A stretch of 64,000 nucleotides of DNA from Salinigranum marinum (lineage in GTDB: Archaea; Halobacteriota; Halobacteria; Halobacteriales; Haloferacaceae): contig NZ_CP100461.1 in NCBI RefSeq assembly GCF_024228675.1, forward strand, positions 1,240,001 to 1,304,000, given 5' to 3'. Each line of letters starts with the position of its first letter. Position 1 is the stretch's first letter. Under the pieces are notes generated by a model. That model was given only the letters and a program-made list of their open reading frames with translations, made no database searches and was not told the origin of the DNA. Position numbers and translations under genes: made by a program. Shown here in pieces: positions 1-64,000 of this stretch.

Positions 1-437
1 TGGGCGTCGTCGTGGGCTCGCAGGCCCGGAACGTCTCGACCGACGAGGCGATGGACCACGTCGCCGGCTTCACCTGCGTGAACGATCTCTCCAACCGAGA
101 CGATCAGCGCCAAGAGCAAAACTGGGTCCGCGGGAAGGCGTTCGACGGTGCCGCGCCCATCGGGCCCGTGCTCGCGGCTCCCGAGGACGTCCCCGACGAC
201 GCACGGGTGCAGGCGCGGGTCAACGGCGAGACACGACAGGACGGTTCGCGCGCGCACCTCATCTTCTCGGTTCCCGAACTCGTCGCGGAGATCACCTCGT
301 ACCTGACGCTCGAACCCGGCGACGTGATCTCGACGGGGACGCCCGCGGGCGTGGGCCCGCTCGCCGACGGTGACCACGTCGAGATCGAGATCGACGGCGT
401 CGGGACCCTCGAACACGCCGTCCGCATCCCCGAGTGA
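1..437 (+). CDS. Fumarylacetoacetate hydrolase family protein, 3' part (gene begins before the window)
   Basis: The reading frame is open to the left edge, so this is the C-terminal part of a longer protein (about 145 residues visible). Family-typical signatures are the conserved middle region with NDLSNRDDQ and KAFDGAAPIGP, and near the end DVISTGTPAGVGPL, the glycine-rich turn near the metal/active site of FAH-fold enzymes. The fold hydrolyses or decarboxylates acylpyruvates and related 2,4-dioxo acids with a divalent metal, usually in degradation of aromatic compounds, but substrate cannot be read from this fragment. The upstream residues GVVVGSQARN are in frame before the first possible GTG at position 12, which argues that this GTG is not the real start. 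The gene ends about 140 bases before a promoter-led dehydrogenase pair on the same strand. Confidence 0.85.
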   Translation, partial: GVVVGSQARNVSTDEAMDHVAGFTCVNDLSNRDDQRQEQNWVRGKAFDGAAPIGPVLAAPEDVPDDARVQARVNGETRQDGSRAHLIFSVPELVAEITSYLTLEPGDVISTGTPAGVGPLADGDHVEIEIDGVGTLEHAVRIPE

Positions 438-546
438 GCCGTCGGGAGCGGCGGCTCCCTCGCCCGTTTCCTCGACGGGCGTCGCCATCCTGCGGCCGTC
501 GGCTTCGGCCACCGCGGCGCTCGCGTCCCGAACGGGATGACAACGC

Positions 547-555
547 ATAAGTTTA
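547..555 (+). promoter_or_regulatory. TATA box for the small dehydrogenase subunit gene
   Basis: The AT-rich stretch ATAAGTTTA is centred about 25 bases before the ATG at 576 in otherwise GC-rich DNA. This is the spacing expected of a leaderless haloarchaeal transcript, and it supports 576 over the earlier in-frame ATG at 537. Confidence 0.5.
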
Positions 556-575
556 GGTCGGCCAAAATCAGACCG

Positions 576-1169
576 ATGAGACTGTCGCGACGCGACGCGC
601 TCGCCGCGCTCGCCGGCATCGGTGCCGTCGGCGGTGGCGCGGGGATCGTCGAACTCGCGGCGCGCGGCCCGCCGGTCGCCGGCGACGACGCGGGTACTGT
701 CGACGCGACTCCGGACGGCCCCGCGTCCGCAGGCTTGGACGAGGACGCCCGGGCGGTCCTCGTCGCCACCGCCGAGGTGCTCTACCCCTCGGCGGTGACG
801 GGTCACGAGGCGTTCGTCGACACGTACGTGAACGGTCGGGTCAGGGGCGACCCGGACCACCGTGCGGGGCTGCTCTCGGCGGTCGCCGAACTGGACGCGA
901 TCGCCCGTGACTGGCACAGCGACGCCTACCCGGAGCTCGCCCGCGAGACGCGCGACCGACTCCTGCGCGACCTGGGTGTGGACGTGGCCGACCCCAACCC
1001 CGAGGGTCCGATCTCCTCTCGGCTCCGGTGGTACGTCGTCAACGACCTGCTGTACGCCTTCTACACCTCGCCCACGGGCGGGCGGCTCGTCGGAACCGAG
1101 AACCCGACGGGCTACCCCGGCGGGACCGAATCGTACCAGCGCGGCCCGGAGGCGCTCGACGATGGCTGA
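576..1169 (+). CDS. Gluconate 2-dehydrogenase subunit 3-like protein, Tat-exported
   Basis: A 197-residue protein that begins with a twin-arginine signal (MRLSRRDALAALAGIG, then a small hydrophobic segment), so it is probably exported folded by Tat. The start at 576 is preferred over 537 because it puts the RR motif at the N-terminus and lies about 25 bases after a TATA box. The mature part resembles the small (gamma, subunit 3) partner of membrane-bound GMC dehydrogenases: helical, with a conserved region around LLYAFYTSPTGG and GYPGGTESYQRG. Its last codons overlap the start of the GMC gene at 1162, so the two are co-translated. In this family the small subunit helps mature and export the flavoprotein subunit, which has no signal of its own. 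The sugar or alcohol substrate is not visible. Confidence 0.75.
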   Translation: MRLSRRDALAALAGIGAVGGGAGIVELAARGPPVAGDDAGTVDATPDGPASAGLDEDARAVLVATAEVLYPSAVTGHEAFVDTYVNGRVRGDPDHRAGLLSAVAELDAIARDWHSDAYPELARETRDRLLRDLGVDVADPNPEGPISSRLRWYVVNDLLYAFYTSPTGGRLVGTENPTGYPGGTESYQRGPEALDDG

Positions 1170-2763
1170 GTCCGACGCCGGCCGCCGGGACCGGACACCC
1201 TCGCCGCGGACGGACGTCTGCGTGATCGGCTCCGGGCCCGCGGGAGCGCTCGTCGCCTGTCGGCTCGCCGAGGCGGGCCACGACGTCGTGATCCTCGAGG
1301 CTGGGCCGCGGTTCGACGGCGACCGGAAAACCCGGATGGAGACGCATCTCAGACCCGACCGGTCGAACCCATGGGAGATGGGTGGCCCCCGCGACGCGTA
1401 CGCCTCGTCGGGCGAGCGACACTACCCGCTGAACGCCGCGCGCGTCAAGGGCGTCGGCGGGTCGTCGCTCCACTGGCACGGGATGGTGATGCGGCTCCAC
1501 GAGCGGGACTTCGAACTCCGAACCAGACACGGCATCGGCGTCGACTGGCCGATCTCGTACGACGACCTCCGCCCCTTCTACCACGGCGCGGAGCGCGAAC
1601 TCGGCGTCGCGGGCGCGGTCGACAACCCGTACGCGCCGCCCCGCGAGGAGCCGTTCCCCCTGCCGGCGTTTCCGCCCTCGTACGCCGACTCGCTCTTCGC
1701 GCCCGCCTGCGAGGTGCTGGGGATCGACATGCACTCGGTGCCGAACGCGCGCAACTCCGAGCCCTACGACGACAGGGGTGCCTGCGTCGGCTACGGCACC
1801 TGCAAACCCGTCTGTCCCTCGGGCGCGAAGTACACCGCCGAGGTCCACGTCGCCCGCGCGGTCGACGCCGGTGCGCGCGTCGTCGACCGCGCGCCGGTCC
1901 AGCGCCTCGTTCACGACGCCGCGGGCGACCGGGTCGAGGCGGCGGTGTACGCCACGCCCGACGGCACCGAACACGAACAGGAAGCCCGCCGGTTCGTCGT
2001 CGCCGCCGGCGGGATCGAGACCCCCCGGCTCCTCTTGCTGTCGCGCTCGTCGGCGTACCCCGACGGCCTCGCCAACTCCTCGGGTGCCGTGGGCCGGTAC
2101 TTCATGGACCACCTCTTCGCCGGGATGGGCGGGCGGCTCGACGTTGACACCCGCCAGCACCACGTCGGGTTCAACACCAGCGAGTCACACCAGTTCTACG
2201 ACGGCACCGACCCGGTCAACGGGCTCAAACTGGAGTTCCTCAACTACGCCGGCCCGACCGTCGTCGGCGCGGCGCTGTCGGCGGACACCTGGGGCGACGA
2301 CCTCCGGACGCGACTGGACGAGACGTACGGCACCCACGTCGGGATGGGGGCGCTCGTCGAGCAGCTCCCGCGAGCGGAGAACCGCGTGACGCTCGATCCG
2401 TCGACGAGAGACGACCACGGCAACCCCGTCCCGGACGTTCGGTGGTCGCTCGACGGGAGGACGAAGGCGGCGTTGCGACGCGCGAACGACCTGCAGGCCC
2501 GCGTCCTCGACGAACTCGGTGCGACCATCGAGTGGCGCGTCGGGCCGGCGAACACCGGGCCGGCGTTTCACCACATGGGAACGACGCGGATGGGAACCGA
2601 CCCTGACGAGAGCGTGGTCGACGCCTCGCTCAGGACGCACGACCTCGCGAACCTGTGGCTCGTCGGGTCGAGCACCTTCCCCACCGGCGGCGCGATGAAC
2701 CCGACACTCACCATCGCGGCGCTTTCGCTCCGGGCGAGCGAGCGGATCGACGCGGACCTCTGA
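1162..2763 (+). CDS. GMC-family FAD-dependent dehydrogenase (gluconate/glucose dehydrogenase-like large subunit)
   Basis: A 533-residue flavoprotein. The dinucleotide-binding motif VIGSGPAGALVACRLAEAG lies near residues 21-39, followed by the acidic end of strand 2 (VVILEAG). GMC features follow: KGVGGSSLHWHGM, and the C-terminal active-site block FHHMGTTRMG with NPTLTIAALSLRASERI. A three-cysteine motif, C208-x5-C214-x3-C218 then PSGAKY, matches the spacing seen in FAD-dependent gluconate and glucose dehydrogenases that carry an iron-sulfur cluster for electron export. The ATG at 1162 overlaps the stop of the upstream small subunit gene. No cytochrome subunit gene follows, so the electron acceptor is unknown; a halocyanin or quinone is possible. 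The oxidised substrate cannot be told from sequence. Confidence 0.85.
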   Translation: MAESDAGRRDRTPSPRTDVCVIGSGPAGALVACRLAEAGHDVVILEAGPRFDGDRKTRMETHLRPDRSNPWEMGGPRDAYASSGERHYPLNAARVKGVGGSSLHWHGMVMRLHERDFELRTRHGIGVDWPISYDDLRPFYHGAERELGVAGAVDNPYAPPREEPFPLPAFPPSYADSLFAPACEVLGIDMHSVPNARNSEPYDDRGACVGYGTCKPVCPSGAKYTAEVHVARAVDAGARVVDRAPVQRLVHDAAGDRVEAAVYATPDGTEHEQEARRFVVAAGGIETPRLLLLSRSSAYPDGLANSSGAVGRYFMDHLFAGMGGRLDVDTRQHHVGFNTSESHQFYDGTDPVNGLKLEFLNYAGPTVVGAALSADTWGDDLRTRLDETYGTHVGMGALVEQLPRAENRVTLDPSTRDDHGNPVPDVRWSLDGRTKAALRRANDLQARVLDELGATIEWRVGPANTGPAFHHMGTTRMGTDPDESVVDASLRTHDLANLWLVGSSTFPTGGAMNPTLTIAALSLRASERIDADL

Positions 2764-2811
2764 CGCCCGCGTCGTCACCGTCGCCGGGCCCGAGACCGCG
2801 TTCTCACCCCG

Positions 2812-3504
2812 TCAGCGGTTGGGGTTGGCTTCGATCGACTCCCCGTCCGGGCGCTCGTCGGCTGCGAGGTCGGCCAGCGTGGCGCGGACGAGCGTCTTCA
2901 TGCCCCGTCGGAGCCGTTCGGAGGCGGCCTGGCTCGACACGCCGAGTTCGTCGGCGACGTCCTGGAGTGACGCCCCGCGTGGGATGGAGAAGTAGCCGTT
3001 GCGGAGCGCCGTCAGGAGCGTCTCGTACTGGGGTGGCGTGAGACCGAACCGCCGCTCGGGGCTCTGTTCGTGTTGATCGTACACCGCGCGGATGTGGAGG
3101 TCGAAGTCGGCCGCCCAGCACCGCTCACAGAACGCGGCGATCGCTTCGCGGCTCGGAAAGCGCATCCTGACGAGCCAGCCGTCGCCGTCGTTCTCCGCGC
3201 GGAGGACGACGCCGTCGAGGTCGACCGAGGCGCGGTACGCCTCGACCTCGGGTACCTCCTCGGCGTACTGGACGCGGTAGAGCCGCGAGCCGTTCTCGTC
3301 GGCGATGCCCTCGAACGCCGTGATCGTCGGGTCGTCCGCGAGCGCGGTCTCGAACGTCTCGAAGTCGCCGCCGCTCGCCCAGAAGAGGTTCCGGAGCGGG
3401 ACCGCGTCCGACGCGTCGAGCTGATCGACGACGACTGCGATGTCGGGAGCCTGCCGCAGCGCGTGTGAGAGGACGTCCGAGTCGATGTCGAATTCTACGA
3501 TCAT
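2812..3504 (-). CDS. Bat-type helix-turn-helix transcriptional regulator (HTH_10 family)
   Basis: A 230-residue protein of the haloarchaeal bacterioopsin-activator (Bat) type. The N-terminal 150 residues form the Bat-like sensory region (VEFDIDSDVL... and MRFPSREAIAAFCERC). The C-terminus carries the diagnostic HTH_10 block: LTPPQYETLLTALRNGYF, then SLQDVADELGVSSQAASERL, then a helix with RRGMKTLVR. Such proteins bind DNA near promoters and respond to signals that are mostly unknown. It is convergent with the GMC gene, 48 bases away, and divergent from hisC across a 358-base gap. A regulatory link to either neighbour is possible but not shown by the sequence. Confidence 0.85.
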   Translation of the reverse strand: MIVEFDIDSDVLSHALRQAPDIAVVVDQLDASDAVPLRNLFWASGGDFETFETALADDPTITAFEGIADENGSRLYRVQYAEEVPEVEAYRASVDLDGVVLRAENDGDGWLVRMRFPSREAIAAFCERCWAADFDLHIRAVYDQHEQSPERRFGLTPPQYETLLTALRNGYFSIPRGASLQDVADELGVSSQAASERLRRGMKTLVRATLADLAADERPDGESIEANPNR

Positions 3505-3862
3505 GGTGAAGGGCCGATCGGAGGGCGGCGTCTGGCCGGCCCACCTGCTCGCCTCCCCGTACGACAGCGAGTGACTTCAGCCCTCGGGCGACGCGACGGC
3601 GTCGCTCCGAGTGCTCGGTTCGGACGGCCGGTCCGTCGCTCCCCCTCGGCGACGCGTTCCGGTCACCGGATCCGTGCTTCCCCAGGTTCCCCCCTCGAGG
3701 CACCGACCGGCACCGCTAGGTTTCCCGCCGGGGATCTTAGCGTGACGGGATGCATATTCATGCCACTCCGGGGAGGCATCCGTTCGGTCCGCCCTCCCCA
3801 CGGGGGCGAACGCCACCGGCGGTATAAGCACCCTTAAGAACCGGGCACCGCATCGTTCGACC
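3505..3862. other. Intergenic region between the Bat regulator and hisC
   Basis: No convincing gene. It separates two divergent genes. The right end holds the hisC promoter (TATA-like steps at 3823-3828 and 3833-3838). An isolated AT-rich patch GATGCATATTCATGCC near 3748-3763 could be a second promoter, but it leads to no obvious open frame. Confidence 0.5.
3821..3840 (+). promoter_or_regulatory. hisC operon promoter (TATA region)
   Basis: GGTATAAGCACCCTTAAGAA stands out from GC-rich surroundings. The TTAAG step is about 27 bases before the hisC ATG at 3863, as expected for a leaderless transcript; TATAAG lies 10 bases further up. Confidence 0.45.
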
Positions 3863-4948
3863 ATGCAGCCACGGGACCTCTCCGCACACTCCCCGTACGT
3901 CCCCGGACGGGGCGTCGAGGAGGTCGCCCGCGACCTCGGCATGGAGCCCGAGGAGTTGACGAAGCTCTCGTCGAACGAGAACCCCCACGGCCCGAGCCCC
4001 GCCGCCGTCGACGTCCTTCGGGAGTACGCCGCACAGGTCCACGTCTACCCGAAGGCGTCACACACCGATCTGACGGACCGACTCGCGACCGAGTGGGACC
4101 TCTCGCCCGAGCAGGTGTGGGTCTCCGCGGGTGCCGACGGCTCGCTCGACTACCTCTCCCGCGCCATGCTCGATCCCGGCGACCGCGTCCTCGTCCCCGA
4201 CCCGGGCTTCTCGTACTACGGGATGACCGCTCGCTACCACCACGGCACCGTCTCCTCCTACCCGCTCCCGAAGGCCGACGGCTTCTCACAGACCGCCGAC
4301 CGGATCATGGAGGCGTACGACGGCGAACGGATCGTCTACGTCACGACGCCGCACAACCCCACCGGCAGCGAGATGGCGCGCGCGGAACTCGTCGACCTCC
4401 TCGGCCGCGTCGACGACCACACGCTCGTCGTCTGCGACGAGGCCTACGGCGAGTACTCGGAGCGCGAGAGCGCGGCGACGCTCCTCGACGAGTTCGACAA
4501 CCTCGCCGTTACGCGGACGTTCTCGAAGGCGTACGGCCTCGCTGGCCTGCGGATCGGCTACGCGCTCGTCCCGACGGCGTGGGCCGATACCTACGCCCGT
4601 GTGAACACGCCATTCGCGGCGAACGAACTCGCCTGTCGGGCCGCCCGAGCGGCGCTCGACGACGACGCCCATCTGGAGAAGACGGTCGAGACCGCCCGCT
4701 GGGCCCGCGAGTACATGTACGACCACCTCGACGCGCCGACGTGGGAGAGCGCGGGCAACTTCGTGCTCTGCGACGTCGGCGACGCCTCCGCCGTGGCCGA
4801 CGCCAGCCAGCGCGCGGGCGTCATCGTTCGGGACTGTTCCTCGTTCGGCCTCCCCGCCTGTCTCCGCGTGTCGACAGGGACGCGCGAGGGGACGAAACGC
4901 GCCGTCGAGGTGCTGAACCGCGTCGCGCGCGAGGTGGCCGAGGCGTGA
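3863..4948 (+). CDS. hisC: Histidinol-phosphate aminotransferase
   Basis: A 361-residue fold-type I PLP aminotransferase matching HisC in length and motifs: LSSNENPHGPSP near the N-terminus, the substrate region ADGSLDYL, TPHNPTGS, VVCDEAYGEY, the PLP-binding lysine K222 in TFSKAYGLAGLRIGYAL, and the C-terminal LRVSTGTREG with the carboxylate/phosphate-binding arginine. It converts imidazole-acetol phosphate to histidinol phosphate in histidine synthesis, in the cytosol. It is the first gene of an overlapping trio: the next gene starts with the GTG at 4945, inside the hisC stop. The other two genes are unrelated to histidine synthesis, so co-transcription here looks like a housekeeping arrangement. 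Confidence 0.93.
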   Translation: MQPRDLSAHSPYVPGRGVEEVARDLGMEPEELTKLSSNENPHGPSPAAVDVLREYAAQVHVYPKASHTDLTDRLATEWDLSPEQVWVSAGADGSLDYLSRAMLDPGDRVLVPDPGFSYYGMTARYHHGTVSSYPLPKADGFSQTADRIMEAYDGERIVYVTTPHNPTGSEMARAELVDLLGRVDDHTLVVCDEAYGEYSERESAATLLDEFDNLAVTRTFSKAYGLAGLRIGYALVPTAWADTYARVNTPFAANELACRAARAALDDDAHLEKTVETARWAREYMYDHLDAPTWESAGNFVLCDVGDASAVADASQRAGVIVRDCSSFGLPACLRVSTGTREGTKRAVEVLNRVAREVAEA

Positions 4949-5472
4949 GAGTCGTCCTGACCGGGACGCCCGGGACGGGCAAGACGACAGCGTCCGACCG
5001 CCTCCCGCACGAGGTGGTCCACCTCAACGCGGTGATCGAACGTGAGGGACTGTGGACCGAACGCGACGAGGGACGGGACTCGCTCGTCGTCGACCTCGAC
5101 GGTCTCCGCGCGTGGGTCGACGACGCCGTCGGATCCACGGACGACGAGGGAGTCGTCGTCCTCGAATCACACCTCGCTCACCTGCTCGACGCCGACCGCG
5201 TGGTCGTCCTTCGGTGTCGCCCCGACGTGCTCGAATCCCGCCTTCGAGAACGGGGTGAGTCGGCGGAGAAAGCCCGCGAGAACGCCGAGAGCGAGGCGCT
5301 CGACGTAATCCTCACCGAGGCCGTCGACGCTCACGGCTCCGAGCGCGTGTACGAGATCGACACGACCGACCGCTCGCCCGACGCGGTCGCCGCCGAGGTC
5401 GAGGCCGTCGTCGCGGGCGACCGCGACCCCTCCGCGGGCGACGTGGACTTCCTCGACTACCTCCACTCATGA
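4945..5472 (+). CDS. Adenylate kinase-like NMP kinase (Fap7/hCINAP type)
   Basis: A 175-residue P-loop kinase. The protein opens with the Walker A loop MRVVLTGTPGTGKTT, which fixes the GTG at 4945 as start; that GTG overlaps the hisC stop. A short NMP-binding region, the VVVLESHLAHLL strand (compare the SHL of archaeal Fap7-type kinases), VVVLRCRPDVLESRLRERG and an Arg/Glu-rich lid helix follow. Small archaeal enzymes of this type act as adenylate kinases and in eukaryotes assist small-subunit ribosome assembly. Either role, or both, would suit this one. Its last bases overlap the start of the next gene (ATGA at 5469-5472). Confidence 0.82.
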   Translation: MRVVLTGTPGTGKTTASDRLPHEVVHLNAVIEREGLWTERDEGRDSLVVDLDGLRAWVDDAVGSTDDEGVVVLESHLAHLLDADRVVVLRCRPDVLESRLRERGESAEKARENAESEALDVILTEAVDAHGSERVYEIDTTDRSPDAVAAEVEAVVAGDRDPSAGDVDFLDYLHS

Positions 5473-6074
5473 CGCTCGACCGGTTTCGGCCGCTCGCCGA
5501 CCGCGCGCTCGGCCCGTTCGTCACGGCGGCCGACGCGGTCGGGCTCAGCCCGAACGGCGTGAGCGTCATCGCATTCGTCGTCGCCGTCCTCGCCGGCGGG
5601 GCGTTCTACGCGGCCTCGTCGCTCGCGTACGTCGTCGGCGCGGTCTGCGTCTTCCTGAACGGCTGGCTCGATCTCGTCGACGGCGCCCTTGCCCGCGAGC
5701 AGGAGGTCGCGAGCGACGCCGGCGACTTCCTCGACCACGTGCTCGACCGCTACGCCGACATCGTCATCATCGCCGGGCTCGCCGCCGGCGTCGGCCGATA
5801 CGGACTCGGCTTCGCGGCCGTCACCGGCGTCGTCATGACCTCGTACCTGGGGACGCAGATCCAGGCGGTCGGGCTCGGTCGCGCCTACGGCGGGCTTGTC
5901 GGCCGGGCGGACCGCCTCGCGCTCGTGGGACTCGCGACCGTCGTCGGCGCGGTCGTTCCCGGCCCGCTGGTCGCGGGGCTCTCCGTGATCGGGCTGCTCT
6001 TGGCCTTCTTCGCCGTCGTCGGCCACCTCACTGCCCTCCAACGCTTCTGGGGCGCGTGGTCCGATCTTACGTGA
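5469..6074 (+). CDS. CDP-alcohol phosphatidyltransferase family protein
   Basis: A 201-residue polytopic membrane enzyme. It has the full family signature D-x2-DG-x2-AR-x8-G-x3-D-x3-D, read as DLVDGALAR, then eight residues, then GDFLDHVLD, with all four metal-binding aspartates present. Such enzymes exchange CMP of a CDP-activated lipid for an alcohol. In archaea this makes archaetidyl-serine, -glycerol or -inositol phosphate lipids; which one cannot be told. About six hydrophobic segments can be counted. Its start overlaps the adenylate kinase-like gene by four bases, making it the third gene of the hisC operon. Confidence 0.88.
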   Translation: MTLDRFRPLADRALGPFVTAADAVGLSPNGVSVIAFVVAVLAGGAFYAASSLAYVVGAVCVFLNGWLDLVDGALAREQEVASDAGDFLDHVLDRYADIVIIAGLAAGVGRYGLGFAAVTGVVMTSYLGTQIQAVGLGRAYGGLVGRADRLALVGLATVVGAVVPGPLVAGLSVIGLLLAFFAVVGHLTALQRFWGAWSDLT

Positions 6075-6151
6075 CGGAGACGAATCGGCCCGTCGGGCGA
6101 CGCGACCCGTTCCGCCGCGCTCGGCCGGTCGACTCGGGATCGGCGGCGCAT

Positions 6152-6159
6152 CTTTTATG
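6152..6159 (+). promoter_or_regulatory. TATA box for mbf1
   Basis: CTTTTATG is centred about 29 bases before the ATG at 6184. This supports 6184 as start rather than the ATG at 6157, which overlaps the TATA box itself. Confidence 0.5.
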
Positions 6160-6183
6160 CAGTGGGCTCTGTTAGAGAGCGGT

Positions 6184-6714
6184 ATGCCCCAGTGCGAGAT
6201 GTGCGGCGCCTCCAAGTCGTCGCTCACCACCGTCAAGGTCGAGGGTGCCGAACTGGAACTCTGCGACGAGTGCAAGGACTTCGGCACCGAGGTCCGCACT
6301 GAGTCGTCGTCGAGTTCCACGAGCAAATACTCGACGTCGTCCTCGTCCGGGAAGTCGTCCTCTTCGTCGTCCACGTCGTCCTCGTCGTCCTCTTCGTCGT
6401 CGACGCGACGCCGACGGGACATGTTCGACACGATGGACGAGATCGCGACCGACTACGACAAGCGCGTCCGCGAGGCCCGTGAGAGCCGCGGCCAGAGCCA
6501 ACAGGAGCTCGCCGGCGAACTCAACGAGAAGACGAGCCTCATCCGGAAGATCGAGCGCGGTGACGTCCTCCCCAGCGACGACGTCCGAAAGAAACTCGAA
6601 CGCGAACTCGGCATCTCGCTGACCGAGGGGTCGAGCGGCGACGACGACAGCGAGTGGTCCTCGGGGTCGTCTACCACGACGACGCTCGGCGACGTGGTCA
6701 AGCGCAAGGACTGA
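6184..6714 (+). CDS. mbf1: Archaeal multiprotein bridging factor MBF1 (zinc ribbon plus Cro/C1-type HTH)
   Basis: A 176-residue protein. An N-terminal zinc ribbon (C-x2-C at MPQCEMCGAS and C-x2-C at LCDECKDF) is followed by a serine-rich linker of roughly 40 residues with long runs of serine codons. Then comes a Cro/C1-type helix-turn-helix: RESRGQSQQELAGELNEKTS, IRKIERGD and LERELGISL. This is the archaeal MBF1 architecture. Eukaryotic MBF1 bridges TBP and activators; archaeal MBF1 associates with ribosomes and stress regulation. The start at 6184 puts the zinc ribbon at the very N-terminus and lies about 29 bases after a TATA box. The gene stands alone between the hisC operon and tpiA. Confidence 0.93.
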   Translation: MPQCEMCGASKSSLTTVKVEGAELELCDECKDFGTEVRTESSSSSTSKYSTSSSSGKSSSSSSTSSSSSSSSSTRRRRDMFDTMDEIATDYDKRVREARESRGQSQQELAGELNEKTSLIRKIERGDVLPSDDVRKKLERELGISLTEGSSGDDDSEWSSGSSTTTTLGDVVKRKD

Positions 6715-7047
6715 GCGTCGACCGGGTTCGACGTGTAGGCCACGTTCATGTGAGCCACCCTCGAGTGACGACCCCCTCCCGACGTTTCGGCCGTCGCCGG
6801 CTCGTCGATCACCCTGACCCGGCTCACCTGGCGAACGCGTCGACCGTCGCCCGGTCGGGAGCGAGGATTCAAATACCGGAACGGAGCCACCTCGGCGCGT
6901 GACGTAGCGACTGTCGCACGGCGACCCACGGTCGTCCGGTACCCCGCCGTGCGCGAGCGGTCCGGTACCGGCTGTCAGCCCCGGAGCCCAGGAGACGCAC
7001 CGCGGAGGTGAAGCTATTTATCCGATCCGGAGTGAAGACTCACCCGC
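6715..7047. other. Intergenic region between mbf1 and tpiA
   Basis: 333 bases without a supportable gene. The right end carries the tpiA TATA box. A second AT patch, GGATTCAAATACCGG near 6866-6880, looks like a promoter but is followed by no clear open frame; a small RNA cannot be excluded. Confidence 0.45.
7014..7021 (+). promoter_or_regulatory. TATA box for tpiA
   Basis: CTATTTAT is centred about 30 bases before the ATG at 7048, fitting a leaderless transcript. Confidence 0.5.
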
Positions 7048-7692
7048 ATGTTCATTCTGGTGAACCTCAAGGCGTACCCCTGCGACCCGGTCGCGGTCGC
7101 GGAGGCCGCCCGTGACGTCGCCGAGGAGTCGGGCGTTCGAATCGCCGTCTCGCCGCAGGCCGCACACATCGAGCGCGTCGCCGAGACGGGTGTCGAAACG
7201 TGGGCCCAGCACGTCTCGCCGAACGACCACGGCTCGCACACGGGGAGCACGCTCGCCGAGGCCGTCGCCGAGGCCGGTGCAGTGGGGACACTCCTCAACC
7301 ACTCGGAGAACCGACTGAAGCTCGCCGACATCGACGCCTCGCTCGCGGCCGCCGAGCGCGCCGGCCTCGAAACGTGCGTCTGTGGGAACAACCCCGAACA
7401 GATCGGTGCCGTATCGGCACTCGGCCCCGACTCCGTCGCGGTCGAACCGCCGGAACTCATCGGCGGCGACATCTCGGTCTCCACCGCCGATCCCGACATC
7501 GTCGTCGACGCCGTCGAGGCAGCCGCGGCCGTCGACGAGGACGTCGAGGTGTACTGCGGCGCGGGCGTCTCGACCGGCGACGACGTCGTCGCCGCCGGCG
7601 ATCTCGGCGCGACGGGCATCCTCCTCGCCTCGGGCGTCGCCAAGGCCGACGACCCGCGGGCGGCGCTGGAAGACCTCGTCGCGGGGCTGTAG
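7048..7692 (+). CDS. tpiA: Triosephosphate isomerase (short archaeal type)
   Basis: A 214-residue TIM barrel, shorter than bacterial enzymes (about 250) and typical of archaeal TIM. Catalytic residues are in place: K8 in [11 protein letters not shown]85 in LLNHSENR, and E133 in [11 protein letters not shown]. The phosphate-gripping C-terminal loops [11 protein letters not shown] and [14 protein letters not shown] are also present. It interconverts dihydroxyacetone phosphate and glyceraldehyde 3-phosphate in central carbon metabolism and glycerol use, in the cytosol. It is monocistronic with its own TATA box and converges with the HerA-like gene 46 bases downstream. Confidence 0.96.
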
Positions 7693-7738
7693 CGCACTCC
7701 GTTCTCCGCTCTCGTTCGCTCCGTCCGCCGCCCGCGAG

Positions 7739-9595
7739 CTACGTGTTGGTGTCCTCAGCGCGTTCGGCCTCGGCCCCGGCCCCGGTCTCGGTCTCGGCGT
7801 CGGATTCGTCGCTCCCGTCAGACGGCTCGTCGACGAAGACCGCCTCCACCGCCGCCACGGCCTCGTCGAACGCGTCGGGATGTAGTCGATGGGCGTACTC
7901 CGTCCGGACGTGGTCGGGGAGCGCGTAGGCGTACTTCCCACGACCGGCGTGCCGGACGAAGCCCGCCTTCCTGAGCGTCCGGTTCCGCGCGTACGCGACC
8001 TTGTGATCGCCGGGGCCGCCCGCGGCGACCTGTGCGGTGACCGGATCCGCGATGCCCTGTGAGCGGTAGTGGGCGAGCATTCGACGCGTCACCGCGTCGA
8101 AATCCGCGAGTTGCGCTCTGAGGTCGGTCGCGACGTCGCCGACGGCTCCGTCGGGCAGCGGTGGCGTCGTCCCCTGGGGTGACTCCTCCGCGGACTCATC
8201 GAGCGCCGCCGCGAGCGTCGCGCTGGCGGCCGTCGCGGTCGCGCCGCCGTCGGTCGCCCCGTCCGCACCGGCCGTCATCTCGGGGTCGGTCGCCAGCGGG
8301 AACGGGCTGTCGGCGTCCGGGTCGGCGCTCGCGGCGGCGTTGACTACCGTCTCCTCGTCTGCCGCCGCGGCAGCCGGAAGCGCCTCGTTCGGCGGCTCTG
8401 TGGCCTCGGTGTCGCCGTTCTCGCTCGCGGCTTCGGCGGCCTGCGGGTCGCCCTCCGGGGCTGTCCCGGCTTCGTACTCACGGAGTGCCCGCTGGTACCC
8501 GTCGGGCCGGGAGAGGTTGCGGCCGCTGCCATCGCGATACGGGGCTTCGGCCTTCTGGAACATCGCCTGGGCCATCTGGTCGGCGAACCGCCGCAGGTCG
8601 CGCGCCTCTTCTAACTCCGTCTCGAGTTCCGCGATGCGGTGTTCTTTCTTCTCTAGCTCCTGTCGCAGATCGGCGAGTTCGGACTCGCGGCGCTCCTTCT
8701 CGTCGGAGATGTCGCGGAGTTCGTCGACGAGGTCTCCGCTCACCGACTTGAGGTCCGGGCGCTCGAAGTCGTCGAGGCCAGGGGTCGCGCCCGCGTCGAA
8801 CGTCGTCTTCCGGCGGAACTGCACCCGCCGGATCGATTCCGACCAGTCCGTAACTAAAAATCCCTCGCCGTCGCCCATGTCCTCGATGGCGTCGGAGAAC
8901 TCCTTGCCGAGTATCCGCTTGACGACTTTCGTGTCGTTCCGCCAGGTGAGCCGGTGCCAGACGAGCCAGTCGCACTGGGTGATGAAGTCCTTCTTCACGT
9001 CCGCGGGCCGCTGGGAGATGCCGACGATCCCGAGGCCGTGTTTCCGGCCGCGCTTGCCGACCTTGATCAGCATCTTGCCCGTCTCGTCCATCCCGCCCCC
9101 TTCGGGGATGTACTCGTGGCACTCCTCGACGAGCATCAGGAACGGCTTCTTCAGCTTCTTCTCCTTCGCGAACAGGTGCCGCGTCGTCTGCAGGAGGAGC
9201 GACTTCGCCTCCGACTCGTCGAGGTAGCCCGAGACGTCGAGGATGATCGGGACGTTCTGTTCGAGCGCGAGCGACGCGATCTTCTCGGCGTGCTCGGGGT
9301 TGACCTGGATGTCGCACTCCTCGTCGGCCCCGACGTGGAGGATCTCGAACTGCTCTTTGAGGCCGTAGTACTCGCCGTCGGTGTCGACGACCAGGACGGG
9401 AAAGTTCGCCGAGAGCAGTTTCTCGACGACGACAGACGCCGTGTTCGACTTGCCCGACCCCGACTTCCCGGTGATGAACCCTCTCCCCGTGAGGATCTCG
9501 ACGGCGGGCAACGAGACGGTCGTCCCCGGGTCCGTCCCGTCGCCCCCCGGGCCGGCGCTCACGTCAGCGACTGTGATGGTCTCCCTATCGGTCAT
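7739..9595 (-). CDS. HerA-like / FtsK-HerA superfamily ATPase
   Basis: A 618-residue ATPase. The Walker A loop GKSGSGKSN lies at about residues 43-51 and the Walker B/sensor strand FLMLVEECHEYIPE near residue 165. Then come GIVGISQRPADV with an Arg/Gln motif, and TQCDWLVWHRLTWRNDTKVV. A coiled-coil segment rich in E, K and R (about 280-335) and a long acidic low-complexity linker lead to a C-terminal winged-helix-like domain (TAQVAAGGPGDHKVAYARNRTLRKAGF). HerA proteins are hexameric DNA translocases; this long halophile form lacks adjacent nurA, mre11 or rad50 genes, so its job is open. The start at 9595 (MTDRETITV) is preferred over an upstream ATG. It follows the DNA polymerase IV gene by 67 bases on the same strand. 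Confidence 0.82.
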   Translation of the reverse strand: MTDRETITVADVSAGPGGDGTDPGTTVSLPAVEILTGRGFITGKSGSGKSNTASVVVEKLLSANFPVLVVDTDGEYYGLKEQFEILHVGADEECDIQVNPEHAEKIASLALEQNVPIILDVSGYLDESEAKSLLLQTTRHLFAKEKKLKKPFLMLVEECHEYIPEGGGMDETGKMLIKVGKRGRKHGLGIVGISQRPADVKKDFITQCDWLVWHRLTWRNDTKVVKRILGKEFSDAIEDMGDGEGFLVTDWSESIRRVQFRRKTTFDAGATPGLDDFERPDLKSVSGDLVDELRDISDEKERRESELADLRQELEKKEHRIAELETELEEARDLRRFADQMAQAMFQKAEAPYRDGSGRNLSRPDGYQRALREYEAGTAPEGDPQAAEAASENGDTEATEPPNEALPAAAAADEETVVNAAASADPDADSPFPLATDPEMTAGADGATDGGATATAASATLAAALDESAEESPQGTTPPLPDGAVGDVATDLRAQLADFDAVTRRMLAHYRSQGIADPVTAQVAAGGPGDHKVAYARNRTLRKAGFVRHAGRGKYAYALPDHVRTEYAHRLHPDAFDEAVAAVEAVFVDEPSDGSDESDAETETGAGAEAERAEDTNT

Positions 9596-9662
9596 GCGGT
9601 CTGTCGATAGGTGGCCGGCCGCGCACAAAGGTGTACGTCAGACGGACGACTGACGGCCGCGG

Positions 9663-10964
9663 TCAGCGCTCGTCGTCGCCGTCGAACGCCGAAAGGGACA
9701 CCTGTCCCCGGCGCGAGCGTCGGTCGTCCGCCGGATCGGTCGCCGACTCTGGGTCGGTGTCGTCTCCCCCTTCGCGGTCCGGTGGCACCGCCGAATCGTA
9801 GCCGTCGAGTCGGACCTGCTCGCCGGCACCGAACGTGAGGTTCGAGACGCGAACGCCGACCTTGCGGACGGTCTCGCTCGCGAACTCGGAGAGGAGTTCG
9901 AGCGCGACCCGTTCGACGAGCGCCGGGTCGTCGACCGGCCCCGAGAGCGACTGTTCGCGCGTGTTGACGTCGAACGGGGGGCGGACGACCTTCACGCCGA
10001 TGGTGCGGTAGGTCGCCTCGCGGTCGGTCGCGCGGGCGGCGACGTCGCCCGCGAGCGCGCGAACCTTCTCGCGTACGCGCTCCGTCTCGTCGGTCGCGTC
10101 GGTAAATGCCGACTCTCGCGAGAGGCTCTTCGGTCGCCCCGTCGGCTCGACGATCCGGTCGTCGTCGCCGCGCGCTCGACGGTGCAACGCCACGCCGCGG
10201 TCGCCGAACCGCTCGCGCAGGACGGTCGGATCCGCCGCACCGAGGTCGCCGGCCGTCTCGATACCCATCCCTCGCAGCTTTCGGGCGGTGACCGGGCCGA
10301 CGCCGTGAATCTCGTCGACCGGGAGCGGCGCGAGGAACTCGCGGACCCGATCGGGTGGCACCGCGACGAGCCCGTCGGGCTTGTCGTGGTCCGAGGCGAC
10401 CTTCGCGGTGGCCATGTTCGGGGCGACGCCGACGCTGGCCGGTACGCCGACCTCCCGTGCGATCCGTTGTTTGACGTACCGGCCGTACCCCTCCGCGAGC
10501 GTCCGCTCGTCGCCGTCGCCGGCGACCCGTGCCCAGGAGGTCCGCTCGGTCACGTCGAGGTACGCCTCGTCGATGCTCACCTCGCGCACCACGTCGGCGC
10601 AGTCGTGCAACACCTCCTTGACCAGCGCCGCGATCTCGCGGTAGTAGTCGAGATCCACCGGCAGATACCGTCCGCCCCCGCCGTCTTCGACCCGGGGGAG
10701 CGCATCGAGCGCCTGCGAGATGGGTTGGGCGCTCTCGACGCCATGCGCGCGCGCTTCGTAGCTCGCAGTCGCCACCGCACCGTGGCTCTCGCCGGGCTCG
10801 AACCCCATGCCGACGACGACCGGCTCGCCCGCCAGCGTCGGATCGCGGCGTCGTTCGCAGGACGCGTAGAAGCAGTCCATGTCGACGTGGAGGACGACGC
10901 GTGCGTCGTCGGTGTCGTCGGGCGGACGCGCGGCGGCGGCGAACGGAGCCTCCGGATCCCGCAT
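9663..10964 (-). CDS. dinB: DNA polymerase IV (Y-family translesion polymerase)
   Basis: A 433-residue Y-family polymerase. The N-terminal metal site is HVDMDCFYASCE with D28 and D30, and the second catalytic block is VSIDEAYLDVT. Further features are the steric-gate region, the helix-hairpin-helix stretch EIHGVGPVTARKLRGMGIET, and the little-finger domain with KSLSRE. The last residues GQVSLSAFDGDDER contain QVSLSAF, which fits a PCNA-interacting (PIP) box. It inserts nucleotides opposite lesions during replication. A 15-residue acidic extension precedes the catalytic core, common in halophile proteins. The HerA-like ATPase gene follows 67 bases downstream on the same strand and may be co-transcribed. 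Confidence 0.93.
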   Translation of the reverse strand: MRDPEAPFAAAARPPDDTDDARVVLHVDMDCFYASCERRRDPTLAGEPVVVGMGFEPGESHGAVATASYEARAHGVESAQPISQALDALPRVEDGGGGRYLPVDLDYYREIAALVKEVLHDCADVVREVSIDEAYLDVTERTSWARVAGDGDERTLAEGYGRYVKQRIAREVGVPASVGVAPNMATAKVASDHDKPDGLVAVPPDRVREFLAPLPVDEIHGVGPVTARKLRGMGIETAGDLGAADPTVLRERFGDRGVALHRRARGDDDRIVEPTGRPKSLSRESAFTDATDETERVREKVRALAGDVAARATDREATYRTIGVKVVRPPFDVNTREQSLSGPVDDPALVERVALELLSEFASETVRKVGVRVSNLTFGAGEQVRLDGYDSAVPPDREGGDDTDPESATDPADDRRSRRGQVSLSAFDGDDER

Positions 10965-11081
10965 CGGTTCCCAGTCGGTGCCGGAGGCTACTGAGCGTTC
11001 GCAAAGCGGAGCGGAAGTGAAACCAGGGAGGAGAGTGCGCCGGGACGACGCCGAACCCCTCGCGCGGTTCGGTACGCTATG

Positions 11082-11510
11082 TCACTTCAGCCGTTCTTGG
11101 AGGAACGACGGATGGGCGGCCGTGACGCCGTCGACGGCGAGGATCTCCTCGGCGATGACCTCGCCGAGGGCGTTGCCGTCGGCGGCACGGACCTCGGCCA
11201 TCAGCATGTGGTCGCCCGACGACGAGTAGAGCGACTCGACCGCCTCCAGTCGTTTCAGCGCCCGGGTCGCTTCGACGTACCGCTCTGAGGCGACGTCGAT
11301 CCCCACCATGGCGATGGACTGCCCGGAGAGCTTCTTCGGGTCGACGTCCGCGGAGTAGCCGACGATGACACCGTCGTTCTCTAACTGCTGGATGTACTTG
11401 CGAACCGTCGGTTTCGAGACCTCCGCGCGCTCGGCGATGTCGGCGTAAGACGCCTGTGCATCGTCTTCGAGCACCCGGAGAATCCGCTCCTCCGTGGAGG
11501 TGACTCCCAT
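11082..11510 (-). CDS. Lrp/AsnC family transcriptional regulator
   Basis: A 142-residue regulator. The N-terminal winged helix (EERILRVLEDDAQASYADIA, VSKPTVRKYIQQLENDGVI) is followed by an Lrp-type ligand-sensing domain (MVGIDVASERYVEATRAL, SGDHMLMAEVRA, HPSFLQERLK). Such proteins bind as dimers or octamers and sense amino acids or other metabolites. The start at 11510 (MGVTSTEER) is chosen because a TATA-like run lies about 25 bases upstream and the longer frame further up is low-complexity. It sits between dinB and the oxidoreductase genes on the same strand. Confidence 0.9.
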   Translation of the reverse strand: MGVTSTEERILRVLEDDAQASYADIAERAEVSKPTVRKYIQQLENDGVIVGYSADVDPKKLSGQSIAMVGIDVASERYVEATRALKRLEAVESLYSSSGDHMLMAEVRAADGNALGEVIAEEILAVDGVTAAHPSFLQERLK

Positions 11511-11530
11511 GTCGTGACGTTTTTGGCCGT

Positions 11531-11540
11531 AGAAAAAATA
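11531..11540 (-). promoter_or_regulatory. TATA box for the Lrp/AsnC gene
   Basis: On the minus strand the run TATTTTTTCT lies about 25 bases before the ATG at 11510, in an otherwise GC-rich gap. Confidence 0.45.
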
Positions 11541-11621
11541 TGTTGCGAATCGAAAAACCAGACTCGCCTCCCCGGTGACGGCACCCGACGACGGCGTCCG
11601 ACAGCGGTACCACGGCACGAC

Positions 11622-11687
11622 GCGGTCCGCGGACACGTCGAGGGTCACGCCGGCGCGGTCCGCGGACACGTCGAGGGTCACGCCGGC
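11622..11687. repeat. Two-copy 33-bp tandem repeat
   Basis: Units 11622-11654 and 11655-11687 are identical, each beginning GCGGTCCGCGGACACG and ending GGTCACGCCGGC. A few bases of a third copy (GCGG..CC) follow. The unit contains the palindromic core GTCCGCGGAC. Confidence 0.9.
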
Positions 11688-11865
11688 GCGGCCCACGTCG
11701 TGCGGCGGGTCGCACGTCCAGCCGCGGACCGGACTCCGGGGGCGAACGCGACGAGACACGCGAGTGGTGGGGGCGGGACACGCGTTGTCGATCGGGGCCC
11801 CACGGCTACGTGGGTCGGGCTTGGTGGAACACGAAAAAGATCAGAGACGGAACCGCGACGTGACC

Positions 11866-12804
11866 TCAGCGGTGCTTTTCGAGGAACAGGTCGTACGACC
11901 GTTCCCACTCGTAGTCGTCGTCGAAGTACCGCTCTGCGAGCGGTTCCTCGGGCATCTCGCCGATGGCACGCTTCTCCTGGCCGTAGGAGGGGCGGTCGCC
12001 GTCGACGTAGTAGCGGCCGGTGAGGACGGTCCCCTCGTGGAGGGCGTCCTCGGTCTCGGCCATCATGTCCGCGGCCTCGCGCCGGTCGTTGGTGTCGAAG
12101 TCGTAGTCGTCGGAGTCCTGGATGTCGATGTACGGGACGTACTGCCGAGCGTCCTTGTTCCAGGTCGGACACTGGGTGAGGAAGTCGACGTGCGAGAACC
12201 CGTCGTGCTCGATGGCCTCGACGATGATCTCCTTGGCTTGGTTCGGGTTCACTGCCGCAGTGCGGGCGATGTACGACGCACCCGAGGTGAGCGACAGCGA
12301 CAGCGGGCGAATCGGCTGCTTCGCCGACCCGTGGGGCTGGGTCTTCGACTTGTGACCCATCGGCGACGTGGGCGAGGTCTGCCCCTTCGTCAGGCCGAAG
12401 ATCTCGTTGTTGAACACGATGTACGTCATGTCGTGGTTCTCACGAGCCGAGTGCATGAAGTGGTTCCCGCCGATTCCGTAGCCGTCACCGTCGCCACCGG
12501 CGGCGACGACGGTAAGGCCTGGGTTGGCGAGTTTGGCCGCCCGAGCGATGGGCAGCGATCGGCCGTGGATGGTGTGGAAGCCGTAGCTCTCGAAGTAGCT
12601 GTTGAGCTTGCCCGAGCAGCCGATGCCCGTACAGAGGAGCATCTCGTCGGGGCTAAGCCCGAGTTCGGCGGCGGCACCCTTCAGCGCCTTCAGGACGCCG
12701 AAGTCACCACAGCCAGGACACCACGTCGGCTGGGGTTCAAGGCCGGGCGTGAACTCGTTCTGGTCGTGTTCCGTCTCTTCTCCGATTGCGCTGAATGCAC
12801 TCAT
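11866..12804 (-). CDS. porB: 2-oxoacid:ferredoxin oxidoreductase beta subunit (probably pyruvate type)
   Basis: A 312-residue thiamine-diphosphate subunit. The N-terminal cysteines lie in TWCPGCGDFGVL and CTGIGCSGKL. The TPP/metal motif GDGDGYGIGGNHFMHSA is followed by the conserved VFNNEIFGLTKGQTSPTS, and a late cysteine lies in FLTQCPTWN. With the alpha subunit it oxidatively decarboxylates a 2-oxoacid to the acyl-CoA, passing electrons to ferredoxin; this replaces pyruvate or 2-oxoglutarate dehydrogenase complexes in halophiles. From memory, the haloarchaeal pyruvate enzymes have beta near 312 and alpha near 630 residues, while the 2-oxoglutarate pair is shorter, so I lean to PorB; the substrate is not proven. 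The start codon lies two bases after the alpha gene's stop. Confidence 0.85.
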   Translation of the reverse strand: MSAFSAIGEETEHDQNEFTPGLEPQPTWCPGCGDFGVLKALKGAAAELGLSPDEMLLCTGIGCSGKLNSYFESYGFHTIHGRSLPIARAAKLANPGLTVVAAGGDGDGYGIGGNHFMHSARENHDMTYIVFNNEIFGLTKGQTSPTSPMGHKSKTQPHGSAKQPIRPLSLSLTSGASYIARTAAVNPNQAKEIIVEAIEHDGFSHVDFLTQCPTWNKDARQYVPYIDIQDSDDYDFDTNDRREAADMMAETEDALHEGTVLTGRYYVDGDRPSYGQEKRAIGEMPEEPLAERYFDDDYEWERSYDLFLEKHR

Positions 12805-12806
12805 GA

Positions 12807-14699
12807 TTAATCACCTGCGGCGGGGACGAACTTGGTCTCGGTCCCCGGGAGCGTGTCGTTCTCGACGATCGTCGTGACGAAGCCGTCGACGATCTCGGCG
12901 GGCTCGAACGGGTTACCGTTGTACTTGAGGAGCGACGAGAGTTGCTCGCCGTACCGTCCCAGCTCTTTCTGAGTGAGCCCGCGGAACTGTGCGGAGGCGT
13001 TCATTTCGACGACGAGCACCTCATCGACGCTCTCGATGAACGCTTCAACTTCGTCGACTGGGTACGGCATCATGTCGGACACCGACAGCGCCTTCACCGA
13101 GTAGCCGTCGTCGTTGAGGCGGTCGATCGCCTCGAAGACGGTCCCCTGGTTCGAGCCCCACGTCAGGATACCGTACTCGGCTTCCTCGGGACCGTGTGGG
13201 GTCTGGTTGCTCCCCTCGGCGGCGTCGAGATCTGCACGGATGTTCTCAACCCGCGACATGCGGCGATCCATCTGGAAGACGCGGTTCTCGGGGTCCTCGC
13301 TGATGTGACCCGCGGGCATGTGCTCGTTGCCGGTCGCCAGGAAGTGACCGTCTTTCTGTCCGGGGATCGATCGAGGGCTGATCCCCTTCTCGACGTTGTG
13401 CTGGAAGCGGTTGTACTTGCCAGAGGCGTCGTGCGGTGCCTCGGCTAGTTCGGCCTCGGTGAGCACCGACCCCAGGTCGGGGTTCGGCTCCTCGTCGAAG
13501 TGGCTCGCGGGCACGTTCACGAGCTCGCCGCCGAGTTTCTGGTCGTAAATGACGATGGCGGGGATCTGGTACTCGTAGGCGAGCGAGAACGCGGTTCGCG
13601 TCTGGGTGTACGCCTCCGACACCGTCGAGGGCGCGAACACGACGCGGTTGGAGTCGCCCTGCGAGGTGTAGAGGACGTGTTCGAGGTCGCCCTGTTCGGG
13701 CTTCGTCGGCAGGCCGGTCGAGGGACCGGCGCGCATCGCCTCGACGAGGACGACGGGCGTCTCCGTCATCTCTGCGAGGCCGAGCGGCTCGGACATCAGG
13801 GCGAACCCGCCTCCAGAAGAGCCGGACATGGCTTTCACGCCCGCGTGGGAGGCACCGAGCGCCAGCGCCGCGGCGGCGATCTCGTCTTCGACCTGCTCGG
13901 AGATGCCGCCCACCTCGGGGAGGTTCTGCGACATGATGGTGAACACTTCCGTCCACGGCGTCATCGGGTAGCCCGCGATGAACCGGCAGCCCTCGTCGAG
14001 CGCGCCGTAGGCGATGGCATCGGAGCCCGACAGAAGGACCTGCTCCTCGTCGTGTTCGCCCTCGGGGACGGAGACGTCGTGGGTGTGCTCGACGTCCATC
14101 GCCATCTCGTACGCCTCGTCGAGGATCTCGAGGTTCGGCTCGAGGATCTTCTCCGGCATTGCGTCGGTCATCAGCTCGACGATCCACTCGCGGTCGATCC
14201 CGGCGAGCGCACACGTCACGCCGACGCCGGCGGTGTTACGCATGACCTCGCGCCCGTACTCGCGTGCGAGCGAGCGCAGATCGAACTCGTAGACGTGCCA
14301 GTTGTTCTCCTCGACGCGTTCGTCGAAGTCCTCGACGACCGAGGTGTCGACGAGCCCCTCGTCGACGACGATCACACCGCCCTCGCGGAGTTCGTCGAGG
14401 TTCTCGTACAGCGGCTTCTGTTCCTCGTCGCCGTAGTACGCTCCTTCCGAGGGGTTGCGCGCGAACGAGTCACCCAGCGTCAGGAGGAAGTTGTAACCGT
14501 CCCCGCGCGACTCGACCGGGTCCGCGGAGGCGCGGATCTCCGTGTACGTGTGGCCACCACGGATGCGCGATGGGTAATGTCGATGTGTGAATACGTGCAG
14601 CCCCGACCGCATCAGGGCCTTCGCGAAGTTCTGGCTCGTCGAGGCGATCCCGTCACCGGACCCCCCAGCGATTCGCCAGATGAGTTCGTCATCAGTCAT
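12807..14699 (-). CDS. porA: 2-oxoacid:ferredoxin oxidoreductase alpha subunit (fused gamma-alpha, probably pyruvate type)
   Basis: A 630-residue subunit that fuses the gamma domain at the N-terminus (WRIAGGSGDGIASTSQNFAK, SRIRGGHTYTEIR, about residues 1-195) to the alpha (pyrimidine-binding) domain (LSGSDAIAYGALDEGCRFIA, YPMTPWTEVF, VKAMSGSSGGGFALMSEPLG). A C-terminal transketolase-like domain has VLVVEMNASAQF. The glycine-rich motifs and gamma-alpha order are those of halobacterial two-subunit oxidoreductases. It is the promoter-proximal gene of a two-gene operon with the beta subunit. The alternative is 2-oxoglutarate (KorA); length favours PorA. The region just upstream on the minus strand is AT-rich, with a TATA-like CTTTAATC about 55 bases before the ATG. 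Confidence 0.86.
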   Translation of the reverse strand: MTDDELIWRIAGGSGDGIASTSQNFAKALMRSGLHVFTHRHYPSRIRGGHTYTEIRASADPVESRGDGYNFLLTLGDSFARNPSEGAYYGDEEQKPLYENLDELREGGVIVVDEGLVDTSVVEDFDERVEENNWHVYEFDLRSLAREYGREVMRNTAGVGVTCALAGIDREWIVELMTDAMPEKILEPNLEILDEAYEMAMDVEHTHDVSVPEGEHDEEQVLLSGSDAIAYGALDEGCRFIAGYPMTPWTEVFTIMSQNLPEVGGISEQVEDEIAAAALALGASHAGVKAMSGSSGGGFALMSEPLGLAEMTETPVVLVEAMRAGPSTGLPTKPEQGDLEHVLYTSQGDSNRVVFAPSTVSEAYTQTRTAFSLAYEYQIPAIVIYDQKLGGELVNVPASHFDEEPNPDLGSVLTEAELAEAPHDASGKYNRFQHNVEKGISPRSIPGQKDGHFLATGNEHMPAGHISEDPENRVFQMDRRMSRVENIRADLDAAEGSNQTPHGPEEAEYGILTWGSNQGTVFEAIDRLNDDGYSVKALSVSDMMPYPVDEVEAFIESVDEVLVVEMNASAQFRGLTQKELGRYGEQLSSLLKYNGNPFEPAEIVDGFVTTIVENDTLPGTETKFVPAAGD

Positions 14700-14860
14700 G
14701 TTGTGGTCACGGCCCCGTGGGCCCTAGGGGACTTGTTGGCGAGGTACCGATTAAAGACTTTGCTATACATTGACAAGGAAAGATGATGAAGGACCTAATA
14801 TTGTATGGTCGATCCCCCCAAACGTAACGGATTCTGCGGTCACACGCTTCGAAGACGGGA

Positions 14861-14900
14861 GTCAGCCCCCCACGGCTGAGGCCGTGGATTCCTCCTCGAA
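14861..14900 (+). mobile_element. Solitary IS200/IS605-type end (subterminal hairpin remnant)
   Basis: GTCAGCCCCC followed by the perfect 7-bp hairpin CCACGGC-TGAG-GCCGTGG (14870-14887) and ATTCCTCCTCG closely resembles, from memory, the right end found beside tnpB genes of haloarchaeal IS200/IS605-family elements, where it is also the 3' part of the TnpB guide (omega) RNA. There is no transposase or tnpB gene within reach: the flanking genes are porA and aroC, both intact and on the minus strand. It is therefore a solo end, a decayed remnant or a palindrome-associated miniature element. Confidence 0.5.
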
Positions 14901-14940
14901 TGTCTGTGAGACCGGCGTCGGTCGGCCGCCGCCGTGACCG

Positions 14941-16092
14941 TTACTCGTTTCGCGGCGAGGAGGGGTGGTACTCGGTGTCGTACTCGCCGACGTCGCCGTC
15001 GAGTCTGTCGGGGTTGATCCGCCCGCCGAGCAACATGAAGTCGAGGATCGTGAGCGACAGCATCGCCTCGACGACCGGAACCGCTCGCGGGGGAAGCACG
15101 GGGTCGTGCCGGCCGACGACCTGGATCTCCTTTTCGTCCCCCGTTTCCCAGTCGACCGTCTTCTGCTGTTTGGGGATCGAGGTCGGCGCGTGCCACGTCG
15201 CCTCGCCGTAGATGGGCTGACCGGTCGTGATCCCGCCCTGGAGGCCGCCGTGTTTGTTCCCCTCGGGGACGGGGTCGCCCTCGTCGTCGAACGCCCAGTC
15301 CTCGTTCCTGTCGAGCCCCGTCCACTCCCGGGCCTCGCGCCCGAGTCCGTACTCGACGCCAGTCGTCGCGGGGATAGCGAACATCGCCTTGCCGAGGCGT
15401 GCCGGGAAGGAGTCGAAGCGCGGCGCGCCCAGTCCGCGCGGAACGCCGCGCGCCTCGAAGTAGATCGAGCCGCCGATGGAGTCGCCCTCCGTCTGGTACT
15501 GGTCGATGCGCTCGCGCATCTTCTCCGCCGTTTCGGGGTGGGCACACCGGACCTCGTTCTCCTCCGTGTGTTCGAGCATCTCCTCGAAGCTCACCGGCGG
15601 GGCCTCGATGTCGCCGATCTGGTTGACGTGTGCCTTCACCTCGATGCCCTGGCTAGCGAGGATCTTCCCCGCGATCGCACCCGCCGCGACCCAGTTGACC
15701 GTCTCCCGCGCCGACGAGCGGCCGCCACCGCCCCAGTTCCGCGTGCCGAACTTCGCCGAGTAGGTGAAGTCGCCGTGGCTCGGTCGCGGTGCCGTTACGT
15801 AGGGTTCGTACTTGCCCGAGCGGGCGTCCTTGTTCTGGATGACCATGCCGATGGGCGTCCCCGTCGTGTAGCCGTCCTGAACGCCGGAGTTGATGACCAC
15901 CTCGTCGGGCTCCCCTCTGGACGTGGTGATCATCGACTGGCCGGGCTTGCGCCGGTCGAGTTCCCGCTGGACGTCTTCCTCGGAGAGTTCTAACCCCGCT
16001 GGACAGCCGGAGACGGTGACGCCCATCGCCTCGCCGTGAGACTCGCCGTAGGTCGTCACCTGGAAGAGACGACCGAATCGGTTCCCGTTCAT
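14941..16092 (-). CDS. aroC: Chorismate synthase
   Basis: A 383-residue enzyme with the family landmarks: MNGNRFGRLFQVTTYGESHG at the N-terminus with catalytic His, CPAGLELSEEDVQRELDRRKPGQS, PRPSHGDFTYSAKFG, RNWGGGGRSSARETVNWVAAGAIA, and EGNKHGGLQGGITTGQPI near the C-terminus. It converts EPSP to chorismate with reduced FMN, the last common step of aromatic amino acid synthesis. The length is right and no key block is missing. It is alone on its strand, 60 bases from the IS-like end; the neighbours are not shikimate genes. Confidence 0.96.
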   Translation of the reverse strand: MNGNRFGRLFQVTTYGESHGEAMGVTVSGCPAGLELSEEDVQRELDRRKPGQSMITTSRGEPDEVVINSGVQDGYTTGTPIGMVIQNKDARSGKYEPYVTAPRPSHGDFTYSAKFGTRNWGGGGRSSARETVNWVAAGAIAGKILASQGIEVKAHVNQIGDIEAPPVSFEEMLEHTEENEVRCAHPETAEKMRERIDQYQTEGDSIGGSIYFEARGVPRGLGAPRFDSFPARLGKAMFAIPATTGVEYGLGREAREWTGLDRNEDWAFDDEGDPVPEGNKHGGLQGGITTGQPIYGEATWHAPTSIPKQQKTVDWETGDEKEIQVVGRHDPVLPPRAVPVVEAMLSLTILDFMLLGGRINPDRLDGDVGEYDTEYHPSSPRNE

Positions 16093-16210
16093 TACCAGAG
16101 TGTGAGAAGGGTAGGCATTTCAACCGTGCGGAATTCGCGGTGGACGCCGACCACGGTGGGCGCGGGAGCGCTTCGACCGCCGTGGAACCCCTCCGCCGAT
16201 CGCGCCCCGA

Positions 16211-16220
16211 TAGCTTATTC
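16211..16220 (+). promoter_or_regulatory. TATA box for the DUF6653-like gene
   Basis: TAGCTTATTC is centred about 28 bases before the ATG at 16244. Confidence 0.45.
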
Positions 16221-16243
16221 GCGATCTCCGACGAGAGCAACGC

Positions 16244-16708
16244 ATGGTCTCCGACCCACCCGCGTCCCTCCGCGACCGCCTCGAAGCCACCTTCTGGGAA
16301 CGCCACGCGAACCCCTGGAGCGCCGGCACCCGCTTTCTCACGATGCCCGCGTTGCTGTACGCGATCTACACGCGTGACCGCCGCCTGTTCGCCGCCGTCG
16401 TCGCGTTCACCGTCGTCAACCCCGTTCTCTTCCCGCGCCCCGAACGGACCGACTCGTGGCTCTCCCGGATCGTCCTCGCCGAGCGCGAGTGGCTCGGCGA
16501 CGAGAGGGGAACGATGGGTCTGGACTACCCCAACGTGCTCAACCTCCTGAACGTCCCGGCGACGCTGGTCGCGCTCTGGGCCGCCTGGCGACGGAGACCC
16601 CTCGGAGCTCTCGTGGCGTGTGTGGCCGCGATGGGACTCAAGATCTGGTGGGTCGACGCGATCATCCGGCGAACCGACGCGGGCCGAAGCGGGCAGTGGG
16701 CCGAGTGA
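16244..16708 (+). CDS. DUF6653-like small membrane protein
   Basis: A 154-residue protein starting at 16244 after a TATA box. It opens with a conserved-looking segment TFWERHANPWSAGTRFLTMP, then hydrophobic stretches around LLYAIYTRDRRLFAAVVAF, VLNLLNVPATLVALWAAW and LGALVACVAAMGLKIWW, so three or four membrane segments. The WERHANPWS motif matches my memory of the haloarchaeal DUF6653 family, whose function is unknown. It lies between aroC (divergent, 151 bases) and the tRNA-Trp gene (convergent). Confidence 0.7.
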   Translation: MVSDPPASLRDRLEATFWERHANPWSAGTRFLTMPALLYAIYTRDRRLFAAVVAFTVVNPVLFPRPERTDSWLSRIVLAEREWLGDERGTMGLDYPNVLNLLNVPATLVALWAAWRRRPLGALVACVAAMGLKIWWVDAIIRRTDAGRSGQWAE

Positions 16709-16744
16709 ACGGTGCGTCGCTGGCTGTCGGTACGTTACAGAGAC

Positions 16745-16768
16745 GTGGGGTCGGAGGGATCGTGAACC
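16745..16768. repeat. Imperfect copy of the 3' end of the tRNA-Trp gene
   Basis: Bases 16745-16760 (GTGGGGTCGGAGGGAT) are identical to 16889-16904, the 3' acceptor and T-arm end of the tRNA-Trp gene. Similarity continues with one indel through GAACC to 16768. The copy lies 144 bases away in the same orientation. Such short duplications of a tRNA 3' end are the classic trace of tRNA-targeting integrases. A further tRNA-like fragment on the plus strand, GGGTTCAAATCC, occurs at 16797-16808. Confidence 0.6.
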
Positions 16769-16889
16769 GCGAGGACTTCGCGTCGCTCGCCCGCTGGGTT
16801 CAAATCCTCTTCGTCAACGACTGAGCGCGCTCACGGTGAGCGAGCGCACGCTATGCGGTGCTCGCCGTGTGGTTCGCGTGAAAAGGGAG

Positions 16890-17066
16890 TGGGGTCGGAG
16901 GGATTTGAACCCCCGATCGACTGATATCTCCGGTCGCGCCTCGGTCCTCCAGAGGGTCGTCAACACGACCGATGATCAGTCGGTCGCTCGGTATATCAGT
17001 CTGGAGTGTCGTCACCGGGCGGTAGCCTCTGGAGTCAGTCGCCATGCCGGGCTTGGCCACGACCCC
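16890..17066 (-). tRNA. tRNA-Trp (CCA anticodon) with a 103-nt intron
   Basis: Exon 1 is 17066-17029 and exon 2 is 16925-16890; the spliced tRNA is 74 nt with no encoded 3' CCA. The acceptor stem GGGGTCG pairs with CGACCCC, with discriminator A. The anticodon arm is ACTGA / CTCCAGA / TCAGT, giving anticodon CCA. The T arm is GGGGG-TTCAAAT-CCCTC. The intron (17028-16926) is exactly 103 nt and splits the gene after position 37, the canonical haloarchaeal site. In known halophiles this intron is a box C/D guide RNA that directs 2'-O-methylation of its own pre-tRNA. Here candidate boxes are C (GTGACGA), D' (CTGA) and C' (TGACGA), and CTCTGGAG (16954-16947) is antisense to the anticodon loop. Splicing needs the bulge-helix-bulge endonuclease. 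Confidence 0.95.
16926..17028 (-). ncRNA. tRNA-Trp intron, candidate box C/D guide RNA
   Basis: 103 nt between the anticodon-loop exons. It contains GTGACGA near 17016-17010 (box C-like), CTGA after an ACTCCAGA element (box D'-like), TGACGA near 16962-16957 (box C'-like), and an 8-nt antisense of the anticodon loop. This agrees with the guide role established for haloarchaeal tRNA-Trp introns; box D is not a clean CTGA here. Confidence 0.65.
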
Positions 17067-17090
17067 TGCGCTCTCCCGTAAGCCGATTCG

Positions 17091-17100
17091 GTTAAAAGGA
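17091..17100 (-). promoter_or_regulatory. TATA box for tRNA-Trp
   Basis: On the minus strand CCTTTTAACC lies about 28 bases before the first tRNA nucleotide at 17066. Confidence 0.5.
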
Positions 17101-17112
17101 CTTTCGGTTCGG

Positions 17113-17337
17113 TTAGGTTCGGTCCGCCTCTTTCCAGTCGCAGTCCTGGCACTTGTAGCCCGTGACGAACTCCGTGACGGAGGGCATGTAACCGACCGAG
17201 AGGACGTTCCCGCCGCAGTCGGGGCAGTCGCGATCGGCGTCTTCGATCCCGTCGGTCTCCATCGGGCGCGACCCCTCGACGAGTTCCGCGAGTTTGTCCG
17301 GCGTGACCATCCGACCCTGCACGACGCGATTGCTCAT
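17113..17337 (-). CDS. DUF5795-like zinc-ribbon protein
   Basis: A 74-residue protein. Two CxxC knuckles (CPDCGGNVLSVGY and YKCQDCDWKEADR) form a zinc-ribbon-like C-terminus, after an N-terminal helix VVQGRMVTPDKLAELVEG. The pattern fits the haloarchaeal DUF5795 family, of unknown function; small single zinc-ribbon proteins of halophiles often act in regulation or as adaptors. It is transcribed toward tRNA-Trp on the same strand, and its stop lies 46 bases before the tRNA 5' end. It is 58 bases downstream of the YjbQ gene, also on the minus strand. Confidence 0.8.
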   Translation of the reverse strand: MSNRVVQGRMVTPDKLAELVEGSRPMETDGIEDADRDCPDCGGNVLSVGYMPSVTEFVTGYKCQDCDWKEADRT

Positions 17338-17395
17338 ATCTCGAGAAGGAGAGCCGCGTAAGTAAGCCTTCGTCCTCGTCGGACCGGGAATCGGT

Positions 17396-17791
17396 TCAGC
17401 CGACGACGACCCGAAGCGTCCGGTCGCGCGGGCCGTCGCACTCCACGAGGAGCACCGACTGCCACCGCCCGAGTGCGAGGTCGCCGTCGACGACCGGGAC
17501 CGAGACGCTGTTGCCGAGCAGGAGCGCCCGGAGGTGGGAGTCGGCGTTGCCGTCGAGGGTGTCGTGGTCCCAGCCCTCGTCGGGGACGAGGTCGCCGAGG
17601 AAGGATTCGACGTCGCCGAGGAGCCGTGATTCGGCCTCGTTGACCACGAGACCGGCCGTGGTGTGGTCGACGAAGACGGTACAGACGCGCTCGCCGCCGT
17701 CGACGCCGGCGTCGGCGACGGCCTCGCGAACCGCGTCGGTCACGTCGACGACGGTCAACCGGGCGTCGGTCGAGACGGTCAGTCGGGTCAT
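17396..17791 (-). CDS. YjbQ / UPF0047 family protein
   Basis: A 131-residue protein of the expected family length. Conserved residues are visible in VFVDHTTAGLVVNEAE (His and Glu), LDGNADSHLRALLLGNSV, and GRWQSVLLVECDGPRDRTL. The family is a small beta-fold protein with a metal-like site; members have been linked to side activity in thiamine phosphate synthesis, but the true role is uncertain. It lies in a run of minus-strand small genes with the DUF5795-like and DUF5794-like genes. Confidence 0.9.
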   Translation of the reverse strand: MTRLTVSTDARLTVVDVTDAVREAVADAGVDGGERVCTVFVDHTTAGLVVNEAESRLLGDVESFLGDLVPDEGWDHDTLDGNADSHLRALLLGNSVSVPVVDGDLALGRWQSVLLVECDGPRDRTLRVVVG

Positions 17792-17866
17792 GATCGGTGT
17801 AGGCCCCCCGAGCGAATGTCTCTTGTCACCGCCAGCCGCAGAGGGTCGGGGGCCGCCAGTCGGCGC

Positions 17867-18808
17867 TCAGAGCCACGGGAGCCGGGAGTCCTCGCTGCTG
17901 GGGTAGCGGTAGGCGTCCCCGTCGGCGTCGTGAGCCGAGTCCCCGTCACCGCCGTCGGCGACGACCGACGCGGCGGGCGAGGTCGCCGACCCCGAGGAGG
18001 GCGTCGAATCGGCCGAATCGCCGTCGACTGCCGGAGCCTCGTCGTCGTCGACGTCGTTTGCCTTCACCGGCGCGGTCGAGCCGTCGGGATCGAACGAGAA
18101 CACCGCCGTGACGACGAGGACGCCGAGGGCGACCGGCGCTTCGGTCGGCATGAGCTCCAGGACCGACAGCGCGAGCATCCCCAGCGCGACCGAGGAGCCG
18201 AAGCGGAACCGATCGATGTCGACCGCACCGCGGAGCTGCGGGCCCGCGAGGGCGACAGCGAGCGCGAACCCGACGCCGACGCCGGCGGTCGCCGCGGCCT
18301 TCGCCACCAGCACGGGATCGGTCGTGACCGCTACGTCGAGGCCCCCGGGCTGGAAGCTGGCGACGAGACCCAGCCCGATGATGACTGCCGGGCGCGGGAG
18401 GTACTCCCCGACCCTCGCGGACGCGGTCTTCGCCGCCACGGCGACGATGACCAGGCCGGCGAAGCGCTGGAACGTCGGCATATCGAGCATGCTCGCGATC
18501 GTGGGTGCGAGCGCGGCTTCCAGCGCCGCGATCGGGATGAGCACGAGCCCCAGCAGGAGGATGGACGGGACGATCTCCCGCGGCGAGTCGTCCATCTCCG
18601 CGAGGATCACCGCAACGGTCGCGGAGCCGCCGAACACCAAGAGACCGGTCTCGAGGATACCGAAGGGGTACGTCAGCGCACCCGCGAGGACGAGCGCGGG
18701 GAAGATGCCGTCGATGAGGGGCAACGCCATCACCGTCGCGAGCAGGCGGGTCGCACTACCGACCTGCCGCTCGATGGTGAGGGCGATCGGGTGCCGAGAG
18801 ACGCTCAT
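17867..18808 (-). CDS. DUF5794-like membrane protein
   Basis: A 313-residue protein. Residues 1-230 are strongly hydrophobic with roughly seven or eight membrane segments (for example LLATVMALPLIDGIFPALVL, GLLVFGGSATVAVILAEMDD, PSILLLGLVLIPIAALEAAL). The last 75 residues are an acidic, Ser/Asp/Ala-rich tail that is probably cytoplasmic and disordered. The N-terminal block with PLIDGIFPALVLAGAL and AVILAEMDDSPRE matches the haloarchaeal DUF5794 family in my memory; function unknown. It is divergent from guaB across a long non-coding stretch. Confidence 0.8.
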   Translation of the reverse strand: MSVSRHPIALTIERQVGSATRLLATVMALPLIDGIFPALVLAGALTYPFGILETGLLVFGGSATVAVILAEMDDSPREIVPSILLLGLVLIPIAALEAALAPTIASMLDMPTFQRFAGLVIVAVAAKTASARVGEYLPRPAVIIGLGLVASFQPGGLDVAVTTDPVLVAKAAATAGVGVGFALAVALAGPQLRGAVDIDRFRFGSSVALGMLALSVLELMPTEAPVALGVLVVTAVFSFDPDGSTAPVKANDVDDDEAPAVDGDSADSTPSSGSATSPAASVVADGGDGDSAHDADGDAYRYPSSEDSRLPWL

Positions 18809-19376
18809 CTCACGTCAGCGGCCGTCACCAACGGCCGAACGGCGATGCGGGCGCAAGCCCGACCCGGACTCCCGCGGGACCTGCCACGAGTTCTGGCCGT
18901 TGGCGTGTTTAAATGTGCGCTCCATCGCTGTAAAGAAACGGCTGCCGGAGACCTGGGTCGACTGACCGGCACTGCGCGTCGCGATGGAACGCTCGGAGTC
19001 CATGTGCGAAAGAAGCCGGACTGGCATATTAAACGTTGTGTGGGAGACGTCCGCACCTAGCAGTAGAACCGTCGGCACATCTGCGCTCGACCGAACGATC
19101 GTCACCGAACGGCCGTGCGGTCCGACGAACTCTCGGTTCGGGGCCGACGGCTCCGCAAGAATTGCTCCGACCGTGAGCCGTCGGCTCAGAGGAGCGACCC
19201 GCCCGCTGCCGCCGTCACGGCCCGGGGGAGCGACAGCGGCAGCGTTCGGTCGCCGACGCGACCGCCGTCGGAGCGACTGTCCACACGAGTGCATATTCGC
19301 CGGTGAGTGAGTGGCACGGCTACCCATACACGTGCCTTCTCGCAACGCTTTTGTCGCCCGCTCGTCGACGGTTTAT
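18809..19376. other. Long non-coding gap upstream of guaB
   Basis: 568 bases with no supportable protein gene. It has two isolated AT-rich steps, GTGTTTAAATGTG near 18906 and GGCATATTAAACG near 19021, and a third, GTGCATATTCGCC, near 19290. These could be promoters of the flanking divergent genes with long leaders, or of an unannotated small RNA. The open frames that cross it have no family resemblance and no clear start signal. Confidence 0.5.
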
Positions 19377-20870
19377 ATGGCGAAGGACGCTAACCTTGGA
19401 CCCTTCTCGGAGAAACTCCGCGAGCCGGAGGCGTTGACGTTCGACGACGTCCTCCTCCGGCCGATGGAGTCGCGGGTCGAACCGGACGACGCCGACGTCG
19501 CGACCCGCGTCTCGAAGCACGTCTCGCTGAACATCCCAGTGCTGTCGGCCGCGATGGACACCGTCACCGAGGCCGAGATGGCCATCGGGATGGCTCGCAA
19601 CGGCGGCCTCGGCGTGCTCCACCGCAACATGAGCGTCGAGGAGACGGCGGCGCAGGTCAAGGCCGTCAAGCGCGCGGACGAGCTGTTCATCCGGCGTGAG
19701 GACGTCGTCACGGCCTCGCCGACGCAGACCGTCCGCGAGGTGGACGAGATGATGGAGCGCGCCGGCGTCTCCGGTGCCCCCGTCGTCGACGACGCCGACA
19801 AAGTGTTGGGAATCATCTCGGGGACCGACATCCGCCCGTTCCTCGAGGTCGGCGAGTCCGACCAGGTCCGCGAGGCGATGACGGACGAGGTCATCACGGC
19901 GACGACGGACGTCACCGCCCGCGAGGCGCTCGAACTGATGTACGACCACAAGATCGAACGTGTCCCCATCGTCGACGACGCCGACGGGCTCGTGGGGCTC
20001 GTCACCATGCAGGGGATCCTCCAGCGCCGCGAGCACGAGGAGGCCGCTCGCGACGACGAGGGGCGGCTCCGGGTCGGCGTCGCCGTCGGCCCCTTCGAGG
20101 AAGAGCGCGCCGTCGCCGCGGACGAGGCCGACGCGGACGTGCTGTTCATCGACTGCGCGCACGCCCACAACATGAACGTCCTCGACTCGGCGCGAGCCAT
20201 CAAGGGCGAGGTCGACGCCGACGTCGTCGTCGGCAACATCGGCACCCGGGAGGCCGCAGAAGCGTGCGTCGACTTCGCCGACGGCGTCAAGGTGGGGATC
20301 GGCCCCGGCTCGATCTGTACCACGCGCGTCGTCACCGGTGCGGGCATGCCGCAGATCACGGCCGTCTCCGAGGTGGCAGACGTCGCCTCGGCGGCCGGCG
20401 TCCCGGTCATCGCCGACGGCGGTATCCGATACTCGGGAGACGCGATCAAGGCGGTCGCCGCCGGCGCGGACGCCGTCATGCTGGGGTCGTACTTCGCGGG
20501 CACCGAGGAGGCACCCGGCCGCGTGATCACGATGAACGGCAAGAAGTACAAACAGTACCGCGGGATGGGCTCGGTCGGTGCGATGCGCTCGGGCGGCGGC
20601 GACCGCTACCTCAAGGACGCCGACGAGGACGAGGGGTTCGTCCCGGAAGGCGTCGAAGCTGCCACGCCGTACAAGGGGACGCTCGCGTCCGAGCTCCACC
20701 AGTTAGTGGGAGGAATGAAGTCGGGGATGGGCTACGTCGGTGCGGAGAGCCTCTCCGGCTTCAAGGAGCGGGCGCGGTTCGTCCGGGTCTCCGCGGCGGG
20801 CCAGACCGAGGGTCACCCCCACGACGTGATGATCACCGACGAGGCCCCCAACTACAGCCCCGATCAGTAA
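19377..20870 (+). CDS. guaB: IMP dehydrogenase
   Basis: A 497-residue enzyme. N-terminal FSEKLREPEALTFDDVLLRP is typical of archaeal IMPDH. The barrel is interrupted at about residues 100-225 by two CBS domains (ADELFIRREDVVTASPTQTV, VREAMTDEVITATTDVTARE). The catalytic cysteine is C314 in GPGSICTTRVVTG, with ADGGIRYSGDAIKAVAAGA and the flap region YRGMGSVGAM following. It oxidises IMP to XMP with NAD, the committed step to GMP. The start at 19377 (MAKDANLG) fits family N-termini better than an in-frame ATG further upstream. It is monocistronic; the purine route at the far end of the window is catabolic and unlinked. Confidence 0.95.
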   Translation: MAKDANLGPFSEKLREPEALTFDDVLLRPMESRVEPDDADVATRVSKHVSLNIPVLSAAMDTVTEAEMAIGMARNGGLGVLHRNMSVEETAAQVKAVKRADELFIRREDVVTASPTQTVREVDEMMERAGVSGAPVVDDADKVLGIISGTDIRPFLEVGESDQVREAMTDEVITATTDVTAREALELMYDHKIERVPIVDDADGLVGLVTMQGILQRREHEEAARDDEGRLRVGVAVGPFEEERAVAADEADADVLFIDCAHAHNMNVLDSARAIKGEVDADVVVGNIGTREAAEACVDFADGVKVGIGPGSICTTRVVTGAGMPQITAVSEVADVASAAGVPVIADGGIRYSGDAIKAVAAGADAVMLGSYFAGTEEAPGRVITMNGKKYKQYRGMGSVGAMRSGGGDRYLKDADEDEGFVPEGVEAATPYKGTLASELHQLVGGMKSGMGYVGAESLSGFKERARFVRVSAAGQTEGHPHDVMITDEAPNYSPDQ

Positions 20871-21120
20871 CGCGAATTCGATCGGTCACCCCCGTATGGG
20901 GTGACGGCGGCGACGGGGCCGGGGCAGCGGGCTAATCGTACTCCGACCGCCGCCGCGGGGTGGTCGTGCGCGGCGGTAGGGCTGTGGGAGGCCGACGGCA
21001 GATCCCTCGCTCGGCCATTGCAGACACGGAACCTCACGGATCGCGTGAACGAACAGTCCGAGCCCACGGCGCCCTAGCGACCCCGTCCTGCGGTTCTGAT
21101 AGGTCGTAAACGAGTAAGGA

Positions 21121-21134
21121 AGATTATTAATATC
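21121..21134 (+). promoter_or_regulatory. TATA region of the TrmB-family gene
   Basis: AGATTATTAATATC ends about 25 bases before the ATG at 21159. Confidence 0.45.
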
Positions 21135-21158
21135 TGGTTCCGTGGTGGTATACGTTCG

Positions 21159-22238
21159 ATGAACACGGCCGAACTCCGCGCGGCACTCGAAGAGGCTGGT
21201 CTCTCGCAGTACCAAGCGGAGGCGTACAACACGCTTCTTCAGCTCGGTGCCGCGAGCGCGACCGAGATCGCCGACGCCTGTGCGGTTCCGACCGCTCGCA
21301 TCTACGACGTGCTTCGCGATCTCGAGTCGAAAGGGTACATCGAGACGTACGAGCAGGACAGCTTGCACGCGCGGGCGCGGAATCCCGACGAGGTGCTTGA
21401 CGACCTCAGGGAGCGTGCGACGCTCCTGACCGACGCCGCGGAGGAGATCGAAGAACGGTGGGAGGAGCCGGCGGTCGACACCCACAAGGTGAGCATCGTC
21501 AAGCGGTTCGACACGGTCTTCGACCGGGCGGCGGCGCTCATCAGCGAGGCGCAAAACGAGGTGCAGCTCGCGGTGACGCCGTCGCAGTTCGAGGAACTCC
21601 GTCCCGCGCTCCGGCGAGCGTACGACAACGGTGCGATCATCAAGCTGTCGCTACACACGGACGAAGAGAGCAGGACGATCCCCAATGGGGCGTCGTTCGA
21701 CGGGATCGTGACCGAGGTCCGCCACCGGACGCTGCCGACCCCGTTCGTCGCGCTGGTCGACCGGACCGACACGTGTTTCGCACCCCACGCCCACTCGCTG
21801 AACCAGTACGGCGTGCTGGTCAACGACTACACGCTCACCTACGTCTTCCACTGGTACTTCCTCACCTGCCTCTGGGAGGTGTGGGACACCGTCTACTCGT
21901 CGCGGTCGGCGTCGCTGCCCCTGGACTACGCCGACATCCGCCACTGCGTCCGCGAGATCGAGCCGCTGTTGAGCGACGGCGGGCGGGTCCGCGTCGCGGT
22001 CGAGGGGTTCGACACGGAGACGGGCAAGTCGATCTCGTTCGTGGGCGACGTCACGGACGTCCAGTACTCCGGGGGGACGTCGTCGAACGGCGCGCCGGCG
22101 CTGTCACAGCTCGCGGGGCAGGTCAGTCTGTCGGTCATCTCGGGCGGGCGAGTGTACCGCGTCGGCGGGTGGGGTGCGGTGCTCGAAGACGTCGAAGCGA
22201 CGCGAATAACCGTTAGAGAGGTAACAGGAGTCAGTTGA
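21159..22238 (+). CDS. TrmB family transcriptional regulator
   Basis: A 359-residue regulator. The N-terminal winged helix (LEEAGLSQYQAEAYNTLLQL, ATEIADACAVPTARIYDVLR) is followed by a helix-linked TrmB sensor domain (VSIVKRFDTVFDRAAALISE, QLAVTPSQFEELRPALRRAY) and a C-terminal beta domain (VRVAVEGFDTETG, GGRVYRVGGWG). The architecture and length match haloarchaeal TrmB proteins, which bind sugars or other metabolites and activate or repress metabolic promoters. No sugar genes lie next to it; the following genes are a response regulator and the caspase-like module, so its targets are open. Confidence 0.92.
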   Translation: MNTAELRAALEEAGLSQYQAEAYNTLLQLGAASATEIADACAVPTARIYDVLRDLESKGYIETYEQDSLHARARNPDEVLDDLRERATLLTDAAEEIEERWEEPAVDTHKVSIVKRFDTVFDRAAALISEAQNEVQLAVTPSQFEELRPALRRAYDNGAIIKLSLHTDEESRTIPNGASFDGIVTEVRHRTLPTPFVALVDRTDTCFAPHAHSLNQYGVLVNDYTLTYVFHWYFLTCLWEVWDTVYSSRSASLPLDYADIRHCVREIEPLLSDGGRVRVAVEGFDTETGKSISFVGDVTDVQYSGGTSSNGAPALSQLAGQVSLSVISGGRVYRVGGWGAVLEDVEATRITVREVTGVS

Positions 22239-22404
22239 GCGATGGGTAGCTATATGTGGTCCCCTCCACGAAATACGACACTGATGCGAACGCCGTCTCC
22301 GGGGTCCGAGGTGACAATCCAACCCCCGAACCGGGTGGTACAGTCGTACCGTCCCGGCACGATCGAACCTCTCGACCACTCGGACGCCACCACGAACCCA
22401 ACCC

Positions 22405-23010
22405 ATGAATGACGAAACACCCGTCGTTCTCATCGTCGAAGACGAGCCTGATCTCGCGGATCTGTACGCGACGTGGCTCGACGGCGAGTACCAGGTCCGT
22501 GTCGCGTACGGGGGTCGGGAGGCACTCGAGGAACTCGACGAGGACGTCTCGGTCGTACTCTTGGACCGGCGCATGCCGGATCTGTCGGGCGACGAGGCCC
22601 TCGCGGAGATCCGCTCCCGCGGGTTCGACTGTCGCGTCGCGATGGTGACGGCCGTCGAACCCGACTTCGACATCGTCGCGATGGGCTTCGACGACTACCT
22701 CGTCAAGCCCGTCTCGAAAGACGCCCTCCACCAGACCGTCTCGAACCTCCTGCTCCGCAACGCGTACGACTCCGGCGTGCAGGAGCTGTTCTCCTTGGCC
22801 TCGAAGAAGGCGCTGTTGGAGGCCGAGAAGGGGCCGACCGCGCTCAGCGATAGCGAGGAGTACCAGGAGCTCGACGAACAGCTCGCGGAGCTCCGCCAGG
22901 AACTCGACGAGACGCTCGGGCAGTTCGACGAGGGCGACGAGATCTCCGCGCTCTACCACGACATCGGTCGGGGCGTCGAGGACGAAGACGGCACCTCCGA
23001 CCCGTTCTGA
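22405..23010 (+). CDS. Response regulator with receiver and HalX domains
   Basis: A 201-residue protein. Receiver domain, residues 7-120: acidic pocket VEDEPD, phosphorylated aspartate D54 in VLLDRRMPDLSG, conserved Thr in VTAVEP and K101 in DYLVKPVSK. The C-terminal part (about 125-190) is the helical HalX domain (LFSLASKKALLEAEKG, then a coiled-coil-like ELDEQLAELRQELDETLGQF). It has no DNA-binding domain, so it probably relays by protein contact. No histidine kinase gene is adjacent. It lies between the TrmB gene and the DUF7503-like peptide, all on the plus strand. Confidence 0.93.
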   Translation: MNDETPVVLIVEDEPDLADLYATWLDGEYQVRVAYGGREALEELDEDVSVVLLDRRMPDLSGDEALAEIRSRGFDCRVAMVTAVEPDFDIVAMGFDDYLVKPVSKDALHQTVSNLLLRNAYDSGVQELFSLASKKALLEAEKGPTALSDSEEYQELDEQLAELRQELDETLGQFDEGDEISALYHDIGRGVEDEDGTSDPF

Positions 23011-23171
23011 CCGACGCGCCGACTCCACGGCCCGCGTTCGACGGCGTTCGGCCGACCGGCACTTTTTCACCGCCTTCGGAGGCGAGACCTATCCGTGAGC
23101 TGATCATAGAACCGACAGAGAGCGCCTCGAACACGCACCGACCCTGAGAGCCGCTGGGATTCTGCCTGAGC

Positions 23172-23255
23172 GTTTAGTGACATATAATAATCTGTTAATT
23201 AAATTAATTTAGTATCAGAACTGTAAGAAAATATTTATTTAATCGCCGGGCGATT
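23172..23255 (+). promoter_or_regulatory. AT-rich promoter island with a 15-bp palindromic operator candidate
   Basis: An unusually AT-rich stretch with several TATA-like steps ends in ATATTTATTTAA (23231-23242), which lies about 27 bases before the ATG at 23269. Overlapping its 3' edge is a perfect inverted repeat, AATCGCC-G-GGCGATT (23241-23255), exactly where a repressor would block initiation. The TATA call is firm; the operator is inferred. Confidence 0.6.
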
Positions 23256-23268
23256 GTCAACGTGTATC

Positions 23269-23409
23269 ATGTCGGATGACAACTCCGCGCTGGTGTCCTA
23301 CCTCACGGACAACCCGCGCATGATGGGTGCACTGTTCACGATCGTCCTGCTGCTGTCGCAAGCCGGAGGCGCGCTCGCCAGTAACGCGAGCACGACCGCC
23401 GGGCCGTAA
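23269..23409 (+). CDS. DUF7503-like 46-residue membrane peptide
   Basis: A small gene read as MSDDNSALVSYLTDNP, then RMMGALFTIVLLLSQAGGAL, then ASNASTTAGP. A short acidic N-terminus is followed by one hydrophobic segment (about residues 18-37) that could span the membrane, and a short Ser/Thr-rich tail; the end of the hydrophobic segment (GALA) could also be a cleavage site. The NPRMMGxLFTxxLLLSQAG pattern fits what I remember of the haloarchaeal DUF7503 family, function unknown. A strong TATA box and a palindromic operator candidate sit directly upstream. Its TAA (23407-23409) directly abuts the stop codon of the convergent caspase-like gene. Confidence 0.8.
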   Translation: MSDDNSALVSYLTDNPRMMGALFTIVLLLSQAGGALASNASTTAGP

Positions 23410-25521
23410 TCAGAGCGAGTCGAAGTCGAGTTCGCTGCTCCAGCACAGCCTGTTTTCGAAGACGACCGGGACGTCCGCCAGCGACAGGAAATCCGCCAGT
23501 TCCTCACGCGTGAGATCGAAACTATCGACGAAGCCCGAGGAGAGGTAGTGGGTCTCGTTGTCCTTCAGATGCGGGATGATGAGCGTCCCCATGCCCCGCT
23601 CCCTGGTGGGGAACGCCTTGTACTCGAGCTCGAAGCGGTCCCCGTCGAGTTCGTGCACGTAACAGGCGTTCGGCACGCCACTTTCGGACTGCGCGATGGC
23701 GAAGCCACCGTCGCCGACGACGACGTACTGGCTCCCGAGGGCGTTGTCGTCGCCGGCGACGTCGAGCGCGCTCCCGAGCGGGAAGCCGCGGTTGAGGAGG
23801 CGCGCGAGCGTCTTGCCCATCTCGACGGCCCCGCTGTTGATCACGTCGCTGAGCGTGACGATGCCGCCGATGGCCCCGGCGTCGATGAGGCCGACCCCCT
23901 GTTCGTACGACTGACAGGCGTTCAGGAGGAACGCGTCGGGGCCGACCTCGTCGAGAGTGGTGGCGTCGAGGCGACCGTCGGCGCACTCGAAGCCCGCGGC
24001 GTCGATGTGGCCGATGTAGTGGAGGAACTCGACGTCCGTCGTGAGCGTCTCGCGGAGCTCCGCGACCGTCCGACCGTACTGGACGGTGACGTCGAACGGG
24101 AGTTCCTCGCGGGAGCCGTACACCCCGTCGACGACGTCGCGCTCGTCGATCATCCGCTCGTCGTTACACACCACGACGATGTCGATCGTTCCCGCCGTGG
24201 GCGACCGGTCGAGTCGGTTTCGAAACGCCTGTTTCGTCGTCTTCGACGCACCCAGGGGCGTGCCGTCGCCCATCCACGCCTGTTCGAGCGAGTCGGCCGA
24301 CTCCGGCTGGACGTACGCCCGCCCGGCGTCGGCCGCCGCGCTCCGGACAGGACCGCCGTCGCCGGCGCGGAAGAACTCCCCGGCGGCGGTCGCCTGCACC
24401 TCGGAGGCCGACAGCGAGGTCGCAGTCGGCGTCCGGACCACCGCGAGGTCGTTCACCACGAACGGGAGGAGTTCGACGTTGTCCGGCGTCGGCGCGACGT
24501 GCGTCGTCAGTTTCCACTCGGGGGTCTGGTCGCGGATCACCTCGTTCGGCACCGAGAGGGTGGCCGCGAGTCGCTCGGCGGGCGTGGCGTCGTAGAGGGC
24601 GGCGAAGTCGAGGTCGACGGCTGGTTCGACCGCCGCGCGTTCGTGTAAGTCGACCTTGTAGTAGCCCTCGGTCCGGACGAGACAGTCGAAGAAGAACGTC
24701 TGTTTCAGCACGCGTTCGACCTCGCGCTCGAAGCCGCGGGGGGTATCCAGCCGGTGTTCGAAGCCCGTGTCGGTGACGATCCGGGGGCGGTCGCCGGGAA
24801 CGAGTTCGCCCCCGAGGTAGTACGCGAGCGGGGCGGCCACGTACGCGTGTTCGAGCGACCGCGGGAGTTCGATGCGGATCCCGGTCTTCGGCGCCGACAG
24901 CCCGTCGGGGATCGACAGCACGTCCCCGCGCTCGACGAGAGGCGGGTGACCCCGGAGCGTCGGATACGACCGCTCCACGGAGGTCGTCTTCAGCGCCGAG
25001 GAGAACGTCGAGAGCGCACGCATCACGTCGGCCGGGTCGTCGGTCGTCGTCAGGGTGGCCGCGGGCTGTTCGTGGTGTGAGCGCCCACCCACGACGACCT
25101 CGGTCGGGCCGTCGAAGGCGAGCCTCGTCCGGGTGGCGTCGGCGGTGACGGAGACGGCTCCCTCGACGCGGAGGTAGAGCTTCATCGGCGCACAGAGTTC
25201 GAGTCCGTACGTCCCCGGCTCGAACGACTCGTCGGCGAAGTGGGCCGCCTCGGCGAGCATCTGACCCTCGCCGTCGCGGACGTACACCGCGACGACCGAC
25301 GACAGCTCGATGCGCTCGGTGACGAACCGGACGGCGTCGTCGACGGGGAACCGGAGTCCGGCCGGGTCGGCCGGTTCGAGCGCGGGGGTCGTGGGCGTGA
25401 ACAGCCGGAACTGGTGGCGTTCGATCGGATCGACCACGAGCACGCCGGCGTCGTCCGTCAGTGGCGAGAACGAGACCCCGAACCCGTCGCACGTGGGGGA
25501 ACGCTCGCCCGGATGGGACAT
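23410..25521 (-). CDS. Caspase/CHAT-like protease protein, 703 residues
   Basis: The N-terminal about 430 residues are beta-rich and match no family I can name. The C-terminal third (about 450-660) looks like a caspase-fold (CHAT-type) domain: strand VDIVVVCND, then EFLHYIGHID with H505, then LLNACQSYEQG with C536, the spacing and context expected of the catalytic His-Cys dyad. Next come GGIVTLSDVINSGAVEMGKT and a long loop region. Caspase-fold enzymes cleave proteins and act in cell-death or regulatory cascades. It follows the DUF7504-like gene by 70 bases on the same strand and has its own TATA-like run. Its stop touches that of the convergent membrane peptide gene. Proteolytic activity is inferred from the motif, not shown. 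Confidence 0.7.
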   Translation of the reverse strand: MSHPGERSPTCDGFGVSFSPLTDDAGVLVVDPIERHQFRLFTPTTPALEPADPAGLRFPVDDAVRFVTERIELSSVVAVYVRDGEGQMLAEAAHFADESFEPGTYGLELCAPMKLYLRVEGAVSVTADATRTRLAFDGPTEVVVGGRSHHEQPAATLTTTDDPADVMRALSTFSSALKTTSVERSYPTLRGHPPLVERGDVLSIPDGLSAPKTGIRIELPRSLEHAYVAAPLAYYLGGELVPGDRPRIVTDTGFEHRLDTPRGFEREVERVLKQTFFFDCLVRTEGYYKVDLHERAAVEPAVDLDFAALYDATPAERLAATLSVPNEVIRDQTPEWKLTTHVAPTPDNVELLPFVVNDLAVVRTPTATSLSASEVQATAAGEFFRAGDGGPVRSAAADAGRAYVQPESADSLEQAWMGDGTPLGASKTTKQAFRNRLDRSPTAGTIDIVVVCNDERMIDERDVVDGVYGSREELPFDVTVQYGRTVAELRETLTTDVEFLHYIGHIDAAGFECADGRLDATTLDEVGPDAFLLNACQSYEQGVGLIDAGAIGGIVTLSDVINSGAVEMGKTLARLLNRGFPLGSALDVAGDDNALGSQYVVVGDGGFAIAQSESGVPNACYVHELDGDRFELEYKAFPTRERGMGTLIIPHLKDNETHYLSSGFVDSFDLTREELADFLSLADVPVVFENRLCWSSELDFDSL

Positions 25522-25537
25522 ACCCCTACGAACACGC

Positions 25538-25552
25538 GGTACGGGTAAAAAC
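25538..25552 (-). promoter_or_regulatory. TATA-like run upstream of the caspase/CHAT-like gene
   Basis: On the minus strand AGTTTTTACCC lies about 20-30 bases before the ATG at 25521, so this gene may have its own promoter besides read-through from the DUF7504-like gene. Confidence 0.4.
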
Positions 25553-25591
25553 TACTGGGAAAGACCCACCCCCACGAGCGGGGTGACTGGT

Positions 25592-26338
25592 TCAGTCGAG
25601 ATCGAACTCGAACCAGTCCGAGGTAGCGTCCGAGTCGCGGAACTCCCAGCGCTGGGTGAGCAGACCGTTGACCCTGAGTTCGACCACCGCGTCGAACAGC
25701 GGCTCGAACAGACGGACCAGCCGGGCAGTGCGCGGCTGGGGGAGCCACACGTGGGTCATTCCCGAGACGGACCGGATCTGTGCGGTCAACAGGTGGAGGA
25801 AGCGGAACAGCGTCTCCTCGCCGAACCGTTCGGCCAGCGACGGGAGACAGTCGAACGCGACGCGGAGCTCCGCGGGGTCGAGGCCGCCGGAGACGGCGAC
25901 GAAGCTGTCGACCGCGCGGCTGATCGCCTCCCCGAGTTCGCCGATCCCTCCGTCGACGTGTGTGGTCGTCGCGTCGATGCCGGCCGTCGGCGAGGGCGTG
26001 GCACCCGGCGTCTCGATGGAGTCGGCGGACGCCGACGAGACGCTCCGCGCCCCGTCGGCACACGCGACGACGTGCGCCGTCTCCGGCGCGACCGGACCGG
26101 TTCGTCGGACCCGACCGACGACGTCGTGACCGCGCGCGCCCGGGGTCACGAGCAGTCTGCGACGGGGCGGGGTCGCGCCGCCGTCGCCGAGCATCGCGCG
26201 CGAAGCCGTGTGGTACGAGTCCTCGGGGACCGCACCGACGACGAGGAGTGCGCTCCCCCGCTGCTTGAGCGCCGCGAGTGCGTCCACGAACGACTCGGTC
26301 TCCCCGTCGCCTGGCCAGCTGTCGCCTCCGGTTCCCAT
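25592..26338 (-). CDS. DUF7504-like protein with a degenerate RecA/KaiC-type fold
   Basis: A 248-residue protein. The N-terminal segment SALLVVGAVPEDSYHTASRA sits where RecA/KaiC proteins have their P-loop but lacks the G-x-G-K-[ST] pattern, so it probably does not hydrolyse ATP in the usual way. A middle region rich in Thr, Asp and Ala is followed by conserved-looking helices (ELRVAFDCLPSLAERFGEET, LFRFLHLLTAQIRSVSGMTH) and a C-terminal strand set (VVELRVNGLLTQRWEFRDSD). This resembles the haloarchaeal DUF7504 group from memory; function unknown. It is the promoter-proximal gene of a pair with the caspase/CHAT-like gene. Confidence 0.65.
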   Translation of the reverse strand: MGTGGDSWPGDGETESFVDALAALKQRGSALLVVGAVPEDSYHTASRAMLGDGGATPPRRRLLVTPGARGHDVVGRVRRTGPVAPETAHVVACADGARSVSSASADSIETPGATPSPTAGIDATTTHVDGGIGELGEAISRAVDSFVAVSGGLDPAELRVAFDCLPSLAERFGEETLFRFLHLLTAQIRSVSGMTHVWLPQPRTARLVRLFEPLFDAVVELRVNGLLTQRWEFRDSDATSDWFEFDLD

Positions 26339-26365
26339 TCCTCTCTGAGTATTCTACCCTCGGAC

Positions 26366-26376
26366 TTAATATTTTA
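26366..26376 (-). promoter_or_regulatory. TATA box for the DUF7504-like gene
   Basis: On the minus strand TAAAATATTAA lies about 28 bases before the ATG at 26338. Confidence 0.5.
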
Positions 26377-26432
26377 CGTGTTGACAGAAGGAACGTTCGC
26401 GTGTCACTTCCGTGGCGGTCGCCCCGCGCGAC

Positions 26433-27584
26433 TCACGCGACGGACCACTGATCGGCGACGAACGCCTCGATGCGGTCCATCGCCGTCTTCAGCTCAGCCA
26501 TTCCCGTCGCGTACGACACGCGGAGGTGTCCGTCCCCGCCCGACCCGAAGACGCTGCCCGGGACGAGCGCAACGTTCCGTTCGCGGAGCAGTTCCTCCGC
26601 GAACCGTTCGTCGTCGCCCCCACAGCGGGGGAACGCGTAGAAGGCACCCTTCGCCTCGAAACAGTCCAGCCCCATCTCGTTGAACCGCGAGATGACGAAG
26701 CGGCGGCGCCGGTCGAACTGGGTCCGCATCTCCTCGACGGCGTCGTCACAGCTCCGCAGCGCCTCGATGGCGGCGTGCTGGGCCGTCGTCGGCGACGAGA
26801 GCATCGTGTACTGGTGAACCCGGTTCATCGCCGTCACGGCGTCGGCGGGCGCGAGCGCGAAGCCGAGTCTGAGCCCGGTCATCGCGTGGGTCTTCGAGAA
26901 GCCGTTGAACACCACCGTTCGCTCGCGCATCCCCGGGAGCGTCGCGATCGAGGTGTGCTCGCCGTCGTACCGGAGGCCGGCGTAGATCTCGTCGGAGAGC
27001 ACGATCAGGTCGTGTTCGCGACAGAACGCGGCGACCTCGGCGAGCTCCTCGCGGGTCATCACCGCGCCGGTCGGGTTGTTCGGATAACAGAGCATCAGGA
27101 CGTCGGCGTCGGCGGCTCCGGCCTCGCGGAGGGCCTCGGGGGTGAGCGCGAAGTCGTCGGCCTGCGACGTCGGCACGCCGAGCGCCTCGCCACCGGCGAA
27201 CGTGACCGTGGGAACGTACGAGATGTACGACGGCTGCGGGACGGCGACGACGTCGCCGGGGTCGACGATCGACCGAACGGCGAGGTCGACGGCCTCGCTC
27301 GCGCCCGTCGTCACCAGGACCTCTTCGTCGGGATCGTAGTCGAGATCCCACCGGCGGACGTACGTCGAGATCTCCTCGCGGAGCTCGCGCATCCCGCGGT
27401 TCGCGGTGTAGGACGTGCGCCCACGTTCGAGCGAGTCGATCGCGGCGGTGCGGGCGGCCCACGGGGCGGTGAAATCCGGTTCCCCGACGCCCAGCGAGAT
27501 GACGTCGTCCATCTCCTCGGCGATCTCGAAGAAGCGTCTGATGCCCGACGGCGGAATCGCCTGCACGCGCTCGGCGCGCTTCAT
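26433..27584 (-). CDS. Fold-type I aminotransferase (class I/II)
   Basis: A 383-residue PLP enzyme. It has an aspartate aminotransferase I-gamma-like layout: ISLGVGEPDFTAP, YTANRGMRELREEISTYVRR, LMLCYPNNPTGAVMTREEL, IVLSDEIYAGLRYDG, PLP lysine K231 in FNGFSKTHAMTGLRLGFALA, and FYAFPRCGGDDERFAEELL. It transfers amino groups between amino acids and 2-oxoacids; aspartate, alanine or aromatic substrates are all possible. The start at 27584 (MKRAERVQ) is fixed by overlap with the stop of the upstream Lrp gene (ATGA). Pairing with an Lrp-type regulator suggests amino-acid-responsive expression. Confidence 0.9.
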   Translation of the reverse strand: MKRAERVQAIPPSGIRRFFEIAEEMDDVISLGVGEPDFTAPWAARTAAIDSLERGRTSYTANRGMRELREEISTYVRRWDLDYDPDEEVLVTTGASEAVDLAVRSIVDPGDVVAVPQPSYISYVPTVTFAGGEALGVPTSQADDFALTPEALREAGAADADVLMLCYPNNPTGAVMTREELAEVAAFCREHDLIVLSDEIYAGLRYDGEHTSIATLPGMRERTVVFNGFSKTHAMTGLRLGFALAPADAVTAMNRVHQYTMLSSPTTAQHAAIEALRSCDDAVEEMRTQFDRRRRFVISRFNEMGLDCFEAKGAFYAFPRCGGDDERFAEELLRERNVALVPGSVFGSGGDGHLRVSYATGMAELKTAMDRIEAFVADQWSVA

Positions 27585-28069
27585 GGCGAATAGGTCAGGC
27601 GGTCGTCGTCCGTGTGGTCGCCGAACTCGATGCCGCGCTCCTTGTAGGTGTCCATGACGAAGTGCGTCACCGTCTGGGTCACCTCTGGAATGGGCGCGAT
27701 GCGCTCGGAGACGAACATCGAGACGTCGTGCATCGAGTCGCCGGACACCTCGACGGCGAAGTCGTAGTCGCCCGAGACGAGCTTCAGGTCCGAGACCTCG
27801 GGGAACTTCGCGATGCGCGCGGAGATGTCGGTGTACTTCGTCTCGCGGTCGAGTTCGACGTTGAGTTCGACCATCGCCGTGACGCGTTCCTCGTCCACCG
27901 CGTCCCAGTCGACGATGGCCTGGTACCCCCTGATGGCCCCTTCGTCCTCCAGCTCCGCGACGAGTGCTTCGACCCGCGCTTCCTCGATGCCGAGCTGCCG
28001 AGCGATGTCGGCGGTGCTCTCGCGCGCGCTGTGCCGCAGCAGGTCGAGCAGTTCCCGCTTCTCGTCCAT
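27581..28069 (-). CDS. Lrp/AsnC family transcriptional regulator
   Basis: A 162-residue regulator. A winged helix near the N-terminus (LLDLLRHSARESTADIARQL, IEEARVEALVAELEDEGAI) precedes an Lrp sensor domain (VTAMVELNVELDRETKYTDI, LVSGDYDFAVEVSGDSM, VTHFVMDTYKERG). The start at 28069 is chosen because TATA-like CGCTTTACTC lies about 25 bases upstream. The stop overlaps the aminotransferase start by four bases, so it and its likely target are co-transcribed and probably autoregulated. It is a paralogue, not a near-identical copy, of the Lrp gene at 11082-11510. Confidence 0.92.
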   Translation of the reverse strand: MDEKRELLDLLRHSARESTADIARQLGIEEARVEALVAELEDEGAIRGYQAIVDWDAVDEERVTAMVELNVELDRETKYTDISARIAKFPEVSDLKLVSGDYDFAVEVSGDSMHDVSMFVSERIAPIPEVTQTVTHFVMDTYKERGIEFGDHTDDDRLTYSP

Positions 28070-28090
28070 ACCGCTTCGCGGGCCCGCATG

Positions 28091-28100
28091 GAGTAAAGCG
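28091..28100 (-). promoter_or_regulatory. TATA box for the Lrp-aminotransferase operon
   Basis: On the minus strand CGCTTTACTC lies about 25 bases before the ATG at 28069. Confidence 0.4.
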
Positions 28101-28211
28101 TTTGCGAACCACGCAACCACGACCCGGGTGAGAACCCGGCCCCGACGGCGCGACGCCGCGACCGCGCCCGGGTTCGACCGTCCTCCCGCTCGCGCCGACC
28201 CGTGCCGCCGC

Positions 28212-29366
28212 TCAGAGGTGGTCCGCGACGTCGGGCGACATCGCCGGCGGGCGGCGGGCGAAGAAGGCGCGCAGCAGTGCCGCCCGCAGGTCACGGCTGG
28301 CGTGTAACGTCGTCGGACACGAGTCGTCAGCGGTGAGTTCCCGCCCGAGCAGCCGCTGTCGCCCCCGTCGTCGACGTGCGTACCGCTGGAGTGCGGCCGT
28401 CACCGACGCCCGCCGCGTGAGTTCCTCGGCGAGTACGTACGCGTCTTCGATGGCCAGCGACGGCCCCAGGGGGAGCGTCGGCGGAAGCGGCCGGGCCGCG
28501 TCACCGACCAGTGCGGCCCGGCCGGCGATCCAGCGGTCGGACGGCACGCCGAAGTCGACGTCCCCGTCGACGACATCGAGGCCGGCGAGGGGACGGTGGT
28601 CGGGCAGGCACTCCGCGCGGTCGGCCGCCGCCGACAGTCGGCTCACCGCGTCGACGGCGGGCTCGAAGGTGTGGTCGGAGCCGTCGACCGCCGTCGTCAC
28701 GAACTGGGCGCGACCGGTTCCGGGTGGTCCGTAGGTGAACGTCCCCTCGGCCGTCCACAGCTCCGTGATCCTCCCGGGCGACCCGAGTCGCCCGTCGGTC
28801 CGGAGCGTCACCCTCGCGGTCCCCCGACGCGTGGGTCGAGCGTCGTCGAACCGTGCCTGCCTGACCCACGAGCGGGGGCCCTCGCCGCCGACGACGACGT
28901 CGAACCGCTCGCGGACCCCGTCTTCGAACTCGACGAGCAGTCCGGCGTCGGTCGGTTCGAGACGGCTCGGCGTCTTCGACATACGGATGCCGCCGGGCGG
29001 GAGCCGCGTGCGGAGCTGTCGTCTGAGCCGCGCCCGATCGGTCGTGGCGACCGGCCACCGGCCGTCGTGCGCGCTCGTCAGTCGCTCCGACACCCCGTCG
29101 GGACGCCGCAGGAGCCACTCCCGAACGACCGTGGGAGACGCCGGGAGGCGTCCGTCGGGATCCAGTTCGGCGAGGAGCGAGCGCGCGCTGCTCCAGAGGA
29201 CGACGTCGCGGGGGGGCTCGTCGTCCCGCTCTCTCGCCGTGACGACGACCGGCGAGAGGCCGCCGGTCTGGAGGAACGCGGCCGTGGCGAGCCCCGCGAG
29301 GCTCCCGCCGACGACCAGGACCTGCCGCTCGGCGGCAGGGGTCGGCGGACCGGACTGCCCGTGCAT
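28212..29366 (-). CDS. FAD-dependent monooxygenase-like oxidoreductase
   Basis: A 384-residue flavoprotein with the PHBH-type aromatic hydroxylase layout. The N-terminal nucleotide-binding fold is VLVVGGSLAGLATAAFLQTG (GGSLAGL in place of GxGxxG). A central FDVVVGGEGPRSWVRQ follows (the DG motif appears as GGEGPRS). The second FAD motif is AALVGDAARPLPPTLPLGPS, then LAIEDAYVLAEEL. Related proteins hydroxylate aromatics or carotenoid-like compounds; the substrate is unknown. The C-terminus is Arg-rich, unusual for a halophile protein. It starts only seven bases after the winged-helix regulator gene ends, so the two form an operon. Confidence 0.78.
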   Translation of the reverse strand: MHGQSGPPTPAAERQVLVVGGSLAGLATAAFLQTGGLSPVVVTARERDDEPPRDVVLWSSARSLLAELDPDGRLPASPTVVREWLLRRPDGVSERLTSAHDGRWPVATTDRARLRRQLRTRLPPGGIRMSKTPSRLEPTDAGLLVEFEDGVRERFDVVVGGEGPRSWVRQARFDDARPTRRGTARVTLRTDGRLGSPGRITELWTAEGTFTYGPPGTGRAQFVTTAVDGSDHTFEPAVDAVSRLSAAADRAECLPDHRPLAGLDVVDGDVDFGVPSDRWIAGRAALVGDAARPLPPTLPLGPSLAIEDAYVLAEELTRRASVTAALQRYARRRRGRQRLLGRELTADDSCPTTLHASRDLRAALLRAFFARRPPAMSPDVADHL

Positions 29367-29373
29367 GGCGCGT

Positions 29374-29799
29374 TCAGGAGGGGTGGCCGGCGATCAGCGG
29401 CGTCGTTTCGGGCTCTTTCTCTCCCGTCTCGGTCTCGTCTTCGGCGTCGGCGTCAGCGCCCGACGGGGCGATGACGAGCTCGTCGCAGGTCGGCGCGTAG
29501 ACGTTCATCTCGACCCCGCGAGAGGAGTACCACGTGTCGACGACGTGGATCAGGTCCGACTCCCGCAGGCGTTCGAGGTGGTAGTGAGCGTTCTGCAGCG
29601 ACGTGTCGACCCGGTCGGCGAGGTCGGAGGCGGTCATCGGCTCCTCGAACAGCCGGGCGAGGATACTGGTGGCGGTCTCGGAGGCGAGCGCACCACAGAG
29701 GGCCGCGGCCTGTTCGGTTCCGAGCGTGACGGTCCGCGTCTCGCGCTCCGGTTCGTCGACCGGCGGACGGTGCGGAAACATCCCAGCGTTCAGTGACAT
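29374..29799 (-). CDS. Winged-helix DNA-binding protein (ArsR-like)
   Basis: A 141-residue regulator. The winged helix spans about residues 30-100: AALCGALASETATSILARLF, MTASDLADRVDTSLQNAHYH, LERLRESDLIHVVDTWYSSR. The QNAHYHLERL recognition helix is common in haloarchaeal ArsR-like proteins. The tail is acidic (DADAEDETETGEKEPE). It has no obvious metal-binding cysteines, so metal sensing is unlikely. It is directly upstream of, and probably controls, the FAD monooxygenase-like gene, whose start lies seven bases on. Confidence 0.83.
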   Translation of the reverse strand: MSLNAGMFPHRPPVDEPERETRTVTLGTEQAAALCGALASETATSILARLFEEPMTASDLADRVDTSLQNAHYHLERLRESDLIHVVDTWYSSRGVEMNVYAPTCDELVIAPSGADADAEDETETGEKEPETTPLIAGHPS

Positions 29800-29845
29800 G
29801 TACTCGTACGGTGGACGGCTACCCCCACGGCTGTACTGTCTACAT

Positions 29846-29877
29846 GTGTAGCCCCGGCGGCGAAACGAGGGCTATAC
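29846..29877. other. Stem-loop between the large Bat regulator and the winged-helix gene
   Basis: GTGTAGCCC ... GGGCTATAC can form a 9-bp stem with one G-T pair and a 14-nt loop. It lies 75 bases past the stop of the large regulator gene and 47 bases before the next start, so it may be a 3' end or processing structure. Archaeal terminators are usually T-runs, which are absent here. Confidence 0.35.
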
Positions 29878-29951
29878 ACGTCAGACGTGGCCGCGACCGA
29901 CGGGACGCGAACGGTCCGTGGGCGGTCGGCGGGCGCGGGCGAGCCGCGCGG

Positions 29952-32900
29952 TCAGTCTGGATACTCCCGGTTCAACAGCATCGAGAACGTCTTGCGCTCG
30001 GCCGTGCGGAGGTGTTTGTTGAACGTCGGCTGGGTTATGTCGAGCAACGCGGCGATCTCCTGCCCGCTCGACTCGCGCGGCCAGTCGAAGTAGCCCGCCG
30101 AGTAGGCGGTTTCGAGGGTCTCCAACTGCCGCTCGGTCAGCTGCTCGCCCAGCAGATCCTGCAGTTCGAGGAGCGTCTGGACCGACCGCTCGCGGGTCCG
30201 CTGGGCGACCAGTTCGGTGCCGGGGTACCGCTCTTTGAACGAGGTGACGAGCGCCCGGATGTCGGCCGCCTGCGGCGCTTCGACGACGAGGCGGGCGCCA
30301 CCGTCGCCGTCCCCGTCGTCGCCGTGGGTGCCACCCGCCTCGTCGACCGCTTCCGCCGTCCGAACGACGGCACCGTGCTCCGCGAAGACGGTTCCAAACC
30401 ACGACGACGTCTCGACCTCGACCAGACACGTCTCCGCGGACGCGTCGGCGCTGACGAGCGTGACGTCCGCGACGCCGCCGAGCGAGGCGATCTCGTCGAC
30501 CACCTGCTCGGGGGCGGCCCCCTCGACGGTGTAGAATGCCCCGAAGGCCCCGCTCGACCGCCGCACGGTCCGTTCGAGCGCCACGTCGGCTTCGGCTTGG
30601 CGGGCCGCCCGGGCGAACAGGAGGTCGTCGTCGCGGCCCGCGAACTCCAGTTCGGTCGTGGTGTCGGACTCCAGCGCCGCCCGCCGCTCGAGCACCGAGA
30701 TGGCGTAGCCCACCGACCGCCCGAGCTCGGTCAGGATCGCCTCCGCCCGCTCGTCGAACGCGGTCGGATCGGCCGCGATGATGGTCAACACGCCGTAGAC
30801 GGTCTCCGAGTGGGCCACCGGGACGGCCGCCACCGACTGGAAGCCCGCGCGGAGGATCGGCTTCCGCCACTCCCCGCGGGCGGTCTGCGTCGCGAGGTTC
30901 CGGACCGTCCGCGTCTCACCGCTCGAAAACGCCGCCGCCGCGGGATGGCGGTCGACGCCCGCGCCGTCGAGCTCGACCGCGTCCGTGTCCACGAGCCCCC
31001 CGTCTGCGCCGCGCGTCGCGCGGGAGACGAGCGCGTCGCTTCGGCGGTTCGGCTCGGCGATCCACGCGACCTGGTAGGGGTCGACCGTGACGAGCTGTTC
31101 GCAGACGACCGCCTCGATCGCCTCGCGCGTCGACTCCTCGACGGTCGCCTGTTCGATCTCCCTGATGACGGTGTTGAGCCGTTCGAGCCGCTCGGCCCGG
31201 GCGCGGTGCTCGCGGAGCTCCGCCTCCCGCTGTTCGAGTTCGTGCTGTCCGCGGACGTGGTTGAGCGCGCCTTCGAGCGTGGCCGCGAGGATCTGCGCCA
31301 GTTCGACGGTTTCGGCGTCGAACTCCCGGTCTGGCGCGCCGACCAGCATCACGCCGTGCGAGCCGAGGGGGAGGAGGAGGTCCGGATCCGAGACGCCGGC
31401 TCCGTACAGGCCGGTCTCCGACTCGATCTCGGAGCCTCGGACCGTCTCGCCGTCGACGAACACCTGCCACGGCAGGCTCGTGCCGGGCTCGAACGACGGC
31501 AGGAAGTCGAGCGTCTCGCGGAGTCGGTCGGTCTCGCTGACCGGCCGAAGCGCCCCCTCGGACTCGTCGTAGAGGTGGATGCTGACGTGCGAGAAGCCGA
31601 GGACCCCGTCGGCCGCGTCGACGGCGACCTGGCTCGCCTCCTTCCGGGAGCCGGCCTCGGTCAGTTCGCGCGTCGCCCCGTGGAACGTCTCGAGGGTGTC
31701 CTCGCGTTCCTTGCGCTCGGTCACGTCGCGACTGACGACGACGAACCGGTCGGTGTCGTCGGCCCACCCGATCGGGTAGAAGTCAGAACGGATCCACCGA
31801 CGCTCCCCGTCCGGCCGCTCGATGCGGTACTCACCGGTGTACCGGTCGTCGTGCTCGCCCCGCTCGACTTCCCGAACCCACTCGCGCATGGCGGTCTGGT
31901 ACTCCTGCCTGTCGTCGGGGTGGACGATCTCGATGAACTCCATCGAGTCGTCGCCCCCGAACTCGTCGTACGACCGACCGAAGACGTCCTCGTAGCCGGC
32001 GCTCACGTAGACGTCCCCCGTCCCGTCGCCGAGCAGTCTGGCGCTGTCGGTGAGGAAGATCGCCTCGTCGATCCGGTCGAGGATCGCGCTCATGCGGCGC
32101 TCGCTCTCCCGACGCTCCCGGGCGCGTGCGACGCGGTCGAGCGCGGTCGTCGTGTGCCGTGCCAGGATCCGGGCGGCGTCGAGGACCACCTCGTCGAACT
32201 CCTCGACGCCGGGGTCGGCCGCGCCGATGACGCCGTGGTCACCGACCGGGACCATGAGCGCGTGGTTCAACGACGTCCGGTCCCAGCGCGCGCTAGGGTC
32301 GTAGACCGCCGACTCACCACGCTCGTACAGCTCGTACTCGAAGGTCCCCGGTTCGAGCGGGCCGGGCCCGCCGGCGAACTCCCTGGCGGCGTCGCTCGCG
32401 GCGACCGGTTCGAGGACCGTCCGGCCGCCCGCCCCGTCGCCCTCGCCGTCTTCGGCTCCCGCCCCGCCGCCGTCGTCCCGCTGGAGCCAGCAGACCGGGA
32501 GCGACAGGCCGAGCACCTCCTCCATGGCCGCCACCGTCGCCTCGCAGACCTCGTCGGTCGTCGCCGCGTCTTGGATGCGCGCGGTCGACTCGTGGAGCGC
32601 ACTCATGATCCGCTGGTGGCGCTTCCGGTCGGTGACGTCCCGGGAGATACCCAGTATCCGGAGTTCGCCGCCGATCCGCGCCGGCGTCGTGTCGACCTCG
32701 TACCAGCGACGCTCGCCGTCGGCGGTCTCGACGGGCCACTCGACGGTCACGGGATCGCCCGTCTCGGCGACCTCCTGGATGATCTCACGGGAGCGTTCCT
32801 CGGAGTACCCCGCCACGTCGGGGGTCAGCCCCTCGACATCGAGGTCGAGGATGGTCGACTCGTCGTACCCCGACGCCTGGACGTAGCTGTCGTTGACGTC

Positions 32901-35303
32901 GAGGATCTCGCCCGTCTCGGGGTCGTGGACGCTGATGAGGTCGTTGACGCCGTCGAAGATCTGCTGGTACTCGCGCTGTCTCCGCTTGCGCTCTGTGACG
33001 TCGCGGACGCTCGCGAGGACGCGCTCTCGCCCCTCGAGCTCGACGATCGTGAGGCTGATCTCCGCCGCGAACGTCCCGCCGTCCTTCCGCGCGCCCCGCC
33101 ACTCGAACAGCTGTGGCCCCTCCTCGCGCGCCGCGTCGATCAGCCGCTTGGCCGCCGCCTCCGAGTAGTCGGGGTCCGCCGTCATGACGATCCCGATGTC
33201 CGCCCCAACGAGTTCGTCGTGGCCGTAGCCGGTCAGTTCGCAGTACCGGTCGTTGACGTCGAGGATCTCGCCCGTCTCGGGGTCGTGGACGACGAGCCCG
33301 TCGCTCACACTCTCGAACAGTTCGCGGTAGGTCCGCTCCAGTTCCCGCTGGTCGGTCACGTCGCTGACGGTGCCGACGACGCGGTCGACGACGCCATCGT
33401 CGTTCTCGATGGGCGAGCGCGTCACCCGCACCCACCGGGTCTCGCCGTCGACGCGGAGCCGGTACTCGCCCTCGTACACCTCGTCGGGGTCGCCGGCGTC
33501 GATGTCGTCGATCATGCGCTCGACGTCGCGTTCGTACCGATCGCGGTCGTCGGGGTGAGCGGCCTCGACGAACGACCGCGGGTCCTCGGAGAGCTCCGCG
33601 ACCGATTCGCCGTAGATCTCTTCGTACGCCGGGTTGACGTACCGGATCTCGGAGAGGTCGGCCGACGCGAGGTAGATCACCTCGTCGATGTGGTCGGCGA
33701 TCAGCCGCAGGCGGCGCTCCCGTCCTCTGAGCTCCTCTTCGAGGCGTTTGCGCTCCGTGATGTCGCGAGCGATCCCGACGATCTGTCGCACCTCCCCGTC
33801 GATGATCACCGGGGAGAGCTTGGTCTGCCACGTCCGCTCGCCCGCCGGAAACGCCAGTTCCTCCTCGTAGGTGATCGTCTCGCGCTCGGCGAGACACCGC
33901 CGGTAGTTCGCCTCGATCTCGGCCCCGGGGTCCGCGCCGAACGCCTCCCGCGGCGACCGCCCACGGAGTTCCTCGTCCTCGATGCCCGTCGTTTCCCCGT
34001 GCGTGTCGTTGAGCCGGCGGTAGACGAACGTGGGTTCGCCACCCCCCTCTCCTTCCGCTCCCCGTTCGACGTCGACGAGGAACAGCGAGTCCTGTGCGTT
34101 CTCGTAGACGGTCTCGTACTCCTGTTTGAGCGTTCTGAGCTCCACCTCCCGCCGCTTGCGCTCGGTGATGTCACGGACCGTCGCCATCGTCGCCGGCTCG
34201 CCCTCGTGGGTGATCCGCGAGACCGTGAGTTCGGCGGCGACCCGGTCGCCCGTCGCCGTCAGGAGTTCGACGTCGTAGCTCGACTGCGGCTCCTCCCCCG
34301 CGATCCGTCGCTCGTACCGCTCGCGGACGACCTCGCGGTCGTCCTCGGCGAACACCTCGTCGAACGATGTGTCGAGCAGCTCCGCGCGACTCCGGCCGGT
34401 GATCTCGCAGAAGCGGTCGTTGACGAACGCGTACGTCCCCGCCTGCACGATGACGACGCCGTCGTTGCTCCCCTCGACGAGCGTCGTGTACTTCCGCCGC
34501 TCCTCCTCCCGCGTGCGTTCGCGGCGCTTGCGGTCGGTGATGTCGCGGACGCTCGCCAGCACCCGTTCCTCGCCGCGGACGTCGACGACCGTGAGGTGGA
34601 CCTCGACCGGGAACGTCGTCCCGTCCTTCCGCCGGTTGTCCCACTCGAACAGCTGCGGCCCCTCCTCGCGCGCGCGCCTGATCCGCTCGCGGGCGTCATC
34701 GTACGAGCGGCCGTCGGTCGACGGGGTGACGACGTCGATGTGCTCCCCGACGAGCTCCGCCCGCTCGTAGCCGTTCATGTCGCAGAACCGCTCGTTGGCG
34801 TCGACGATCTCGCCCGTCTCGGGGTCGTGGAGGACGAGCCCGTCCGACGTGCGCTCGAACAGCTCCGTGTACGTCTGTTCGAGCTCCCGCCGATCGGTGA
34901 CGTCCTCGGTGACGCTCACGAATCGCTCGACAGAGCCCTCTTCGACGACGGGGTACCGCTGGACGCGGATCCAGCGGATCCCTCCGTCGACGGAGAGCCG
35001 GTACTCGCCCTCGTACGTCTCCTCGGCGTCGTCACGGTCGAAGGCGTCGAGCATCCGGTCGAGGTCCGCCTCGTACCGGTCTCGATCGGCCGGGTGGACG
35101 GTGTCGAGCGTCGACCGGGGGTCGTCGTACAGACGCTCGACCGACTGGCCGTACACCGTCTCGTACGCCGGATTGACATACTCAACCGTCGAGCGATCCG
35201 CCGCGGCGATGAGAATGACCGCGTCGACGTTCTCGGCAACCAGGCGGAACCGCTCTTCGGTCCGCCTGAGTTCCCGGATCCTGTCGCCGGACAGATCGGG
35301 CAT
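29952..35303 (-). CDS. Giant PAS/GAF sensor with Bat-type HTH output
   Basis: A 1783-residue protein. Eight PAS domains lie near residues 17-137, 140-262, 270-390, 397-525, 530-655, 656-783, 786-900 and 1070-1195, most ending in the PAC-type (R/S)D(I/V)T(E/D)(R/Q)(K/R) motif. GAF domains lie near 902-1065, 1200-1365 and 1378-1540. A Bat sensory domain (about 1549-1710) and a C-terminal HTH_10 follow (LTERQLETLETAYSAGYFDW, SGQEIAALLDITQPTFNKHL). There is no histidine kinase or receiver domain: signals should pass directly to DNA binding, in the cytoplasm, no membrane segment being visible. PAS1-2 and PAS5-6 are close copies. The start at 35303 (MPDLSGDR) lies about 28 bases after a TATA-like sequence. 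Redox, light and ligand inputs are all possible. Confidence 0.93.
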   Translation of the reverse strand: MPDLSGDRIRELRRTEERFRLVAENVDAVILIAAADRSTVEYVNPAYETVYGQSVERLYDDPRSTLDTVHPADRDRYEADLDRMLDAFDRDDAEETYEGEYRLSVDGGIRWIRVQRYPVVEEGSVERFVSVTEDVTDRRELEQTYTELFERTSDGLVLHDPETGEIVDANERFCDMNGYERAELVGEHIDVVTPSTDGRSYDDARERIRRAREEGPQLFEWDNRRKDGTTFPVEVHLTVVDVRGEERVLASVRDITDRKRRERTREEERRKYTTLVEGSNDGVVIVQAGTYAFVNDRFCEITGRSRAELLDTSFDEVFAEDDREVVRERYERRIAGEEPQSSYDVELLTATGDRVAAELTVSRITHEGEPATMATVRDITERKRREVELRTLKQEYETVYENAQDSLFLVDVERGAEGEGGGEPTFVYRRLNDTHGETTGIEDEELRGRSPREAFGADPGAEIEANYRRCLAERETITYEEELAFPAGERTWQTKLSPVIIDGEVRQIVGIARDITERKRLEEELRGRERRLRLIADHIDEVIYLASADLSEIRYVNPAYEEIYGESVAELSEDPRSFVEAAHPDDRDRYERDVERMIDDIDAGDPDEVYEGEYRLRVDGETRWVRVTRSPIENDDGVVDRVVGTVSDVTDQRELERTYRELFESVSDGLVVHDPETGEILDVNDRYCELTGYGHDELVGADIGIVMTADPDYSEAAAKRLIDAAREEGPQLFEWRGARKDGGTFAAEISLTIVELEGRERVLASVRDVTERKRRQREYQQIFDGVNDLISVHDPETGEILDVNDSYVQASGYDESTILDLDVEGLTPDVAGYSEERSREIIQEVAETGDPVTVEWPVETADGERRWYEVDTTPARIGGELRILGISRDVTDRKRHQRIMSALHESTARIQDAATTDEVCEATVAAMEEVLGLSLPVCWLQRDDGGGAGAEDGEGDGAGGRTVLEPVAASDAAREFAGGPGPLEPGTFEYELYERGESAVYDPSARWDRTSLNHALMVPVGDHGVIGAADPGVEEFDEVVLDAARILARHTTTALDRVARARERRESERRMSAILDRIDEAIFLTDSARLLGDGTGDVYVSAGYEDVFGRSYDEFGGDDSMEFIEIVHPDDRQEYQTAMREWVREVERGEHDDRYTGEYRIERPDGERRWIRSDFYPIGWADDTDRFVVVSRDVTERKEREDTLETFHGATRELTEAGSRKEASQVAVDAADGVLGFSHVSIHLYDESEGALRPVSETDRLRETLDFLPSFEPGTSLPWQVFVDGETVRGSEIESETGLYGAGVSDPDLLLPLGSHGVMLVGAPDREFDAETVELAQILAATLEGALNHVRGQHELEQREAELREHRARAERLERLNTVIREIEQATVEESTREAIEAVVCEQLVTVDPYQVAWIAEPNRRSDALVSRATRGADGGLVDTDAVELDGAGVDRHPAAAAFSSGETRTVRNLATQTARGEWRKPILRAGFQSVAAVPVAHSETVYGVLTIIAADPTAFDERAEAILTELGRSVGYAISVLERRAALESDTTTELEFAGRDDDLLFARAARQAEADVALERTVRRSSGAFGAFYTVEGAAPEQVVDEIASLGGVADVTLVSADASAETCLVEVETSSWFGTVFAEHGAVVRTAEAVDEAGGTHGDDGDGDGGARLVVEAPQAADIRALVTSFKERYPGTELVAQRTRERSVQTLLELQDLLGEQLTERQLETLETAYSAGYFDWPRESSGQEIAALLDITQPTFNKHLRTAERKTFSMLLNREYPD

Positions 35304-35698
35304 ACCCCACGTATCCGGTGGACCGGTAAGTATTGTCGGGGTCACGGCCCCCACGCCCGGTTCGAGGGCGGCCCGCGCGGCGGCACGACCTGCCGTCACC
35401 GACCGACGTAGCGGCCGTCTCAGACAGGTCTCCGACCGACGAGGCGACGGTTCCGACGGAGCGACCACCCCGATTCCACCTCGCGAGCCAGTGGGTATCC
35501 GAGAGATCGAGGGCAGAGAGGGCCCTGACCGACCCGGTGGCTAGCTGTATAGCCCCGGTGAGACGGGCGACACGACGTGCGTACACGGAACGGCCTGGTT
35601 CGTGGGGGTCCGAGGGAGACGTATGAGCCGAACGCCCCCGTCGGTTCGACCCGACCCGCATCGTCCCGCCGAACAGATCACACAGCCCACCGCTCCGA
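35304..35698. other. Intergenic region between the giant regulator and a small membrane protein gene
   Basis: 395 bases between divergent genes with no supportable gene. It holds the TATA-like CAATACTTACC of the regulator (minus strand, 35326-35336) and a small inverted repeat GGCTA-N6-TAGCC at 35539-35554. Confidence 0.5.
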
Positions 35699-35998
35699 AT
35701 GTACCCATCCACACCCACTGACGACGCGACCCGCCAGCCCGCGCGAACGCCGACCTGGAACGGACTCGCCGCCGCCATCCTCGCCCTCGCGGCGGTGCCG
35801 CTCGCGCTCTGGGCCGTGTCGAACCCGCTCGCGGGCGTGGTGCTCTCCGCGTGTCTCGGTGGCGTCGTCGTCGGCGCGAGGCGAACCGCGAGACGCCTCG
35901 CGGAGGCCGACCCCGGCGGGGAGCCGGGCGGCACCGAGCGGTCCGCGCCGGCACTCGGTGCGTGGCCGGCGGCGGCCTCGTCGCGGGGACGGCGGTAG
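35699..35998 (+). CDS. Small two-segment membrane protein, unknown
   Basis: A 99-residue open frame with a plausible protein pattern. A polar N-terminus (about 20 residues) is followed by hydrophobic segments around LAAAILALAAVPLALWAVSN and PLAGVVLSACLGGVVVGARR, then a basic and polar tail. I recognise no family. The start ATG lacks a clear TATA box. A frame this short in GC-rich DNA could be chance, but two well-formed membrane segments with an intervening turn argue for a gene. It lies 51 bases upstream of the VTT-domain gene on the same strand. Confidence 0.45.
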   Translation: MYPSTPTDDATRQPARTPTWNGLAAAILALAAVPLALWAVSNPLAGVVLSACLGGVVVGARRTARRLAEADPGGEPGGTERSAPALGAWPAAASSRGRR

Positions 35999-36049
35999 CC
36001 CCGGCGACGACCCGACACGTTTGAACCGTCCCACCGCGTAGCCGGGGGC

Positions 36050-36712
36050 GTGAACGTGTCGCACCGTCGGCTCGGTGCCCTCGCCGTCCTGGGGGTCGCG
36101 GCGGCGGTCGGCCTCGTCGTCGTCTCCCCGCGGACGGTGTTCGTGAGTCTGGCGACCGTCGACGTCCGCCTGCTCGCCATGATCTTCGTCCCCCTGCTGC
36201 TCGTCCGGGCGTTCCTTCTCGTACCGGTGACGCTCGTGACGGTGTTCGTCGGCTACCGGTTCGGCTTTCCGCTCGGGGTGCCGCTCGCGCTCGCCGCGAC
36301 GATCCTCACCTGCGTGCCGCCGTACGCCGTCGCGGCGTGGTTCCGCGGCGACGGCTGGTTCGACCGAGTGGGCGACTGGGGCGCGCGGACGCTCGACCAC
36401 GTCGGGGGGTTTCGCGGGACGGTCGCCGCGCGCCTCTCGCCGGCCCCCGCCGACGTCGTCTCGTACGGCGCGGGCGTCTCCGGCGTGTCGTTCCGACAGT
36501 TCGTCGCCGGCACGCTCGTCGGCGAACTCCCCTGGGCGACCGGCTACGTCTTCCTCGGCAGTGCGCTCTCGCGGGTCGCGTACGACGCCGACCTCGACTA
36601 CCGCTACCTGCTCCTGGCCGGTGCGGTCGCGGTGATCCTCGTCGCCCGGCCGATCTACCGGGCGGTCACGGCGGCTGTCACCGACGGCGGCGATCCGGAG
36701 CCGGAGCCGTGA
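36050..36712 (+). CDS. TVP38/TMEM64 (VTT domain) membrane protein
   Basis: A 220-residue polytopic membrane protein starting at a GTG (36050; a second GTG at 36056 is an alternative). The VTT/DedA-like core is visible: LVTVFVGYRFGFPLGVPLAL, then VAARLSPAPADVVSYGAGVS and VSFRQFVAGTLVGELPWATG. These two re-entrant-like blocks are characteristic of a fold that scrambles or transports lipids or acts as a membrane carrier. The substrate is unknown. It converges with the DUF2079 gene 18 bases away, so it is not part of that operon. Confidence 0.82.
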   Translation: MNVSHRRLGALAVLGVAAAVGLVVVSPRTVFVSLATVDVRLLAMIFVPLLLVRAFLLVPVTLVTVFVGYRFGFPLGVPLALAATILTCVPPYAVAAWFRGDGWFDRVGDWGARTLDHVGGFRGTVAARLSPAPADVVSYGAGVSGVSFRQFVAGTLVGELPWATGYVFLGSALSRVAYDADLDYRYLLLAGAVAVILVARPIYRAVTAAVTDGGDPEPEP

Positions 36713-36730
36713 GAGACGTCCCGACCGCCG

Positions 36731-38686
36731 TCAGCACTCACCGGCGGCCTCGCGCGTGATCCCCGTGGTCGCGCCGTCGTACCCCCGCTTGTAGACGGCG
36801 ACGCCGTCCTGGCACCGGTAGAGGCCGTACTCGGTTCCGAATCGGTCGCCGAACGCCTCGCGGACGGGCCGCGACCAGTCGTTCTGTCGGGCGATCAACC
36901 CCCTGTCCAGGAGGACATACGTCGGCGTGACGGGCCCGTGGGCCGCCTGATACTGCTCGAACATGTCCGGGCGGCCGACGTACGTCGCGTGCGGCCGGGT
37001 GGCGACGTGCGGGTAGAGGTCGTTCTGCGTCAGGAGCGAGGCGTCCTCGGGCACGTCCTCGATCGCGGCCTCGACCACCCGGTTGTGCGCCGGATCGTTC
37101 CGGACGGGGAAGACGCCGTGGTCGGCACCGACGGCGAAGCCGGCGAAGACGTTGACGAGGATGATCGTGACGAACAGCCGCCGGAGGAGCGCCTTCGAGG
37201 GCACGCCGAGTTCGATCCGGCCGAGGACGCGGACGGCGCCCACGTAGAGGAACGGCAGGAGATAGAACGGGTAGTGCGCCCCGAACATGTAGTAGATCTC
37301 CCGGCCGGCGAACAGCCACGCGAACCCGAGATACGGGGCGACGGCCCCGACGGAGACCTCGTCGTTCAGGCCGAGAAACAGCACCGGCGCGAACAGCGCG
37401 ATGAAGTACAGCAGTTTGTCTGTGAGCCGGAACGTGAACGTCTCGACCAGCACCCCCGGATCCGCGAGGACCACCGCGAGGAGTTCTCCCATCCCGGTGC
37501 GGGTGCCGAGCGACGGTTTGAGCGGGGCGGCGAACGAGGCGTACGGGATGCCCGCTTCGACGCTGAACCGCGCGGTGACCGCGACGGCGACGGCGAAGAC
37601 GACCACTGCGGCCAGCGCGGTCGCGCCGAGCATCGGTGCGCGCTCGCGCAACTCGCCCGCGCGCGCGGCGGCGACGACCGTCCCGACCAGCGCGCCGCCG
37701 AAGACGATGATCGCGAACTCGTTGGTGAGAAAGGCGAGCGTCGCCAGCGCGACGAACACGCCCCGGCGATCGCGGCGCGAGGCCAGGTACGCGCCGAAGA
37801 CGAGGACGGGCAACAGCGCCTGCTCCTGGAAGTCGAACACCCACGCCGACCAGAGGAAGGGGTTCAGGCCGTACGAGACGGTCACGAGCCCCGCGACGGC
37901 GTCGTCACCGACGTGCTCGCGGGCGAGGGTCCACACGAGCGGGATGCTCGCCGCGACGACCGCCGACTTCGCGACGAGGAGCGTCACGGGCGAGGGGACG
38001 AGCGCGTACAGCGGGAGGAACGCCAACAGCGTGAGCGAGAAGTGCCCGCCCCAGTACGACCCCTGCGGCTGGCTCACCCGGTACTTACCGTGGAGCAACA
38101 GCCCCTCGCCGTCGACCGTGGTGGCGAACATGTGGACGTACGCGCCGAAGTCGGAGCCACCCATCCAGTACGCCGTGTAGAGCCACGTCGTGTACGCGGT
38201 GAAGGCGACGAACAGGGTCGTGGCGAAGGCGAGGACGTACCACGTCGGCCGGTCGACGTTGGCGAAAGTCGCCCGGAGGCGCGCCGGCGTCACCGGGGGA
38301 CGGACGGCCCGACGCAGTCCGACCCCGCCGAGCCACGCGAAGCCACAGACGGCGCAGACGACCGGGAGGAGCGTCGACCCGAGGCCGGACTCGACGGCGA
38401 CGAGAAGCGACACGAGGACGGCCACGCCCGTCACCGCGACGGCGGCGGCCCAGCGGGGGACCGCCGCGAACCCGACCCCGCTCCCGACCGGCCGGTAGCG
38501 CCCGGCGAAGAGGTCCTCGGCGAGGACGCCGCTGAGCCCGACGAGGACGGCCGCGACGACGTACGGCACGCCGCGGGGGTTCACGAGCACGGCGACGGTT
38601 GCGAAGACGATGCCGAGCGCGACGACCGCCACCACCGGCAGGAGTTCGTCGGCGACCGTGTAGCGGTGTCCGGACTCGTCAGACAC
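36731..38686 (-). CDS. DUF2079 membrane protein
   Basis: A 651-residue polytopic protein with about 12-14 membrane segments and a C-terminal extracytoplasmic-looking region. Motifs shared with the 957-residue protein of the same operon are GSDFGAYVHMFATTVDGEG (D179), SYWGGHFSLTLLAFLPLYAL, VSYGLNPFLWSAWVFDFQEQ, FLTNEFAI and QNDLYPHV. The acidic residue in the first large loop after a membrane segment is the usual place of the catalytic acid in GT-C glycosyltransferases, so I infer a lipid-linked sugar transferase role. It is the last gene of the glycan operon, 60 bases after the sulfatase-like gene. Confidence 0.8.
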   Translation of the reverse strand: MSDESGHRYTVADELLPVVAVVALGIVFATVAVLVNPRGVPYVVAAVLVGLSGVLAEDLFAGRYRPVGSGVGFAAVPRWAAAVAVTGVAVLVSLLVAVESGLGSTLLPVVCAVCGFAWLGGVGLRRAVRPPVTPARLRATFANVDRPTWYVLAFATTLFVAFTAYTTWLYTAYWMGGSDFGAYVHMFATTVDGEGLLLHGKYRVSQPQGSYWGGHFSLTLLAFLPLYALVPSPVTLLVAKSAVVAASIPLVWTLAREHVGDDAVAGLVTVSYGLNPFLWSAWVFDFQEQALLPVLVFGAYLASRRDRRGVFVALATLAFLTNEFAIIVFGGALVGTVVAAARAGELRERAPMLGATALAAVVVFAVAVAVTARFSVEAGIPYASFAAPLKPSLGTRTGMGELLAVVLADPGVLVETFTFRLTDKLLYFIALFAPVLFLGLNDEVSVGAVAPYLGFAWLFAGREIYYMFGAHYPFYLLPFLYVGAVRVLGRIELGVPSKALLRRLFVTIILVNVFAGFAVGADHGVFPVRNDPAHNRVVEAAIEDVPEDASLLTQNDLYPHVATRPHATYVGRPDMFEQYQAAHGPVTPTYVLLDRGLIARQNDWSRPVREAFGDRFGTEYGLYRCQDGVAVYKRGYDGATTGITREAAGEC

Positions 38687-38746
38687 CGGTGGCTCCCCCC
38701 GGTCGGCAACCAGACCCGCCGCCTGCTCGCCCGTCGACCATGCGGT

Positions 38747-40114
38747 TCACTCCAGATACCCGAGGTCGCGAAGTCGGCGTTCCGTCGCGTCGTCGCGGTC
38801 GACCCGTGACGCCCCGCCGACGTCGATCTCGTCGAGCCGCGCCGCGAGCGCGTCCCGGAGACGGCTCCAGTCCGCGCCGGTCGGCTCCCGGATCGGGTCG
38901 GTCTCACCGGGGTCGGCCGCGAGGTCGAAGCCGGTGACCGCCCCGTCAGGGGCGGCGACCACCTTCCGGCGAGGCGTCCTGACGGCGACCTGCAGCGCGT
39001 CGGGATCGATCCGCCCCGGCGTCGTCGCCGTCGAGGCGACCTCCGACACGGCGAGTTCGTCGCCGATCTCCACGCCGTTGACGGCCGGCCGGAGCGATCG
39101 CCCGACCCAGCCGTCGGGCGCGTCGACGCCCGCGTAGTCGAGGATCGTCGGGCCGAGGTCGACGTGTCCCACCTGTGCGTCGACCCGCCGGACGGCAGGC
39201 GGATGGCCGGCCGGCGGACGGATCACGAGCGGAACCCGGAGGAGTTCGTCGTGGAGGGAGGGCTCGTGGCCGACCTGGCCGTGCTCGAACAGCGCCTCGC
39301 CGTGGTCGGCGGAGACGACGACGAGCGTGTCGTCGTCCGCGGCGTCGACGATCCGTGCCACCTCGTCGTCGGCCTGGCGGACGGCGGCGGCGTACAGCCG
39401 CCTGACCGCCTCCCGCTCCGTCGCCGTGAGCGACGCGGGGTCGTGCTGTGCGCGCGTCGTCAGCCGCGTAGCCGACCCCTCGAACCGGGGGACGTCCATC
39501 AGCTCGCGGTACCGCTCATCGGGCGTGTACGGCGCGTGCGGCGTGAGCAGGTGGACCCAGACGAACGTCCGGTCGGTGGCTCCCGCAAGCGCGCGTCGGG
39601 CGGTCGCCACCTCGTCGCTCCCGCCGCCGCCGAGCGACGCGAGCGGTTTCTGCGCGTACCGGTAGCCGTACTGCGCGGCCCGGTAGACGGGGTGGTCAAG
39701 GCCGAACCGGCCGATGAGCCCTTCCCTGAGCCTGTCGAGCAGCGGCAGGGAGAACTCCCCGACGTCGCGGTAGTCGTCGTAGCCGCGGGCGTAGCCGTAC
39801 CGCTCGCCGAGCCACGGGTTCGCGTGGATCCCGACGCAGTGCCAGTCCGTCCCCGAGAGCGCCTCGCTGGTGAGTGTCCGCCCTTCGCCGAGCCGTTCGT
39901 AGCCGCCGTGCGACAGCGGGAGCGACGAGGTGTGGATCGCCGGGAAGGCGTACGGCGTCGCGGGGCCGTGGCTGATCGCCTGCGTGAAGGCGGTGCCGGA
40001 CTCCGCGAGGGCCGCCAGGTTCGGTGTGTACGGTGCCGGTGCGTCCGACGCGGTCGACGCGAACGAGGCGTGCGAGGCACGCCACGCGTCGACGGTGACG
40101 AGGAGGATCTTCAT
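38747..40114 (-). CDS. Sulfatase / alkaline phosphatase superfamily hydrolase or phospho-transferase
   Basis: A 455-residue enzyme with the superfamily layout. N-terminal metal aspartate lies in LLVTVDAWRAS, and the nucleophile loop reads GPATPYAFPAIHTSSLPLSH. Then come HLLTPHAPYTPDERY and the second metal site VVVSADHGEALFEHG with VGHEPSLHDELLRVPLV. The nucleophile position holds a threonine (T53) rather than the C/S-x-P-S-R of sulfatases matured to formylglycine, as in phosphoglycerol/phosphoethanolamine transferases. It may therefore attach or remove a charged group on a surface glycan. No signal peptide is visible. Its ATG overlaps the stop of the GtrA-DUF2079 gene. Confidence 0.82.
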   Translation of the reverse strand: MKILLVTVDAWRASHASFASTASDAPAPYTPNLAALAESGTAFTQAISHGPATPYAFPAIHTSSLPLSHGGYERLGEGRTLTSEALSGTDWHCVGIHANPWLGERYGYARGYDDYRDVGEFSLPLLDRLREGLIGRFGLDHPVYRAAQYGYRYAQKPLASLGGGGSDEVATARRALAGATDRTFVWVHLLTPHAPYTPDERYRELMDVPRFEGSATRLTTRAQHDPASLTATEREAVRRLYAAAVRQADDEVARIVDAADDDTLVVVSADHGEALFEHGQVGHEPSLHDELLRVPLVIRPPAGHPPAVRRVDAQVGHVDLGPTILDYAGVDAPDGWVGRSLRPAVNGVEIGDELAVSEVASTATTPGRIDPDALQVAVRTPRRKVVAAPDGAVTGFDLAADPGETDPIREPTGADWSRLRDALAARLDEIDVGGASRVDRDDATERRLRDLGYLE

Positions 40115-42984
40115 GACTGGGCGGTCTCCGTGTGGGTCGCTGGATCGACGACGAGGTCGATCGTCGGTCGGTGGCTGTGCGTCCGCTCTGCGGCCGCGGC
40201 GTGGTTCTCTGCCGTCGCTCTGACCGGTTCGGTCCCCTCACCGGCGACCGCGGCGGTCGTCCCGTCGTCGGCCCCGGTGTCGCTCGAGCGGTCGACCACA
40301 GGATCGGTCGAGAAGTCAACCGCGACGGGATCGGGAACGCCGACTGCTGCGGGCGGGTCGCGGTCGGCGGCGGCCTCCGAGGGCGACTGCTTCTCGACGG
40401 CGACACCGCGGAGGGCGACGAGACCCGCGTCGGACGCGCGCGCGCCGCGGAACTCGACTTTGTCCTGCGGCCGGTCGAGGGTGAAACGGAGCGTGACCTC
40501 CTGCCACCCCGGCTGCGAGCCGATCTGTCGGCTGGCGACGACCTGGTGGTTCTTCCCGACGGCGATGTCGAGCGTCGCGGCCGGCTGGTCGCCGGTACCC
40601 GTCGCGAACACGTCGAACGTCGCCGTGTACGTCCCCGGTGCCAGCAGGGCGTACGGCCCGTACCAGAGCCGATCGCCGGCCGATCCGGTCCTGCTGACGA
40701 CGTAGTTCCTCTCGTAGCTGGTCGTCCCCGTGACGAACGCCTCGGCGTCGAACTGGTGTTCGTCCGACACCCACGTAAGCGGCGTGTCCGACGTTACCGC
40801 CGTCGGCGTTCCCTCGAAGCCACGCTTGAACATCCAGAAACCGTCTTCGTACTTGTAGAGGCCGTAGTCGGTTTCGATTCGATCCCCCAGCGAGTCGAAC
40901 AGGACGTCGACCCAGGGCTTGTGGAGTTCGGTATCGTAGACGATGTAATCCGGCGTGACGGGGCCGACCTCCCGCTCGTAGGCCGCGAACGGCCCCTGTG
41001 CCACGACGAACGCCGACTGGGGATGACGGGCGATGTGCGGGTAGAGATCGTTCTGCGTGATGACCGACGCGTCCTGCGGAATGGAGGCCAGTCCCTGGTC
41101 GATGACTTCGTGGTGGGTCGCCTTCGGCGTGGTCGGCTTCATGTTTCCGCCGCCGATCACGATGAACACCCCGGCGTTGACCAGGAGGATCGCCACGCCG
41201 ACCTTCGCGATCGGTCGCCAGGGGATCTCCGGCGGCTGGATGTCCGACACGCGAGGCACGAGATGCCCCCACCGGCCGACCGCACGAACCGCGCCGATGT
41301 AGACGAACGGGAGCAGGTACAGGGGGTAGTGGGCCCTGAACTCGACGTACGCCGGCCGGTTGGAGGCGAGCCAGGCGAACGCGACGAACGGCGCGAGCGA
41401 CCCGAGCGTCACCTCGTCGGCGTACGCCACGAACAGGAACGGGAGCGAGAAGAAGACGAGGTAGATGATCTTCCCACGGATGTTGATCGTCAGCGCCTGG
41501 AAGACGGCGTCGGGGTTGAGCAGGGCGATCGGGAGCAGGCTGCCGAACGAGATCCGATGCCCCTCGACCAGCGGCTGGAACGGCGTCGCGAGCACGCCAA
41601 CCGGGACGCCGCTGACGGTGCTGAAGTAGGAGATGACGAACCCGGCGACGACGTGTGCGACCACGACCAGCCCGAAGCCGGCGAGGATCGTCCGGCGGTC
41701 GGCCGACGGGAACTCCCCGTGAGTGAACTCGCTCGCCGTGAGACCGAGGAGGAATCCGAACGCGAGGGGGATCACGAACTCGTTGGTGAACATCGCCAGC
41801 GTCAACAGGACGAGGAAGCCGACCCGTCTCCCGCGGGCGTACAGCAGGTAGCCGCCGAGCACGAGCACCGGCAGTAACGACTGCTCCTGGAAGTCGAACG
41901 CCCACGCCGACCAGAGGAACGGGTTGAACGCGTACGAGAGCACGACCAACCCGGCGAGTCGCCGGCTCTCGATGTGCTGGCGAGCGACGAACCACAGAAG
42001 CGGGACGCTGCCGGCGAGCAGGAACGACTTCATCACCAAGAGCGCGTACGGCGACTGCCAGATGGCGAAGAACGGGAGGAACACCAACAGCGTGAGCGAG
42101 AAGTGCCCGCCCCAGTAGACCATGCTGGGGTGGCTGACGCGGAACTTCCCCTGTTGGAGGAAGCCGTGGCCGTTGACCGTCGTCCAGAACATGTGGAGGT
42201 ACGAGCCGTAGTCGGCACCGGTGAGATAGTAGCCGCGATAGAGGAGCGAGGTGTAAACGGTAAAGCCGACGAAGAGCGCGCCGGCGAGCGCGAACACGAG
42301 GAGCGTCGCCCGGTCGGTCGCGGCGAGTCGTTCGCGGAGTTTGTGGCCGTCGAGCCGCGGGACGCGCTGGTGGAGCTGCCCCCCGTCGAACGCCGCCGTG
42401 GCGTCCTCGTCAGATGTGGCTTCGGCGGGCTCTTCCCCGCGGAACCGGAGCCGCCGGAGGCGACGCCGGATGCCGTCGGCGTCGAGGCCGTGCGAGGCGA
42501 GCCGGCCACCGACGCGGGCGGCCGTGCGGCGGGGACGGAGCTCCGTCGCCTCCTCGGACCGCCAGACCCACCGTTCGCTCGCGCCGAAGCCCCAGGCGAC
42601 GCCGACGCCGACGGCGAGCACGTTCGCGATCAGGTAGTGCAGCCCGAGGAGTTCGACGAACACCACGAGCGCGGCGAGGCCGATCGCGATCCCGACGATC
42701 CGCGTGACGACGTACTTGCCGCCGCGGACGACGTACTCGCGGGCGCCCGCACCGCCGCGGTTCCGCCACGTCCACGCGTCGTTGATGCCGTAGTTGGCGA
42801 GCACGCTGACGACGCGACTGAGCGTCCCGCCGACGACGTACGACAGCCCGACGATCCCGGTCGCGAGAAAGAGGACCCCCTGGTTGATGCCGAGCCCGAG
42901 CGCCCCGACGAGGACGTACTGGAGGAGCCGCCGGTTGCGCGACCCCGAGGGGACGTACTCCTTGAAGAGCGACGTTCCCCTCAT
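40111..42984 (-). CDS. GtrA-DUF2079 fusion membrane protein with C-terminal beta domain
   Basis: A 957-residue fusion. Residues about 15-138 are a GtrA-like four-helix flippase domain (LLQYVLVGALGLGINQGVLF, VVSVLANYGINDAWTWRNRG, GFGASERWVW). An Arg/Glu-rich cytoplasmic linker covers about 140-215. Residues 218-740 are a DUF2079 domain with TGADYGSYLHMFWTTVNG (D258), VYWGGHFSLTLLVFLPFFA, SYAFNPFLWSAWAFDFQEQS, FTNEF and QNDLYPHIARHP. Residues about 742-865 form a beta-sandwich, possibly carbohydrate-binding, and the tail is acidic and low-complexity. The start at 42984 is fixed by ATGA overlap with the preceding glycosyltransferase gene. The fusion links a polyprenyl-phosphate-sugar flippase to a probable sugar transferase. 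Confidence 0.82.
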   Translation of the reverse strand: MRGTSLFKEYVPSGSRNRRLLQYVLVGALGLGINQGVLFLATGIVGLSYVVGGTLSRVVSVLANYGINDAWTWRNRGGAGAREYVVRGGKYVVTRIVGIAIGLAALVVFVELLGLHYLIANVLAVGVGVAWGFGASERWVWRSEEATELRPRRTAARVGGRLASHGLDADGIRRRLRRLRFRGEEPAEATSDEDATAAFDGGQLHQRVPRLDGHKLRERLAATDRATLLVFALAGALFVGFTVYTSLLYRGYYLTGADYGSYLHMFWTTVNGHGFLQQGKFRVSHPSMVYWGGHFSLTLLVFLPFFAIWQSPYALLVMKSFLLAGSVPLLWFVARQHIESRRLAGLVVLSYAFNPFLWSAWAFDFQEQSLLPVLVLGGYLLYARGRRVGFLVLLTLAMFTNEFVIPLAFGFLLGLTASEFTHGEFPSADRRTILAGFGLVVVAHVVAGFVISYFSTVSGVPVGVLATPFQPLVEGHRISFGSLLPIALLNPDAVFQALTINIRGKIIYLVFFSLPFLFVAYADEVTLGSLAPFVAFAWLASNRPAYVEFRAHYPLYLLPFVYIGAVRAVGRWGHLVPRVSDIQPPEIPWRPIAKVGVAILLVNAGVFIVIGGGNMKPTTPKATHHEVIDQGLASIPQDASVITQNDLYPHIARHPQSAFVVAQGPFAAYEREVGPVTPDYIVYDTELHKPWVDVLFDSLGDRIETDYGLYKYEDGFWMFKRGFEGTPTAVTSDTPLTWVSDEHQFDAEAFVTGTTSYERNYVVSRTGSAGDRLWYGPYALLAPGTYTATFDVFATGTGDQPAATLDIAVGKNHQVVASRQIGSQPGWQEVTLRFTLDRPQDKVEFRGARASDAGLVALRGVAVEKQSPSEAAADRDPPAAVGVPDPVAVDFSTDPVVDRSSDTGADDGTTAAVAGEGTEPVRATAENHAAAAERTHSHRPTIDLVVDPATHTETAQS

Positions 42985-44123
42985 CGACTCGGAACCCCCT
43001 CCTCGTGGAGACCGGGATCGACCCCGCTCGACGCCGCCCCACCGGAGTCGGTCGGCGTGTACACGTCGACGGCGGTGGCCGGGTCGGCGTCGACGCGATC
43101 GTCGGGGTCTTGCCAGCCGGGCAGCAGGAGCCGCCGCAGTCGACGGTACACCAGTTCCGTGTCGCGTGTCAACCCGTGGTGGCGCGCCAGGGCACAACGG
43201 GCGGCGTACCGCTCCTGGTCGGTCGAGCACTCCTCGGCGAGCGCGGCGATCCGGTCGACGATCTCGGCCGTCGAGTTGGCCCGCATCGCGGCCTCGTCGT
43301 ACCGCGTGTGGGTCGGAAGCGGCGTCGTGACCACGGGCGTGCCGGACGCGAGCGCCTCGTTGATCACCATGCTGTCCGTGTCGACTCGCGTCGGGTGGAG
43401 CACGAGGTGGGCGGCCGCGTACGCGTCGGCCAGCGCCGCCTCGTCGAGGAAGCCGAGCGTGTCGATCCGCGGGTGGTCACACTCGCCGGTCGCGGCGAGG
43501 CGGACCGCGGGCGGGAGCCGGTCAGCGACCGACCGGACGACGTCCCACCCCTTCTCGCGGATGTGTGCGGCGGTCGCGAGCACGGTGAAGTCGTCGGCGA
43601 GCTCACGGCGGTCGGGCCGGAAGCGGGTGGTGTCGACGAAGTTGGGCACGTACGTCGTCTCCGGGTGGGGCGAGTCGAACGCGGGCGTGACCGTGTGGAC
43701 CGCGTCGTACCCGCGGAGTTCGCGCGGACCGATCGCCCGGTAACAGAGCTTCGCGGCGGTTGGCACCGCGCCGTAGTGCGGCTCGAACAGCCGATCGGTG
43801 ACGAACGCCCACGAGTGGATCCCCGCGACCGTCCGCGTGTCGGGGCCGGCGGTGAAGGCGAGTCGCATCCCCGGCGTGTACATCGCGTAGGCGGTGTCGT
43901 ACCCCGAGACGTCGTGTCGCCAGCCCTCGGTGTAGCCGACAGCGCCGTCGAGGACGTCGTCGGCGTCGACGCGCCGCTCGCCGTCCGGCGCGTACGGCAG
44001 CGAGCGGACGTCGACGTCGATCCCGTCGGCCGCGAGTCGGTTGGCGACGTCGACGACCCACTTCTCGCCGCCGCGGAAGTGCTCGACGGCGAAGTGCGAA
44101 CAGAGCGCGACCCGGCCGTTCAT
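42981..44123 (-). CDS. GT4-like glycosyltransferase
   Basis: A 380-residue GT-B enzyme. The N-terminal domain has VALCSHFAVEHFRGGEKWVV and VAGIHSWAFVTDRLFEPHYG. The C-terminal domain opens with NFVDTTRFRPDRRELADDFT, continues with ATAAHIREKGWDVV, and carries the sugar-nucleotide binding block HPTRVDTDSMVINEALASGT then PVVTTPLPTHTRYDE. This is the E-x7-E-like retaining GT4 pattern in slightly altered form. It adds a sugar from a nucleotide donor to a lipid or protein glycan at the cytoplasmic face. The start at 44123 (MNGRVALC) overlaps the stop of the polyprenyl-phosphate synthase gene, so it is the second gene of the operon. Confidence 0.85.
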   Translation of the reverse strand: MNGRVALCSHFAVEHFRGGEKWVVDVANRLAADGIDVDVRSLPYAPDGERRVDADDVLDGAVGYTEGWRHDVSGYDTAYAMYTPGMRLAFTAGPDTRTVAGIHSWAFVTDRLFEPHYGAVPTAAKLCYRAIGPRELRGYDAVHTVTPAFDSPHPETTYVPNFVDTTRFRPDRRELADDFTVLATAAHIREKGWDVVRSVADRLPPAVRLAATGECDHPRIDTLGFLDEAALADAYAAAHLVLHPTRVDTDSMVINEALASGTPVVTTPLPTHTRYDEAAMRANSTAEIVDRIAALAEECSTDQERYAARCALARHHGLTRDTELVYRRLRRLLLPGWQDPDDRVDADPATAVDVYTPTDSGGAASSGVDPGLHEEGVPSR

Positions 44124-44926
44124 GCTCGACTCCGCAGCGCGAGGAGATGGGCGAGGAACTGTCCACACGCGTCGAGAGTGAGCTTCGAGGAGCCGTGTCG
44201 CCGCTGGTGAAACTGGTACGGCACCTCGACCACGTGCGAGTACTCACAGTTGACGAGGATCTCGAGGAGGATCTTGTACCCTTTCGGTTCGAGGGCGGCC
44301 TCCTCGACGACCGACCGGCGGACGAGGAAGAAGCCGCTGAGCGGATCATTGAGCCCGCGTGCGTCGGGGACCCAGAGCTTCGCGATCGCGATCGCGCCGC
44401 GGCTGATGACCTGTCGTGAGAGCGGCCAGTTCTCCACGTGCCCCCCCTTGCGGTACCGGCTCCCGATGACGACGTCGACGTACTCCGTCGCGTGGTTCAG
44501 CAGTTCGGGGATGAATTCGGGCGGGTGTTGGAGGTCTGCGTCGATGACGACACAGAACTCCTTGGTGGCTCGCTCGAAGCCGAACGCGACCGCCGAGCCG
44601 AGCCCGCGTTCGGACTGCCGCCTGAACACGCTCACACGGTCCGTGTCGGCGCTCACGCGCTCGGCGACACGCCAGGTCCCGTCGGGTGAGTCGTCGTCTA
44701 CGACGAGCACCTCGTAGTCGCGCCCGTCCATCGCGCCGCGGCAGCGACTGATCACGGTTTCGACGTTCTCGGCCTCGTTGAACGTCGGGACGATGATCGA
44801 CACGGACCGCGGTCCGGTGCGGGGGAGCGCGTCGCGGGGATCCGTGGCCGATTCGTCGGCCAGACGCGCATCGGCCGCCAGCGCCGAATACGTCCTAGTT
44901 ACGTGTGAATTGGAGGGTCGATTCAT
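44120..44926 (-). CDS. Polyprenyl-phosphate sugar synthase (Dpm1/GtrB-like GT2)
   Basis: A 268-residue GT2 enzyme. SVSIIVPTFNEAENVETVIS is followed by VLVVDDDSPDGTWRVAERVS, VIDADLQHPPEFIPELL (metal-binding DAD) and VIGSRYRKGGHVENWPLSRQ. The acceptor region has DPLSGFFLVRRSVVEEAALEP and VEVPYQFHQRRHGSSKL. These are dolichyl-phosphate mannose synthase features. It lacks the C-terminal membrane helices of classical GtrB, so it is a Dpm1-like soluble or peripheral form. It loads a sugar onto dolichyl phosphate, giving the donor for the membrane transferases downstream. It is the first gene of a five-gene operon, with a clear TATA box (44951-44960). Confidence 0.9.
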   Translation of the reverse strand: MNRPSNSHVTRTYSALAADARLADESATDPRDALPRTGPRSVSIIVPTFNEAENVETVISRCRGAMDGRDYEVLVVDDDSPDGTWRVAERVSADTDRVSVFRRQSERGLGSAVAFGFERATKEFCVVIDADLQHPPEFIPELLNHATEYVDVVIGSRYRKGGHVENWPLSRQVISRGAIAIAKLWVPDARGLNDPLSGFFLVRRSVVEEAALEPKGYKILLEILVNCEYSHVVEVPYQFHQRRHGSSKLTLDACGQFLAHLLALRSRA

Positions 44927-44950
44927 ATACCGTTGTCTCCACCGGTCGAA

Positions 44951-44960
44951 ACATATATTT
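44951..44960 (-). promoter_or_regulatory. TATA box for the glycan operon
   Basis: On the minus strand AAATATATGT lies about 25 bases before the ATG at 44926. The surrounding 44930-45000 stretch is AT-rich. Confidence 0.6.
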
Positions 44961-45179
44961 TATTCAGATAATCATTGAGTGTATAATTTTGGTGAAAGTG
45001 CGTGTAATGCGAGGAACAGTAGCGGGTGAGAATCGGTGATGATGTACCGACACGTCCTGAGGAAAGTCACGGACCCGAATTCGTGTATACATTTTGATAT
45101 TCGCGGAAGAATCGGCCCCGTCGAGGGGGCTGCGGCCGCAACACAAAGCCAATACGTCCCGCGCTCATGCACGCTTGCA

Positions 45180-46982
45180 ATGGTCCTCTCGGACGTCTTT
45201 CTCAGTCCGCTCGGGCTCGCCGCCCTCCTGACTGTGGTGCCGCTGATCGTGCTGTATCTCGTCAAGCCCGAACCGGAGCGAGTCGAACTCCCGACGCTGC
45301 AGTTCCTGACCGAGGAGCTGGGACAGTCGGCGTCGAGCCCGCTCCTCGAACGGCTCCTCCGAAGCCTGCTGTTGCTCCTCCAGCTCGTCGCGCTGGTGTT
45401 GCTCGCCACCTCGCTCGCCACGCCGTACATCACGGTCTCCGAGGAGACGACGGTCGAAGAGACCGTGCTCGTCGTCGACGGGAGTGGGTCGATGACGACC
45501 ACCGACGGCGGAACGACGCGCTTCGAGCAGGCCCGCGCCGCCGCGCGCGAGGAGATCACGGGGACGACGTCCGTCGTCTACGCCGCCAGTGAAGCCCGGG
45601 TGGCGACCCGTGCGGTCCCGCCCGACGAGGCGCAGTCGACGCTCGACGACCTCCGGGTGACGGCGGCGAACGGCGACCTCCGGACCGCGGTGTCGACGGC
45701 GGCCGCCATCGCCGGCGAGAACGCGCAGATCGTCGTCCTGAGCGACTTCGCCGACGAGTCCGACTGGCCCGACGCGGTCCAGGCGGCCCGCGCCCAGGGG
45801 CTCCGGGTCGAACTCCGACAGTTCGCCAACGGCGGCGACGACAACGTCGGCATCATCGGCGCGACGTTCACCGGCCGGGAGGTGACCGTCTCGGTCAAGA
45901 ACTACGGCGACAGCCAGGTCCAGCGCGCGCTCACGGTGGGGAACCAACGGGCCGAACTCACGCTCGCACCCGACGACGTCACCACCGCGACGTTCACCGT
46001 CCCGCCGGGCGGGGCACCCCTCCAGCTGACGCCCGGCGACTCGTTCGGCCTCGACAACACCGTCTACCTCGCCGCGCCGGAGGACGCGACCATCGACGTG
46101 CTCCTGTTGACCAACGACCGCAACAAATACCTCTCGACGGCGCTGTCGGTCATCCCGGAGGTCGAGTTGACGATCGACGAGCCCCCGACGACGATCGACA
46201 GCGCCGACTACGACGTCATCATCTACAGCAACCTCAACCCCTCGCGACTCCTGCAGGGCAACGTCGAGGCGGGCCGCGACGTCCTCGAATCCGGCGGCGG
46301 GGTCGCGATCCAGGCGCAGTCTGACCTGCCCGATCGGTACGGCGACCTGCTGCTCGTCGAGCCGTCGAGCATCGGTCAGGCACCGGCGATCGATCGCCCC
46401 GCCGACGACCCGCTCGTCCGCGACATCACGTTCTCGCCGCCGGAGGCGTACGTCGCCGGGTCGCTCAGGGAGGGCCGGAGCCTCGTCGAGACGGGCGACG
46501 GCTCGCCGCTGATCGCCACCGCGGACCGCGGCACGGGACGGATCCTGTACTACGGCTACATCGAGGAGTCGTCGGCGTTCAAGTTCAACTTCCAGTACCC
46601 CGTCTTCTGGAAGCGCGCGGTCTTTCACCTGGCCGGCCGGGACACGCTCCCCGAACTGAACCGTCCGGCGGGCGACAGCCTCCAGTTCGACACCGAAACC
46701 AGGGTCGAGACGCCCGACGGCGTGGTGACCCGGCGGGAGGTCGCGCTCGATCGAACGGGCTACTACCGGGTCGGGAACCGCCGGATCGGCGTGTCGCTGT
46801 TGAGCGAACCCGAGTCGGCCGTCCGGGCGACCCCGCTCGACGAGCGACCGGACAGCGTGAGCGTCCCGGCGCGGGAGGAGACACGGCTCGTCCCGCGGCC
46901 GGTGACGGAGTTCTTCGCGGGGGCGGCACTCCTCGTGACGCTCGTCGAACTCGTCTACCTCCGCCGGCGGGGTGATCTCTGA
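45180..46982 (+). CDS. BatA-like von Willebrand factor A (VWA) membrane protein
   Basis: A 600-residue protein. The BatA N-terminal module has two membrane segments around LAALLTVVPLIVLYLVKPEP and LLLLLQLVALVLLATSLATP. A VWA domain follows with an intact MIDAS start, D100-G-S102-G-S104 in VVDGSGSMTT. Then comes a CARDB-like beta domain (GIIGATFTGREVTVSVKNYG), a class-I glutamine amidotransferase-like domain (VLLLTNDRNKYLSTALSVIP, YDVIIYSNLNPSRLLQGNVE), and a last membrane segment near the C-terminus. The start at 45180 puts the first membrane segment at the N-terminus. It heads a six-gene overlapping or tightly spaced run ending with MoxR and DUF58 genes. Confidence 0.87.
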   Translation: MVLSDVFLSPLGLAALLTVVPLIVLYLVKPEPERVELPTLQFLTEELGQSASSPLLERLLRSLLLLLQLVALVLLATSLATPYITVSEETTVEETVLVVDGSGSMTTTDGGTTRFEQARAAAREEITGTTSVVYAASEARVATRAVPPDEAQSTLDDLRVTAANGDLRTAVSTAAAIAGENAQIVVLSDFADESDWPDAVQAARAQGLRVELRQFANGGDDNVGIIGATFTGREVTVSVKNYGDSQVQRALTVGNQRAELTLAPDDVTTATFTVPPGGAPLQLTPGDSFGLDNTVYLAAPEDATIDVLLLTNDRNKYLSTALSVIPEVELTIDEPPTTIDSADYDVIIYSNLNPSRLLQGNVEAGRDVLESGGGVAIQAQSDLPDRYGDLLLVEPSSIGQAPAIDRPADDPLVRDITFSPPEAYVAGSLREGRSLVETGDGSPLIATADRGTGRILYYGYIEESSAFKFNFQYPVFWKRAVFHLAGRDTLPELNRPAGDSLQFDTETRVETPDGVVTRREVALDRTGYYRVGNRRIGVSLLSEPESAVRATPLDERPDSVSVPAREETRLVPRPVTEFFAGAALLVTLVELVYLRRRGDL

Positions 46983-49387
46983 TGTCCGGCGTCCCGATGG
47001 CCCTCGGCGTGACGCTCGCACAGCTCCAGACGGAGGTCACCCTCGGCGGCACGACCGTCGGGCTCGAACGCCCGCTGGCACTTGTCGCGCTCCCAGCCGC
47101 CATCGTCGCGCTCTGGTGGCTCGTCCTCCGCGGCGACGGCACCGCATCGGCGCGGAACCGCCGGCTGCTGTTCGCCGCCAGGGTCGTGGTCGCGCTCTTG
47201 CTCGTGACGGCCGCGGCGGGGCCGTTCACCGTGGTGACCCGCGAGACGACCGGCGATCCGCGCGTGACGCTGCTCGCCGACCGCTCCGAGAGCATGCAGG
47301 TCACCGAGAACGTCACCGACCGGCTCGCCACGCGGATCGAAGAGGAGGAGGGCGTCCCCGTGACGGTCGCGACGGTCGGTGACGGCACGCAGTCACCGAT
47401 CGGCGACGGCATCGCCGCGAACCTCCAGCGGAACGGGAGCGTGGTCCTCGTCTCCGACGGTCGGGTGACGAGCGGGCGGAGCCTCGGATCGGCCGCGGAT
47501 CTGGCCACGTCGCTGAACGCGACCGTGAGCACCGTCGAGATCGACGCGGTCGACCCCGAACGGGTCGTCTCGGTGTCGGGTCCGTCGAAGACGAGCGTCG
47601 GCGTCGAGAGCACGTTCCTCGCCCGCGTCGACGGCACGGAGCTCGACGAGGGGGCCTCGCAGCTGACCATCACCGTCGACGGCGAGGAGATCCGCTCCGA
47701 GACGCTCGAAGACCGCGGTGGCGCGATCGAGTTCACGCGCACGTTCGACTCGACCGGCTCACACCGCGTCACCGCGACCGTCTCCGGCCCCGACACGGTC
47801 GGTGAGAACAACGTCTTCCGGAAGACCGTCCGGGTCGTCCCGCGGCCGAAGGTGCTGTACGTCTCGCGCGGGCGGTACCCGTTCGAGAGCTACCTCTCGG
47901 AACTGTACGACGTCGACCGGTCGCAGTCGGTGCCCGAGAACCTCGACGAGTACTACGCGGTCGTCGTCCAGGACGTCGCGGCCGACGACATCGGCAACGT
48001 CGACGCGCTCCAGCGGTTCGTCATCGACGGCAACGGGCTCGTCGTCGTCGGCGGGGACAACTCCTTCGAGAACGGTGGCTACGACGGCTCGGCGGTCGCG
48101 TCGATGCTCCCGGTATCGTTCGGCGAGGGCTCTGCCGGGAGCGCGAACATCGTCATGGCGATCGACATCTCCGGGAGCGCGGAGTCGGGGATGCGGCTCC
48201 AGAAGTCCATCGCGCTCGACGCGCTCAACCAGTTGGGCGACGAGAACACGGTCGGCGTCGTCGCCTTCAACTTCCGGGCGTACTCGGTCGCCGAACCGCA
48301 GCCGCTGTCGGAGAACCGCAGCTTCATCGAGGATCGCATCCGGCGGCTCAACAGCGGCGGGGCGACGACCATCGCCGCGGGCTTGCGCGGCGCGGAGGAG
48401 ATGCTCGGCGACGAACAGGGGACGGTCATCCTGCTCTCCGACGGCCAGGACCGCGTGGGCGAGGCCGCGACGGTCGCCAACCAGCTCGGCTCCCGCGGGA
48501 CCCGCGTCATCACCATCGGGGCCGGCCGGTCGATCAACGAGGGCACTCTCCAGCGCATCGCCTCCCAGTCGGGAGGGACGTACTTCCGCGCCACGGAGAC
48601 CGACCGCCTGCGGCTGTTCTTTGGCGGCGCGTCGCGACAGTTCGACGGCGAGGGGCTCACCGTCGTCGATCCGAACACGTTCATCACGGCCGGCGTCACG
48701 CTGGAGTCGAACCCGCCGGCGGCCAACGATGTCTCGATCCGTCGCGGGGCCGACTTCCTCGTCGCCACGGGTGACGGGACGCCCGCCATCGCCTCGTGGC
48801 GCTACGGGCTGGGGCGCGTCGCGACCGTCACCGCCTACGGCTCCGACGGCACGCTCGACGGGCTCCTCCAGCAGCCGGACTCGCTCGTCCTGACGAAGAC
48901 CGTGAACTACGCCATCGGCGATCCCGAGCGCAAGAACCAGGACGTCACCGACGTCGCGGACACGCGGCTCGGCGAGTCGACGACGGCCGTCTACCGGGGG
49001 GGGAACCGCCCGGACGCCGAGAACGTGGAGTTCCGACAGGTCTCGACGGGCGTCTACGAGGCGACGATCACCCCGGACGAACAGGGCTTCGAGGAGGTAC
49101 TCGACGCGTCGTACGCCGTGAACTACCGGCGGGAGTACGGCGCGTTCGGCCCCACCGCGGAGCTCCGCTCGGTGGTCCAGACGACCGGCGGCCGGCAGTT
49201 CTCGCCGAACGACGCGGCCGAGATCGCACAGTTCGCTCGGGAGGAGTCGACGCGCGTCCGCGACGTCGAACAGTCGTGGACGTGGCTGGCGCTCCTGTTG
49301 GCGCTCCTCGGTTACTTCGCCGAGGTCGTCGTCCGTCGTCTTCAAGTGTACCGGGGGCGAAGCCGCACCGAGAGTGGTCTGACATGA
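46982..49387 (+). CDS. VWA-domain membrane protein with amidotransferase-like fold
   Basis: An 801-residue protein. Two N-terminal membrane segments (about 29-47 and 61-80, PLALVALPAAIVALWWLVLR) precede a first degenerate VWA-like domain (RVTLLADRSESMQV), a beta domain, and an amidotransferase-like region (VVVGGDNSFENGGYDGSAV) into which a second VWA is inserted with a MIDAS start near residue 395 (VMAIDISGSAESGM). A C-terminal beta domain and a final membrane segment (LALLLALLGYFAEVVVRR) follow. The VWA domains probably bind partners on the extracytoplasmic side. The start overlaps the preceding stop (TGATG). Confidence 0.86.
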   Translation: MSGVPMALGVTLAQLQTEVTLGGTTVGLERPLALVALPAAIVALWWLVLRGDGTASARNRRLLFAARVVVALLLVTAAAGPFTVVTRETTGDPRVTLLADRSESMQVTENVTDRLATRIEEEEGVPVTVATVGDGTQSPIGDGIAANLQRNGSVVLVSDGRVTSGRSLGSAADLATSLNATVSTVEIDAVDPERVVSVSGPSKTSVGVESTFLARVDGTELDEGASQLTITVDGEEIRSETLEDRGGAIEFTRTFDSTGSHRVTATVSGPDTVGENNVFRKTVRVVPRPKVLYVSRGRYPFESYLSELYDVDRSQSVPENLDEYYAVVVQDVAADDIGNVDALQRFVIDGNGLVVVGGDNSFENGGYDGSAVASMLPVSFGEGSAGSANIVMAIDISGSAESGMRLQKSIALDALNQLGDENTVGVVAFNFRAYSVAEPQPLSENRSFIEDRIRRLNSGGATTIAAGLRGAEEMLGDEQGTVILLSDGQDRVGEAATVANQLGSRGTRVITIGAGRSINEGTLQRIASQSGGTYFRATETDRLRLFFGGASRQFDGEGLTVVDPNTFITAGVTLESNPPAANDVSIRRGADFLVATGDGTPAIASWRYGLGRVATVTAYGSDGTLDGLLQQPDSLVLTKTVNYAIGDPERKNQDVTDVADTRLGESTTAVYRGGNRPDAENVEFRQVSTGVYEATITPDEQGFEEVLDASYAVNYRREYGAFGPTAELRSVVQTTGGRQFSPNDAAEIAQFAREESTRVRDVEQSWTWLALLLALLGYFAEVVVRRLQVYRGRSRTESGLT

Positions 49388-50013
49388 GCGTCCTCGGCTC
49401 CTCGATCAACCTTGCCCTCGTCGTCCTCGTCGTCACGAGCGTCGTCGGAACGGCGGGTGCGACCATGTACTACCAGCACTCCGTCGAACAGCTCGACACG
49501 CAGAACACGGAGCTCCGCGAACGCAACGACGAGTTGCGCGGGGAGCTCCAGACGACGCGTCAACAGCTCGACACCGCACAGACCCGGTTGAGCGAACTGA
49601 ACCAGAGCCTCCAGACGACGCGGGGGGACGTGAGCCAGGTCTCCGAGAACCTCGACCAGACCGAGTCACAGCTGGAGTCCACCCAGAGCGAACTCTCGCA
49701 GACCGAAGGCGAGCTGTCGAGCACCAGGGAGGACCTCTCGGAGACACGGAGCCGCGTCGACTCGCTCCGGTCGGAGGTCTCCTCGCTCGAAGAGGACCGC
49801 GAGGAACTCCAGGAATCGGTCAACGAGCTCGAGAACCAGAACGAAAACCTCGCGGAGGAGAACGAGGAGCTCGAATCGACAGTGAGTTCGCTCCGGTCGG
49901 AAGTGAGCAGCCTGGAGACCGAGATCAGCTCGCTCCAAGACGAGGTCGACCGGCTGGAGAGCAGGATCCAGACCATCTGTAGCAACAACCCCCAGGCGCA
50001 GGGGTGCAGTTGA
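49384..50013 (+). CDS. Membrane-anchored long coiled-coil protein
   Basis: A 209-residue protein. One N-terminal membrane segment (INLALVVLVVTSVVGTAGAT, about residues 8-27) is followed by an almost unbroken coiled coil from about 35 to 195, rich in E, Q, S and L heptads (SLRSEVSSLEEDREELQESV, SSLQDEVDRLESRI). The end, ICSNNPQAQGCS, contains two cysteines that could form a disulfide or a lipid or metal contact. No known family is clear. It sits between the VWA and MoxR genes and overlaps both neighbours by one or four bases, so it is an integral part of this set, perhaps a rod or spacer between the membrane VWA proteins. Confidence 0.85.
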   Translation: MSVLGSSINLALVVLVVTSVVGTAGATMYYQHSVEQLDTQNTELRERNDELRGELQTTRQQLDTAQTRLSELNQSLQTTRGDVSQVSENLDQTESQLESTQSELSQTEGELSSTREDLSETRSRVDSLRSEVSSLEEDREELQESVNELENQNENLAEENEELESTVSSLRSEVSSLETEISSLQDEVDRLESRIQTICSNNPQAQGCS

Positions 50014-50990
50014 TGGGAACGGACGACTCCTCGGACGAGGAACCACGCCGGTCGACCGAACCCGACGCCGAGCCGTCCCCCACGGACCCGGACGCCGAGA
50101 AAGCGCCCGCCGACACGGACACCCCCGCCGGCGAGCGGATGCGGCAGGCGATCACGGCCGTCCGCCGCGAGGGGTACAAGGTGGCACTCATCTACGCCGC
50201 GGTCGACGCGGCCCTCGCGGCGCTCGTCGTGAACCTCCTTCTGCAGGTGCTCAAGCCCCAGGAGCTCCCGGTGACGCTCCCGTGGCCAGGGGTCGTCGTC
50301 AACGCCGTCGTCCGATCGACGGGAGCACCGCCGGCCCCGTTGCAGACGTCGATCGTGGTCGGACTCGTCGCCGGTGTCGTCGTCCTCGTCGGCGAGTTCG
50401 TGCTCCGGACGCGTCGTCCGTTCGTCGAGCAGTTCGAGGGCGCGAACCCGGAGGTCCACGAGGCGCTCCGGACCGCCCGCGACGCCGTCCGGTCGGGCAC
50501 GGACTCCCGGATGGCGACCGCCCTCTACGAGGACGTACTGACCGGGCTCCAACGGACGTCCAGCGTCGGCCTCGTGAACCTCAAGCGCGTCTTCCTGACA
50601 GTGATCGTGCTGTCGGTGGTGAGCGTCGCGAGCATTCAGGTGGCCGTCGTCGACCTCGACATCGGCGACCTCGGCGACGAGCAGGCGGACGACAGCCTCG
50701 ACAACCGGACCTCGGAGTACGAGGGCCTCCAGGACGCGAGCGGCGTGCTGGGCGAGCCGGAGGACGTCTCCGCGGGTGAGGAGACGCTCAACACGACGCT
50801 CGCGACGGAGGGCGGCGGTGACGACGGGAGCGCCTCGTCGGGGGCGGCGTACGACTCGAGCGGCTTCTCCGGTTCGACCGACGTCGAGGGACAGGAGGCG
50901 GGCTTCGCCGAGCGCGAACAGCTCGAAGACGCGGAGCTCATTCGGGAGTACAACCTGCGGATCCGGTCGGAAGACGACAGTGACACATGA
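50013..50990 (+). CDS. Acidic membrane protein of the MoxR/VWA cluster (possibly DUF7502-like)
   Basis: A 325-residue protein. A disordered acidic N-terminus (DSSDEEPRRSTEPDAEPSPT) leads to membrane segments around VALIYAAVDAALAALVVNLL, LQTSIVVGLVAGVVVLVGEF and FLTVIVLSVVSVASIQVAVV. Between them is a soluble helical region (FEGANPEVHEALRTARDAV), and after the last a long acidic, Ser/Gly-rich extracytoplasmic tail. I recall similar proteins in the same position of haloarchaeal MoxR clusters (DUF7502), but cannot confirm it. The start at 50013 (MGTDDSSDE) overlaps the preceding stop as TGATG. Confidence 0.72.
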   Translation: MGTDDSSDEEPRRSTEPDAEPSPTDPDAEKAPADTDTPAGERMRQAITAVRREGYKVALIYAAVDAALAALVVNLLLQVLKPQELPVTLPWPGVVVNAVVRSTGAPPAPLQTSIVVGLVAGVVVLVGEFVLRTRRPFVEQFEGANPEVHEALRTARDAVRSGTDSRMATALYEDVLTGLQRTSSVGLVNLKRVFLTVIVLSVVSVASIQVAVVDLDIGDLGDEQADDSLDNRTSEYEGLQDASGVLGEPEDVSAGEETLNTTLATEGGGDDGSASSGAAYDSSGFSGSTDVEGQEAGFAEREQLEDAELIREYNLRIRSEDDSDT

Positions 50991-51012
50991 GTGACAGCCA
51001 ACCCCGCCAGCC

Positions 51013-51954
51013 ATGAGTGAGATCGAACAGCTCCAGTCGAAACTGAGCCGCGTCCGCGAGGAAGTCGGAAAGAAGATCGTGGGCCAGACGGACGTCATCG
51101 AACAGATCCTCGTCTGTGTGCTCGCCGACGGCAACGCCCTGCTCGAATCGAACCCCGGGCTCGGCAAGACCTCGATGATCCGCACCCTCTCGGAGGTGAC
51201 GGATCTGCAGTTCTCGCGCATCCAGAACACGCCGGACCTGATGCCGTCGGACATCACCGGCACCGAGATCATCCGCGAGAGCGAGGGCGAACGGGAGTTC
51301 GTCTTCGAGAAGGGTCCGGTGTTCGCGAACATCGTCCTCGCCGACGAGATCAACCGCGCCACCCCGAAGACGCAGGCGGCGCTGTTGGAAGCGATGCAGG
51401 AGAAGCAGGTGACCGCGGCGGGCGAGACGTACGACCTCCCCCGACCCTTCTTCATCCTCGCCACGCAGAACCCCATCGACCAGGGCGGGACGTACGCCCT
51501 CCCGGAGGCACAGACGGACCGCTTCCTGCTGAAGATCCTCGTCGACTACCCGAACTTCGAGGAGGAGCGCCGTATCGTCCAGCTGTACACCGAGGGCGAG
51601 CGGGTGCCGGACGTCGAGCGGGTGCTCGCGCGCGAGGAGCTCCAGCAGATCCAACAGCTCGTCCGTGAGGTGCCGATCGCCGACGACCTCCGCGACAGCG
51701 CCGTCGAGTTGGCGCGGGCGACCCGCGAGCACGAACAGATCGAGTACGGGGCGAGCCCACGGGCGAGCATGGCGCTCGTCCTCACAGGGAAGGCACGGGC
51801 CTTCCTGAGAGGGAGAAGCCACGTCAAGTGGGAGGACATCGAGGCGATGGCGCTCCCGGTGTTGCGACACCGGATCATCGTCGACTTCCGCGCCGAGCGC
51901 GAGGGGCTAGACGCCGACGACGTGATCGAGTCGATCCTCGCCGACTCGCGCTGA
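51013..51954 (+). CDS. MoxR-family AAA+ ATPase
   Basis: A 313-residue AAA+ ATPase. Walker A lies in LLESNPGLGKTSMIRTLSE (about 43-61) and Walker B in NIVLADEINRATPKTQAALL. The MoxR-specific sequences EAMQEKQVTAAGETYDLPRP and FILATQNPIDQGGTYALPEA are present, with sensor-2 in GASPRASMALVLTGKARAFL. MoxR proteins act as chaperones with VWA partners in assembling or activating metalloenzymes, secretion or envelope complexes. It is followed six bases later by a DUF58 gene and preceded by the VWA and coiled-coil genes, the canonical MoxR-DUF58-VWA association. Confidence 0.95.
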   Translation: MSEIEQLQSKLSRVREEVGKKIVGQTDVIEQILVCVLADGNALLESNPGLGKTSMIRTLSEVTDLQFSRIQNTPDLMPSDITGTEIIRESEGEREFVFEKGPVFANIVLADEINRATPKTQAALLEAMQEKQVTAAGETYDLPRPFFILATQNPIDQGGTYALPEAQTDRFLLKILVDYPNFEEERRIVQLYTEGERVPDVERVLAREELQQIQQLVREVPIADDLRDSAVELARATREHEQIEYGASPRASMALVLTGKARAFLRGRSHVKWEDIEAMALPVLRHRIIVDFRAEREGLDADDVIESILADSR

Positions 51955-51960
51955 CACGCC

Positions 51961-52821
51961 ATGACCATCGATCCCGAGTTCCTCGACGAACTCGACCGCT
52001 TTGACTCGTCGCTGAAGCGCGAGACCACCTCGCTCCACCAGGGCGAACAGGAGTCGCCCGATATGGGTGAGGGGCTCACGTTCGCCGACTACCGACGGTA
52101 CGCCCCCGGCGACGACACCCGGCTCATCGACTGGAAGCTCTACGCGAGAACGGAGGAGTACTTCATCAAACAGTACGAGGAAGAGCGGAACCTCACGGTC
52201 CACGTCCTCCTCGACTCCTCGGCGTCGATGGACTTCGGGGTGGGGGCCGAACACAAGTTCGAGTACGCCGCCAAACTCGGCCTGGGGTTCTGTTATCTCA
52301 CCGCCGAGGAGAACAACGACTTTCGGTTTTCGACCTTCGGCGACGAGTACGAACGGCTCGACTCGGGGCGCTCCAACAGGGGAGAACTCCTCCGGCTCAT
52401 CGATCTGCTGAACGATCAGGAACTCGGCGGCCGGACCGACTTCCGGAACGCGCTCGACGGCTACGCCGCGAGCATCTCCAGTCGCTCGCTCATCGTCGTG
52501 CTCTCGGACTTCCTGGGCGACATCGACGAGGTCGAGGAGGGACTGGCGTCGCTCGCCCGGAACGAACTCGTGACCGCGCAGGTGCTCTCGCCGGACGAAC
52601 TCGACCCCGACGCGCTGGGCGACACGGTGTTCGAAGAGCCCGAGACCGACGCCGAACTCCGGACGTACTTCGGCGGGCGGCTCGCCCAGCAGTACCACCA
52701 GCGGCTCGATGCGTTCACCGGCGAGGTCTCCGCCCGCGCCGAGGACCTCCGGGCGACGCACGCGCTCGTCAGCACGGGCGACGAGTTCTTCGACTCCTTC
52801 GCGTCGCTATGGGTGGGCTGA
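51961..52821 (+). CDS. DUF58 protein with VWA-like fold
   Basis: A 286-residue protein. The DUF58 hallmark is LTFADYRRYAPGDDTRLIDW with KLYARTEEYFIKQYEEE. Then comes a VWA-like domain with a MIDAS-like start (VLLDSSASMDFG: D-x-S-x-S), a SSRSLIVVLSDFLGDIDEVE strand set, and a C-terminal helical part. It works with MoxR, probably as the soluble adaptor to the membrane VWA proteins. It is the last gene of the cluster, six bases after MoxR. Confidence 0.93.
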   Translation: MTIDPEFLDELDRFDSSLKRETTSLHQGEQESPDMGEGLTFADYRRYAPGDDTRLIDWKLYARTEEYFIKQYEEERNLTVHVLLDSSASMDFGVGAEHKFEYAAKLGLGFCYLTAEENNDFRFSTFGDEYERLDSGRSNRGELLRLIDLLNDQELGGRTDFRNALDGYAASISSRSLIVVLSDFLGDIDEVEEGLASLARNELVTAQVLSPDELDPDALGDTVFEEPETDAELRTYFGGRLAQQYHQRLDAFTGEVSARAEDLRATHALVSTGDEFFDSFASLWVG

Positions 52822-53126
52822 GCGCCGAACGCGGACCCGACTCTCACCCCTGCGACGACCGACCGTCCGCGCTCGTCTCTCCCCGGTGGTCGGGACGGTC
52901 GCGGTCGCACACTGCGGACCCTACACGCGACCCGCCACCGGCCACACCGTGGATCGGCGTCTCGGTGTCCAAATAAAACTGTTCTTCGGAGACACGAGAC
53001 GGTAGCTCGACCGCTGGCTGGTAGGTGCGACTGGCCGTATGACACCGACGACCGCTCGTCCGCGGAGACGGGTACCGGGAACAGTCCGCCGGCGGCGAGA
53101 GGAGAGACGACATCCGACAGTCGTCT
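52822..53126. other. Gap between the MoxR cluster and the universal stress gene
   Basis: 305 bases between convergent genes. There is one AT-rich step, GTCCAAATAAAACTG near 52968-52982, and no open frame that looks like a gene. Confidence 0.5.
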
Positions 53127-53633
53127 CTACGCCTCGTTCCTGCCGCGGACCGTCAGGACCGGCACGTCGGCCGTCCGGACGACTTTCTCGGTGACGCTCC
53201 CGAGCAGGTACCGGTCGAGACCCGTCCGCCCGTGGGTCCCCATCAGGATGAGGTCGATGTCGTGCTCGTCGACGTAGTCGAGGATGACCTCGTACGGGGT
53301 GCCGCCACGCACTTCCGTCCGTGTCCGCACGTCACCCAGGCGGTCCGCCACCGACTCGACGAGTTCCATCCCCCGTCTCCTGACCTCCGCGTCGATCTCG
53401 TCGTCCTTCGTCCGGTCGGCCATCATCCCCCCGTCACCGCCCTCCGGGTCGCCGATCATCCCGCCGCCCTCGACCACTTCGACGTCGCTGGCGAGTCCGT
53501 GGGGTGTCAGCCGCTCGGCCACGTAGAGCACGTGGACGGTGGCGTCATACGTCTCCGCGAGGTCGCGCGCACTGGCGAGCGCTGCCTCCGCTCCGTCGCT
53601 TCCGTCGGTCGGATAGAGTACGTCGTCGTACAT
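53127..53633 (-). CDS. Universal stress protein (UspA family)
   Basis: A 168-residue Usp with the ATP-binding form: N-terminal MYDDVLYPTDGSDGAEAALA (P-T-D-G-S), and the glycine signature GTHGRTGLDRYLLGSVTEK with VVRTADVPVLTVR at the end. A Met- and Gly-rich insertion (VVEGGGMIGDPEGGDGGMMA) separates the two halves. Such proteins help survive stress and bind ATP or nucleotides. It is monocistronic, 493 bases from the preceding cluster and 179 from the amidohydrolase gene. A TATA-like TAATATTA near 53688 may drive it. Confidence 0.93.
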   Translation of the reverse strand: MYDDVLYPTDGSDGAEAALASARDLAETYDATVHVLYVAERLTPHGLASDVEVVEGGGMIGDPEGGDGGMMADRTKDDEIDAEVRRRGMELVESVADRLGDVRTRTEVRGGTPYEVILDYVDEHDIDLILMGTHGRTGLDRYLLGSVTEKVVRTADVPVLTVRGRNEA

Positions 53634-53812
53634 TGGTGGACTCCGGATCCGCCCGCACTGGTTGCGCCACTACACATCAGATAGGTAATATTAGATCATC
53701 ATAATCGTTGCCCTCGTTTTCAGCCGCTCGGAACCGTCCCACCCATCCGGCCGGACGGGGAGCCACGAATAAGATATAAGTGGTTGTACTCACCGACTCC
53801 GGACCGCTCTTC

Positions 53813-55243
53813 TCACCGACTCGGGACGCCCTCGTCGTACCTGGGCAGGTACTCGCGGCCGCCCTTCTCGACGAGGAGTTCGCCTTCTTCGACGACGACC
53901 TCGCCGCCGATGATCGTGTGGGTCGGCAGGCCCGTGAGCTCCTGGCCGTGGAACGTCGAGTAGCGCGGCTCCATCGTGTGGTAGAAGTCGTCGTCGACGA
54001 CCGCACTCTTGTCGAGGTCGACGATCACCATGTCGGCGTCGGAGCCCTCGGCGATCGCGCCCTTTCTGGGGTACAGCCCCCACCGCTTGGCGTTGTTCGT
54101 CGAGCACACCTCCACACAGCGCTCCATCGAGATGCGGTTCTTGTTCACGCCCTCGGACATCATCACCGGGAGGAGGTACTCGATGCCGTTGTTGTCGCCG
54201 GGGATGGCCTCCCACATGTCGCCGTGTTTGCCCTCGCCTTTCTCCTTGAACTCGATCTTGTGCGGGCAGTGGTCGGTGCCGACGTAGTCGACGACACCCG
54301 TTCGGATGCCCTCCCAGAGGCGCTTGACGCTCGCGTCTCCTCGGAGCGGCGGCGAGATCTTCCCCCACGTTCCCAACTCGGTGTCGTGTTTGGTGTGCGA
54401 GAGGAACGCCGGGAGCGTCTCGGCGTGGACGTTTACGCCCTTGTCCTGGTAGCGCTCGCAGATGTCGACGCCCTCGCCCGTGCTCATGTGGACGATGTAC
54501 GACCGCGAGTCGGTGTACTCGGTGAGCATGGCGATCTGTTCGATCTGCATCGCCTCCGCGACGTTCGGTGAGGCCTCGGTCCACGCTTCGAGGTCGTTCC
54601 GACCTTCCTCCATGAGGTCCTGTCGCAACTCGTACGCGAGGTCCTCGTTCTCGGCGTGGAACATCACGATCCCGTTGTTCATCTCCGAGATCTTGTCCAG
54701 GACGCGGTACGTCCGGCCGGCGTCGGAGTGGTCGATTCCGAGCTCCGGCGAGGCGTGTTTGTACCAGTTGAAGAACACCTTGAACGAGCGGACTCCCTCT
54801 TCGGCGAGGGCCTCGATCTCCTCGACGTGGTGGTCTTGGTGGACGATCGCGTGGTACGCGAAGTCGATGTAGGAGTTCTCCGCCCCCACGGAACGGAAGA
54901 AGTCCATGTCGGGGACGTAGGGGTCGGGCTGGAGCAGGAAGTTTACGACGGTCGTGACCCCACCGTGGACTGCGCCTCTGGTTTCGGTCTCGAAGTCGTG
55001 GGCGAGCCCCTCGTGGTAGTCGTACTCGTATCTGGAGAGGCCCCAGTGGACGTGGGGGTCGATGAAGCCGGGGACGAGGTAGTTCCCCGCGGCGTCGATC
55101 TCTTCGTCCGCCGGCGGGAGGTTCGACTCCGTCCCGACCGCGACGATGGTCCCGTCCCGCGCGGCGACACCGCCGTCGACGGTGCCGCTCGGCGTGACGA
55201 CTCGGGCGTTGACGACACGTAGGTCTGCAGCGTCGGCTGTCAT
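53813..55243 (-). CDS. Dihydropyrimidinase/hydantoinase-like amidohydrolase
   Basis: A 476-residue amidohydrolase. An N-terminal small beta domain precedes the barrel with the metal motif GFIDPHVHWGL. The bridging lysine likely lies in SFKVFFNWYKHASP, metal histidines in FHAENEDLAYELR and VHMSTGEGVDICERY, and the last aspartate in YVGTDHCPHKIEFKEKGEG. A C-terminal ADMVIVDLDKSAVV strand set follows. It opens cyclic amides (dihydropyrimidines, hydantoins, allantoin); the exact ring is not clear. The start at 55243 follows a strong TATA box. The genes around it encode a nucleobase permease and a xanthine dehydrogenase-type oxidase, which suggests purine or pyrimidine breakdown. Confidence 0.88.
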   Translation of the reverse strand: MTADAADLRVVNARVVTPSGTVDGGVAARDGTIVAVGTESNLPPADEEIDAAGNYLVPGFIDPHVHWGLSRYEYDYHEGLAHDFETETRGAVHGGVTTVVNFLLQPDPYVPDMDFFRSVGAENSYIDFAYHAIVHQDHHVEEIEALAEEGVRSFKVFFNWYKHASPELGIDHSDAGRTYRVLDKISEMNNGIVMFHAENEDLAYELRQDLMEEGRNDLEAWTEASPNVAEAMQIEQIAMLTEYTDSRSYIVHMSTGEGVDICERYQDKGVNVHAETLPAFLSHTKHDTELGTWGKISPPLRGDASVKRLWEGIRTGVVDYVGTDHCPHKIEFKEKGEGKHGDMWEAIPGDNNGIEYLLPVMMSEGVNKNRISMERCVEVCSTNNAKRWGLYPRKGAIAEGSDADMVIVDLDKSAVVDDDFYHTMEPRYSTFHGQELTGLPTHTIIGGEVVVEEGELLVEKGGREYLPRYDEGVPSR

Positions 55244-55265
55244 GTGGTTCGCAGTTCTGCGGTCT

Positions 55266-55278
55266 AGTATAAATATTT
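55266..55278 (-). promoter_or_regulatory. TATA box for the amidohydrolase gene
   Basis: On the minus strand AAATATTTATACT lies about 27 bases before the ATG at 55243. Confidence 0.6.
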
Positions 55279-55336
55279 GCGTGTGGGCTGCGGCGGGTGG
55301 CCCCGGGCGGTCCCACCGAGCGGCCGCAACCCACGA

Positions 55337-55798
55337 TCAGGAGGGGTCGGGAGTTGCGTCGGGATCGGTGTCGGCCTCGGCGTCCGCATCGGCGGCGCGG
55401 ATGAGGCTCCCAAGCCGCTCGTGGCACTCTGTCGGGTGAACCGGATGCACCCCGACGGGTTTGGGTTGGTCACGAACGTGGATGACCAGCTGGTAGCGCT
55501 TGCGGTACGTCCGGTAGAGGCTCCAACAGCCCACCGCGGCGAAGCCGACGCCGACGAGGACGTTCCGGGTCGTGCCGACGAACGCGCCGATGCCGACGAG
55601 CAGGAGGCTCATGACGACGAGGTCCCACTCGAACGTCGTGAGCGTGATCCGGCCGACGTCGTCGAGCGCGATCCGGAACCCCTGCTCGTCGTCCCGCTGG
55701 ACGAAGATGGCGTCGTCGTCGTAGCCGATCCAGCCGCCGAACCGGAGCGACATCCGGGAGATCGTCGTCTCGGTTCGGCCGCCGGCAGGGTCGTCCAT
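55337..55798 (-). CDS. Small membrane protein, unknown
   Basis: A 153-residue protein starting at 55798 (MDDPAGGRTE). It has a soluble N-terminal beta-rich part (MSLRFGGWIGYDDDAIFVQR, FRIALDDVGRITLTTFEW), two adjacent membrane segments (VVMSLLLVGIGAFVGTTRNV, VLVGVGFAAVGCWSLYRTYR), and a polar C-terminus ending in an Asp/Ala repeat (ADADAEADTDPDATPDPS). I recognise no family; the layout (PH-like strand set plus two helices) is seen in various halophile proteins. It lies between the permease and amidohydrolase genes on the same strand with gaps of 77 and 93 bases. Confidence 0.7.
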   Translation of the reverse strand: MDDPAGGRTETTISRMSLRFGGWIGYDDDAIFVQRDDEQGFRIALDDVGRITLTTFEWDLVVMSLLLVGIGAFVGTTRNVLVGVGFAAVGCWSLYRTYRKRYQLVIHVRDQPKPVGVHPVHPTECHERLGSLIRAADADAEADTDPDATPDPS

Positions 55799-55875
55799 GC
55801 CACGGGATTGGTGCGTACCCACTTGCCAGTTGTGACGACGGCGAAAGACAGCCGGCAGCGCCGATCGACCGGGGA

Positions 55876-57420
55876 TCAGTCGTTCGCGATGTCCGGATCG
55901 GTCGGCTCGCCGCCGAGTAGTCGCTGGTGGAACGGCTGGAACGCGTCCTCGTCCTCGGTGATGTCCTCCCACGCGGTCAGTCCGCGCTCGTCACGACTGC
56001 CGGGAATCGTGTTGTCGAGGACGAACGCCGCGATGCCCCCGACGGCGATGGGCGTTCCCAAGATGATGCCGAGCGTCTGTGCCACGCTGGGGATACCCAG
56101 CACCGCGCCCAGGACGGGGACGGACGCGAGGCCGGCTTCGAGCGTCGCGTCGGCGCTCTGGACGTTCGAGATGTACTGCGGGATCGACAGCCCGGCGAAC
56201 AGCCCGAAGCCGAGCACGAACACGTTCCGGTTCTGGTTGAGATCGACGTGCTGGAGCTGGGAGAGACCGACGCCGACGATCTGTGCGAACATCGCCAGGA
56301 AGAGCCCGCCGACGATGGCGTTGGGGATCGTCGTCACCAGGGCACCGAAGTAGCCGACGAAGCCGACGATAATCATCACGGCGGCCCCGACCTGCACGAC
56401 GTACCGGGAGGCGACGCCGGTGATCCCGATGGCGCCGATGTTCTCGGTGTAGGAGGTGGAGCCGTTACCGGTGCCCATGATGCCCGCGAAGACGTTGCCG
56501 AGCCCCTCCATGCCGAGGCCGTGGTTCACCCGCTTGGAGTTGGGCGCGCCCTGGCCGGCCATGCGGGCGACCGAGTGGTAGTCGCCGAAGCTCTCGATGA
56601 CCGACGCGAGCATACCGGCGAACATCCCGACGATGAACGAGCCGGTGAAAAGCGGCATCCCCCACTGGAACGGCACGATGGGGCGGAACGCGGGCGCGCT
56701 CGCGACCGGGCTCAGATCGACGAGGGTGGCGACCCCGGCGAGCGAGAGCACGAGTGCGAGCAGGTACGCCCCGCCGAGTCCGAGGAGGACGGGGAACAGT
56801 TTGAACACCCGCGAGTAGTCGTCGAGATACTGCGAGAAGAGCACGATGAGCACGAGCGTGAGCCCCGCGAGATACCAGTTCTGCGACGCGCTGATGATCT
56901 GCGGGACACTGATGAGTGCGAGCCCGATCAGCGCGATGACCACCGCGATGACGAGCGGGCCGATGTAGCGCTTCAAGCGCCCGAAGATGCCGAGGTAGCC
57001 GATGCCCACCTCGACGAGACCGGCGACGATGATCGCCCCCTGTAGCTCGCGCATCATCACCGTCGGGGCGGCGTTGCTCGCCGCGAGCACGCCGATGATC
57101 GCCAGTGCCGGCCCCAGCATCGAGAACGTCCCTCCCTGGACGATGGGGTACCGGTTCCCGATGGTCGTCTGCGCCAGCGTCGCGATGCCGGAGACGACAA
57201 AGAACGTCCCGATGAGCTGTGCCGTCTGTCCGGCGTCGAACCCCAGTGCGCCCGAGAGGACGAGCGGGATGGCGATCGTCGACCCGATCATCGTCAGCCA
57301 GTGCTGGACGCCGAGCAGAACCGACTGACCCAGTGGCGGCTTGTCGTCGATGCCGTACTCGACCATGCTGTGGGTCCCGCCGTCCGTCCGAACCTCCTGG
57401 TGACTGGTCTCCTCACTCAT
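55876..57420 (-). CDS. NCS2-family nucleobase permease (uracil/xanthine type)
   Basis: A 514-residue transporter with about 14 membrane segments. Family marks are LGVQHWLTMIGSTIAIPLVL (the QH motif of TM1), QGGTFSMLGPALAIIGVLAA in the substrate region, and the signature area MGTGNGSTSYTENIGAIGIT with GVASRYV. It imports uracil, xanthine or urate with protons or sodium. The start at 57420 (MSEETSHQ) is favoured by a conserved hydrophilic N-terminus before TM1 and TATA-like GTATAACATATGA upstream. It is divergent from the CocE/NonD hydrolase gene and close to the amidohydrolase gene downstream, so it probably feeds that pathway. Confidence 0.9.
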   Translation of the reverse strand: MSEETSHQEVRTDGGTHSMVEYGIDDKPPLGQSVLLGVQHWLTMIGSTIAIPLVLSGALGFDAGQTAQLIGTFFVVSGIATLAQTTIGNRYPIVQGGTFSMLGPALAIIGVLAASNAAPTVMMRELQGAIIVAGLVEVGIGYLGIFGRLKRYIGPLVIAVVIALIGLALISVPQIISASQNWYLAGLTLVLIVLFSQYLDDYSRVFKLFPVLLGLGGAYLLALVLSLAGVATLVDLSPVASAPAFRPIVPFQWGMPLFTGSFIVGMFAGMLASVIESFGDYHSVARMAGQGAPNSKRVNHGLGMEGLGNVFAGIMGTGNGSTSYTENIGAIGITGVASRYVVQVGAAVMIIVGFVGYFGALVTTIPNAIVGGLFLAMFAQIVGVGLSQLQHVDLNQNRNVFVLGFGLFAGLSIPQYISNVQSADATLEAGLASVPVLGAVLGIPSVAQTLGIILGTPIAVGGIAAFVLDNTIPGSRDERGLTAWEDITEDEDAFQPFHQRLLGGEPTDPDIAND

Positions 57421-57569
57421 GCTTTTCGTCTCGTTGCGTGGATGGCTCCAATGTGGTACGTCATATGTTATACCTCGACAGTACGTTACCGCCAAACAAT
57501 TTATAAAGCTATGGGTCGACACGGCGGGAGCGTGGCAAAGTATTTGTCTCCGGGGGCCGCGCTCGGCGT
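57421..57569. promoter_or_regulatory. Divergent promoter region of the permease and CocE/NonD genes
   Basis: 149 bases with three AT-rich steps: GTATAACATATGA on the minus strand (57463-57474) for the permease, TTATAAAG (57501-57508) in the middle, and CAAAGTATTTG (57536-57546) on the plus strand, about 29 bases before the ATG at 57570. A shared regulator could act on both genes from here. Confidence 0.55.
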
Positions 57570-59498
57570 ATGGTCTCAGAGCCACGCTACCGCGTCCACG
57601 CCGACCTCGACGTGATGATCGAGACGCGCGACGGCACGCGGCTCGCGACGGACATCTACCGCCCGGCCGACCCCGAGAGCCGCGAGCCCATCGACGAGCC
57701 CCTGCCCGTCCTCCTCGACCGCACGCCCTACGGCAAGCGTGGCGCACAGGGTCGGCACGGCGAGTGGTACGCCTCCCGAGGGTACGTCGTCGCGATCCAG
57801 GACGTGAGAGGGAGATTCGACAGCGAAGGGGAGTTCTACATCTGCGCCACCGAGGCCGAGGACGGCGCGGATACGGTCGAGTGGCTTTCTGACCAGGCGT
57901 TCTGCGACGGCCAGGTCGCCACGCTCGGCACCTCCTACGGCGCGTGGGTCCAGAACGCCCTCGCCACCCAGGACCCCGAGGGGCTGGCGGGGATGTTCGT
58001 CAACATGGGCGCGGCCAACGCGCGGAAGGCCACGTTCCGACACAACGGCGCGTTCGAACTCCGGTGGCTCTGTTGGGCGTTTACCCTCGGCGCGGGCTTC
58101 GCCCACGAGTCGCTGGCGGATCCCGAGGTCCAGCAGGTGTTCGCCGACATCGACGTCCGCGACGTCATCGAAGACTGGCCGCCGCGCCGGGGCGAGACCG
58201 CCCTCGCGGCGCTCCCCGGCTACGACGAGTGGGCGTTCGACATCATGGAGTCCGGAGCCGCCAGCGACGACCTCTGGCAGAACCCCGGCGTCAACTTCGA
58301 GCGCTACTACGACGAGTCGGCGGACGTCCCGACGGTGTACGCCGGTGGGTGGTACGACTCGTACACCAAGGCGACCTGCGACAACTACGTCGGACTCAGC
58401 GAACGAAAGGAAGAAGACCACTACCTCGTCGTCGGGCCCTGGACCCACCTCGCGCGCCTCCCCGGCGGGCACGACCACTCCGACACCCTCCTCTATCCGC
58501 CGCTGACGTGGGAGGTTCCGACCGCCGGCGACCTCGCTTTCGGAGAAGATGCGATCAAGCAGTACCGCGAGACGCGCCTGCGCTTCTTCGACCAGTACCT
58601 CAAAGGCGACTCCGCGTTCGAGGACCAGCCGCCGGTCCAGTACTTCCTGATGGGGACGGGCGACGGCCACCGAACGGACGAGGGCCTGCTGTTTCACGGC
58701 GGCGAGTGGCGCTCCGCCGAGGAGTGGCCGCCCGCCGACACCGAGTTCACGCGCTACTACGCCCACGCCGACGGGACGCTCGCGCCCGAGGAGCCTGGTC
58801 AAAATGAGTCGTCGACGAGCTACGAGTTCGATCCCCTCGACCCCGTCCCCTCCGTGGGCGGCAACTCCTCGTCGTACCTCACCTACGAGCCCCGCGAGGA
58901 GTCGGTGCGTGCGTACCCGCTCGGGGACCGCAAGCTCATCGACTTCGTCGGGCGCGGCCCGTTCGACCAGCGCGAGCACGACTGGGTGTGGGGAGATGGG
59001 GACGGCGAGCCCCTCGAAGCCAGGGACGACGTGCTCACCTTCCGAACCGAACCGCTGGAGGAAGCCGTCGAGATCGCCGGCCCCATCCGCGTCCGGGTTT
59101 ACGGCGAAACGGACGCGCAGGACACGGACTTCACGGCCAAGCTGATCGACGAGTACCCCGCGAGCGGGGAGCACCCCGACGGCTACGCGCTCAACCTCTG
59201 TGACTCGATCTGCCGGGGTCGCTACCGCGGCTACCGCGACGAACCGGACCCGATCACGCCGGGCGAGGTGCACGAGTACTACATGGAGCCGTACCCGACC
59301 GCGAACGTCTTCAAGCAAGGCCACCGCATCCGGCTCGACGTCTCCTCGTCGAACTTCCCGCGGTACGACGTCAACCACAACACGGGCGGGGCCCTCTACG
59401 GCGGCGCGGACGACGCGGAGCCGGTCGTCGCGACGAACACGGTCCACCACAGCGCGACGCATCCGACGCAGGTCGAACTGCCGCTCCAGCCGCGCTGA
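57570..59498 (+). CDS. CocE/NonD family (X-Pro dipeptidyl-peptidase-like) hydrolase
   Basis: A 642-residue serine hydrolase. The N-terminal alpha/beta-hydrolase part has the nucleophile S122 in TLGTSYGAWVQNAL after the CocE-like DVRGRFDSEGEFY. The aspartate is likely in the VPTVYAGGWYDSYTKA region and the histidine in VVGPWTHLARLPGG. A C-terminal jelly-roll domain (about 430-640) has IAGPIRVRVYGETDAQDTDF and RLDVSSSNFPRYDVNHNTGG. Family members hydrolyse esters or amides, including cocaine and acyl-peptide substrates; the true substrate here is unknown. No signal peptide is visible, so it acts in the cytosol. It has its own promoter, divergent from the permease. Confidence 0.87.
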   Translation: MVSEPRYRVHADLDVMIETRDGTRLATDIYRPADPESREPIDEPLPVLLDRTPYGKRGAQGRHGEWYASRGYVVAIQDVRGRFDSEGEFYICATEAEDGADTVEWLSDQAFCDGQVATLGTSYGAWVQNALATQDPEGLAGMFVNMGAANARKATFRHNGAFELRWLCWAFTLGAGFAHESLADPEVQQVFADIDVRDVIEDWPPRRGETALAALPGYDEWAFDIMESGAASDDLWQNPGVNFERYYDESADVPTVYAGGWYDSYTKATCDNYVGLSERKEEDHYLVVGPWTHLARLPGGHDHSDTLLYPPLTWEVPTAGDLAFGEDAIKQYRETRLRFFDQYLKGDSAFEDQPPVQYFLMGTGDGHRTDEGLLFHGGEWRSAEEWPPADTEFTRYYAHADGTLAPEEPGQNESSTSYEFDPLDPVPSVGGNSSSYLTYEPREESVRAYPLGDRKLIDFVGRGPFDQREHDWVWGDGDGEPLEARDDVLTFRTEPLEEAVEIAGPIRVRVYGETDAQDTDFTAKLIDEYPASGEHPDGYALNLCDSICRGRYRGYRDEPDPITPGEVHEYYMEPYPTANVFKQGHRIRLDVSSSNFPRYDVNHNTGGALYGGADDAEPVVATNTVHHSATHPTQVELPLQPR

Positions 59499-59732
59499 TC
59501 GGTTGGGCGGTCGCTTTTTATCGAGAACATCGACGATCGGCGTCCGTGGTCGTGATGAGTCGACAGGCAGAACGCCCCGGGACCCACAGTGGCGGAGCCG
59601 AGCGGGGTCGCTAGGGCGGTGTCACCCTCGCCTCCCCGGCCGACTCGCGCGAGTCGCTCGTGAACTCGCTCCCGCGCGCCGGGCCGCACCGCACATCCGG
59701 AGAGTCACGGCACCGAGAAGCCGAGTGTCAGT
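59499..59732. other. Gap between the CocE/NonD hydrolase and the molybdenum hydroxylase genes
   Basis: 234 bases between convergent genes. A T-rich run GCTTTTTATC at 59512-59521, 14 bases after the hydrolase stop, is the kind of short U-tract at which archaeal transcription ends. Nothing else is seen. Confidence 0.45.
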
Positions 59733-60623
59733 TCAGTTCCCGCAGGCCCGCTCGTACGACTTCCGGAGCGAGCGGATCGCGTACTCGCCGGCCATCTCGG
59801 ACTTGTACTCACGGTCGGCGTGCATCTCGTCCGTGGGGTCGGCGGCCTCGCGGACCGCCTCGGCGACCGAATCGAGCGCGTCTTCGGAGAGAGGTTCGCC
59901 CGCCAGCTCGGCCAGGGCGTCGTCGATCCGGAGCGGGATACCGGCGGCGTTGCCCACCGCGAGCCGGGACTCCTCGACAAGCGGTGTCTCGCGGGAGGGG
60001 TCGTCGACTCGGACCGCCGTCGCGGCGCTCACGGTCGGCCACGTCTGTGAGCCCCGCTTGAGTTCGACGAACGCGCTGCCCGTCCGTTCCTGGGGAAACG
60101 GCTCGCGCGGGAAGGAGACGCTCGTGATGAGTTCGTGTTCCTCTAAATCGGTGAACATGTAGCCGACGAAGTAGTCGTCGGCGGGGATGGTTCGCTCGCC
60201 GTCGACGGAGGCGACGTGGAGCTCGCCGCCGAGCGCCGCGAGCACCGCCGGGTAGTTGCCCGCGGGATCGGCCTCGGCGATGCTCCCGCCCATCGTTCCG
60301 CGGTTTCGGACGGCGGGCCCGGCGATCTGCTCGGCCGACTCGGGGACGAGTTCGAGGACGGAACGGAGGTCGTCGTGGCGCTCCAGCGTCCGGTGGCGCG
60401 TCATCGCCCCGATCTCGATCTCGTCGTCCGAGATGTCGACGAACGCGAGGCCGTCGAGGCGGTTGATGTCGACGAGTCGCTCAGGCGAGGCGAACCGGTT
60501 CGCCATGATGATCCCCAGCGACTGGTTCCCGGCCAGCAGTTCCGCGTCGTGGTGCTCGTCGAGGAGTTCGAGCGCCTCGTCGACCGTCTCGGGGCGGTCG
60601 TACGCGAACTGGGTGGGCTTCAT
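59733..60623 (-). CDS. Molybdenum hydroxylase FAD-binding subunit (XdhB/CoxM-like)
   Basis: A 296-residue FAD-binding subunit. MKPTQFAYDRPETVDEALEL is followed by LLAGNQSLGIIMANRFASPE (FAD contact), then IAGPAVRNRGTMGGSIAEAD (the second FAD loop), and the C-terminal CO-dehydrogenase flavoprotein domain (SRLAVGNAAGIPLRIDDA). It relays electrons from the molybdenum and iron-sulfur subunits to the acceptor. The start at 60623 is fixed by ATGA overlap with the large subunit stop. It is the third gene of the small-large-medium operon. Confidence 0.92.
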   Translation of the reverse strand: MKPTQFAYDRPETVDEALELLDEHHDAELLAGNQSLGIIMANRFASPERLVDINRLDGLAFVDISDDEIEIGAMTRHRTLERHDDLRSVLELVPESAEQIAGPAVRNRGTMGGSIAEADPAGNYPAVLAALGGELHVASVDGERTIPADDYFVGYMFTDLEEHELITSVSFPREPFPQERTGSAFVELKRGSQTWPTVSAATAVRVDDPSRETPLVEESRLAVGNAAGIPLRIDDALAELAGEPLSEDALDSVAEAVREAADPTDEMHADREYKSEMAGEYAIRSLRKSYERACGN

Positions 60624-63112
60624 CGGTCCGCCTCCTGGTCGTGGTCGTGCCCCCGCGGGTCGACGCCGGCCTCGCGGAGCCACCGCCGGACCCGATGGCC
60701 GGTGGCGGGTATCTGGTCGACGACGATGTCGAACTCCGCGAGCGCGGCGTTGATCGACGAGGCGATCGAGGCGGGGCCATCGATCATCCCGCCTTCTCCC
60801 GTGCCTTTCGCCCCCGTCACCGTGTACGGCGAGGGCGTCTCCTGGTGGTAGAGTTCGAGGTCGGGCATGTTCTTCACCGAGGGAAGCAGGTAGTCGAACA
60901 GCGTGATGGCCTGGGGCTGGCCGTCGTCCGCGTAGCCGAACTCCTCGTACAGGGCGGCACCGATCCCCTGTGCGAGCCCGCCCATCGCCTGCCCGTCGAC
61001 GATCATCGGGTTGAGTCTGGTGCCGCAGTCCCGGAGCGTGTAGAACGACAGGATCTCGACCGCGCCGGTCTGCGTGTCGATCTCGACGATCGGCGCGTTG
61101 GCCGCGAACGCCGCCGTCGGGTACACCGGCAGTTTGTCCGTGAGCACCTCGTCGAACTCCTCGCGCACCGAGGCGGGGTGCTGGTAGTCATAGGAAGCGA
61201 CCGTGTACTCGCCGTCGGAATCACGCGCGGCGAGGTCGGCAAGCGTGAGCCGCTCGCGCGTCTCGACGTGTTCGACGACCCCGTCGCGGTAGACCACGTC
61301 GTCCACCGTGGCGTCGAACTCCCGAGCGCCCAGTTCGCGGAGTTGGGCTTTCAGCGCCGCCCCGAGTCCGTCGGCCGCCCCGGAGAGCATCACGGCCATC
61401 CGCGAGGCGGCGGTGCCGTACTCCGTCGGTGCCTCGACGCTGTCGAGGTACGACACCTCGACGTCGTCGGGGGTGAGATCGAGCGCGTCGGCGAGCAGTT
61501 GCGCGACGATGGTCCGGTGGCCCTGCCCCTGCGAGTCCGCCGCCAGGAACGCCTCGATCGACCCGTCCTCCCGGACGCTCCCGCGAAGGTGTTCGGGGAG
61601 TTCGGCCACGTCGTCGCGGTCGCGGTCGGCGAGGGTCGAGCGGTCGGTCCGCTGACGGTCGGTCCAGTCCGACCCCGACACGCCCGGTTCGACGTGGATC
61701 GAGGGGGAGACCGCCCGGATGTACCCCTCCTCGCGGCGCTGTTCGACGATCGCGGGGTCGAGCAGACCCCCTTCGACCCGCTCGTTCTCGTCGACGATGT
61801 CGACGATCCGGTCGAACGCCGCGGGGAAATCACCCGAGTCGTAGATGTTCTTCGAGGGCAGGCGGTAGGGCATCTCCTCGGGCGAGATGAGGTTCCGCCG
61901 CCTGAAATCGGCGGGGTCCATCCCCAGTTCGCGGGCCGCTTCGTCGACGATCGACTCCAGCGCGTAGAGGTGAGCGGGCACGCCGAACCCTCTGTACGCC
62001 GTCTGGCACGTCTTGTTCGTCAGCGCCAGTTCGTACTCGTAGACGACGTCCTCGATGTGATACGCGTTCGTGAGCACCGAGAGCGGCTTGAGCACCTGAT
62101 TGACCGGGTAGCGCGGGTAGGCACCGAAGTCGTCGACGAACCAGACGTCCAGCCCTCGGATCGAGCCGTCGTCGTCGACCGCCAGCTTCACTCTGTAGTC
62201 GCGTTCGGTCGAGTGCATATCGCCGCCCTGGAGGTTCTCGACGCGGTCCTCGACGAACTTTACGGGTGTGCCGTCGAGGTACTGCGACGCCATCGCCGCC
62301 AGACAGCAGTAGCGGTGGATGGCGATCTTCGTGCCGTAGCTGCCACCGACGTCGGCCGGGACGTTCAGCCGGACCTTCTCGGGCGGGTAGCCGAGCGTGT
62401 CGTAGACGGTGTCGTCGACGAGCGTGTGTAGTTGGATGTTGCAGTCGATGTCGAACGCGTCGGCGTCGGTGTCGTACTGGGCGACGACGCCCGCCGTCTC
62501 CAGGGCGACGCCCGAGATCCGGCCCCACGAGTACTCGCCTTCGATCACGTGGTCGGCCTCGGCGAACGCCTCCGAGGGGGAGCCGAACTCGAACCGTTCG
62601 CCGTCGGGAACGTTCGTCCCGACGTCCTCGTGGATGATCGTCCCGTCCGCGCGGGCGTCCGTCGCGTCGGCGACCGCCGGGAGTTTGTCGTACGACACCT
62701 GGACGCGGTCGGCGATGTCCTCGGCGGCGTAGCGGTCGGAGGCGATCACGGCCGCGACGGGCTCGCCCGCGTAGGTGACTTTCTCCGTGGCGAGCGACCA
62801 CTCCTCGAACCCCGGCAGGCCCGAGGGCATCGGGTTGTAGTCGCGCTTGAGGTCCTCGCCGGTGATAACGAGTTCGCAGTCGGGGTGGTCGAGCGCGCGG
62901 GAGGCGTCGACCGCCTCGATCCGGGCGTGGGGGTGGACGCTCCGGACGAGCGCCATGTGGAGACAGCCCGGAGGGGTGATGTCGTGGATGTACTCCGCGC
63001 GCCCCGTGAGGATGTCGTAGTCCTCGACGCGCTTGACCGGCTGTCCGGTGTACGACTCGCCCTCGGACTCCGCCGCGGTGCCCGCGTCGCCCTGGGGTTC
63101 CGCTCGGGACAT
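60620..63112 (-). CDS. Molybdopterin-binding large subunit of a xanthine dehydrogenase-family hydroxylase
   Basis: An 830-residue subunit. It begins VKRVEDYDILTGRAEYIHDI and has VSYDKLPAVADATDARADGT in the a/b hammerhead domain, NVPADVGGSYGTKIAIHRYC as molybdopterin region 1, and TAYRGFGVPAHLYALE. It lacks the AYRCSFR loop of carbon monoxide dehydrogenases, so it is not CoxL. The catalytic glutamate is E773 in GTGEGGMIDGPASIAS. The family hydroxylates xanthine, purines, aldehydes, nicotinate or other N-heterocycles; context with a nucleobase permease makes a purine substrate attractive but unproven. It starts immediately after the small subunit stop and overlaps the FAD subunit gene. Confidence 0.9.
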   Translation of the reverse strand: MSRAEPQGDAGTAAESEGESYTGQPVKRVEDYDILTGRAEYIHDITPPGCLHMALVRSVHPHARIEAVDASRALDHPDCELVITGEDLKRDYNPMPSGLPGFEEWSLATEKVTYAGEPVAAVIASDRYAAEDIADRVQVSYDKLPAVADATDARADGTIIHEDVGTNVPDGERFEFGSPSEAFAEADHVIEGEYSWGRISGVALETAGVVAQYDTDADAFDIDCNIQLHTLVDDTVYDTLGYPPEKVRLNVPADVGGSYGTKIAIHRYCCLAAMASQYLDGTPVKFVEDRVENLQGGDMHSTERDYRVKLAVDDDGSIRGLDVWFVDDFGAYPRYPVNQVLKPLSVLTNAYHIEDVVYEYELALTNKTCQTAYRGFGVPAHLYALESIVDEAARELGMDPADFRRRNLISPEEMPYRLPSKNIYDSGDFPAAFDRIVDIVDENERVEGGLLDPAIVEQRREEGYIRAVSPSIHVEPGVSGSDWTDRQRTDRSTLADRDRDDVAELPEHLRGSVREDGSIEAFLAADSQGQGHRTIVAQLLADALDLTPDDVEVSYLDSVEAPTEYGTAASRMAVMLSGAADGLGAALKAQLRELGAREFDATVDDVVYRDGVVEHVETRERLTLADLAARDSDGEYTVASYDYQHPASVREEFDEVLTDKLPVYPTAAFAANAPIVEIDTQTGAVEILSFYTLRDCGTRLNPMIVDGQAMGGLAQGIGAALYEEFGYADDGQPQAITLFDYLLPSVKNMPDLELYHQETPSPYTVTGAKGTGEGGMIDGPASIASSINAALAEFDIVVDQIPATGHRVRRWLREAGVDPRGHDHDQEADR

Positions 63113-63640
63113 TCACTCACCCTCCGGGCCCGCGCGCACGTCCAGTTCGGCGGCGGCCCGCTCGACCGCGCGGTAGATGTTGTGATAGCCCGTGCAGCGA
63201 CAGATGTTGTCCGACAGCGCGGTCTTCACCTCGTCGCGCGAGGGGTCGGGCGTCTCACGGAGCAGTTCGACCGAGGACATCACGAACCCGCTGGTGCAGA
63301 AGCCACACTGGAGGGCGTGCTCCTCGTGGAACGCCTCCTGGAGGGGGTGGAGTTCGCCGTCAGTGGCGAGCCCTTCGACGGTCTCGATCTCGAAGCCGTC
63401 GGCCTGGACGGCGTAGGTGAGACAGGACTTCACCGCGTCGCCTTCCATCAGCACCGTGCACGCGCCGCAGACGCCGTGCTCGCAGCCGACGCGCACGCCT
63501 CGCAGGCCCGCCTCGTCGCGCAGGAAGTCGGAGAGCTTCAGCCGGGGTTCGACCTCGCGGGAGACCTCCTCGCCGTTGATCGTCACGGTGACTGACTCCG
63601 TCGGGCGAGCCTCATCTCTCTCTGTGGTACCCGTACTCAT
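63113..63640 (-). CDS. Molybdenum hydroxylase 2Fe-2S small subunit
   Basis: A 175-residue subunit with both iron-sulfur clusters. The plant-ferredoxin type has VGCEHGVCGACTVLM plus a later C in KSCLTY. The second, helical-domain cluster has LQCGFCTSGFVMSS and NICRCTGYHNI. It carries electrons from molybdenum to FAD. A conserved LSDFLRDEAGL region and an N-terminal acidic extension are normal. It is the first gene of the operon, with TATA-like CAATTAT (63665-63671) about 27 bases before the ATG at 63640. The gene order small-large-medium is common in archaea. Confidence 0.94.
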   Translation of the reverse strand: MSTGTTERDEARPTESVTVTINGEEVSREVEPRLKLSDFLRDEAGLRGVRVGCEHGVCGACTVLMEGDAVKSCLTYAVQADGFEIETVEGLATDGELHPLQEAFHEEHALQCGFCTSGFVMSSVELLRETPDPSRDEVKTALSDNICRCTGYHNIYRAVERAAAELDVRAGPEGE

Positions 63641-63664
63641 GACCGTTCATACCGGTTCTCGCGT

Positions 63665-63671
63665 GATAATT
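63665..63671 (-). promoter_or_regulatory. TATA-like element of the molybdenum hydroxylase operon
   Basis: On the minus strand CAATTAT lies about 27 bases before the ATG at 63640. Confidence 0.4.
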
Positions 63672-63936
63672 GTTGCGTCGGATCGGACGGTCGGTTCGAC
63701 CGTTTCCGGCGGCACGAACACCGGGGGTCGCTGGCAGTCAGCGCCGCGGCTCGTCGAACGCAATGGGAGCCGCCAGGGCGGTGTGGCCACGCCACCGGAG
63801 CGGCAGGCTTCGGTGACGAGGCGTAACCGCGCACCGGCCACTGGCTTGTCTCGTCCATCTCCGCCACCCGAACCCGATCGAACTCGGCGCTGTTTCGATC
63901 GAACCGGGGAGCACCGCGGCGGCTATGCCGCGACTC

Positions 63937-64000
63937 TCACTCCTCCCGATCGCCGAACGCGCCCGCCGCTTCGAGCTCGTCCAGGCGCTCCTCGGAGTAG
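63937..64000 (-). CDS. C-terminal end of an unidentified protein (possible CaiB/BaiF CoA-transferase)
   Basis: A minus-strand frame is open from the right edge to a TGA at 63937-63939 and ends YSEERLDELEAAGAFGDREE. The pattern G/x-Y-S-E-E-x(n)-L-x-x-x-G-x-F is what I remember at the C-terminus of CaiB/BaiF CoA-transferases (typically GYSEEEI...LRxxGVx), but only about 20 residues are visible. It lies 296 bases before the molybdenum hydroxylase operon on the same strand; the intervening 63641-63936 holds no other gene I can support. Confidence 0.45.
   Translation of the reverse strand, partial: YSEERLDELEAAGAFGDREE

Follow-up and report, generated by a model that had tools for sequence, protein, structure and literature searches.

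A predicted CHAT/caspase-fold cysteine endopeptidase, whose family is core to the haloarchaea, is very probably linked in function to a membrane micropeptide of the Pfam family DUF7503, the gene of which is its nearly obligate neighbour and converges on its 3' end. The window, i.e., the whole stretch of 64,000 nucleotides analysed here, comes from a haloarchaeal genome of 4.9 Mb, and three genes were confirmed between 23269 and 26338: a 46-residue peptide on the plus strand, and a 703-residue and a 248-residue protein on the minus strand. A sequence-only reading of this DNA had placed the three genes there, with which the open reading frame coordinates agree, and had regarded them as one caspase-associated module. 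The convergent orientation of the peptide and protease genes, absent from that reading, is the key link. These two genes lie tail to tail with directly adjacent stop codons (23409/23410), and the 248-residue gene lies upstream of the 703-residue gene with 70 bp between them. The features are as follows.

22405..23010, plus strand: response regulator of the HalX type, encoded immediately before the peptide gene (HalX E 3e-24, Response_reg E 3e-19)
23170..23268, plus strand: AT-rich region holding the promoter of the peptide gene, including the BRE/TATA-like GAAAATATTTATTT (sequence and aligned motif)
23269 (ATG)..23409 (stop), plus strand: DUF7503 membrane micropeptide, 46 residues (DUF7503 E 9e-20, conservation in 129 copies, hydropathy)
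23410..25521, minus strand: predicted CHAT/caspase-fold cysteine endopeptidase, 703 residues, convergent with DUF7503 (AlphaFold, Foldseek, dyad)
23701..24195, minus strand: CHAT domain, about residues 443-607 of the 703-residue protein (AlphaFold strands, invariant GH and LNAC/LNGC motifs)
24007-24009 and 23914-23916, minus strand: codons of H505 and C536, respectively, within the CHAT domain (sequence)
24367..25080, minus strand: middle domain, about residues 148-385 of the 703-residue protein (conservation, fragment model)
25592..26338, minus strand: DUF7504, KaiC/RecA-like without Walker A, 248 residues, optional partner (DUF7504 E 3e-51)

The linkage was assessed in 144 protease copies from fetched neighbourhoods, some places being present in both fetched sets; the final set held 141 pairs, of which 125 were non-redundant at 90%. 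In 129 of the 144 copies, far beyond chance, the opposite strand carried a DUF7503 gene that converges on the 3' end of the protease gene. The gap between the stop codons was 0 in 35 copies and -4 in 18 (53 together), it was within 10 bp in 64%, and its maximum was 220 bp. Twelve further loci were chosen from the DUF7503 list for having no visible protease match, and a convergent protease was present in all twelve. At the genome level, DUF7503 was found in 120 genomes, all 120 of which also have the protease family, and the 14 protease-less genomes had no DUF7503. The count of adjacency across haloarchaeal genomes, which the sequence-only reading had suggested, thus gave a co-occurrence far above chance. 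Protease and peptide divergence were also correlated (Mantel r 0.39; the highest value among 2000 shuffles of the 125 non-redundant pairs was 0.17). A convergent gene pair retained across a whole class is unusual and points to functional or transcript-level coupling. Among the 15 copies without an adjacent peptide are a distant paralogue from the window's own genome and the copies in G081 and G136, both of which are close to that of the window. Only in Natronomonas (L175/L083) was the pair seen rearranged in such a way that DUF7503 lies about 1.4 kb from the protease and is encoded on its strand.

The window peptide belongs to DUF7503 (70.4 bits against a cut-off of 27, E 9e-20), the members of which are mostly 43-48 residues long in the 129 copies, with about 44 being typical. 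They are composed of an N-terminal tail, a conserved hydrophobic segment and a short tail. The core reads YLxx(H/N)P(R/K)MxG(V/A)LFTxxLLLSQAG, in which the Pro is invariant and the Phe, Leu, Gln and Gly are nearly so; a small-x-small motif follows it in 127 of 129 copies, and the short and variable tail ends in Gly-Pro in 115 of 129. The hydropathy maximum (1.91 over 15 residues) and the basic residue preceding the segment indicate that DUF7503 is probably a single-pass helix with its N-terminus inside, and the conserved Arg/Lys may reflect only the positive-inside rule. A promoter of its own precedes the peptide gene: in an alignment of 109 non-redundant copies, the BRE/TATA-like motif TaTcagaaatatTcAgAaAatTTtAttt recurs at an almost constant spacing from the ATG (17.8 bits as compared to 7.2 for shuffles). 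As the stop codons abut, the protease and peptide transcripts probably overlap.

The 703-residue protein had no significant family match in Pfam or NCBIfam, and no match was obtained when the profile of its family was searched against PDB sequences; its kinship to known folds is visible by fold comparison only. Its closest named relative is a Salinigranum salinum protein (80% identical). The AlphaFold model, for which an alignment of 60 relatives was the input, had a mean pLDDT of 87.4 and a pTM of 0.89. Against solved structures, the best Foldseek match of the full model was separase (E 7e-8); a SAVED-CHAT filament (4e-7), gingipain R (3e-6) and human separase matched further, as did the TPR-CHAT of Craspase (6e-4). 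In the model, H505 (in LHYIGHID) sits after strand 499-503 with one Gly between, and C536 (in LLNACQSYE) sits after strand 530-534 with one Ala between, i.e., at the ends of successive strands, a layout typical of clan CD peptidases. The sequence-only reading had described both motifs correctly. It had also assigned the C-terminal domain to a caspase/CHAT context, for which the model, the Foldseek matches, the Pfam CHAT model (10 of 28 family members at E <= 1, best 4e-5) and a dyad invariant in all 144 aligned haloarchaeal copies now argue. The structural comparison that it had proposed likewise returned a caspase-like domain, and AlphaFold and Foldseek together place the protein in the caspase-hemoglobinase fold. 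The window protein itself had no Pfam CHAT match over the curated cut-off, and the gingipain model matched one family member, weakly. We consider it highly likely that the 703-residue protein is, as predicted, a CHAT/caspase-fold protease in both fold and activity.

The middle domain (148-385) is conserved equally to the CHAT domain (62% mean identity) and carries the motif ALKTTSxERSYPTLRGHPP. Fragment 146-446 was modelled alone with a pLDDT of 88, and this model had no PDB match at E <= 0.001 and no caspase-fold match, so the 703-residue protein is not simply a separase. A tandem of a separase-like pseudo-protease and a protease had been suggested by a 541-column Foldseek alignment and was dropped because of the isolated fragment model. 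The protein resembles separase (C50) in being matched best by it and in the order of its dyad, His and then Cys, each of which follows one of two successive strands in a caspase-like sheet; however, separases have a pseudo-protease domain before the active domain, the middle domain here matches neither that domain nor any PDB entry, and no cohesin system is known. Csx29/TPR-CHAT (Craspase) and SAVED-CHAT share the fold and the dyad motif, Pfam CHAT matches some members of the family, and both are regulated endopeptidases, as is predicted here. On the other hand, the 703-residue protein has other N-terminal and middle domains, has no TPR, SAVED or CRISPR context, and is coupled to a membrane micropeptide. 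Versions of the protease of 860-1000 residues had no additional Pfam domain. An apparent swap of the C-terminal domain in G127/G096 was rejected, the partial matches being split alignments of full-length proteins (L102, L103). C280 and C513, conserved in 143 of 144 copies, could form a metal site or a redox switch.

The protease family was found in 132 of 146 haloarchaeal genomes and in 52 of 59 genera, with 1-9 copies per genome and one copy in each of the 15 Haloferax genomes examined. The sequence-only reading had called the three families rare outside haloarchaea; for DUF7503, the check covered 14 control genomes. When the whole phylum was sampled for the protease, distant relatives from beyond the class were confined to four genomes of one other family, which we take to be Methanocella. 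Their loci have no DUF7503, and housekeeping genes lie alongside in the 2 or 3 loci with readable neighbours. In one of these relatives (L202:6040-8100), both catalytic residues, His and Cys, are gone (IGRHNAQ, FFLCTDSS), whereas its sisters L200, L201 and L203 retain them. As for other caspase-fold peptidases, Peptidase_C14 (caspase/metacaspase) was found in 0 of 59 haloarchaeal genomes, the window's own included, and the C11 model had no match in 25. The sole C25 match in haloarchaea falls inside a member of the protease family, and Pfam CHAT exceeded its cut-off in 3 of 59 genomes, two of the three places being inside known members. The C14, C11, C25 and CHAT models thus revealed no separate caspase-fold family in the haloarchaea searched; the separase C50 model had no match in 25 haloarchaeal genomes, and its control search was also without a match. 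Viral relatives were limited to one weak structural match. The distant paralogue in the window's genome (G000:C1:839988-841904, L048:7860-9923) is 33% identical, keeps the dyad and has no DUF7503; a gene for a TbsP-like transcriptional regulator lies just downstream of it.

The 248-residue protein belongs to DUF7504 (174.9 bits against a cut-off of 27, E 3e-51), which, like DUF7503, is a family of unknown function. The sequence-only reading had given it a RecA/KaiC-like outline with no Walker A. The lack of Walker A was confirmed: at the position of the KaiC P-loop, the DUF7504 alignment reads GSALLVVGxVPxExY. The match between the KaiC and DUF7504 profiles is weak and falls in the Walker B stretch (E 0.014). 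In 56 of 144 copies (39%), the protease gene was preceded immediately by DUF7504, well above chance for a family with 1-15 copies in each of the 146 genomes; DUF7504 is also often found away from the protease, sometimes fused to DUF7344. Such a fusion, with DUF7344 at the C-terminus, lies near the protease gene in Haladaptatus (L167:7812-8729, L183, L185). Because DUF7504 is upstream in only 39% and belongs to a many-copy family found elsewhere, the proposed three-gene module is better described as a two-gene core, in which the linkage is very strong (129/144), with an optional third gene.

In our proposal, which starts from the fold, dyad, linkage, promoter motif and co-inheritance as read from sequence or model, the 703-residue protein would be catalytically active as a cysteine endopeptidase, belonging within the caspase/separase fold to the CHAT branch, and its cytoplasmic activity would be tied to the membrane via the micropeptide. 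DUF7503 would cross the membrane once as a helix, placing the conserved Pro-Arg/Lys at its cytoplasmic edge and the short Gly-Pro tail outside, and would serve as a substrate of the protease or as its membrane-bound regulator. The setting may be a conserved haloarchaeal signalling or stress-response pathway, into which DUF7504 and the nearby two-component proteins could feed in a subset of lineages. We give this proposal as a whole an even chance of being right. A cell-death role is possible. In Craspase, the target cut by the CHAT protease is a protein that regulates a transcription factor (PMC10028731), so transcriptional signalling is a model equal to cell death. The peptide could also act independently of proteolysis.

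Several other readings have to be weighed. DUF7503 might be a precursor, from which a signal peptidase cut after A-x-A frees an extracellular signal of 8-10 residues ending in Gly-Pro, with the protease, DUF7504 and two-component proteins processing or answering it. The small residues at -3 and -1 in 127 of 129 copies, the short variable tail with its GP end in 115 and the two-component and TrmB genes that commonly adjoin the locus fit such a precursor, but conservation is highest in the hydrophobic segment, which is not so in an ordinary signal peptide, and neither a receptor nor an exporter is linked, which makes it unlikely. Type I toxins with a convergent antisense RNA, such as TxpA/RatA and BsrG/SR4, likewise pair a small one-segment hydrophobic peptide with a 3'-overlapping convergent partner, although the partner of DUF7503 is a protein-coding gene of 700 residues. 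If the peptide were toxic and the protease mRNA ran past its stop codon, the latter would be antisense to the whole peptide mRNA. The conserved convergent overlap (a gap of 0 or -4 in 53 copies) is in accord with this, and in 102 of 141 pairs the protease strand reaches the peptide ATG without a T4 run, in 129 without a T5 run. In 39 pairs, however, a T4 run does fall within the peptide gene or ahead of it, some lineages have gaps up to 220 bp, and the catalytic dyad is left unexplained, so we hold such a pair to be quite unlikely. Retention of the neighbours by their overlapping ends, without any functional link, would follow from the cost of separating overlapping stop codons; it is hardly credible, as the linkage is kept at gaps of 20-220 bp and the presence of both genes co-varies at the genome level.

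An anti-virus module, in which infection triggers the protease, is suggested by the CHAT proteases that work in CRISPR type III systems (Csx29, PMC10028731) and by the up to nine copies in some genomes. Such a module is very unlikely, for the family is present in 132 of 146 genomes and none of the three proteins had a PADLOC match. The locus is syntenic in Haloferacales, with an Lrp regulator and an aminotransferase on one side and HalX, a TrmB-like regulator and an IMP dehydrogenase on the other. HalX is a frequent neighbour (about 18 loci in the orientation of the window), as are two-component and TrmB genes in general, and the synteny, these metabolic and regulatory surroundings and the PADLOC result argue against a plain defence island. 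A CHAT domain acting as a non-proteolytic scaffold or sensor has a precedent in L202 outside the class, which indicates that the fold can persist without catalytic residues; the invariance of His and Cys in all 144 haloarchaeal copies renders it highly improbable within the class.

Extracts of Haloferax volcanii have strong caspase-like activity with no assigned gene, and caspase homologues are said to be absent from archaea (PMC3615174). The family described here is the only caspase-fold peptidase that we found in the haloarchaea searched and bears on this question. All 15 Haloferax genomes examined encode one protease copy, and the DUF7503 and DUF7504 profiles match in H. volcanii. Of the genes examined, the protease-DUF7503 pair is the leading candidate for the haloarchaeal caspase-like activity, a candidate by gene content and not by cleavage at Asp. 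In a further and quite unlikely reading, haloarchaea would have in this module their missing caspase system, with the CHAT protease both causing the Haloferax activity and controlling a membrane micropeptide effector; if true, it would be an archaeal stress or death switch that acts from protease to membrane and dates back to early haloarchaeal evolution. The fold is known. The literature searched contained no paper naming DUF7503, DUF7504 or CHAT in haloarchaea, and neither the protease family nor its middle domain nor the nearly obligate convergent micropeptide seems to have been described there. Elsewhere in the window (29952-35468, minus strand), an open reading frame of 1838 residues has, by eye, many repeated PAS-like sensor domains and a C-terminal helix-turn-helix, as in a very large haloarchaeal sensor-regulator.
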